Below are positions 1 to 34,003 of a stretch of DNA of 34,003 nt, piece after piece. The notes under the pieces were generated by a model, which worked only from the letters and a program-made list of their open reading frames with translations, was not told the origin of the DNA and ran no database searches. The stretch covers positions 1-34,003 of the forward strand of contig JANXRG010000058.1 in the NCBI GenBank assembly GCA_025353105.1, written 5' to 3'. Both the position numbers and the translations under genes were made by a program. This DNA is from Verrucomicrobiota bacterium (lineage in GTDB: Bacteria; Verrucomicrobiota; Verrucomicrobiia; Chthoniobacterales; SZAS-18). Positions within the stretch are counted from its first letter, which is position 1, and every line of letters starts with the position of its first letter.

Positions 1-370
1 TCGACTCCAACTCCAGAGGCAGAAGGCGAGCCAATTCCCCAAACAGATCCCCAACCTCTTTATGATTTCGGCCCTCCTCAAGCTCGTTAGCAGCCAAAGA
101 TACCCGCTTAGAAAACACCTTTAGGCCAACCTCTTCGCAAAAGGGAATCATATCGCGGCATCGTCTAGCGAAGTCGTTCAGCATTTCACGATCTACCGGA
201 AGGCCTCCCGTCTCGGGAACTTTGGACGATAGCTGGAATAAACCAACCATTAGCCCAAACATCGAACAGATGTCGCGCAGTCGAAGCCCATCAAACGATT
301 CCATAAGATCGAGCAGCGTAAACAGCTGGTGCCTTAGCAACAACGCTTCTCGATTTCTCTTATCACTCAT
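1..370 (-). CDS. Hypothetical protein, 3' end cut by window edge
   Basis: The ATG at 370-368 is preceded by a strong Shine-Dalgarno (GGAGGA, about 7 nt upstream), and the frame stays open for 123 codons to the window edge without a stop. The protein starts MSDKRNREALLLRHQLF and looks soluble and mainly alpha-helical, with Leu-rich amphipathic stretches and many charged residues; no signal peptide or membrane segment is seen. I do not recognise the family. Base composition is visibly lower in GC than the neighbouring genes, which suggests acquired or accessory DNA. The C-terminal part lies outside the window, so function cannot be judged. Confidence 0.7.
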   Translation of the reverse strand, partial: MSDKRNREALLLRHQLFTLLDLMESFDGLRLRDICSMFGLMVGLFQLSSKVPETGGLPVDREMLNDFARRCRDMIPFCEEVGLKVFSKRVSLAANELEEGRNHKEVGDLFGELARLLPLELES

Positions 371-389
371 CTGTTTTCCTCCTAACCAG

Positions 390-1547
390 TTACTGCGTCA
401 AGTATATTATTGCCCTCCGCAGCCACTCGCGCAAGAGGTCGAGGTCCACGGGTTTCACCAGATACTCGTCGAATCCGGCGGTCCGCGCGTGGGCCCGATC
501 CTCGTCGCTGTCGTAGCCGGTCATCGCCACGAGGAACGCGTCGGCCAGCGCGGGCATGGCCCGCAGACGGCGGGCAACTTCGAAACCGTCCATGCCGCGC
601 AGGCCGATGTCGAGTAGCACCACTTCCGGCGCGAAATCAACCGCGGCGACGACCGCATCGGAGCCCGTAAAGGCGGTGCGCGTTTCGTGGCCGCGCAATC
701 GCTGCAGCGCGGCCATGCTGCGCGCGGAGTCAACGTTGTCATCGACGATGAGCATCCGGCGGGGGGTTTCACGGGCCGGGGCCGGGGGCAGCGATGATGG
801 CGCAGCGGCCGGGCCCGAGAGGATCGGAAGGCGCACGATGAACTCACTACCATGCCCGAGCCCTTCGCTGTACACCTCCACGCTCCCGCCGTGCAACTTG
901 ACGAGCCGGTGCACGATCGTCAGGCCGATCCCGAGGCCGCCGTGCGCGCGATCCACCGCGCGCGTCGCCTGCACGAAGAGATCAAAAATGCGCGGCAGCA
1001 ATTCGGGGGTGATGCCGATGCCGTCGTCGCGCACGCGCACGATAACTTCCGGCGGCTCGGCTCCCTGGGCGGTGGCGCGCTCGGCGCTGAGTGAGATGTG
1101 GCAGCCGGAGTTGCTGTATTTGCGGGCGTTGGCCAGGAGATTGCCGAGGACCTGCTCGATCCGCGTGGCGTCCACATTCAAGAAAATCGGCTCGGGCGGC
1201 AGAGTAACCGTGAGATTCTGGCCACGCGCCGCGATTTCCGGCCGTGCGACGTCCGCCGCCGCGGTGAAGATGGCCTCGAGCGCCACCGCTTGCTTGCGGA
1301 GCTCGATCTTTCCCTCGGTGATGCGCGAGACATCGAGCAGGTCGTCGATCATCCGGCTCATGTTTTCGATTTGCCGCGCGAGAACGCGCTGCGCCTGTTC
1401 GCGGGTCTTGGCGCGCGCGCCCGCGGTCCGTAAAATCTCGGCCGCATTGCGCAGCGGCGCGAGCGGACTACGCAGCTCGTGGGCGAGCATGGCGAGGAAT
1501 TCATCCTTGCTGCGATGAGGCCCCGGCGTACCCCAGCAAAGATTCAC
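390..1547 (-). CDS. Hybrid histidine kinase (HisKA-HATPase-REC) lacking its sensor region
   Basis: The 385-residue product has a complete kinase core: an H-box with phospho-acceptor His23 (LAHELRSP), an N-box around residues 138-144, G1 box DDGIGI (174-179), F box FDLF and G2 box GGLGIGL (203-209). A receiver domain follows from about residue 263, with the acidic pair Asp269/Asp270, phospho-acceptor Asp313 (LLDIGL) and Lys365 (LVKP). Family members normally have PAS, GAF or membrane sensor domains before KDEFLAMLAHEL. Here only about 11 unrelated residues precede it, starting from a GTG just after an in-frame TAA at 1553-1551. The catalytic parts look intact, so it is either a sensorless phosphorelay protein or, more likely, the 3' part of a rearranged kinase gene. 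The end (IIYLTQ) abuts the low-GC gene at the window start. Confidence 0.8.
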   Translation of the reverse strand: MNLCWGTPGPHRSKDEFLAMLAHELRSPLAPLRNAAEILRTAGARAKTREQAQRVLARQIENMSRMIDDLLDVSRITEGKIELRKQAVALEAIFTAAADVARPEIAARGQNLTVTLPPEPIFLNVDATRIEQVLGNLLANARKYSNSGCHISLSAERATAQGAEPPEVIVRVRDDGIGITPELLPRIFDLFVQATRAVDRAHGGLGIGLTIVHRLVKLHGGSVEVYSEGLGHGSEFIVRLPILSGPAAAPSSLPPAPARETPRRMLIVDDNVDSARSMAALQRLRGHETRTAFTGSDAVVAAVDFAPEVVLLDIGLRGMDGFEVARRLRAMPALADAFLVAMTGYDSDEDRAHARTAGFDEYLVKPVDLDLLREWLRRAIIYLTQ

Positions 1548-1699
1548 ACTTTATGAAAACGGGACAGACATCTGCCGCCGCGCACCAGCCCCTCTGTCCG
1601 CGCAAGCGCATTTCGGAAGCATGTCTCGACCTGGCCGGGCGCGGCCTCTCCGTCACATGCAGCCGGGATCCAGACCGCACTTTCGACTGGTGCGCGGAT

Positions 1700-3937
1700 T
1701 CAGAGGAGCTTGTCTGGGGTGATCGGCAGATCGCGCACCCGGCGTCCGGTGGCATGAAAGACGGCGTTCGCGACGGCCGCCGCGGTTCCGGTATTCCCGA
1801 TTTCTCCCATTCCCCGCGCGCCCATCGCATTGAACTGCAAATCGGGTTCGCCAACAAAGGTCACGTCGATGGCGTTGATGTCCGCGTGGACCGGGACGTG
1901 GTAGTCCGCCAGGTTCCGCGTCACCGGAAGTCCGGTGCGCGGGTCGTAATGCGTCTCCTCCTCGAGCGCCATCCCAATTCCCATCACGATTCCACCCAGA
2001 ATCTGACTGGCGCCGAGCTTGGAATTGATAACCCGCCCGCAATCCATCACGCTGACGAAGCGCGTCACGTGCACGAGAGGTAAATCAGGATCAATTTTCA
2101 CCTCGCAAAATTGCGCGCCAAAACTCTGGAACGCGGATTTGGCGTTCTTCTCTTCCTTGAGCTCACCCTCGGCGTCGATCGACGGCAGTCCGGCCGCGCT
2201 GAGCACGTCGGCATAACTCACGGATTTACCGGGGTTGGAAACGAGCCCAAGCCGGCCGGGCCCCACCACCACCACTTCCCTAGCGTTGGCGCGATAGAGC
2301 GTTGACTCGGCGTTTGCAACGGCGAGGTCCGCGAGCTTCTGCTGGAGCGCCCGCGCGGCGAGTACGATGGCGGAACCCACGGTCGCGGTGGAGTTGGATC
2401 CCCCGGCGACGGGACCGAACGGATAATCGGAGGAGCCGAGCTCAAATTTGATCTTTGCGGTCGGGAGACCGAGCGCATCCGCGCTGATTTGCGTGAAGGC
2501 GGTGGAGGCGCCGGTCCCCAGATCGTGGGTGGCGCAGCGCACGAGGGCGGTGCCATCCGCCGTGAGTTGCATCCAGACCGTTGCGGCCCATTGGTTCGCC
2601 GGATAGGTGGCGGTGGCCACGCCCCAGCCGACCAACAAGCGTCCATCCTTCATCGACCGCGGGGCGGCCTGGCGCCTGCCCCAGCCGAATTTTTCCGCGC
2701 CCACCTTGTAGCAATCACCCAGGAACTTCGTGGAGAAGGGAATGCCTTTGGTCGGATGATTCGGGGAATTGTTCAGCATCCGCAGCTCGAGTGGATCGAG
2801 CGCGAGCGCGGTGGCGAGTTCATCCATCGCGCACTCGACCGCATACGTGCCGGGGCATTCGCCAGGCGCCCGCATGAAGGACGACTGGCCGATGTTCACG
2901 GTGTGAATGGTGTGCCCGAATTCGATCGCCGGCGCGTCGTAGAGCACGTGGGTGGATCCGATGCCGCAGGCCTCGACATACTTCCCGACGGGCGAAGTGA
3001 ACCCCTCGCTCTGGTGCCGAATCGCTTGCAACCTGCCGTCCTTGCTGGCGGCAAGGGCGACGCGCTGCGAGGTGGCCGAGCGATGTCCGGTCCCGCTGAA
3101 CATTTGGGCGCGCGTCAACTCGATCCGGACCGGCTTCCCGACGGCCCGCGCCGCCATCGCGGCCACGAGGGTGTGCGGCCAGACCGGACCCTTGCAACCA
3201 AAGGCGCCCCCGACGAACGGACAAATGACGCGCACGTCCTCCCGCTTTAATCCGAACGCGCGCGCGACAATCGACTGCGCACCTTTGACGTATTGCGTCG
3301 CATCGTAAAGGACCAGTTTCTCCGGTGATTCCCATGTTGCGATGGTGGCGGAATTTTCCATCGGATTGTGCGTTTCCGTCGGCGTCGAATAGGTCTGCTC
3401 GACGCGCGTGAAGTCCGCGTTCTTCAACGCCGCCTCCACGTCGCCCTTGGAAAACTGAAGTTTCTCGCCGTTGGTTTCCGCGGGCTGCTTTGTTTCCAGC
3501 GCGTCCTCCTTTCGTAGAGCCGGAGTTTCCGCGGCGTAGGACACTGTCAGCAAATCCGCCGCGAAGCGCGCCTGTTCGAGCGTGTCGGCCACGACGACTC
3601 CGACATACTGTCCCCCGTAGGAAATGCGCGCGTCGGAAAAAGGCACCCGTTGCTCGAGTCGAATCCCCTCCGCTTTCTGCGCATTGGGCGGCTCCGGTAG
3701 TTTGGGCGCGTTCAGATGCGTCAGCACGGCGCGCACCCCCGGCGCCTTTTCCGCCGCCGCGCTGTCGATGGCGGTGATGGTTCCCCGGGCAATCCGGCTC
3801 GTCACCAGATGGCCGTAAAGCAGCCCCGCCGGATGAAACTCGGCCGGATAGGTCGCGGCCCCAGTCACCTTCAAACGACCATCCACGCGATCGAGGGGTT
3901 GACCCATCGATTGCGCTTTCAGGGCGGCGGTGCTCAT
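1700..3937 (-). CDS. paoC: Aldehyde oxidoreductase, molybdenum-binding subunit (PaoC/YagR type)
   Basis: This is the large catalytic subunit of a xanthine dehydrogenase/aldehyde oxidase family enzyme, 745 residues, close to the usual length of about 730 for PaoC. It carries the Mo-cofactor domains: an N-terminal aldehyde-oxidase a/b hammerhead region (DRVDGRLKVTGAATYPAEF, about 16-34), then the Mo-binding domains with the motif GGAFGCKG and the C-terminal MGEIGNTG, whose Glu (about 712) matches the family's catalytic glutamate. It has no signal peptide of its own; in the E. coli complex the Tat signal of the small subunit exports the whole folded heterotrimer. It is the last gene of the operon and begins about 18 nt after the FAD subunit stop. 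The substrate is probably an aldehyde, by family inference only. Confidence 0.9.
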   Translation of the reverse strand: MSTAALKAQSMGQPLDRVDGRLKVTGAATYPAEFHPAGLLYGHLVTSRIARGTITAIDSAAAEKAPGVRAVLTHLNAPKLPEPPNAQKAEGIRLEQRVPFSDARISYGGQYVGVVVADTLEQARFAADLLTVSYAAETPALRKEDALETKQPAETNGEKLQFSKGDVEAALKNADFTRVEQTYSTPTETHNPMENSATIATWESPEKLVLYDATQYVKGAQSIVARAFGLKREDVRVICPFVGGAFGCKGPVWPHTLVAAMAARAVGKPVRIELTRAQMFSGTGHRSATSQRVALAASKDGRLQAIRHQSEGFTSPVGKYVEACGIGSTHVLYDAPAIEFGHTIHTVNIGQSSFMRAPGECPGTYAVECAMDELATALALDPLELRMLNNSPNHPTKGIPFSTKFLGDCYKVGAEKFGWGRRQAAPRSMKDGRLLVGWGVATATYPANQWAATVWMQLTADGTALVRCATHDLGTGASTAFTQISADALGLPTAKIKFELGSSDYPFGPVAGGSNSTATVGSAIVLAARALQQKLADLAVANAESTLYRANAREVVVVGPGRLGLVSNPGKSVSYADVLSAAGLPSIDAEGELKEEKNAKSAFQSFGAQFCEVKIDPDLPLVHVTRFVSVMDCGRVINSKLGASQILGGIVMGIGMALEEETHYDPRTGLPVTRNLADYHVPVHADINAIDVTFVGEPDLQFNAMGARGMGEIGNTGTAAAVANAVFHATGRRVRDLPITPDKLL

Positions 3938-3955
3938 AAGAATCAGACGCGGGCG

Positions 3956-4945
3956 TTACGTCGCGGCTTCCACGATGGCGCGAACGATGGTGCGTTTTGC
4001 CATTTCAATTTTGAAGGAGTTGTGTTGATAGCCCTTGGCCCCGGCCAGCTCGGCCTCGGCGGCTTCGCGCAAGGCCGTTTCATCGCCCGTTTTGACCCCC
4101 TGGAGTCGCGTTTCGGCCTTGGTGGCGCGCCACGGTTTGTGCGCCACGCCGCCCAGCGCCACGCGAGCGGATTGAATGGTGCCGGCCCGCAGCTCCAGCA
4201 CCACGGCAACGGAGACCAGCGCAAACGCATAGCTCGAGCGGTCGCGCATCTTCACGTAGTGCGTTCGGGCACCCGCGGGCAGCGGAGGGAGATCCACCGC
4301 GGTGATGAGTTCGTCCGGTGCCAGATTCGTTTCAATTTCCGGATGATCCCCCGGCAGGCGGTGAAACTCGCCGAAGGAAATGCTGCGGCTGCCTTTCGGT
4401 CCGGTGACCTGCACCGACGCGTCGAGCACCGCCAGCGCGACACACATGTCGCTCGGATGCGTCGCGATGCAGTGCTCGCTCTGGCCCAGAATTGCGTGGA
4501 CCCGGTTGTACCCTTCAAGCGCGCCGCAGCCACTGCCGGGCGCGCGTTTGTTGCACGCCGGAAAATCCGGATCGTAGAAATAATAACAGCGCGTGCGCTG
4601 CAGCAGATTGCCGCCCACCGTGGCGAGATTCCGCAGTTGCGGGCTGGCGCCTGAAAGAAACGCCTCCCGAAGAACCGGATAGCGTTCGCGGAGTAGAGGG
4701 TTTTCTGCAGCATCGGAGTTACGAGCCAAGGCCCCGATCCGCACGCCCCGGCCGTCGGGTAATTCCTCGATCTTATCGAGGGGCAGCCGATTGATGTCGA
4801 CCAATTGCGTCGGCGTTTCCACGCCCATCTTCATCAGGTCGATCAGATTCGTCCCGCCGCCGAGGAACTTTGCGCCGGCGTCTCCTCTTCGAAGCGCCAC
4901 GGCGCTTTCGGCATCCTTCGCCCGCGCATAGGTAAAGGGATTCAT
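3956..4945 (-). CDS. paoB: Aldehyde oxidoreductase, FAD-binding subunit (PaoB/YagS type)
   Basis: The start is taken at 4945 (MNPFTYARA), not at an upstream in-frame codon, because it gives the classical ATGA overlap with the stop of the 2Fe-2S subunit and the family's usual N-terminus. The FAD-binding region has the signature [13 protein letters not shown] (about 28-40) and the second motif [12 protein letters not shown] (109-120). A Cys-rich insert follows, with cysteines at about 120, 131, 140 and 159. In PaoB and in the hydroxybenzoyl-CoA reductase subunit this insert holds an extra [4Fe-4S] cluster, so this subunit probably carries one too. It passes electrons between the 2Fe-2S subunit and FAD. 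At 329 residues the length is normal for the family. Confidence 0.9.
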
Positions 4946-5646
4946 ACCGGCTTCAAGGTGGTGGATTGACCCTGGACCTCGCGAATGGCGGCCAGAATGT
5001 TCGGGTAGGCGCCGCACCGGCAAATATTGCCGCTCATGAACTCCCGGATTTGGTTATCACTCGTGGCGTGTCCCTCCGCGACGCAGGCGACGGCCGAACA
5101 AATCTGCCCCGGGGTGCAATAGCCGCATTGAAAACCATCGTGCTTGATGAACGCCGCCTGCATCGGATGCAGCGTCTCCCCCTTGGCCAGACCTTCGATC
5201 GTCGTGATTTCGTCGCCCTCGCAGGTCAACGCCAGGACCAGGCACGAATTAATGCGCCGACCATTCTGCAGCACGGTGCAGGCGCCGCACTGTCCGTGGT
5301 CGCATCCCTTCTTGGTGCCGGGCAGCTGCAGGCGATCGCGCAGCACATCGAGCAAGGTCGTGCGCGGATCGAGTTTCAACTCATGCACCTGCCCGTTGAT
5401 TTTCAGGGTTGCGCCGATCATAACGCGGGTCTCCGGGTTGGGCTGGGGAGTGATGGACTCCGCCGCCGCCAGCGTATCCAAACCGTCGGCAATGAAGATA
5501 GTCCCCAGCGTAATTCCGGCACCGAGCGAGGCCGAGGTGGCGAGAAACTTGCGGCGCGTCGTGGGATTTCCAAAGAGCAGCGCCTCATCGATCGTTTCGT
5601 CTTTTCCCGCCGGTGCGTCTTCGGGAAAATCACGGGCAGACGCCAT
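4942..5646 (-). CDS. paoA: Aldehyde oxidoreductase, 2Fe-2S subunit with Tat signal (PaoA/YagT type)
   Basis: The 234-residue protein begins with a long N-region and a twin-arginine signal ([15 protein letters not shown], Arg31-Arg32), as in periplasmic PaoA. The plant-type ferredoxin domain has Cys115, Cys120, Cys123 and Cys135 ([10 protein letters not shown]). The helical domain has Cys174, Cys177, Cys209 and Cys211 (CGYCTPG and CRCGAYPN), so both [2Fe-2S] sites are complete. It is the first gene of the paoABC-type operon; the FAD subunit start overlaps its stop by 4 nt. The divergent upstream gene is an alpha/beta hydrolase. No XdhC/PaoD-type maturation chaperone is present in the window. 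Confidence 0.92.
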
Positions 5647-5759
5647 GGCAATGAATCAACGTCCGCTGTGGCGCCTCCGGACGCATTTGTTTTTCTCGCC
5701 GGATGCAAATATCGTCAATCCTAGTTTCCTTTCCTGCCATCGTCCGAAGAGAATCCGCC
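5647..5759. promoter_or_regulatory. Divergent intergenic region between the paoA-type gene and the hydrolase
   Basis: This gap of about 113 bp separates two genes transcribed away from each other, so it should hold the promoters for the oxidoreductase operon (minus) and the hydrolase (plus). I see AT-richer stretches near 5690-5730 but no convincing -35/-10 pair or operator palindrome, so this is inferred from gene arrangement only. Confidence 0.35.
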
Positions 5760-6671
5760 ATGACGACCAGCGCACCGAATCTCCCGAGCCTCTTTCCGAG
5801 CCACTTGCGCGCGTTCAAGGCGCCCGGCGCTGATGGGGTCCAGATTCACGGCGAAACCGGTGGCTCTGGCCCGCCGTTGCTCTTGCTCCACGGTTACCCG
5901 CAAACGCACGCGATCTGGCATCGCGCCGCGCCGCGACTGGCGGAACGATTCACGATCGTGGCCCCGGATCTGCGCGGGTATGGCGACAGCGACAAGCCCC
6001 CGACGGACGCGCAACACGCACCCTATTCCAAGCGCGCGCTGGCCGCAGATCAAGTAGCTGTAATGCGCGGTCTGGGCTTCGATTCGTTCTTCGTCTGCGG
6101 TCACGACCGCGGCGGACGCGTCGCGCACCGGATGGCGATGGATCATCCCGCCGCGGTGCGGGCGCTCGCGGTGCTGGACATCGCGCCGACACGGGAAATG
6201 TACGCGGCGACCAATTTCGAATTCGCCCGCGCGTACTACTGGTGGTTTTTTCTCGTGCAGCCGGCCGATCTGCCCGAGCGGTTGATCGGCGCTGACCCGA
6301 AATTGTGGCTGTCGCGGAAGCTTGCGGGGAAAGCGAGCAACCAGGAAGGGCTCGAGCTTTTTGACCCACGCGCCCTGGCTGAATATGTCCGCTGCTTTGC
6401 CGGTGAGACGATTCGCGCCACGTGTGAGGACTACCGCGCCGCCGCGACGATCGACATCGCCCACGACGACGCTGACGGCGATCGTAAACTGACTCAACCG
6501 TTGCTCGCGCTGTGGGGCGCGAAGGGCACTGTCGCGCGTTGCTTCGATGTGCTCGACCTCTGGCGGAAACGCGCAACCGATGTCCGCGGCGAGGCGCTGC
6601 CGTCCGGGCACTACATCCCGGAAGAATGTCCGGATTTGCTCGTCCAGCGATTGCTCAGTTTTTTTGTCTGA
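5760..6671 (+). CDS. Alpha/beta hydrolase, haloacetate dehalogenase-like
   Basis: The start at 5760 (MTTSAPNLPS) fits family alignments better than an in-frame ATG 19 codons upstream. The protein has 303 residues, with oxyanion region LLLHGYPQTH (41-50), the DLRGYGDSDKP strand, nucleophile elbow GHDRGGR with Asp116, and the C-terminal catalytic His in SGHYIPEE. An aspartate nucleophile followed by RGGR is typical of fluoroacetate/haloacetate dehalogenases and related epoxide hydrolases, and the conserved segment QPADLPERLIGADP supports the former. The halide pocket differs: as I recall the family, characterised enzymes have a His-Trp pair where this protein has Trp161-Trp162. The substrate may therefore not be a haloacetate. 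It is divergent from the aldehyde oxidoreductase operon. Confidence 0.82.
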   Translation: MTTSAPNLPSLFPSHLRAFKAPGADGVQIHGETGGSGPPLLLLHGYPQTHAIWHRAAPRLAERFTIVAPDLRGYGDSDKPPTDAQHAPYSKRALAADQVAVMRGLGFDSFFVCGHDRGGRVAHRMAMDHPAAVRALAVLDIAPTREMYAATNFEFARAYYWWFFLVQPADLPERLIGADPKLWLSRKLAGKASNQEGLELFDPRALAEYVRCFAGETIRATCEDYRAAATIDIAHDDADGDRKLTQPLLALWGAKGTVARCFDVLDLWRKRATDVRGEALPSGHYIPEECPDLLVQRLLSFFV

Positions 6672-6711
6672 ACCTCGCGGCAAAGGCGATCCAATCTGGG
6701 AGTACGGAGAT

Positions 6712-7218
6712 TCACCGTCGCTCATCTCCCTGTCTCTCTCGCGCGCTGAAATCAGCCTCGCCGGGATTGAGGCGGACCGTGAGAAGCTGGCGCTCATCGC
6801 GGCGGAGGGCAAGACCGTGGCTGGCATAGAGAGCATGCGCGGCGTGGTTGTCTCGCCCCACCTCAACGTGCACGGCAAGCACGCCGCGCCGCTTGCACTC
6901 ACCGAAGAGCGCGCCCAGAGCCATGTGCCCCACGCCCCGGCGCCGATGAGACGAGCGGACAAACAGATCGTCGATGAAGGCGTCCTGTCCCCCGTGCTCC
7001 ATGCTGAACCGCACCGTGAGTACGATGTAACCGGCCGGCTCGTTCCCATGGAAGATGATCCAGGCGGCGCCGCGCGCGGGCGCGGCCAGCAGTGCGGAGA
7101 ACGTCGCGCCCGCCCACGCCCGATCGAGCGGGAAGCCCGACTCCGCGTAGAATTCGTCCATCAGGACAACCAGTGCCGGAATGTCCTCCGCGGTGGCCCT
7201 GCGAATCGTCGCGTTCAT
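6712..7218 (-). CDS. GNAT-family N-acetyltransferase
   Basis: The 168-residue protein begins MNATIRRATAEDIPALV, the usual N-terminal strand and helix of the GNAT fold. Acetyl-CoA-binding motif A is visible as LFVRSSHRRRGVGHMAL, with the R-x-x-G-x-G pyrophosphate loop at about 93-98. A motif B-like segment VEVGRDNHAAHALYASHGL follows and resembles the end of small-molecule acetyltransferases. No substrate can be named. It is convergent with the hydrolase, leaving a gap of about 40 bp. Confidence 0.85.
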   Translation of the reverse strand: MNATIRRATAEDIPALVVLMDEFYAESGFPLDRAWAGATFSALLAAPARGAAWIIFHGNEPAGYIVLTVRFSMEHGGQDAFIDDLFVRSSHRRRGVGHMALGALFGECKRRGVLAVHVEVGRDNHAAHALYASHGLALRRDERQLLTVRLNPGEADFSARERQGDERR

Positions 7219-7283
7219 CTTGGAAAACTAACTGATTGCCGATAACTCGATCGCCGCCGTCGGTGTTCGGATGGTGCATGGGA

Positions 7284-7787
7284 TTACCGCGGCGGTGGGC
7301 GGTCGATCGGAATGCGTTTGCCTGCATAGCTCCGCTTCCAGCGAGTGAAGCGCCGAAACATTCCGCCGAAGACGCGGACAGCCGCATAGTAAATCGGTCG
7401 GGGCGCAAAGCGATCGCGCGTCAGAATCTCCAGGAACACCCGGTCCGCCTGCCTTCTGGACAAAGGAAGATCGGCATCCAGGAACTGATACAGCGCGTCA
7501 TGCATCAGGGAGGCATAGTACGTCTTTGGCTTCCTGGTGATCTCACTCGGAATGCCGTCGGGCGTACCAAATACGAGGTCGAGCACCGAATACTTCGGCG
7601 TACACCCATCCCACGCGTATCCGGCGAGCACGCGTGCATCCCCGTTGGGAGCGATTTCGAGCCGTGGTTTCCCCGACAGGTCGAGAAACGCACAACCCTG
7701 ATTCCACCCGGCCGGCAAATTCTGACGAAGGTTGTATACGTAGTCTTCGGTCAGTTCGAAGATCCAGCGGACGGCGAATTCAGACAT
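7284..7787 (-). CDS. DUF1353-like protein
   Basis: The 167-residue soluble protein has the segments YAWDGCTPKYSVLDLVFGTP and TYYASLMHDALYQFLD (about 111-126), which match the W-D-G and HD-x-L-Y pattern of DUF1353, a family found in phage and in bacterial chromosomes. The biochemical role is unknown. No signal peptide or membrane helix is seen; the C-terminus is basic (RWKRSYAGKRIPIDRPPPR). It reads as a standalone gene between the acetyltransferase and an outer-membrane protein, with clear gaps on both sides. Confidence 0.65.
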   Translation of the reverse strand: MSEFAVRWIFELTEDYVYNLRQNLPAGWNQGCAFLDLSGKPRLEIAPNGDARVLAGYAWDGCTPKYSVLDLVFGTPDGIPSEITRKPKTYYASLMHDALYQFLDADLPLSRRQADRVFLEILTRDRFAPRPIYYAAVRVFGGMFRRFTRWKRSYAGKRIPIDRPPPR

Positions 7788-7996
7788 AGCGGCCTACGGT
7801 CAACCATCAGCGCCCGAATGACGCGGAAAGTAAAGCGTGAACAGAATACCGCGGCGGCGGTTTCAGACGGCCAGTCAAGCCGCACCTAAATCGAATTCCA
7901 ACCACCGCGATCAATCGAGTCGGGCGAGAAGTCCTGGGATGAGTGGGGGATCTGTTCCCCGGGAAACGCCGGGCCAGATCGTCGTCTGCCGTGCGC

Positions 7997-8974
7997 CTAA
8001 CGGTTGCGCGTCGAAGTGGGCGCCTCGGATTCGCGCCCACCCCCACCCGGGCCGAAGAGCGCGGAAAAGACCGCGAAGATCTGGATCCGCGGGGAATCAG
8101 ACGTCACGCCGAAGAGCGGGGAGACATTCAAGCTCGTCCTGCGCGTGATCTTCCAAGCGACCGTCGGGCCGATGACGAAGCGCTGCGCCGGAGCGTGGCG
8201 TGTGTCCTTGTCGGAGAAGTTGGAATACTGCATCTCGACGCCCACCTTGAGTTGCTCCCCGGGCAGGAGCACGGGCCGGAGGATGCTCTGCGCAAAGCCC
8301 CACTCGCGGCCGCGGTCGCCCCGGATCTCCTGCTCGAAGAACAAGTTCAGCGCCCATTCAAATTGATGGGCGAAATCCTGCGACAGGAGCAAGCGCACCT
8401 CCCCGGCATCGGGAATGCGCATCTTGTCGGCCGGAATCGCCGGCTCGCCCTTCTCCGGGCGTTTCGGCGAGCCTTCATCTCGCAATACGAAGCCGATGCC
8501 CTTCTTGAACTCGACGAAGATGGTCGGGTTCAGCGGAATCTTATTCCAATCGGCCAGCGCATAACGCACCTCAAAACTGAAAGTCCGCTCCTGCGTGTAG
8601 CGGGCGAATGTCTCGACGGAATTTTCAATCGCGACGTTGATTCGATACGGCAGGCCGACCTCGATCTCCTGCGTGAAAAGGTGATCGGGACGGTTGAAGC
8701 GAATTACATCACCCTGATAGAAAAGCCCCGCGTAAACCACCCCGGGCGGCAGCACATAGGCATTCGTGAGGCTCGAAAACCGGCTGCCCGAAAACTCCGC
8801 CGGCGCCCCGTACGCAGTCGCCACGCCGACGTCCCGCACCATGACCCGGTCTGGCGAAGCGGTCGCCGACACCGGCAAATCCTGGCCGCGGGCCGGACTC
8901 GCCAGCGACTGCAAAACGACAGCCAGCAAGAGAATCCGGCAAGCCGCACGTGGGTCCGATAGTTCGAAATGCAT
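7997..8974 (-). CDS. Exported, probable outer-membrane beta-barrel protein
   Basis: The start is placed at 8974 (MHFELSDPRAACR), because the hydrophobic segment RILLLAVVLQSLASPARGQ then forms a normal signal peptide with cleavage near residues 31-32; the open frame extends 28 codons further upstream. The mature part of about 290 residues is rich in alternating polar/hydrophobic strands with aromatic residues (VVYAGLFYQGDVIRF, FSFEVRYALADW, KVGVEMQYSNF) and ends in a strand with aromatic residues (IFAVFSALFG), typical of outer-membrane barrels. The last residues are polar and do not end in Phe. No specific family is recognised; a transporter-like or porin-like barrel is possible. Confidence 0.7.
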   Translation of the reverse strand: MHFELSDPRAACRILLLAVVLQSLASPARGQDLPVSATASPDRVMVRDVGVATAYGAPAEFSGSRFSSLTNAYVLPPGVVYAGLFYQGDVIRFNRPDHLFTQEIEVGLPYRINVAIENSVETFARYTQERTFSFEVRYALADWNKIPLNPTIFVEFKKGIGFVLRDEGSPKRPEKGEPAIPADKMRIPDAGEVRLLLSQDFAHQFEWALNLFFEQEIRGDRGREWGFAQSILRPVLLPGEQLKVGVEMQYSNFSDKDTRHAPAQRFVIGPTVAWKITRRTSLNVSPLFGVTSDSPRIQIFAVFSALFGPGGGGRESEAPTSTRNR

Positions 8975-9132
8975 GCCACGGAAATACGGAATGCCCGTGC
9001 CCGAAACAAGACTAACTTGGCTCTCTCGCTGTCGCAGCGTTCTCACGCCCACCAGCATGAGGTTTACCCCGGCAAACGGCGGCTCCTGCGCATGACGTCT
9101 TCCTTCGTGCTTTCCGCCACTTCAACAGGCTC

Positions 9133-9573
9133 CTAGGGTTCTGCGTCCACGCCATGTTCAAGCTGACGCTGGTACGCGGCGCTGTCGAAATTCCCCTTGG
9201 ACTCGGCGACCAACCCATCGGCGCCGATCCTCCAGTCCTCAAATCCGCTGATGCGCACGCGGTGGCCCGTTCCGCCCGGACCGGTGTTGGTCCCGACCAA
9301 TGTCCACTCGTAAATCACCCGCTCTCCTTGGTCGACCACGTCGTCCAGTATGACCATCAAGTCCGGAAACGCAGTCATGAATCCCTGCGCCGCTTCCGTG
9401 ATCGCGTCGCGTCCCACCGCGGGACTTCCTCCATTGATCGCGAGTGAGCCGTCCGGCGAGAAAAAGTCCGCCACCCTGGCCGCGTCCTGGCCGCACCAAG
9501 CCGCCGTGTAGCGCTCCGCGAAGTCGCGCAACCGCTTCGTCTTGTCGGGATTCATCCCGGAGCTTGGTTCCAT
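9133..9573 (-). CDS. SnoaL/NTF2-like ester cyclase-family protein
   Basis: The 146-residue protein has the SnoaL-like NTF2 fold pattern. An N-terminal helix (RLRDFAERYTAAWCGQDAARV) leads into FFSPDGSLAINGG, followed by AITEAAQGFMTAFPDLMV and strands such as VIYEWTLVGTNTGPGGTGHRV and ISGFEDWRIGADGLV. It is cytoplasmic, without a signal peptide. The start is uncertain: ATG at 9573 or at 9555 (MNPDKTKRL), neither with a strong Shine-Dalgarno. Members range from polyketide cyclases to carotenoid-modifying and unknown proteins, so no reaction can be assigned. It is the downstream one of several NTF2-like genes. Confidence 0.78.
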   Translation of the reverse strand: MEPSSGMNPDKTKRLRDFAERYTAAWCGQDAARVADFFSPDGSLAINGGSPAVGRDAITEAAQGFMTAFPDLMVILDDVVDQGERVIYEWTLVGTNTGPGGTGHRVRISGFEDWRIGADGLVAESKGNFDSAAYQRQLEHGVDAEP

Positions 9574-9594
9574 TCGCGGTCAGCGCGCGGGTTT

Positions 9595-10050
9595 CTAGTT
9601 CTTCGCCCACGACCATCCGGTGATGCGCCAACCGGCCGCGCCTTTCTGCAGGGCAAACGTCCACCTCGATCCGGTTTCCTTCATCCGCTTCCCCTTCATT
9701 TTATAGGTGTAGTTCGTTGGAATGACGACATAGGCATGGTCGCCCGTGATATCGATGTGACGGGGCGTACCAAGAGTGACGCGCCCGTCGGTGATTCCAT
9801 TCTTCCTGGCGTCGACGTCGTAGTCATCCAGCCACTTCTGGAGAGCCCCCGCGCCGTGCCATTCGTGGGGCGGAAATTCGTCGATGATGGACATTTGCTC
9901 CGTGCCTGCGGCGGCGAGCATCTTCGTGTCGCTCTTGTTGAAGCCGTCCACGAATTGACGCACGGGCGCCAACACATCAATTTTTTCGGATGCGGCCACC
10001 GGTCCCGCGGTCAAGGCGGCCACGGCGAGTGCGATGAATATTTTTTGCAT
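9595..10050 (-). CDS. Exported NTF2-like protein
   Basis: A good Shine-Dalgarno (AAGGAG) lies 8-9 nt before the ATG at 10050. The first 20 residues (MQKIFIALAVAALTAGPVAA) are a clear Sec signal peptide with an AxA-type cleavage site. The mature part of about 130 residues has the NTF2-like/SnoaL pattern: helix VRQFVDGFNKSDTKMLAAAG, then ISIDEF-like strands, IDITGDHAYVVIPTNYTYK, and a C-terminal strand pair ending GWRITGWSWAKN. The role is unknown; exported NTF2-like domains often bind small ligands. It lies 21 nt upstream of the second NTF2-like gene in the same direction, so co-transcription is likely. Confidence 0.78.
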   Translation of the reverse strand: MQKIFIALAVAALTAGPVAASEKIDVLAPVRQFVDGFNKSDTKMLAAAGTEQMSIIDEFPPHEWHGAGALQKWLDDYDVDARKNGITDGRVTLGTPRHIDITGDHAYVVIPTNYTYKMKGKRMKETGSRWTFALQKGAAGWRITGWSWAKN

Positions 10051-10122
10051 GGGTTTTTGCTCCTTGGTGAGCTGGATTTGGTGAACACTGACCGCTCTAC
10101 AGGCTACCGCGTTGGTCGCCCG

Positions 10123-10416
10123 TTACCAGTTGAGCAAGTAAACGGGCGCCAGAGCAGCGAGCGCCGCGACTGCTTGCAGTGACAGGACCGGCAGCGCCAA
10201 TCTTGGACACCGCGGCAGCCAGCGGATCGCGAAAAACGCCACAATCGGAATCTGCGCCGCCATCAGGAGCTGCCAAAGATGCGCCGCCGTGCCCTCGTCG
10301 GCCTGGCGGGCCGCTCCGGACAGTATGAGGTGAACCAGCACAATGGCGAGCGCGGCCATCGACATCGCGATGGGAACAAAGGCGCTCGGCCTCTTCATCA
10401 TGGTGCGGAGGTTCAT
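10123..10416 (-). CDS. Small inner-membrane protein
   Basis: The ATG at 10416 (MNLRTMMKRPSAFV) has a GGAG Shine-Dalgarno about 6 nt upstream. The product has 97 residues with three predicted membrane helices: about 12-31 (VPIAMSMAALAIVLVHLILS), about 47-63 (LWQLLMAAQIPIVAFFA) and about 73-94 (LPVLSLQAVAALAALAPVYLL). The frame remains open upstream to 10530, but that extension overlaps the DUF4440 remnant and is not needed. No family is recognised. It sits directly downstream of the broken NTF2-like gene. Confidence 0.68.
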   Translation of the reverse strand: MNLRTMMKRPSAFVPIAMSMAALAIVLVHLILSGAARQADEGTAAHLWQLLMAAQIPIVAFFAIRWLPRCPRLALPVLSLQAVAALAALAPVYLLNW

Positions 10417-10483
10417 CGCGTCTCCAACATACACCCAGAGTCCAACGACCCAAACTGAGCAACCGGCGAAACTTGCGGTCTTT

Positions 10484-10813
10484 TCTGTGGTCAAAGCTGA
10501 TGACCCTGGAAATCTTCCAAGTCTCGCCATCTTTCCGCCAAATCATCACAAACTTGAAGGTGCCGCAGTCATCCTTGCCCTTCTCCTGATGGCAAAACTG
10601 ATGTTCCCCGATCTCGACGGCTCCGTAGCCCTTGATCGCATAGACCTCGAGGCTGCCCTTCACCATTTCTCTCGGGATTTCCGGGGTGCTCGCGAAGAGC
10701 TTGGCAAAACCCTCACGAGTTTGCGCATTTTTGGTCAGTCCGCCCGTGTCGTGATAAAACTCCAGATCGTTGGTGAAGAGCGACATCAGCGATGCGCGTG
10801 GCTCCCCTCTCCT
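10484..10813 (-). pseudogene. DUF4440/NTF2-like domain, 5' truncated
   Basis: From the ATG at 10786 the frame encodes MSLFTNDLEFYHDTGG, through KDDCGTFKFVMIWRKDG, to TWKISRVISFDHR, the core and C-terminal end of a DUF4440 domain. The usual N-terminal helix of about 25 residues is missing: upstream the frame has only nine or so unrelated codons and then a TGA at 10814-10816. At the other end no stop follows the natural terminus DHR; the frame runs on to 10097 through sequence antiparallel in composition and overlapping the small membrane-protein gene, giving an Arg-rich nonsense tail. A composite repeat lies just upstream at 10846-10928. I read this as a remnant; a short functional protein from 10786 cannot be excluded. 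Confidence 0.55.
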
Positions 10814-10845
10814 TCAGTTCGGCGACGGCTGAACGTTAAAGACCT

Positions 10846-10928
10846 GTCCCTCGGTAAACAGTCCCTTGGTAAACACGCTGTCTCCGCTTTGGGAGACGGA
10901 GTTCGCTCCGTTAGCGGCATGCGGAGAC
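10846..10928. repeat. Composite repeat: 15-bp tandem copies plus nested hairpin
   Basis: Two adjacent 15-bp copies, GTCCCTCGGTAAACA (10846-10860) and GTCCCTTGGTAAACA (10861-10875), differ by one base. Directly after them is a nested inverted repeat: outer arms GTCTCCGC (10880-10887) and GCGGAGAC (10921-10928), inner stem ACGGAG-TTCG-CTCCGT (10896-10911) with a TTCG tetraloop. A further weak stem, GTTCGGC/GCTGAAC, lies near 10818-10835. No gene with recognisable similarity covers 10814-11057. The structure resembles a REP/MITE-like mobile repeat or the end of one. Confidence 0.6.
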
Positions 10929-11057
10929 GTCGACCCTGTCCGTTGATTCCGCCCGAAACTTTTCAGGTTGTCATCTTGAAGCGGTGTCCGATGTCCAACC
11001 GCGGGGCGCCGCGCTGGCGTTGAGTTTCGACGCAATGAGGAACCACCAGAGGGCCAC

Positions 11058-11387
11058 CTAGCCGATCGCAATGACCGCTCCGATCGCCGCCGGAAAACCT
11101 CTGGATACGCAGGCGGCCGTTGGCGGCAGGACCAGGAGGGTGGCAACCAGACCGAGCCAGCGCAAAAGTCGCCTGCGGACACGGGGAAGGAGTCCGAAAA
11201 GGAAAAGCAACATCGCGATGCTTGGCAGAAGGAGCAGAAGTCCCAACCCCCGCGATGGCAGGTCAGCAGAAGTGTCGGTCGCGTATCCAAAGCCGATCAA
11301 AGGGAAATAAAATGTCACCGCCAAAACCGCCAAGGTGAACAAAGCGAATAATCCGCGAGACACCGTGAGGGCGAGGGTTTCCTTCAT
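11058..11387 (-). CDS. Small membrane protein
   Basis: The 109-residue protein has three hydrophobic segments: about 11-33 (RGLFALFTLAVLAVTFYFPL and on), about 46-67 (RGLGLLLLLPSIAMLLFLFG) and about 76-106 (LLRWLGLVATLLVLPPTAACV and on), with the basic loop LLPRVRRRLLR between the second and third. This follows the positive-inside pattern of inner-membrane proteins. A purine-rich AAGGG precedes the ATG at unusually short spacing. No family is recognised. It ends just before a stretch of about 240 bp that holds only repeat sequence. Confidence 0.62.
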   Translation of the reverse strand: MKETLALTVSRGLFALFTLAVLAVTFYFPLIGFGYATDTSADLPSRGLGLLLLLPSIAMLLFLFGLLPRVRRRLLRWLGLVATLLVLPPTAACVSRGFPAAIGAVIAIG

Positions 11388-11570
11388 GTCCCTTATGCTG
11401 GCCAGCGGGAATGGGGAGTCGAGGGTCAGAATTCGAAGGGCAATTTCGAAATGGATTTTCCAATCGGTGTGCCTTCTGGCTTATCACGGCAGACCAATCC
11501 AGCTTCCGTGCCTTAGAGGCGTTCGGTGCGTGATCTCTGCCTCGGTGGCAGACGAATGTGCTCCGCCGGG

Positions 11571-12221
11571 TTAAGTTCCGAAGTATCGATCCCCCGCATC
11601 TCCCAGACCGGGAACAATGAAGCCGCGCTCGTCGAGCTTTTCGTCCAGCGCCGCGGTGTAGATCGGGACGTCCGGATGCGCGGCCTGCATGACGTTCAGG
11701 CCCTGCGGGGCGGAGACCAGACAAAGCAGGCGGATGCGGGTGGCGCCGCGTTCCTTCAACTCGGCCACCGCCGCGGCGGCGCTCTGGCCGGTCGCCAGCA
11801 TCGGGTCGAGGACGATCACCTCGGCTTCCGCGAGGCCCGGCGGCGTCTTCGCGTAGTAGTGCTGCGGCAAAAGTGTTTCCTCGTCGCGATAAATGCCGAT
11901 GTGGCCGACCGCCGCGCGCGGGAACAAATGCAGCATCCCCTCGAGTAGCCCCAGGCCCGCGCGCAGAATCGGCACGAGGATGATTTGCCGCGCCATGCGC
12001 TTCCCCTCGAACGGTGCGAGCGGCGTCTGCACGGGCCGCGGGGCGCTCTCGAGATCGGCCGTCACGGGGTACGCGAGCAACGCGGCGATCTCACGCAGCA
12101 ATCGCCGGAAGTCCGCGGTCGACGTCTCCGTCGATCGCAACAGGCTCAACTTCGACTGCACCAGCGGATGATCGACGACGAAGATGTTCGGTGGGGGCAA
12201 GGGAGGGTTGTCTTCGGACAT
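11571..12221 (-). CDS. upp: Uracil phosphoribosyltransferase
   Basis: The enzyme converts uracil and PRPP to UMP in pyrimidine salvage. At 216 residues it is the usual size. The type I phosphoribosyltransferase PRPP loop is VLDPMLATGQSA (139-145 core), the segment VPILRAGLGLLEG (83-95) matches Upp, and the C-terminal uracil-binding end IVPGLGDAGDRYFGT is characteristic. It lies about 60 bp downstream of the helicase gene on the same strand and may be transcribed with it or from its own promoter. Confidence 0.96.
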   Translation of the reverse strand: MSEDNPPLPPPNIFVVDHPLVQSKLSLLRSTETSTADFRRLLREIAALLAYPVTADLESAPRPVQTPLAPFEGKRMARQIILVPILRAGLGLLEGMLHLFPRAAVGHIGIYRDEETLLPQHYYAKTPPGLAEAEVIVLDPMLATGQSAAAAVAELKERGATRIRLLCLVSAPQGLNVMQAAHPDVPIYTAALDEKLDERGFIVPGLGDAGDRYFGT

Positions 12222-12284
12222 GGGGGGTGGCCGGTTCGGGGCGCTGACTTGGTTTACCTGTTGATCCTGAGGAACTCACGACAA

Positions 12285-14789
12285 TTATTTTCTGCGCACC
12301 GCGCGCAGTCGCGACGCCCAAGGCCGGCGCTGCGCAGCCGAGAGCGGCGGAACCGTCACCGCAACGCAAGCGGGACGCGGATGCACGATGCTTCGCGCGG
12401 CCTGCTGGAACTCGCGCCAGCGTTCCCATGGAAAGTCCGAGGCCGCAGCGATCTGGCGCACCAAGCTTCGCCACTCGGTCACCGCCCGCTCCAAGTCGCC
12501 GGGACGAATGAGGTCCGTCACGAAGCGAAAGCCCTGCGCCGGGTCGCGGTGCATTTCGCGCACGAGGTCACTCGCGCCGTCGCCATAGTCGGGCGGCACG
12601 CCGTTCTCGAGATAGCCCGCATGTTCCGCTCGCTCGTACGCCCGCCCGCAAAGCCAACCGAGTCGGCCACCGGAAACATTCTCGCCGTCGGCCGAAAATC
12701 GGTGCCCGGCGCGGAGGTTGGCAACATCGTAAATCAGATCGTCGACCGGATAGGATTCGTCCTCGAGCGCGGCCGCGATCGGTAAACCCTCGCCGCGGTT
12801 GAAAAAGCTGAAAATCACCCCGCGTCGCGTCGGCCTGCCGTCGGCCTCCATCAGGCCCAGCCGCCGCCACGCGAGCGCGGGCGTCATCACGGCGCTGGCG
12901 GATTCGCAATGGACGCGACGCTCGCAGGCCAGGCACGCGACCGGATAGTTTTTGCGAGTCGGCGGATCGATCAGCGCACAGCCGGCCGCATCGCGACAGG
13001 CTTCCACCGGGATCGCGGACAAATCCACGCGCGCGATAATGGACGAATCGCGCTGGACGATCTCGGCGACCACGCCGGCCGCGATGGAGGCGGCGAGCGA
13101 CGAGAAGTCGCGATCAAAGATCTCCCGCGCCATCCGACTGCTCGTAAACTTCGGACACCCATCGATCTTCAAGGCCGCGGCGCGAAATGCCGGCGCCAGG
13201 CGCAATTCGGTGGGAGACACCACCGAAGCAAGCGTCAGTTCGCGGCCGTAGATTGGCGGCGTTCCGACCGGGCTTCGAATTTTGCAAAGCTGGCCGCGTC
13301 CGATCCCGCGCTGCGTCAGGAACGCCGCGCAGGTCAGAGCCGGTCGCCAGTGATCCCCGACCAGGACGTGCGCCTCGCCGAGCGGGACGCGTTCCAGTTC
13401 CGGAGCCGCCTGCCATTCCCCCCGCGAATTTTGAATCTCGATGCTGTGCGGCCGGGCATAGCGTGCGCGTTCCGTCTCGAGGCGCAAACCGCACGGTCGC
13501 GGAACATCATCGAGATTCTCTTCCACGCCCAGCGCAACGGGTTGGGTGCTGAAGAGGGATCCGGACATCCGCGTCGCGGCCCGCAGCGGATCCTCGCCGC
13601 GCGCGGCGGCCTCGTGCATCCCGGCGATGAGTGCGGGCCAATCGACCGTTTCGGGCCGCTTCACGACGCGCGGCCGGCCATCGTGCAAGCGTGGTTTGCC
13701 CGGCGCGAGGAGGACGTAGCCGCACTCGTCGAGTCCGCGCCGGCCCGCGCGACCGAACATTTGCAGCAGTTCATCCGGCCGCAGCTCGCGCTCGATCTGG
13801 CCCGCGAAGTAGCGCGTATCGGTGATGAGCACGGAACGCAGCGAGAAATTTACGCCGGCAGCGAGCCCGTTGGTCGCCACGACCGCGCGAAGCTGTCCCG
13901 CCTTGGCCAGCGGCTCGATCAGGCCGGCGCGCACCGCGTAGCTGAGCCCGCTGTGATGATAGGCGACGCGGCGCCGCAACAACTTCGCGAGTCCCTCCCC
14001 CGCGAGGTGCGCCTGCTCCGCCGAAAGCACCAGCGGCTCATCCGGCGGGACGGCGGCCGCAATCTCCCGCGCGAGGTCCTCGCTCGCCTGGCGGCGAGGC
14101 GCGAAGAGCAGTACCGGACCCAGATCGGCGCCCAACGCGCGCGCCACGTAACGCGCCCAATAGCCCTTGAGCGGGCGTTCGAAACGCGGCGGCGCCAGAT
14201 GATCGAGATCGATTTCCTCGAGCGGAACAGGTCGCTCGTCGGTCGTGACGAATTCTGCGCGCCGTCCGATCCGACAAAGCCATTTCACCACCGCGTCGGG
14301 GTTCGCCACGCTCCCGCTGAGCAGCAGCAACTGCGTCTCCGGCGGACTCAACGCGAGCGCCAGCTCGTAGTCCGCGCCGCGCTGCGCGTCAGCGAGCATC
14401 TGGTACTCGTCGATCACCAGCAGTCGCGGTCCCGTCCCACGCAGGAATCGTCCCTTCTGCGTCTCGAGCGTGGCCACGACGACTTTCGCGTCGAGCCGGT
14501 GCGCGGTGTCGCCGGTGGAAATTCCGACGTCCCAGCCGAGCGCGCGCCACTCGGCAAGCTTGTCGTTCGCGAGCGCGCGAGTTGGTACCGTGAAAACCGC
14601 CTGGCCCTTAAGCGATGGATAGAACAACTCAAACACGAACGTCTTGCCCGCGCCGGTGGGCGCATGCACAACGACATCCTGGCCCCGGCGCAACGCCGCC
14701 ACCGCCCGCGCCTGCCAGACGTCGGGGAAAAAGGGCGCGTTCACTGCGACGAAGGGATCACGCCGGCTGCCTGGCGTGGGGGACGACAA
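12285..14789 (-). CDS. SF2 DEAD/DEAH-type helicase (Ski2-like) with C-terminal cysteine cluster
   Basis: The 834-residue protein starts at a TTG 8 nt after the protease stop; a GTG at 14744 is an alternative start. Helicase motifs are complete: motif I APTGAGKT (43-50), Ia VPTRALAND, motif II DEYQ (127-130), motif III SGSVAN, and motif VI QMFGRAGRRGLDECG. The layout resembles Ski2/HelY-type RNA or DNA helicases, but the C-terminal half (after about residue 400) is not the usual Ski2 tail. That half has a cysteine cluster C-x14-C-x2-C-x5-C (12906-12980), which could bind zinc or an iron-sulfur cluster. The substrate is unknown. Tight coupling to the protease gene suggests an operon, though not necessarily a shared function. 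Confidence 0.85.
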   Translation of the reverse strand: MSSPTPGSRRDPFVAVNAPFFPDVWQARAVAALRRGQDVVVHAPTGAGKTFVFELFYPSLKGQAVFTVPTRALANDKLAEWRALGWDVGISTGDTAHRLDAKVVVATLETQKGRFLRGTGPRLLVIDEYQMLADAQRGADYELALALSPPETQLLLLSGSVANPDAVVKWLCRIGRRAEFVTTDERPVPLEEIDLDHLAPPRFERPLKGYWARYVARALGADLGPVLLFAPRRQASEDLAREIAAAVPPDEPLVLSAEQAHLAGEGLAKLLRRRVAYHHSGLSYAVRAGLIEPLAKAGQLRAVVATNGLAAGVNFSLRSVLITDTRYFAGQIERELRPDELLQMFGRAGRRGLDECGYVLLAPGKPRLHDGRPRVVKRPETVDWPALIAGMHEAAARGEDPLRAATRMSGSLFSTQPVALGVEENLDDVPRPCGLRLETERARYARPHSIEIQNSRGEWQAAPELERVPLGEAHVLVGDHWRPALTCAAFLTQRGIGRGQLCKIRSPVGTPPIYGRELTLASVVSPTELRLAPAFRAAALKIDGCPKFTSSRMAREIFDRDFSSLAASIAAGVVAEIVQRDSSIIARVDLSAIPVEACRDAAGCALIDPPTRKNYPVACLACERRVHCESASAVMTPALAWRRLGLMEADGRPTRRGVIFSFFNRGEGLPIAAALEDESYPVDDLIYDVANLRAGHRFSADGENVSGGRLGWLCGRAYERAEHAGYLENGVPPDYGDGASDLVREMHRDPAQGFRFVTDLIRPGDLERAVTEWRSLVRQIAAASDFPWERWREFQQAARSIVHPRPACVAVTVPPLSAAQRRPWASRLRAVRRK

Positions 14790-14797
14790 ACGCCCGC

Positions 14798-16996
14798 TTA
14801 TTCCTTCACTCGCGCAATCGCGGGCCGGCGGAGCTGTTCAATGAGGTCGGCGAGAATGTTGAGACTCTCGAACTTCACCGGATCGATCCGGTCGTTGCCG
14901 ACCGCGTCTTCGTCGAGCAGATCATCGCCGGGCGTGCTGCCGTCGCGCTCGGGACGGGTGGCGGCGCGCAACTTGGCCTTCTCCGCCTCGTCCGTCTTTA
15001 CGAGCGTGAGCGCGGGCTTGTCCACGTCCTCCAGCGCGAGCTTGTAGGCGAGCGGTTCCGCGCGCTTGACGGCAAGCCGGAAGGCTTTGCGGTCGTCGGT
15101 CCGCTTCTTCTCGGCGGCAACCTCCGCCTCGCGCTTCGCCTTGTTCAGCGACATCGTGTTCGCCGCGATGCGCTCCTTCACGCGCTGCGTGTCCTCCAAC
15201 AGGAACTTGAAATCCATGTCGTCCGCCACGCGAGCCGCCGAGCGGGCGCGCAGGTCCGTGAGATCAAACGGCCGCCCGCTCCATTTCTCAAACTCAGCCG
15301 GCTTCACCTCGTCATAGGGTAGCGGCCCCTTCAGCGCGGCCTCGCCCACGTCGAGCGCAGAGAACGGCGACGGCAGGACGATGTCGCTCTCGGCGCCCTT
15401 GAGCTGCGTGGAGCCGCCGGAGATCCGGTAGAATTTCTGGATGGTCAGTTTGAGCGAGCCGGCGTCGGCGGTCTTGAAACCGAAGGGTGACATGAACCGG
15501 CCGACCTCGAGCATCGTTTGCACGGTGCCCTTGCCGAAGGTGTTGCGGTCGCCCACGAGTACGGCGCGGTTATAATCCTGCAGAGCCGCCGCGAAAATTT
15601 CGCTGGCCGAGGCGCTGAGGTGGCTGGTCAGGATGACCAGCGGACCGGCGTAGGAAACAGCGCCGCCGTCGCGATCGCTCATCACCTGCACCTGTTTGTT
15701 GGCGTCTTTGGACTGCACGACCGGGCCGCGTTTGATGAACAGGCCGGTGAGGTTGATCGCCTCCTCCAGCGAGCCGCCGCCGTTGCGGCGCAAATCGATG
15801 ACAAGCCCCGCGATGCCTTCCTTGGTCATGCGCGTGATGAGGGCCTGCACGTCGCGCGTGGTGCTCTTGGCGTTGCGGCCGCGGCCGCGCTCCATGTCCG
15901 CGTAAAACGACGGCAGCGTGAGGAAGCCGAGCTTCTGCATCTCACCGTCCGGGGTCTTGACGTCGATGATTTCAGCCTTGGCCTGCTGCTCGGTCAGCTT
16001 CACCTCGTCGCGCACGATGTCGATTACCTTGCGCGGCTTGGCGTCGGCCGGGACGACCTGCAGCCGGACGACGGAGCCCTTCTTGCCGCGAATCATTTCC
16101 ACCACCTTGTCGAGGCGCATGTCGATCGTGTCGACAAACTTGCCGTCCTTGCCCTGGGCGACCGCGGTGATTTTGTCGTTCACCTTGAGCTGGCCGTCCA
16201 TCTGGGCGGGGCCGCCGGCGATCAACTCGCTGATCTTGGCGTAGCCGTCCTCGGAGCGGAGCAGCGCGCCGATGCCGACGAGCGAGAGGCGCATGTTGAT
16301 GTTGAAATTCTCCATCTCCGACGGGCTGAGGTATTCGGAGTGCGGGTCATAGGTCAGCGCGAGAGAGTTAAGGAAGAACTTCATCACGTCCTCCTTGGTC
16401 TGCTCCTTGAGCGTGCGCAGCAGACGATCGTACCGGCGCGTCACCACCTGCTGCGGCGGCTCGGTCGCCTTGTCGTTGAGCGACTCGGAGAGCAGTTCGC
16501 CTTCGATGCGATTGGCCCACAGCTGATCCGCGTCTGCCTCGTCCTTCGGCCAGGCGTCCTTGGAGCGGTTTAGTTCCGTCGTGCGGTTGCTCGTAAAATC
16601 GTACTTCTGCTTCTTGAGCATCTCCTTCACCTTCACGACGCGATCCTCGGCGCGCTTCTTGTAGAGATCGTAAATCGCGTATGCCGGCGCGAGGTTGCCG
16701 AGCATGACCTCGTCGCTCAGCCCCGTGCCATACTTCTTCTCGAAATCCGCGATGTCCTTCTGGGTGAAGAACAGGTGGTTGTAGTCCAGCTGCTCCGTGT
16801 AGGTCTTGAGGAGCTGACCGGAAATCGCGGCGTCAAGGGGATGGCGCGTGTAATGCCCCTGCTCCAACAGCTTCGCCACCGCGATGGCGATTTGGCCGGA
16901 TTCGGGTTCCGCCCGGGCCAGGGATGAAAGGGCGAGGGACGACGCCGCGATCAGCGAAAGACCGAGGGAGAAGGGCTGGACGAACATTTTCTTCAT
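14798..16996 (-). CDS. prc: Tail-specific protease Prc (CtpA family, S41)
   Basis: The start is placed at 16996 (MKKMFVQPFSLG) because a normal signal peptide follows, with cleavage near ARAEPES (about residue 29); an in-frame TTG 15 codons upstream is less likely. At 732 residues it matches the long Prc form. Order: an N-terminal Prc domain with many Lys/Asp-rich helices, a PDZ domain (about 235-320, LVGIGALLRSEDGYAKISEL), then the S41 protease domain with the SASASEIFAAALQDY motif (catalytic Ser about 463) and the general-base Lys in FGKGTVQ (about 489). A C-terminal DUF3340-type region follows. It acts in the periplasm, degrading proteins from their C-termini and in E. coli controlling murein hydrolases. 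Confidence 0.94.
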   Translation of the reverse strand: MKKMFVQPFSLGLSLIAASSLALSSLARAEPESGQIAIAVAKLLEQGHYTRHPLDAAISGQLLKTYTEQLDYNHLFFTQKDIADFEKKYGTGLSDEVMLGNLAPAYAIYDLYKKRAEDRVVKVKEMLKKQKYDFTSNRTTELNRSKDAWPKDEADADQLWANRIEGELLSESLNDKATEPPQQVVTRRYDRLLRTLKEQTKEDVMKFFLNSLALTYDPHSEYLSPSEMENFNINMRLSLVGIGALLRSEDGYAKISELIAGGPAQMDGQLKVNDKITAVAQGKDGKFVDTIDMRLDKVVEMIRGKKGSVVRLQVVPADAKPRKVIDIVRDEVKLTEQQAKAEIIDVKTPDGEMQKLGFLTLPSFYADMERGRGRNAKSTTRDVQALITRMTKEGIAGLVIDLRRNGGGSLEEAINLTGLFIKRGPVVQSKDANKQVQVMSDRDGGAVSYAGPLVILTSHLSASASEIFAAALQDYNRAVLVGDRNTFGKGTVQTMLEVGRFMSPFGFKTADAGSLKLTIQKFYRISGGSTQLKGAESDIVLPSPFSALDVGEAALKGPLPYDEVKPAEFEKWSGRPFDLTDLRARSAARVADDMDFKFLLEDTQRVKERIAANTMSLNKAKREAEVAAEKKRTDDRKAFRLAVKRAEPLAYKLALEDVDKPALTLVKTDEAEKAKLRAATRPERDGSTPGDDLLDEDAVGNDRIDPVKFESLNILADLIEQLRRPAIARVKE

Positions 16997-17173
16997 GACA
17001 AGGGAATCGATACCAGTAAATGGGGCGTCTGCATCCGACAACGCTTTTTGCGCGGCGTTCAGAGGGAATTCAAGTCATTCACCTCTCATTTAAGCACGAG
17101 ACAAGCCATCCTCGTTGCGCGTCATGGGCAAAGTTTCGGCTGAATTCGACCCCGGTTCCACGCATATTTGCCC

Positions 17174-17791
17174 ATGAACCGGATCGAAGTCCACACCGGC
17201 GGTGCCTTCCAGACCAATGCCTACGCGTTTCCGACGCCTTCTGGAAAGCAGCTTTTGATCGACGCCCCGGGGGGCGTGGTGGAGTGGGTCAAGCGCCGCG
17301 GTTGGGAGGTCGCGGCCCTGATGCTGACGCACGCCCACCTCGACCATGTCGAAGAGGCCGCCGCGGTCTGCCAGGCGTTCGACTGCCCTGTCTATTACCA
17401 CGTCGATGGCGCGCGCTTTTTGCAAGATCGGGATGCCTTCCGTCGGTACGGCCTCGACGTGGATCTCGAGCCGGTGACCGGGGGTATCCTGATCGATGAG
17501 ACGGACAGCGTCGAAATCGGCGGCGTGACCTGGCGCAGCTTGCTGGTGCCCGGGCACTGTCCCGGCAGTCTGTGTTTCTTTCGCGACGAGGAGCGCGTCC
17601 TCTTCGCCGGCGACACAATTTTCGCGGGATCAATCGGCCGCACGGACATTCCGTTCGGCGATCACGAACTCCTCCTCCGCGGCATCCGTGAGAAATTGTT
17701 TCCGCTTGGCGACGACGTGCGCGTGCTGCCCGGACATGGGCCCGCCACCACCATCGGTCGCGAGCGCACGATGAATCCCTTCCTGGTCTAA
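17174..17791 (+). CDS. MBL-fold metallo-hydrolase (glyoxalase II-like)
   Basis: The ATG at 17174 (MNRIEVHTGG) is chosen over a TTG two codons upstream. The 205-residue protein has the complete metallo-beta-lactamase metal ligands: THAHLDH (His53, His55, Asp57, His58), His128 in PGHCPGS, Asp147 in GDTIF and His188 in PGHGP. The short length and the GSIGRTDIP segment match the YcbL/GloB2 group, which often hydrolyses S-lactoylglutathione or related thioesters. The exact substrate is not shown. It is divergent from the protease gene and followed by an inverted repeat. Confidence 0.9.
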   Translation: MNRIEVHTGGAFQTNAYAFPTPSGKQLLIDAPGGVVEWVKRRGWEVAALMLTHAHLDHVEEAAAVCQAFDCPVYYHVDGARFLQDRDAFRRYGLDVDLEPVTGGILIDETDSVEIGGVTWRSLLVPGHCPGSLCFFRDEERVLFAGDTIFAGSIGRTDIPFGDHELLLRGIREKLFPLGDDVRVLPGHGPATTIGRERTMNPFLV

Positions 17792-17800
17792 ACGGCCGGT

Positions 17801-17920
17801 AAACTCGAAATGCGAAATTCGAAACTCGAAACTCGAAGGAAAAGCGCGTCCTCGCTTCGAACCTTCTGCCCATTGATTTCTTAAACTTACTTCGAGTTTC
17901 GAATTTCGAGCTTAGAGTTT
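17801..17920. repeat. Intergenic inverted repeat, 30-nt arms
   Basis: The left arm 17801-17830 and right arm 17891-17920 are reverse complements over 18 contiguous bases (cgaaattcgaaactcgaa on the left) and match in most of the remaining 12, leaving a spacer of about 60 nt. The arms are built from short TTCGAAA/CTCGAA words and are much richer in AT than the neighbouring genes. The element fills the gap between the MBL hydrolase stop and the aldo/keto reductase start. It could form a long hairpin acting as a terminator, or be a dispersed repeat. Confidence 0.75.
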
Positions 17921-17960
17921 AACAAAGGTCACCCTCTCAACCCGATTCGATAGCCCACGT

Positions 17961-18947
17961 ATGCAAACCCGCCATCTCGGCCCCCTCCCCGTCTCCGCCC
18001 TCGGCCTGGGCTGCATGAGTATGTCTTACGCCTACGGGAAGGCCGACGAGGTAGCAGGACTGCGCGTCCTGCAACGCTACGTCGAACGCGGGGGTAACTT
18101 CCTCGATACCGCAGAAGTGTACGGCCCGTACACGAACGAGGAATTGATCGGCCGCTTCCTGCGCGAAGTGCCGCGGGAAAAAATCGTCGTGGCGACGAAA
18201 TTCGGTTTCCGTATTGGTGACGGCGCCATGCGCGGCGTGGATTCTTCGCCCGAGAATGTCCGTCGCGCGTGCGACGCCAGCTTGCGGCGGCTCGGCATTG
18301 AAACGATCGATCTCTTCTACCAGCACCGCGTGGATCCGGCCGTGCCAATCGAGGACACGGTGGGCGCGATGGCAGAACTCGTGCGGGCGGGCAAAGTCCG
18401 GGCGCTCGGCCTTTCCGAGGCGGCGCCAGCGACGCTTCGCCGCGCCGCGGCCGTGCATCCGATTGCGGCCTTACAGAACGAATACTCGCTGTGGACCCGC
18501 GATGTGGAATCGAATGGCGTGCTCGCGACCTGCCGCGAATTGGGGATCGGCTTCGTGCCGTACAGCCCGCTCGGACGCGGCTTCCTCACGGGCGCGATCC
18601 AGAAGATATCCGACCTCGATCCGGACGATTGGCGGCGGAAAAACCTGCCGCGTTTTCAGGCCGACGCCCTGGAGCAAAACCGCGTGCTGGCAGACCACGT
18701 GAAGACCCTCGCGGGCCGCAAGGGCTGCACGCCGGCGCAACTCGCGCTCGCGTGGGTGCTGGCGCAGGCCGAAGACATCGTGCCGATTCCCGGCACCAAG
18801 CGCGTGAGCTATCTGGAAGACAATCTTGGAGCCGTGGATGTCGTCCTTTCCGCGGACGACCGGGGCGAACTGGATCGGTTGTTTCCGCCGGGCGCCGCGG
18901 CGGGCGCGCGCTATCACGCGGATATGATGAGCATGGTCAACGGCTAG
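17961..18947 (+). CDS. Aldo/keto reductase
   Basis: The 328-residue NADPH-dependent oxidoreductase has a TIM-barrel fold and the complete catalytic tetrad: Asp49, Tyr54 (DTAEVYG), Lys80 (VATKFGF) and His122 (FYQHRVDP). The N-terminal pattern [12 protein letters not shown] and the C-terminal cofactor segment [17 protein letters not shown] are typical of the AKR group that includes YakC- and AKR13-type enzymes. The physiological carbonyl substrate is unknown. The ATG at 17961 lies 41 nt after the preceding inverted repeat, and no strong Shine-Dalgarno is seen. Confidence 0.93.
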
Positions 18948-19150
18948 GACGGGGTGAAGGCAAATTGCGGATTGTGGATTGAGCCGGTGGAACGCGATCT
19001 CCGAGCGCGTTGATGAAAATATATGCCGCTCGCGCCCGCGGGCGGCCAAGCCCTTTGCCATCGTGCCCGGAGGTCACGATCCACCTTCACGCGGCACGCT
19101 TTTTGCGATGTCTGGGCGGGTCCAGGCGATTTCCCAACCTAATTTCGACG

Positions 19151-19495
19151 ATGGGCGATCAACCGATTCCTCGCACGACGAGGAAAGGACCCGCGAGGCG
19201 CAAAACGGATCAAACGGAGGTCATTGCCCGCCGAGATTACTTCGCCGCACACGCCCCGGACCTACCGGATTGGTTCGTCGTGAACGACCTGCTCGCGAAG
19301 CCGACGAAAATCCTTCGCGCCCACGCCGAGGCCGGGAGGATTCAGGACAAGGACTTCATGGTGATCAACCAATGGGCCCGGGGTGAGACCACCCTGCCGG
19401 AAGAACTGGAGTGGCTGACGGACGAGCGCCGGCAATATCTCGAACTGCGCGAGTCGTGCGAACGCGACTGCGCCGCGCTGCGTTTTTTCGTCTGA
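19151..19495 (+). CDS. Small hypothetical protein
   Basis: The likely start is 19151 (MGDQPIPRTTRKG), because sequence upstream in the same frame looks non-coding (Arg/Pro-rich with no family pattern). The product has 114 residues, a basic N-terminus and a helical body: RRDYFAAHAPDLPDWFVVNDLL, then LRAHAEAGRIQDKDF, ending with LEWLTDERRQYLELRESCERDCAALRFFV. No membrane segment, signal peptide or known motif is visible and I do not recognise the family. It follows the aldo/keto reductase after about 200 bp and is convergent with the next minus-strand ORF. Confidence 0.55.
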   Translation: MGDQPIPRTTRKGPARRKTDQTEVIARRDYFAAHAPDLPDWFVVNDLLAKPTKILRAHAEAGRIQDKDFMVINQWARGETTLPEELEWLTDERRQYLELRESCERDCAALRFFV

Positions 19496-19524
19496 CGCTG
19501 GCATTACGCCGACCAAATGGTGCA

Positions 19525-19977
19525 TTACGGCAGCCAGCGCGGGGCGGACAATACCTGAGCATCGGGCGACCACCGCTCGCAATCTCGAGGGACTCGCCCG
19601 AGAGCCAAAACGACGCGGCGGTCCACTTCGATCCCATCTGTGCCGTGGCTACCCTGCGGAAACACTTTGATCCGCTCGTGTCGGCGAAAGTCCTTTTTCG
19701 GATATTCCGTGCCGTTGCCCGGCTTGGAGTCGTCCACCCGGCTGGCCTGCCCCATTTCCAGTTCCTCGCGCGGAACATCGCGAACCAGCACCCAGTATCC
19801 CGTCTGGACATCCGGCGCGCCGGCAACGGGAAAGGTTCCCCGCGGGAGAAAACACAATTCGGCGGACTTCATATGGGTCGGTGCCGGCCCACCGCAGGGT
19901 TGGTTCAGGATTTTGTGCGCGACCCCGTTGGGCTCGACGTTCCCACCACGTCGCAGGAACGATTCCCGACCGAACAC
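19525..19977 (-). CDS. Possible hypothetical protein, about 115-150 residues
   Basis: This is a minus-strand frame with normal-looking codon use (mixed G/C third positions, balanced amino-acid composition), unlike the Arg-rich shadows of neighbouring genes. A start at 19872 (MKSAELCFLPRGTFPVAG) would give about 115 residues; the open frame begins at 19977. The middle part, TGYWVLVRDVPREELEMGQ followed by RHERIKVFPQGSHG, looks like folded protein, but no family is recognised. A plus-strand frame over the same bases is Arg/Pro-rich and less convincing. The gap it fills (19496-20038) would otherwise hold nothing. Confidence 0.4.
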   Translation of the reverse strand: MFGRESFLRRGGNVEPNGVAHKILNQPCGGPAPTHMKSAELCFLPRGTFPVAGAPDVQTGYWVLVRDVPREELEMGQASRVDDSKPGNGTEYPKKDFRRHERIKVFPQGSHGTDGIEVDRRVVLALGRVPRDCERWSPDAQVLSAPRWLP

Positions 19978-20038
19978 CCTTATCGCAGTCGCGCGGATCG
20001 CGACTTGCTATTTCCATCGGTAGATCGCCCGCCGTCGC

Positions 20039-20497
20039 ATGAATCATTCGTTTCAACTCCCCGCGGCCTTGTTGCTCCTCTGTGGCGCGACGCTGGCACC
20101 CGTGGTTTTGCTCTCGGAACACAAGGCGGCGACTCCGGCCGAAAAAGCCGCCCACCACGAAAAGCTGTTTGCGGCGGCCGACACAGACGGTGATGGCCGC
20201 GTCAGCGAGCAGGAATTCGTGGATTTTGAATTGCGCCGCCGCTTTGAAAAAGCGGACGTGAACAAGGACGGCCGATTGAGCAAGGCCGAGTTCCTTGCCT
20301 CCGTCAAGAGCGGTTCCGAACACCGTAATGCAAAAGCGGAATGGAAAATTATCAACGGCGGCAAAGGCTACGTCACGATCGAAGACGAGAGCCACGACGA
20401 ACCGCTGGTAAAGGAGCTGCACGCCGAGTTCCGCAAGCTGGACAAGAACGGCCAGGGCTACCTCACGACCGCCGAGTGGCCGAATCTTGGGCGGTAA
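20039..20497 (+). CDS. Exported EF-hand calcium-binding protein
   Basis: The 152-residue protein has an N-terminal signal sequence or anchor (LPAALLLLCGATLAPVVLL, about 7-25). Two canonical EF-hand loops follow: DTDGDGRVSEQE (48-59) and DVNKDGRLSKAE (73-84). A third, more divergent loop near the C-terminus, DKNGQGYLTTAE (135-146), also keeps the acidic ligands. A small globular insert (about 90-130) separates the second and third loops. It probably binds calcium in the periplasm; its partner is unknown. It converges with the lipoprotein gene downstream, with about 36 bp between stops. Confidence 0.88.
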   Translation: MNHSFQLPAALLLLCGATLAPVVLLSEHKAATPAEKAAHHEKLFAAADTDGDGRVSEQEFVDFELRRRFEKADVNKDGRLSKAEFLASVKSGSEHRNAKAEWKIINGGKGYVTIEDESHDEPLVKELHAEFRKLDKNGQGYLTTAEWPNLGR

Positions 20498-20533
20498 TTT
20501 CCGGCGTGGCACGCTGCGGAAGGAGTCGGACCC

Positions 20534-20875
20534 CTAAGGCATCCGGGTCAGTTCCACACCGTCGACCGTCATCTTCCAAACGCCGTTTTGCAGGACCGGA
20601 GGTTTCGACACGACGAACCTCGTGTTGAAGAACGCAAACCCAGCGATGAAGTCATTGCCGTCGAATTTCTGAATCGGTGCCTGCACGCTGGTGCTGCCGC
20701 CACGGCCTGATGCGCGACGATAATCGACGCGTCCGCCGCTGGTGATGACCAGTCGAATTTCGGCCGCGCGCCAGTCGCCAGCGTAGGTGACCCGATCGGC
20801 CGGCAACGGCTGGCCGCACGCGACGAAAAAAAGCAGGATGCCCCCGACCCCGAGAATTCGCCACACCACTTTCAT
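20534..20875 (-). CDS. Putative lipoprotein
   Basis: The start is taken at 20875 (MKVVWRILGVGGILLF), giving 113 residues with a hydrophobic leader and a lipobox-like FVAC at about residue 20, so the mature protein would begin CGQPLPADRV and be membrane-anchored. The remainder is a small beta-rich domain: DWRAAEIRLVITSGGRVDYRR, then KFDGNDFIAGFAFFNTRFVV, ending VWKMTVDGVELTRMP. This resembles a family of uncharacterised bacterial lipoproteins with a G-W-x(n)-L-x-I pattern, which I cannot name securely. An upstream in-frame start at 20944 would destroy the leader. Confidence 0.7.
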   Translation of the reverse strand: MKVVWRILGVGGILLFFVACGQPLPADRVTYAGDWRAAEIRLVITSGGRVDYRRASGRGGSTSVQAPIQKFDGNDFIAGFAFFNTRFVVSKPPVLQNGVWKMTVDGVELTRMP

Positions 20876-21074
20876 TCCTCGATTCAACAGGATCGGGGTC
20901 ACCCGGGCAAGGCCGGGATTTGACGCCGCCGAGCCCACCGACACCTCTGCGAAAATTTTTTGTTGTTTGAATCATCAATCTACGCCGTCGCGGGTCGCCG
21001 CCCTCGTCCCGTCGCCGGGCGGCGCGAAATACAAGCTGGCTATCGGGAGCCCTGATTGCTGTGCTAAGCGCGTC

Positions 21075-22661
21075 ATGCCCCATCTCCTGCAACATCGCCG
21101 CGCCGCGGCAGCGCTCCTTTCCGTCGGTCTCGCGCTGGCCGGGCTGTCGGGCTGTCTCGAAGCCGCGGAGCCCGAGGCGCCCGCCGTCCCAGCCGTGCCG
21201 GAATCCGAAGCCGCCAACCGGAGCGTTGTCGAAAACTCGGTCGTAAAGATTTTCTCCACCGCGCGCTATCCCGAACCGTTCAAGCCGTGGATCAAGCAGG
21301 CTCCCCGCGACTCGACCGGCAGTGGCGTCATCATTGCGGGTAACCGCATCCTGACCAACGCGCACGTCGTCGCCTATGCCAGCCAGGTGCAAGTTCAAGC
21401 CAACCAGGCGGGCGACAAGCTTTCGGCCACCGTGGAGGCGATCGCGCCTGGGATCGATTTGGCGGTGCTCAAGCTTGACGATGAATCGTTCTTCGCCACG
21501 CATCCGCCACTGGCCCAGGCCAAAATTCTCCCCGACGTGAAGGAAGCCGTGATGGCCTATGGATATCCCGCGGGCGGCAACAGCCTGTCCATCACCAAGG
21601 GCATCGTTTCGCGCATCGAATTCACCCCCTACAACTTTCCCGTTTACGGACTGCGCATCCAGATCGATGCCGCCATTAACCCCGGCAACAGCGGCGGTCC
21701 CGCCGTGGTCGGCGACAAGATGATCGGTCTCGCGTTCAGCCATCTAGGCGGCGCCCAAAACATTGGCTACATCATTCCCACCGAGGAGATCGACCTCTTT
21801 CTGCAGGACGTGGCCGACGGTCACTACGACGGCAAGCCGAGCCTGTCCGACGATTTCCAAACGCTGGAAAATCCAGCGCTGCGTTCATTCCTAAAGCTGG
21901 ACAAAGCGGCCGAAGGAATGGTCGTGCACCGACCAGAAAGCACCACGCCAGCTTATCCCTTGAAGGAATGGGATGTCATCACCAAGATCGGTGACATGCC
22001 GGTGGACAATCAAGGCATGATCAAGCTTGGGCCCAACCTGCGCGTGCGGTTCCTCTACCAGGTGCAAAAGATCGCGAAGGGCGGCAAAGTCCCTCTGTCC
22101 GTCGTGCGTGGCGGGAAGGAAATGCAAGTCCAGGTCCCCGTCACTTCGAAGCATCCCATGGTGATCGGTTCCTTGGACGGCGACTACCCGTCGTATTTCA
22201 TCTACGGACCCCTCGTGTTTTCCAATGCCAACACGTTCTTCGTCGGTGCGCTGCTTCAGGGCGAGAAGGCGATGAACGCGGTCAACTGGCTGACCATCTC
22301 CGGCAATCCGCTTTTGGCCCGCCGGACCGACCGACCGGCCTTCGAGGGCGAGGAACTGGTCGTGGTTTCATCCCCTTTCTTCCCGCATAAAGTGGCCAAA
22401 GGTTACTCCAACCCGTCGCCCCTGGTGGTGAAATCAATCAACGGGAAACCGGTCCGGAATCTGGCCCATCTGGTTGTCCTTCTGCGCGACGCCAAAGACG
22501 AGTTCATCGCCATTGCCTTCGATCAGCACGGCGGCGAGACGATGGTTTTCCCGCGCGCCGAAATGCTCTCGGCCACCGACGAGATTCTCACTGACAACGG
22601 CGTGCGCACCCAAGGCTCGCCTGATACTCTCATCATCTGGAACGCGAAGTCGCAGAAGTGA
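21075..22661 (+). CDS. Lipoprotein trypsin-like serine protease, Deg/HtrA type (S1C)
   Basis: The start is set at 21075 because MPHLLQHRR plus a hydrophobic stretch ends in the lipobox LSGC (Cys27); the open frame upstream is not gene-like. The trypsin-like domain has all three catalytic residues: His97 (TNAHVV), Asp128 (DLAVLKL) and Ser206 (NPGNSGGPA). A PDZ-like region follows (about 290-360: GMVVHRPES, WDVITKIGDMPVDNQG), then a C-terminal region of about 150 residues with a second PDZ-like element (PLVVKSINGKPVRNLAHLV). This length and the two C-terminal domains resemble plant Deg9/Deg2-like bacterial homologues more than classical DegP. It should be anchored in the cell envelope. Confidence 0.9.
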   Translation: MPHLLQHRRAAAALLSVGLALAGLSGCLEAAEPEAPAVPAVPESEAANRSVVENSVVKIFSTARYPEPFKPWIKQAPRDSTGSGVIIAGNRILTNAHVVAYASQVQVQANQAGDKLSATVEAIAPGIDLAVLKLDDESFFATHPPLAQAKILPDVKEAVMAYGYPAGGNSLSITKGIVSRIEFTPYNFPVYGLRIQIDAAINPGNSGGPAVVGDKMIGLAFSHLGGAQNIGYIIPTEEIDLFLQDVADGHYDGKPSLSDDFQTLENPALRSFLKLDKAAEGMVVHRPESTTPAYPLKEWDVITKIGDMPVDNQGMIKLGPNLRVRFLYQVQKIAKGGKVPLSVVRGGKEMQVQVPVTSKHPMVIGSLDGDYPSYFIYGPLVFSNANTFFVGALLQGEKAMNAVNWLTISGNPLLARRTDRPAFEGEELVVVSSPFFPHKVAKGYSNPSPLVVKSINGKPVRNLAHLVVLLRDAKDEFIAIAFDQHGGETMVFPRAEMLSATDEILTDNGVRTQGSPDTLIIWNAKSQK

Positions 22662-22958
22662 CGTCGCGGCGCCGCACGCCTCTTCGAAATGCCAAAATCA
22701 GAATGACGAAGTCGAGGATATCCGTTTGAGAGCCGCGGCCCTAGTGGCCGCGCGTTGGGGCCATTTCGTGCTCGCACGCAACCACGTCGTCCGCCACAAA
22801 GGAGGCATGCTTCGGTTGCTCGCCGGTCCTCTTCACCCCTTCCGTCGCGATGTCTTTCGGATCGACTGGAACTGCGTCGCGGTCGCCGGGCGGCACGCGT
22901 GCCAGCGCGGGTGTGCCAAGCCGCGCATCGACTGAAGCTGAAACGAGATCCGCACGGC
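22662..22958. other. Gap of about 300 bp without a recognisable gene
   Basis: Open frames exist here on both strands (for example 22741-22965 minus), but none shows a family pattern or a good start. The stretch near 22685-22720 is AT-richer and lies between the protease stop and the start chosen for the next membrane protein. The membrane-protein frame is itself open upstream to 22755, so a longer N-terminus for that gene is possible but would be Arg-rich and not membrane-like. Confidence 0.4.
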
Positions 22959-24800
22959 ATGCCAAGGCTTTCCCGCTGGGTCATCCCTTCCGCCTTGATC
23001 GGACTGGCGGGGCTCTGTGTCCTCGTCGTCCCGTGGTGGATTCCGGTGACGACGCCGACGTACTCCGGCTCGTACACTTACGGATTCAACAACGCCTTCG
23101 CGTGGATTTCGCTCGCCGTGATCATCGCGCTGCTCGCGTGGTGGCGGCTCGCCGGGTCATCGGCGGCGGAAAACGCGAAAACCGAGACAACGCTCGCAAA
23201 CCTGCTTGCGCCCGACCCGCATCCTCCGGTCAGCCGCGACCTCGCGTCCGCGTGCGCCGGGTTTGTCGCGATCGTGCTCGTGCTCATCGCGTGGTGGTTC
23301 TGGTTTCTGCCCTACGCTTATTTTGGCGAGTCCCAGTATTTTCTACCGAGGATCGATTTGATGCTGCTCGGGCAGCAGCCCTACCGTGATTTCCAATTCA
23401 GCTACGGTCCCACGCTGCTGCTGCTGCCATACGGAATTTACCAGCTGACGTCCGTTTCGGTGGAGTCGTCCTACGAAATTGCCCTGCTGCTGCATTGGCT
23501 GCTGGGCAGTTTCTGCCTTTTCTACGTCATCCGGTCGCTCGGCGGAACCTGGGCCCGCTCGCTGATTTTCCTGCTCCTGGCGTTGAGCTTCATCAACTTC
23601 ACGTTCGGCCTGAACTACACGCCACTGCGGTTCGCCCTGCCGCTCGCCTCGCTCGTTGCATTGCATCGCAGCGCCTCAAGACCTGCCGCTTCGCTACCTC
23701 GATTTCTGGGACTCTGCGTCCTGCTGCCGATGCTCAACTTTGCCGTCTCGCCGGAGATGGGGATCGTGACAACGGCCGCGAGCGGCGCCTATGCGCTGCT
23801 CCTCTGGCGAACCTCGCGGCGCCAACTCGCGTGGGGCGCACTCGCCGTGGCGCTGGGCCTGCCGCTGACCGTGCTTGTTTTCACCCCGGACTATTTTCAC
23901 TCCATCCTCACCTACGCCGGCGGCGGAAACAATTTCCCGATCTTCCCGACCATCCACGTGGTCGCGTATCTCGCGGCGTTGCTCTTTTTGCTGCCTTGGC
24001 TCGCGGTCGTCGCGTGGCGACACCGTTCGCCCGCCGGGGCGCTGGCGGCGGCGCTCCTCACGTTGTTCGGCCTGCAGATTATTCCGTCGCTCGGCCGCTG
24101 CGATCCCCGGCACGTCTTCATGAACGGTCTCGGCGTCTTCCTCATCGCGCTCGCATGCTGGTCGATGCTCAAGCCGCGCGCGTTCACCTGGGCCGCCCTC
24201 GTTTACGGCATTGTATTCCTCGGTTCGCTTCAGCTCAGCTCGTGGAACACCTATCAAGATTTTATCTTCCGCGCCTTCGACGCGCGGGAGCGTCTCAACG
24301 TCTGGCGCGAAAGGAACGGTGAGCCCGACTGGTCCGCGTTCGGCCGGGCTTCCCCCATCCGCTACGGCAAGCTCGGGCCGCCGGCGGAGGACCTGCGGCA
24401 GCTTCTCGCTTATGACAAAATCGGCGCGCCGTTCGGGTGCGAGGAATCAGTCGATCGCTTCCTAAAATTCACCGGTCGCAACGTGACGGAATATTATCCC
24501 GGCCCTGTCATCGACGTCTTCCGCCAACCGGATATCGAGCGAAAGGAGGCGGATATCCAGCGCATGGACACGATCCTCGTGCCGGCGAATTTGTTCGCCG
24601 ATCGCGGCCGCATCGACCTGGGCGCGTATGCCGCACGGGAATCAAAATACCTGACCGACGCCATGGTCCTTCCGCTTCAGCTCACGGTGCGCAATCCGCC
24701 TTTCGTTGCGGGTCCGCGCGTGATGGAGGCCATCGCCGCGGACTTCGAGCCGGTGGCGAAATTTCGACGCTACGTCATCGCGAAGCGAAAACCGAAGTGA
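22959..24800 (+). CDS. Polytopic membrane protein, glycosyltransferase-C-like
   Basis: The start is placed at 22959 (MPRLSRWVIPSALIGLAG), where a first membrane helix begins. The product has 613 residues and roughly 11-12 hydrophobic segments up to about residue 440, then a soluble C-terminal domain of about 170 residues. An early periplasmic loop contains RIDLMLLGQQPYRDFQFSYGP, which resembles the loop (G-x-x-P-Y-x-D-F) of GT39/ArnT-like membrane glycosyltransferases that use polyprenyl-linked sugars. No sure catalytic pair can be proved by eye. It may therefore modify envelope glycolipids or proteins, but that is inference. It follows the lipoprotein protease on the same strand. Confidence 0.72.
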   Translation: MPRLSRWVIPSALIGLAGLCVLVVPWWIPVTTPTYSGSYTYGFNNAFAWISLAVIIALLAWWRLAGSSAAENAKTETTLANLLAPDPHPPVSRDLASACAGFVAIVLVLIAWWFWFLPYAYFGESQYFLPRIDLMLLGQQPYRDFQFSYGPTLLLLPYGIYQLTSVSVESSYEIALLLHWLLGSFCLFYVIRSLGGTWARSLIFLLLALSFINFTFGLNYTPLRFALPLASLVALHRSASRPAASLPRFLGLCVLLPMLNFAVSPEMGIVTTAASGAYALLLWRTSRRQLAWGALAVALGLPLTVLVFTPDYFHSILTYAGGGNNFPIFPTIHVVAYLAALLFLLPWLAVVAWRHRSPAGALAAALLTLFGLQIIPSLGRCDPRHVFMNGLGVFLIALACWSMLKPRAFTWAALVYGIVFLGSLQLSSWNTYQDFIFRAFDARERLNVWRERNGEPDWSAFGRASPIRYGKLGPPAEDLRQLLAYDKIGAPFGCEESVDRFLKFTGRNVTEYYPGPVIDVFRQPDIERKEADIQRMDTILVPANLFADRGRIDLGAYAARESKYLTDAMVLPLQLTVRNPPFVAGPRVMEAIAADFEPVAKFRRYVIAKRKPK

Positions 24801-24859
24801 CCGCACCGCCGCCTCACGCGTCGTGGGAATAAAAGGCGCCTCTCCAACCTCCTGACTAG

Positions 24860-25687
24860 ATGGATTCAAATCTCCACGGCCCGTCTCGACGAAGTGTTCG
24901 AGCGTGTTCTTATCCAGCCGGAGCTCTCCCGGGCATCTTGATGGCGCTGGTAGTCGCGGGCGGCCTCCTGGCCGCGATACCTCATTCTGCCACTGGCGCG
25001 GAGTTGGTTACGTTCGAAACCACCGACAGCCCGGCGATGCTCGTGGAGCTATTCACCTCAGAGGGTTGCAGCAGCTGTCCGCCCGCCGACGCGTGGCTCA
25101 GCCGGCTCAAATCCAGTCCGGAGCTTTGGAAGTCCTACGTTCCGGTCGCCTACCACGTGGATTATTGGAACCGCCTCGGCTGGACCGATCGCTTTTCTTC
25201 TCCGGAATTCACGGCGCGGCAGCACCGCTATGCCGCGGTCTGGCAGGGAAATTCCGTGTACACGCCGGAAGTCGCGGTGAATGGCCGCGAGTGGCGCGGC
25301 CTTTTCGATGGTCAACCCCTGCCCACTCCTGCGGGTGGCGTGGTCGGAAAATTGAAGGTCACACTCCGTGATCGGACGCGCGCGGAGATCGTGTTCAGCA
25401 GCAGCGGCCCGGGGCCCAAGCCGAGTCGGGTGGAGGTCGCGCTGCTCGGAATGAATCTCGAGTCGGACGTGAAGCGCGGCGAGAACGGCGGGCGAAAGCT
25501 GCGCCACGATTTCGTCGTGCTGCAGCTCGTCACCGCCAAGCTCTCCGCAGACGGCAATCGCTACACGGCGTCCGTTCCCCTCGCGGACGTGACCACCGCG
25601 GAACCCACCGCGCTGGCCGCGTGGGTCACGACGGGAGACGCGCGGCCTCCCATCCAGGCCGCGGGCGGCTGGATCAAAATTCCGTAG
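24860..25687 (+). CDS. DUF1223 family secreted thioredoxin-fold protein
   Basis: The 275-residue protein has a hydrophobic leader (about 24-47, ILMALVVAGGLLAAIPHSATGA) after a basic N-region. The DUF1223 core starts with AMLVELFTSEGCSSCPPADA, where Cys70 and Cys73 form a CxxC pair like a thioredoxin active site. It continues with YVPVAYHVDYWNRLGW and YTPEVAVNGREWRGL, both diagnostic of the family. It probably acts in the periplasm on thiols or metals, but no reaction is established. An alternative start at 24941 would give a shorter leader. It follows the membrane-protein gene by about 60 bp. Confidence 0.88.
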   Translation: MDSNLHGPSRRSVRACSYPAGALPGILMALVVAGGLLAAIPHSATGAELVTFETTDSPAMLVELFTSEGCSSCPPADAWLSRLKSSPELWKSYVPVAYHVDYWNRLGWTDRFSSPEFTARQHRYAAVWQGNSVYTPEVAVNGREWRGLFDGQPLPTPAGGVVGKLKVTLRDRTRAEIVFSSSGPGPKPSRVEVALLGMNLESDVKRGENGGRKLRHDFVVLQLVTAKLSADGNRYTASVPLADVTTAEPTALAAWVTTGDARPPIQAAGGWIKIP

Positions 25688-25789
25688 CGACGCACGTCAA
25701 ATTGCTCCGCGCGGAATCCGCGGAGGAGACGCAACCGCGCCCCACCGGTTCCTGCTTGCGGATTAGCAGCCGGCCATTAGGCAGGACGG

Positions 25790-26875
25790 ATGGCTGATCT
25801 CCCTTTCCCCGGATTCGATTCGCTCCCATTGCCGATTCTCCTCGCGCCGATGGCCAGTGGCGCGACGACGCCGCCGCTCGTGTCCGCCGTGTCGGACGCC
25901 GGGGGACTGGGCTGCCTCGGCTGCGCCATGCACGCGCCGGACGCAATGGACCGTGACGTGGCGGAAATCCGCCGACTCACAGCGCGACCATTCGCCGTGA
26001 ATCTTTTCGTCCTCGATGAATTGCAGACGCCGGATGCGGAAGTGGTGACCGCGGCCTGGAAACTCTTGCGGCCCATTCGTGAAAAATTTGGCCTGTCCGC
26101 GGCTGCTCCGCCGCCCACCAAGTTCGGGGAAAGTTTTGCGGCGCAATTCGAGCGGCTCGTGACCCTGAGGCCGCCCATCGTGAGCTTCACCTTCGGCATT
26201 CTCAACCAAGGGCAGATGGATGCGCTGCACAAGGCAGGTTGTTATGTGATCGGCACCGTCACCAGCGTCGCGGAAGCTCGCGCGTGGGAGTCGCTGGGGG
26301 CGGATGCGATCTGCGCGCAAGGTAGCGAGGCCGGCGGACATCGCGGGACATTCCTGCACGACTGGACCACCGTCATGACGGGAACGATGGCGCTGGTTCC
26401 GCAAATCGTTGACGCGGTCCGCCTTCCCGTGATCGCTGCCGGCGGGATCACCGATGGCCGCGGCGTCGCGGCCGCGCTCGCCCTCGGCGCGGTCGCAGCG
26501 CAGCTCGGCACGGCTTTCCTGCGCAGCACGGAATGCGGCGCTTCACGCACCTGGAAGGACGCGCTGGGCCGCGCGGGCGACGGCGACACGCGCGTCACCC
26601 GCGTCTTTTCGGGTCGCCACATGCGGGGACTCGATTCGGAATTGCGCCGTGCCCTGGAACCTTTCGCGGACACGCTGCCGGGATACCCGGTTCAGCTCGC
26701 TCTCACCGCCGAAATCCGGGCCGCGGCGGCAAAGGCGGGCAATGCCGAATACATCTCCGCTGGTTCCGGCCAAGCGGTGGCTCTCGCTCGGGAAGAATCA
26801 GCCGCGACGATTATGACCCGCCTGGCCCAAGAGCTGACCGCCGCCGGGAAGCGGGCGAATTGGGCTCGGAATTAG
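25790..26875 (+). CDS. Nitronate monooxygenase (2-nitropropane dioxygenase family)
   Basis: This FMN-dependent TIM-barrel enzyme oxidises alkyl nitronates such as propionate-3-nitronate. The 361-residue product has the N-terminal APMASGATTPPLVSAVSDAGGLG motif region (19-41), the FAVNLFV strand, the catalytic-type His184 in AQGSEAGGHRGTF, and the flavin-phosphate loop VIAAGGITDGRGVAAALALGA. These fit class I nitronate monooxygenases; related enoyl reductases share the fold, so the exact substrate is inferred. The upstream gap of about 100 bp could hold its own promoter. It is convergent with the EipA-like gene. Confidence 0.88.
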   Translation: MADLPFPGFDSLPLPILLAPMASGATTPPLVSAVSDAGGLGCLGCAMHAPDAMDRDVAEIRRLTARPFAVNLFVLDELQTPDAEVVTAAWKLLRPIREKFGLSAAAPPPTKFGESFAAQFERLVTLRPPIVSFTFGILNQGQMDALHKAGCYVIGTVTSVAEARAWESLGADAICAQGSEAGGHRGTFLHDWTTVMTGTMALVPQIVDAVRLPVIAAGGITDGRGVAAALALGAVAAQLGTAFLRSTECGASRTWKDALGRAGDGDTRVTRVFSGRHMRGLDSELRRALEPFADTLPGYPVQLALTAEIRAAAAKAGNAEYISAGSGQAVALAREESAATIMTRLAQELTAAGKRANWARN

Positions 26876-26976
26876 GCCGGTCCATTTCCGCAGCCAAGCC
26901 GAGTTGAATGCGGAAATTTTCGGTCCGACTTTGGCTACGTCTCGCCTGATTCCGTTCCATTCAGAACGGTTAACGA

Positions 26977-27417
26977 TTACCGGCCCTGCAAGGTGAACTT
27001 TACGCCCTCTGCGGCGAGTTTCAGGTTAAGACCCTTGGTCTTCGGGTAGAGATGGATCACCACGCCGTGCTCGTTTTTCATGGCCGTGGCGCCGGCACCG
27101 CGCGCAAATGTGGCTTCGGCTGCGGCCGAAACATATGTGCCATTGAAGTCCGTCAGATTTGTGAGTTTGAATACCTTGCCGGTGGCGGTGGCTTTCGTGA
27201 TGCCCACATCACCCAATGAAAGCCCCTCGACTTTGAATGAGTGCGACTTGCCTTTGAAGTTCAGGGTACCCTTTCCCCAACTCCAACCGACGCCGAGAGC
27301 AACCTGCCCCTCGGAAAGAGTGAGACTCGCGACCGGCTTGTCGTCTTTCCCGAAAGCGGCGCCCGCGAACATCTGAACCATGGCCGTTGCAACCAAAAAG
27401 GTGATTAAACGTTTCAT
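26977..27417 (-). CDS. EipA/DUF1134-like exported protein
   Basis: The start at 27417 (MKRLITFLVATAMVQ) gives a proper signal peptide with cleavage after AGAAFG (about residue 23); the open frame upstream to 27576 is not needed. The mature part of about 123 residues is all-beta: GVGWSWGKGTLNFKGKSHS, VEGLSLGDVG, then GKVFKLTNLTDFNGTYVSA and a last strand set ending LKLAAEGVKFTLQGR. The order of the N-L-x-D-x-x-G-T-Y and G-V-V-x-x-L elements matches the DUF1134 domain of the alphaproteobacterial envelope-integrity protein EipA, though it is shorter. I infer a small periplasmic beta-barrel; the function is unproven. Confidence 0.7.
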   Translation of the reverse strand: MKRLITFLVATAMVQMFAGAAFGKDDKPVASLTLSEGQVALGVGWSWGKGTLNFKGKSHSFKVEGLSLGDVGITKATATGKVFKLTNLTDFNGTYVSAAAEATFARGAGATAMKNEHGVVIHLYPKTKGLNLKLAAEGVKFTLQGR

Positions 27418-27730
27418 AATAAGCTTCTTCAGCGACCTCTGGTTGTAGTTTGTAAAGGATAAATTACGGTGTTTCTCCGCCAGTTTTACAGGAGATCGCT
27501 GGGCACGAATTGGCCGCAGCGTCGGCTGCCTGCACACGCCCTGACGACGCGTCGAAACGGGTGGCGCAGCGCGCAAATCGCTTGCCCACGACCGTTGCGG
27601 AACAGATGGCCTCGGTCGGCGCCGCGCCGATCAACGGTCCCCCCATCTTGGGGTGTGGGATGTCTCTCCCAGATTTCGCGATTTACGCCAGGCAACCACC
27701 GCGGCTGCGTAGCATATCATGCGCGTGGAA
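27418..27730. other. Gap of about 310 bp without a recognisable gene
   Basis: The region just upstream of the EipA-like gene (about 27418-27475) is AT-rich on the minus strand and is the likely place for its promoter, but no clear -35/-10 pair can be fixed. The remainder (about 27480-27730) has open frames on both strands without family patterns or Shine-Dalgarno sites. I see no convincing hairpin or repeat in it. Confidence 0.4.
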
Positions 27731-29158
27731 TCAATTGCCACCTCCAGCCAACTCCCGGCCGAGCGCCGCGCGTGCGGCATGAAAACCACACATCCCGTGC
27801 ACCCCTGCCCCCGGCGGAGTCGAGGATGAACACATGTAGAGTCCCCTTCGTGGCGTACGGTACGGCACGAAACTTAAGGTCGGACGTGCAATCAGGTGCC
27901 AAAGGTCGGCTCCGCCGCCGCTGATATCACCGTCCACGAGATTCGCGTTCGCGCTTTCCAGATTGGCCGGCGCGCTAACCTGCCGCGCCAGAATGCAGCG
28001 CTGAAAACCGGGCGCAAATCGCTCAATCTGCGCTTCAATGGCTTCGGTTGCATCGATCGCGCATCCCCGCGGAATGTGACAATACGCCCAAGCCGTGTGC
28101 TTGCCCGCCGGGGCGCGAGTTGGATCAAAAAGACTCTGCTGTGCCAGCAGGACAAAAGGGCGCGCGGCGGGTAATCCCCGTGCGACGCTTCCCTCGGCGG
28201 TGGCAATTTCAGCGTGCGTGCCACCAAGATGCACGGTACCAGCCCGACGGCAGGCCTCGGCGCGCCACGGAATGGGGGCATCGAGTGCGTAATCGATCTT
28301 GAAAACGGCGGGTCCGTGGGGGAACGCCGCAAGCCGGCGTCGGTATGAATCCCGCAATCCCGACCCCGCGAGGCGGGCCAATTGCCACGCGGTGAGATCG
28401 AGCAAAACAGCCCGCGAATTCCCGAGATCCCGCAGGTCCGAAATCGGACAGTCCGTCTCAATCACCCCACCCAGCTGCCGGAGGTGCGCCGCCAACGCGT
28501 CCGTGATCCGCTGCGCCCCGCCCCGGGGAAACGGCCAGCCAACCGCGTGGCCCAAGGTGGCAAGAAGCAGAGCGACCGCGGACGACGCCACCGCTTCGAG
28601 GGGCAGGAACGAATGCGCGGCGAGGCCGGAAAATAAGGCTCGCGCCGCGGGCCCGCGGAAGCGGTGCCGGACCAGCCGGGTAGCAGACTGAATCGCGAGC
28701 AAACCGAATCGAGCCAACAAAAGCGGATGTCGCGGCAGGTGGAGCATGGGCCGAAGGATCTCATCGGCCAGAGACTCCCAGTGGCTCACCAGAGGCTCCA
28801 TGAGCCTGCGATAAGCTGCCTCGTCCTCGCCCAGCCCGCGACAGGTTTCGTCGATTGAGCGATGGAGAACCGCCGCGGATCCGTCATCAAAGGGATGGGC
28901 GAGCGGGACCTCCGGATGGATCCATTCGAGCCCCAATCGCTCCAACTCCAGCGAGCGAAAAAAGGGAGAACCGACTCCGAGCGGATAGATCGCCGAGCAG
29001 TGATCGTGGATGAACGGCGACGCGCGCGAGTCGCTGGAACGAACGCCGCCGCCAATCGTCGATTTTGCCTCCACGACCCGCACGGATCGACCCGCGCGGG
29101 CAATCGTAATCGCTGCAGCCAAACCGTTGGGGCCCGAGCCCACGATTAATGCGTCCAT
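27731..29158 (-). CDS. FAD-dependent oxidoreductase, phytoene desaturase-like
   Basis: The ATG at 29158 (MDALIVGSGPNGLAA) is chosen over a TTG three codons upstream. The N-terminal FAD-binding beta-alpha-beta motif is IVGSGPNGLAAAITIARAG (5-23), followed by the acidic end of the second strand (VVEA) and the GGGVRSSD segment typical of the phytoene desaturase/amine oxidase superfamily. The C-terminal FAD segment GLYMCSSSTPPGAGVHGMCG (about 445-464) matches the NAD(P)/FAD-dependent CrtI-like group. At 475 residues the length is normal for this uncharacterised group. No carotenoid synthesis genes are near, so a carotenoid role is not implied. It lies about 310 bp upstream of the EipA-like gene. 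Confidence 0.85.
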   Translation of the reverse strand: MDALIVGSGPNGLAAAITIARAGRSVRVVEAKSTIGGGVRSSDSRASPFIHDHCSAIYPLGVGSPFFRSLELERLGLEWIHPEVPLAHPFDDGSAAVLHRSIDETCRGLGEDEAAYRRLMEPLVSHWESLADEILRPMLHLPRHPLLLARFGLLAIQSATRLVRHRFRGPAARALFSGLAAHSFLPLEAVASSAVALLLATLGHAVGWPFPRGGAQRITDALAAHLRQLGGVIETDCPISDLRDLGNSRAVLLDLTAWQLARLAGSGLRDSYRRRLAAFPHGPAVFKIDYALDAPIPWRAEACRRAGTVHLGGTHAEIATAEGSVARGLPAARPFVLLAQQSLFDPTRAPAGKHTAWAYCHIPRGCAIDATEAIEAQIERFAPGFQRCILARQVSAPANLESANANLVDGDISGGGADLWHLIARPTLSFVPYRTPRRGLYMCSSSTPPGAGVHGMCGFHAARAALGRELAGGGN

Positions 29159-29236
29159 GATGGACAAGACAACTGATTCGAGATTTCCAAAAAGGAGCGC
29201 ATTCGGCGGACGCGGAGCATCGGGGGAGGAGGGCGT

Positions 29237-29719
29237 TCAAGGGAGACTTAACGCTACCCGCGCGACGGCGACCCGGCGCTCCTCGACCCGTTGGGCAAGG
29301 TTCTCCGCGCGCTTTTCCCAAGCGGCGAAATCAATCGTCTTCCACACGGGGACGGGATCCAGCGCCGCCAGAACGCGCCAGAGAGCGCACTGTCCGCTGA
29401 TCCCGAGGACGAGACCCTCCAGCGCCTCAAACAAGCCCATGTCTGGATTCCCCGGTCCGGACAACTGAAGCTTCACGCGCATCAGCTTTTCCACGATCCA
29501 CGCGGTGGCCTTGCGCACGGTGCTTTCGTCCTCGTCGAGTCGCTTCAACAGGTCTCGGAGGGCATCCTGGCCGGCTGTGACTTCGCTGCGCACCGACGCG
29601 AAGAACGCCTCATCCGGCGTGCCTGCCTTCATCGCGACCAAATGATCGAGCAGCTCCAATGCGGCCACCGATCCGGCCAAGTGATCGTTCAGATAGGTGG
29701 TGAGGTCCGATTTGCTCAT
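29237..29719 (-). CDS. Small helical protein, possible four-helix bundle
   Basis: The 160-residue product has no signal peptide and is almost entirely helical: TYLNDHLAGSVAALELLDHLV (about 8-28), then SVRSEVTAGQDALRDLLKRLDE (about 43-64), TVRKATAWIVEKLMRVKL (about 67-84) and ALEGLVLGISGQCALWRVLAAL (about 99-120), with a final Arg-rich helix. This spacing resembles ferritin-like four-helix bundles, but the paired E-x-x-H metal motifs are absent, so metal binding is not supported. I do not recognise a named family. It is upstream of the FAD oxidoreductase on the same strand, with a gap of about 80 bp, and may be co-transcribed. Confidence 0.7.
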   Translation of the reverse strand: MSKSDLTTYLNDHLAGSVAALELLDHLVAMKAGTPDEAFFASVRSEVTAGQDALRDLLKRLDEDESTVRKATAWIVEKLMRVKLQLSGPGNPDMGLFEALEGLVLGISGQCALWRVLAALDPVPVWKTIDFAAWEKRAENLAQRVEERRVAVARVALSLP

Positions 29720-29886
29720 TGTCGTGTAAAGAGGGTTGCCGAGTTGAGTCGGAGAGAATATGCCGCCATCGACTATGAAGTTCGAATCTGGGATGATGTC
29801 TGGCTCTACGAAGCGTCGGTGCCTTGACCCGCGTATTTCAACGACCCAAGCTTCGGCCGCGCGTTCGTCGCCGTTCCGCGAATGGG

Positions 29887-30484
29887 TCAGCAGATGCGCG
29901 GGAGCTGCTCACCGGTGAGCATGTCCACGATGCGGGTACCTCCGACGCGGGTTTTCATCAGGACGACGCCGGGCGGAGCGGCGCGCATGGAATTGACGAT
30001 GCGAAAGAAATCCTGCATCGGCAGGCCCTCCTCCAAAATGAATCCGGCGGAAAGATATAACGGACGAGCGCCGCACATCGCGAGGTCGTTGACGGTGCCG
30101 TGAACCGCGAGGCTCCCAATGTCGCCGCCGGGGAAAAAGATCGGGCTGACGACATACGAGTCCGTACTGAAAGCCACGCGCGCCGCCGATTGGAAAAATC
30201 GCGCCGTCGTGCAGTGGTTTGAGCAACTCGTTGCGGAACTGCGGCAGCACAATTTGCTGAATCAACCGCTGACTCAGCTTTCCGCCGCTGCCATGCGCGA
30301 GGACGATTTCCTTGTAATCCCAAATTGGCACCGGACACGCGCCCTTCGAAGCGCTCGCGTCACTGCCCGGCTCTTCGGCCCTGGCAGCGGAGTCAGGTGA
30401 CGGACCTGTTCCTTTGTCGTTCGTTGATGATGAGACGAATTGACTTCCCCGCTGCTCACCACCACGCTTGATCGGCTGAAACAT
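29887..30484 (-). pseudogene. hypE: hypE remnant: frameshifted and internally deleted
   Basis: HypE makes the thiocarboxamide/thiocyanate donor for the cyanide ligands of [NiFe] hydrogenases. One minus-strand frame (from 30484) encodes a Hyp-like start, WDYKEIVLAHGSGGKLSQRL, then [20 protein letters not shown]. At about 30176-30189, in a G/C-rich run, the match moves to another frame, which continues [19 protein letters not shown] and [20 protein letters not shown]. After about residue 110 the sequence jumps directly to [18 protein letters not shown] and a stop at 29887. That PRIC end is the authentic HypE C-terminus with its reactive cysteine. The normal protein has about 340 residues, so roughly 200 internal residues are missing. 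No hydrogenase or other hyp gene is in the window. Confidence 0.8.
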
Positions 30485-30545
30485 TGGAATTCGGGCAGGA
30501 AAACGGAACGCCTTTACGGTTTTGCCATTTCAACTCCATCGCGCC

Positions 30546-32387
30546 ATGCATCAAAATCGTCCGCAACGCCTCATCCTCTTCGCCATCGCTCTCGGCCTCC
30601 TCGCCCAGCGGGTATTCTATTCGCCGGCGCTAGCCTGCGAGCGCTGCGCGAAGTGGGGCGAGTTCTACAAAGAAACGACATCGGCCATGGCGGAAATGAA
30701 GTCAGCGATGACGAAGGCTGACGAAGGTCTGGTCGGCGATCCCGACCAGGATTTCATCGCCCTCATGACCCCGCATCATCAGGCGGCCATCGACATGGCG
30801 AAGGCCGTGCTCCTCCATGGAAAGGACCCGGCGCTCAAGAATCTGGCGCAAGGTATCATTGCCGAGCAATCGATCGAGATAGCCTATTTGCAAAAAATTC
30901 AGGTGCGCCTGGAGCTGAAGGCCGCCCCCCGCCCATCGGAGGCAGCATTGTCGAGCGCGCGGAGCGACTACCGCTTCGTCAGCAACGAGGACCCGGCAAA
31001 GAAGGAGAAGCCGGCGAGCGCGCCTGGTCATCCGCCCGATCGATCGCAGGATCGTGTCTACACGGGGGATCAGGTGTCCAACACCGTGTCGGTCATCGAC
31101 CCGGCGACCGATCAACTGGTGGGGCTGATCAAGCTCGGTGAAGTGCCGCCCGCCGCGCTGGCTCCGCTCTACAAAGGGCAGAGCCTCGTGCACGGCCTCG
31201 GATTCTCACCCGATGGCTCGCGCCTGTGCGTCGTCTCGATCGGTTCGAACGCGATCACGCTAATTGATACGGCGACCAACAAGGTGTTAAAGAGCCGGTA
31301 TGTCGGGCGCGCGCCGCACGAAGCGTTCTTCACGCCGGATGGAAAGCAGATTTATGTGGCCGTGCGCGGCGAGGATTACGTGCTCGTCCTGGACTCGGGA
31401 TCGCTCGACGAGATAACCCGGATTCAAACGAACCCCGGACCCGCGATGATTCTTTTCCGACCGGACGGCAAATTCGCCTTCGTGCCGTCGAGCTTCACCG
31501 CAGAACTCTGCGTGATTGAGTGCGCCACCCAGAAGGTCGTCGCGCGAGTGGTGCAAGCGAGCCCGTTTTCACCGAATCTGGCGGTGAGCGCCGACGGCAA
31601 ACAGGTGTGGTTTACGCTGAAGGACAGCGGCAAGACCCAAGTAATGAGCGCGGAACCACCCTTTGCGATCCTGGGAACCATTTTATCGGGACCGATCACC
31701 AATCATGTCGCCACGGTGGACAACCAGATGGGGCACTTCGCCTACGTGACCGTGGGCGGTCTCGATCAGGTGAAGGTATATCGGCGGGAAGCTCCCTTTG
31801 AGCAGGTGGCGACGATTCCGACGGGCGCTCTTCCGCACGGCATTTGGGCCGCACCGGATGGCGGAAGGGTGTACATCGGGTTGGAGAACGAATCCAAGGT
31901 CCAGGTCATCGACACGGCGTCGAACAAAATTACGGCCACCATTCCGGTTGGTCAGTTGCCCCAGGCCTTGGTTTATGTGCCCGGTGCCGCTCGTGTGAAA
32001 GAGGGCGGCTCGGAAAATCTTGTTCCGTTGTCGACGCTGAAAATGTCGACCGTATATCAACTCCGTCCGAAAGATGAGACGCAGTCCTCACGCGCCTCCG
32101 TCACGGTGATTTCTCTGGGCTTGATCGATCAGCTGCAAATCGCCGCGAGCGGCCTGGCACCCGGGCAGGAGTACACCCTTCGAGCGAGCGAAATGAAGGC
32201 GAAGGGGCCGCCCTACGATCTGGTGAAGGTGAAGGCGAGCCCGGCCGGCACCGCCATCGCCAATACGCTGGGTCCGGTGCGAAAAGTCCTCGCAGCGGAC
32301 GAGTCGGCCAAAGACCTGCAGGATTCCTGGCGACTCTCGTTGGATCCGACTGACCCCAAGGCCGCGCCTCAGCTCCTGCAAAAGTGA
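30546..32387 (+). CDS. DUF305 domain fused to a YVTN-type beta-propeller
   Basis: The start at 30546 (MHQNRPQRLILFAIALG) gives a signal peptide with cleavage near SPALA-CERC (about residue 30); a start 8 codons upstream is possible. The DUF305 region (about 45-120) has its signature DFIALMTPHHQAAIDMAKAVL, with His77-His78, a likely metal-binding pair; related proteins bind copper or silver in the periplasm. From about residue 165 to 480 there is a seven-bladed propeller with repeated blade motifs such as NTVSVIDPATDQLVGLIKLG, NAITLIDTATNKVLKSRYVG and SKVQVIDTASNKITATIPVG. A C-terminal beta-rich domain of about 130 residues completes the 613-residue protein. A role in metal handling or surface binding is inferred. 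Confidence 0.85.
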   Translation: MHQNRPQRLILFAIALGLLAQRVFYSPALACERCAKWGEFYKETTSAMAEMKSAMTKADEGLVGDPDQDFIALMTPHHQAAIDMAKAVLLHGKDPALKNLAQGIIAEQSIEIAYLQKIQVRLELKAAPRPSEAALSSARSDYRFVSNEDPAKKEKPASAPGHPPDRSQDRVYTGDQVSNTVSVIDPATDQLVGLIKLGEVPPAALAPLYKGQSLVHGLGFSPDGSRLCVVSIGSNAITLIDTATNKVLKSRYVGRAPHEAFFTPDGKQIYVAVRGEDYVLVLDSGSLDEITRIQTNPGPAMILFRPDGKFAFVPSSFTAELCVIECATQKVVARVVQASPFSPNLAVSADGKQVWFTLKDSGKTQVMSAEPPFAILGTILSGPITNHVATVDNQMGHFAYVTVGGLDQVKVYRREAPFEQVATIPTGALPHGIWAAPDGGRVYIGLENESKVQVIDTASNKITATIPVGQLPQALVYVPGAARVKEGGSENLVPLSTLKMSTVYQLRPKDETQSSRASVTVISLGLIDQLQIAASGLAPGQEYTLRASEMKAKGPPYDLVKVKASPAGTAIANTLGPVRKVLAADESAKDLQDSWRLSLDPTDPKAAPQLLQK

Positions 32388-32617
32388 GTCGGTGCGTCGA
32401 GGCTGGTCGCGACTCGAGGCGGGAAACGAGAAACAACGTTTTAATTCCGCAGTTTTGAATGTGCCTAGAACTGGCGTCCGATCCCATTGATCGTCGAGAC
32501 GTCGCCCGGGGGTTCATCGGAAGTCACAGCAACGCAACGCGCGCAAAAAAGCCTCGATTTGCTTGCGCGATGTCCCCGGTGCCAGGGGTTCTCCTCGATG
32601 CGGACGCTGAATTTCAT
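32388..32617. other. Gap between the propeller gene and the RAYT element, no gene recognised
   Basis: The stretch has an AT-richer part near 32430-32460 and a small minus-strand frame (about 32465-32617, beginning MKFSVRIEENPWHRG) that shows no family pattern and ends without any gene-like context. It ends where the GAAGAACGGGGG repeats of the RAYT element start. Confidence 0.4.
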
Positions 32618-32694
32618 GAAGAACGGGGGAAGAACGGGGGGGAAGAACGGGGTCACACCGTGACATACGGGAAGAACGGGGTCACACCGTGACA
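32618..32694. repeat. Left-end tandem repeats with two REP-like palindromes
   Basis: Two copies of GAAGAACGGGGG (32618-32629 and 32629-32640, sharing one base) are followed by two 24-nt units at 32642-32665 and 32671-32694. Each 24-nt unit is GAAGAACGGG plus the palindrome GTCACACCGTGAC (5-bp stem GTCAC/GTGAC, loop ACC). The units are separated by a 5-nt spacer. The transposase TGA stop (32684-32682) lies inside the second palindrome. Confidence 0.85.
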
Positions 32695-33770
32695 GATGAC
32701 ATTACTGAGCATTTCTTGCTCCATTGATCGAGCCGGCGCTTCAGACTGGGGTCCTCCTGCCGTTTTGCGTTCAATCGCGCAATGGCCACGCTCACTGCCG
32801 ACGGGTCCACCCCACCCGCCCATTGGGCCAGCTGCCTCAAAGTCAGGCTGGTGTGCTCGCGCGCCAGCCAGAGGATCTCGTCGCGCCCTCCATCGCCCCG
32901 GCGTTCTCCAAACTCCGCCAGCCGTTGACCCCTCTCGGTTTCCACCAGGCGCACGAGGTCCTCCAGCGAGCGACCCTGCCGGCGCGCCCGCTCGGCTTCC
33001 ACCCGCACCGCTGCCGGCTCCCCGTGCAACAGCTTGCGCACCCGCTGGCCAAAGACCGCGCGGCCAATCCACCAGCCGGAACGCACCCGTTCCCAGTACG
33101 TCTCCGGCAGGTCCTCTCGCACCGATTCCTCCACCCAAGCTACGTAGGCCCGCCGACACTTGGCTTCATCCAGCTTCCGGTGGCCTTTACCAGTGTGTCG
33201 AAACGCTTCCAGGCTCGATTCCATCTCCAGCCAATTTGGAAGGACTTGTTCGCCGCGATACACCCGCCAAGAACTCCACGGATACTCCCGCAACACTCTC
33301 AAGCGCTCCCTAATCGCCCGCGCGTCGCGTGGCCGCTCGGGTCCGCGTGCCCGGTCTTCACGCTGGGTCCGGCTTAGCCCCAGACCCCGCACCCGCACCG
33401 GGTTTAAGTGCACGTACCGGCTGACCTCCAGCCCCGCGTCATCCCAGTCCACGATGACCGCCTTGAACCGGCCCTGCCACAGCGGACCCACCCGGCGGTA
33501 CCGGTGATTGAAATACGCCGCGTAATGCTGATTGAGCCGCTGCATCGAGCGGCTGAGGTTGGCCTCGGTGGTCTGCAGCAGAAGGTGAAAATGATTGCCC
33601 ATCAGGACCCAGGCGTGCACGCGCCAACCGAACACGGTGGCCACCCGTCCCAGGATTTCGATGAACTTCTGATGGTCCGCTTGATCGCGAAAGACCGCGC
33701 GGCGCTCGATGCCACGGCAAATGATGTGGTAGTGCCCGCCGGCCATTTCCACTCGTAACGGTCGCGCCAT
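32682..33770 (-). CDS. REP-associated tyrosine transposase (RAYT, TnpA_REP) with DnaA-like C-terminal domain
   Basis: This Y1 HUH transposase related to IS200/IS605 TnpA cuts and joins single-stranded REP hairpins through a tyrosine. The HUH motif is NHFHLL with His60 and His62, and the catalytic Tyr119 lies in SRYVHLNPVR. The RAYT-typical start MARPLRVEMAGGHYHIICRG and the PLWQGRFKA segment are both present. At 362 residues it is longer than the common RAYT of 150-220 residues, because a C-terminal part (about 285-345) with SLTLRQLAQWAGGVDPSAVS resembles the DnaA box-binding helix-turn-helix. This type is sometimes mislabelled DnaA. An AAGGAGG lies about 21 nt before the ATG, further than usual. 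All catalytic residues are intact, so it may be active. Confidence 0.9.
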   Translation of the reverse strand: MARPLRVEMAGGHYHIICRGIERRAVFRDQADHQKFIEILGRVATVFGWRVHAWVLMGNHFHLLLQTTEANLSRSMQRLNQHYAAYFNHRYRRVGPLWQGRFKAVIVDWDDAGLEVSRYVHLNPVRVRGLGLSRTQREDRARGPERPRDARAIRERLRVLREYPWSSWRVYRGEQVLPNWLEMESSLEAFRHTGKGHRKLDEAKCRRAYVAWVEESVREDLPETYWERVRSGWWIGRAVFGQRVRKLLHGEPAAVRVEAERARRQGRSLEDLVRLVETERGQRLAEFGERRGDGGRDEILWLAREHTSLTLRQLAQWAGGVDPSAVSVAIARLNAKRQEDPSLKRRLDQWSKKCSVMSSVTV

Positions 33771-33807
33771 GCCCAGATCTCAAGCAGACCTTCCTCCTTA
33801 TGTCAAG

Positions 33808-33855
33808 TGTCACGGTGTGACCCTAGTTCCCCTGCCCTAGTAGTTCCCCTGCCCT
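33808..33855. repeat. Right-end palindrome and 17-bp tandem repeat
   Basis: TGTCACGGTGTGACC (33808-33822) is the reverse complement of the left-end palindrome. It is followed at once by two copies of TAGTTCCCCTGCCCT (33824-33838 and 33841-33855) with a period of 17 bp. The palindrome sits about 38 nt upstream of the RAYT start codon, so it could also affect the transposase's own expression. Confidence 0.8.
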
Positions 33856-34003
33856 CCGTGAGATCTCCGGATACGTGATTGTGATGCCGCAGACTTTCGC
33901 AAAGGGCGTCAGAGTGTGAACCTGGCGGCGAATTGGGCTCATGATGTCCTCGGCGCGGATTCCCCGAATCAGCAAGGCATCGGCGATGAGCGAGCGATGG
34001 CAG
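33823..34003 (-). CDS. 3' end of an unrecognised ORF, cut by the window edge
   Basis: On the minus strand a frame is open from the window edge to a TAG at 33825-33823. It encodes about 59 residues, including CHRSLIADALLIRGIRAEDI and PFAKVCGITITYPEISRR, followed by tail residues that come from the 17-bp tandem repeat. Plus-strand frames over the same bases have stops. The composition looks protein-like but I cannot name a family. The last residues being repeat-encoded suggests that the RAYT-associated repeats have replaced the original 3' end of this gene. Confidence 0.45.
   Translation of the reverse strand, partial: CHRSLIADALLIRGIRAEDIMSPIRRQVHTLTPFAKVCGITITYPEISRRAGELLGQGN

What the first reader, a model, noticed from the sequence alone, without database searches (positions are those of the whole stretch)
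32618..33855. RAYT bracketed by inverted REP-like palindromes, with its stop codon inside one
The same 13-bp palindrome (GTCAC-ACC-GTGAC) occurs twice at the 3' end of the transposase gene and once in opposite orientation just upstream of its start. The TGA stop is read from within a palindrome. HUH and Tyr residues are intact. RAYTs are domesticated REP transposases thought to maintain REP families; here the cognate palindromes are directly visible, including one in the leader, which could allow self-regulation.
Basis: partly seen in the sequence, partly recalled or inferred. Interest (0 to 1): 0.6.

Follow-up and report, generated by a model that had tools for sequence, protein, structure and literature searches.

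The report
Self-bracketing transposase with stuttering ends
The gene is a member of a known, little-studied class of single-strand-cutting transposases flanked by mirror-image ends; comparing it with relatives from many phyla shows that the DNA just outside these ends is often copied in short, aborted repeats, an apparently unreported footprint that hints at how such enzymes cut and copy DNA.

Summary
In detail: GTCACACCGTGAC lies at 32652, 32681 (+) and 33809 (-), and the stop codon lies inside the right-hand repeat. The gene (32682-33770, -) encodes an intact Y1 HUH transposase fused to a DnaA domain IV-like DNA-binding domain. By tested features it is a TIRYT in a "TIRtron" (TnpA_Y1 subclass 2.1), not a classical RAYT: there is no GTAG foot, the conserved feature is a terminal inverted repeat starting GGGGTCA rather than a palindrome, and the family is small (12 places in the genome; the 9 outside the window lie at six sites, mostly as inverted pairs, one an internally deleted copy of the gene).

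What goes beyond the finding is the GAAGAACGGGG x4 and TAGTTCCCCTGCCC x2 outside the ends. In 77 related elements, 35 of 150 ends carry short tandem duplications of about 5-12 outer nucleotides plus a variable stretch of the inverted repeat, against 3/150 on the inner side, 1.7% in random windows and 2/41 at GTAG REPs. The 5' breakpoint is nearly constant, the 3' breakpoint varies. I read this as repeated nicking about 8 nt outside the repeat, short copying and religation; this mechanism is inferred, not shown.

The parts
32682..33770 (-). CDS, 362 aa, Y1 HUH transposase (TIRYT, TnpA_Y1 subclass 2.1 type)
   Evidence: Pfam Y1_Tnp 6.6e-15; AlphaFold model pLDDT 86.5 matches TnpA_REP 4er8 Z 15.4 and DnaA domain IV 1j1v Z 15.1
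33585..33596 (-). HUH motif NHFH (residues 59-62)
   Evidence: H60 and H62 invariant in 38 sequences
33399..33416 (-). catalytic Tyr motif YVHLNP (Tyr119)
   Evidence: Y119 and N123 invariant in 38 sequences
32703..32972 (-). C-terminal DnaA domain IV-like DNA-binding domain (residues 267-356)
   Evidence: 1j1v Z 15.1, rmsd 1.4 A over 90 residues; family profile hit to DnaA 2e-10
32678..32702 (+). right terminal inverted repeat GGGGTCACACCGTGACAGATGACAT; overlaps the last codons and the stop of the CDS
32682..32684 (-). stop codon TGA formed by the invariant GGGGTCA (TGACCCC) of the repeat
33800..33823 (-). left terminal inverted repeat GGGTCACACCGTGACACTTGACAT, 29 nt before the ATG
   Evidence: score 19 against shuffles at most 9
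32649..32665 (+). partial (aborted) repeat copy, 17 nt, outside the right end
32618..32652 (+). three outer GAAGAACGGGG units (32618-32628, 32629-32639, 32642-32652); the fourth, proximal one is 32671-32681
   Evidence: anchor copies
33824..33854 (-). two copies of GGGCAGGGGAACTA outside the left end (33824-33837, 33841-33854)

Best explanation
The segment 32618-33854 is a TIRtron: a TIRYT gene (Y1 HUH nickase plus DnaA domain IV-like DNA-binding domain) between cognate terminal inverted repeats beginning GGGGTCA, which also make short non-autonomous copies in the genome. Shown: the anatomy, the further copies, an internally deleted derivative, the same ends beside homologous genes across phyla, and outer-flank tandem duplications with a nearly fixed 5' breakpoint (about 8 nt outside GGGG) and a variable 3' breakpoint. 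Inferred mechanism: the C-terminal domain and the HUH domain bind the repeat; Tyr119 nicks about 8 nt 5' of GGGG; the freed 3'-OH is extended by a host polymerase across the outer flank and part of the repeat; the enzyme often rejoins the displaced 5' end early, leaving [flank + partial repeat] in tandem. Completed copying or transfer of the displaced strand would give new copies.
For: Family and fold. Copies: 8 exact palindromes (reversed control 0), 12 extended places, inverted pairs at C85, C105, C115 and C49, and gene start and end remnants inside the C85 pair. Terminal repeats beside 77 of 93 analysable homologues. Outer duplications 35/150 ends, inner side 3/150, random windows 1.7%, Fisher 1e-8 and 3e-19; the flank+GGGG anchor recurs upstream at 27/141 ends, 0.4 expected; outer part mean 7.9 nt, SD 2.3, repeat part 6-24 nt, over 100 nt in L151 and L165. 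Exact junctions show about 1.0 nt of homology on average (my count; about 0.7 expected by chance). GTAG REPs in a Rhodanobacter genome that also carries a stuttering TIRYT: 2/41. In genome G104 the outer sequence goes with the body subfamily (permutation p 0.0085), and in 10/74 elements at least 5 nt of it is shared inverted by both ends (0.43 expected). HUH enzymes can use the 3'-OH for priming or strand transfer (PMC8266576).
Against: No nicking, binding or transposition was observed. No exact empty site was recovered, so the true ends of the mobile unit are not proven. Three quarters of ends show no duplication. E. coli TnpA_REP cleaves at C|T on either side of REP; no dinucleotide rule was found here. 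Sharing of outer sequence among copies could reflect target preference (flanks are A- and purine-rich).
Confidence: 0.5

Rival explanations
1. Classical RAYT in a REPtron: the palindromes are REPs bound as single-strand hairpins.
For: TnpA_REP fold, palindrome with 5-bp stem in this element (z -1.8), inverted-pair copies resembling REPINs.
Against: No GTAG foot; repeats of 72 relatives do not fold (median z -0.16); 12 places rather than hundreds; NCBIfam RAYT model below its cutoff (64 of 80 bits); extra DnaA-like domain.
Confidence: 0.15
2. The outer duplications are host replication slippage at a G-run or weak hairpin and say nothing about the enzyme.
For: All units abut a G-run; the window repeat can fold; slippage makes tandem duplications.
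Against: Inner side of the same repeats 3/150; hairpins are not a family property; GTAG REPs, which are hairpins, show 2/41; little junction homology; other GGGG[TA][CG] sites in the same loci 3%.
Confidence: 0.25
3. Elements insert preferentially into pre-existing short tandem repeats.
For: Outer flanks look like tandem repeats and have a composition bias.
Against: The repeated units contain element sequence (GGGGTCA up to 17 nt or more), which a pre-existing host repeat would not.
Confidence: 0.05
4. A decayed relic whose ends were shuffled by ordinary recombination among scattered copies.
For: Only one intact cognate gene in the genome; the C85 derivative is degenerate (75% identity); related genome G005 has the left neighbour gene but no element there.
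Against: Open reading frame and catalytic residues intact; perfect palindromes at five other places; each end has its own flank.
Confidence: 0.1

Closest known systems
TIRYT / TIRtron (Di Nocera et al. 2013, PMC3733652)
   Same: Y1 transposase flanked by terminal inverted repeats with GGGGWSAS (here GGGGTCAC), moderately abundant repeat families as single and paired copies, repeats overlapping gene ends
   Different: Outer-flank stuttering and its fixed 5' breakpoint are not described in the text I could read (figures and supplements not held)
TnpA_Y1 subclass 2.1 (Quentin et al. 2018, PMC6006769), given there as Bertels group 1
   Same: NH[YF]H, Y[IV]HLNP, long protein, DnaA_C-like C-terminal domain, no REP
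   Different: 362 aa against a median of 238; Quentin et al. left the link to TIRs open, here terminal repeats are found beside most members tested
RAYT / REPtron (Nunvar 2010, PMC2817692; E. coli TnpA_REP)
   Same: Catalytic fold, inverted cognate repeats on both sides
   Different: No GTAG, palindrome not conserved across homologues, low copy number
REPINs (Bertels and Rainey 2011, PMC3116915)
   Same: Short inverted-pair copies; tandem clusters including flanking sequence are reported there
   Different: Here the duplications are partial copies of a repeat end, anchored about 8 nt outside it
IS200/IS605
   Same: Y1 HUH chemistry
   Different: No match above cutoff (24 of 55 bits), symmetric inverted ends, extra domain

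Membership tests
TIRYT/TIRtron | Y1 HUH transposase related to RAYTs | tested here: met
TIRYT/TIRtron | gene flanked by terminal inverted repeats unrelated to GTAG REPs | tested here: met
   24-nt repeat, score 19 against at most 9 in shuffles, no GTAG
TIRYT/TIRtron | GGGGWSAS motif in the repeats | tested here: met
   GGGGTCAC at the right end; left end AGGGTCAC, one mismatch
TnpA_Y1 subclass 2.1 | NHVH/NH[YF]H and Y[IV]HLNP motifs | tested here: met
   NHFH and YVHLNP
TnpA_Y1 subclass 2.1 | C-terminal helix-turn-helix such as Bac_DnaA_C | tested here: met
   1j1v Z 15.1, rmsd 1.4 A over 90 residues; family profile to DnaA 2e-10
RAYT/REPtron | REP with 5' GTAG/GTGG foot | tested here: not met
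   GGGG/AGGG instead
RAYT/REPtron | palindromic, hairpin-forming repeat | tested here: inconclusive
   window z -1.8, but family median -0.16
RAYT/REPtron | REP family usually above 100 copies | tested here: not met
   12 places with up to 3 mismatches in 3.72 Mb
RAYT/REPtron | passes NCBIfam NF047646 REP_Tyr_transpos cutoff | tested here: not met
   64.1 bits, cutoff 80
REPIN/MITE (for the other copies) | short inverted pairs without intact transposase | tested here: met
   C85, C105, C115 and C49 pairs 110-200 bp apart
IS200/IS605 | passes the family model | tested here: not met
   24.1 bits, cutoff 55
any active transposon | nicking, strand transfer or transposition | not testable with these tools
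   needs an experiment

The most novel reading that the evidence does not exclude
TIRYTs work by nick, short copy and religation: they nick DNA at a measured distance of about 8 nt outside their inverted repeat, prime synthesis, and frequently rejoin early, so that bacterial genomes hold a readable record of aborted single-strand transposition events; the outer ~8 nt travels with the element as a variable passenger and can be copied inverted to the other end.
Probability: 0.35. Interest if true: 0.7.

Novelty: new member of a known kind. Interest (0 to 1): 0.45.

Why it matters
TIRYTs form the second largest subclass of TnpA_Y1 proteins, in 15% of strains surveyed (PMC6006769), yet no mechanism was given for them in the papers I could read. 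A reproducible end footprint with a fixed 5' and a variable 3' breakpoint predicts where the enzyme cuts and that it primes synthesis, which a one-tube nicking assay can test.

Tried and rejected
Empty-site search in Pseudoalteromonas, in the family of G104 (one relative with both neighbour genes but a diverged intergenic stretch) and around the window (G005 has the left gene, no element) gave no clean empty site. Plasmids hold only 10 relatives at E 1e-20, none useful for an empty site. A strict dinucleotide-specific double cleavage was considered for the duplications and rejected because many junctions share no base. Literature search with the repeat GGGGTCAGGTC gave only unrelated papers. 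Hairpin recognition as the family rule was rejected. Supplementary files and figures of the TIRYT papers could not be read.

Full report
Observation. The 362-aa minus-strand ORF (32682-33770) ends inside the right-hand copy: its TGA is the complement of TCA in GGGGTCA at 32678-32684. Extending the comparison between the two ends shows that the shared unit is a 24-nt inverted repeat, GGGTCACACCGTGACANNTGACAT, of which the palindrome is only a part.

What the protein is. Pfam finds Y1_Tnp (6.6e-15); NCBIfam's RAYT and IS200 models both fall below their cutoffs. An AlphaFold model from the window protein and 37 relatives (mean pLDDT 86.5) superposes on E. coli TnpA_REP (4er8, Z 15.4, 155 residues, 2.2 A) in its N-terminal part and on DnaA domain IV (1j1v, Z 15.1, 90 residues, 1.4 A) in residues 267-356. 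His60, His62 and Tyr119 are invariant. NHFH, YVHLNP and the DnaA-like tail are the marks of TnpA_Y1 subclass 2.1, which Quentin et al. relate to the TIRYTs of Di Nocera et al., whose repeats carry GGGGWSAS; GGGGTCAC fits.

Copies in the genome. The exact palindrome occurs 8 times, 5 outside the window, reversed control 0. The extended motif occurs at 12 places, mostly inverted pairs 110-200 bp apart. The pair at C85 encloses the first codons and the last 46 codons of a relative of the gene: an internally deleted derivative. This is a small, mobile-looking family, not a REP family of hundreds. At C10 a copy supplies the stop codon of a 131-aa ORF. The related genome G005 has the gene left of the element but not the element.

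Relatives. A scan of one genome per species returned 80 homologues in many phyla; with the relatives, 93 could be analysed and 77 have a significant inverted repeat, nearly all starting GGGGTCA, while the inner part differs from element to element but is the same at both ends of one element. The stop codon overlaps the right repeat in 57 of 77; the TGACCC of the right repeat is in the gene's frame in 45 of 66 cases, 22 expected (p 8e-9 if independent). So the stop inside the repeat is a family habit. The repeats do not fold better than shuffled sequence, so the palindrome is a peculiarity of this element and its near relatives.

Stuttering ends. The window shows four GAAGAACGGGG units at the right end, one carrying a partial 17-nt copy of the repeat, and two GGGCAGGGGAACTA units at the left. 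The same happens across the family: 35 of 150 outer ends carry a tandem duplication (score 12 or more), against 3 of 150 inner sides and 13 of 760 random windows. Each unit is a short outer stretch, different for every element, followed by a variable length of the repeat. The outer part is 4-15 nt, mean 7.9, SD 2.3; the repeat part 6-24 nt, most often 6-7; some units run over 100 nt into the element (L151, L165). Within one end, several units share the same start and differ in their end (L135: six units). Canonical GTAG REPs in the same Rhodanobacter genome as L135 show 2 of 41.

Does the outer stretch move with the element? In genome G104, short hairpin copies at independent sites share it within a body subfamily (GACGCATT at two sites, CAGATTTT and variants at about six; permutation p 0.0085), and both ends often carry it in inverted form; in 10 of 74 autonomous elements at least 5 nt are shared this way, 0.43 expected. 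Either it is a passenger or the enzyme prefers such targets; the data do not decide.

Mechanism. The simplest account of a fixed 5' and a variable 3' breakpoint, duplication only on the side 5' of GGGG, and little junction homology is: nick about 8 nt outside the repeat, extend the 3'-OH, religate the displaced 5' end early. HUH chemistry allows both priming and strand joining (PMC8266576). The chemistry here is inferred. Slippage by host polymerases is the main rival.

Verdict.

Noticed in passing
G000:C10:7214-7237 (L055 2215-2238): A lone repeat copy supplies the stop codon (..GVTP*) of a 131-aa ORF just downstream of a tyrosine recombinase gene.
   Followed up: partly
L161-L175 (genome G104): About 18 near-perfect hairpin copies (stems of about 28 bp) of a TIRYT repeat, many with direct and inverted duplications of an 8-nt outer sequence; a good single-genome data set for the mechanism.
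   Followed up: partly
L135 and G102: A Rhodanobacter genome carries both canonical GTAG REPs (87 copies of one 12-mer) and a stuttering TIRYT element with six partial copies at one end.
   Followed up: partly
window 33800-33806 and relatives L063-L074: The inner end of the repeat reads TTGACA, the sigma-70 -35 hexamer, at a nearly constant 24-30 nt before the ATG in the relatives from the window's order; no -10 box was evident.
   Followed up: no
window 33854-34003: The last 150 bases of the contig match G000:C62:238-387 at 99%, so the contig probably continues there or ends in a repeat.
   Followed up: no
G000:C106:19810-20159, C16, C28, C29, C35, C39: At least six further Y1 transposase genes or fragments in the same genome; the C106 one is 66% identical and cut by the contig end.
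   Followed up: no
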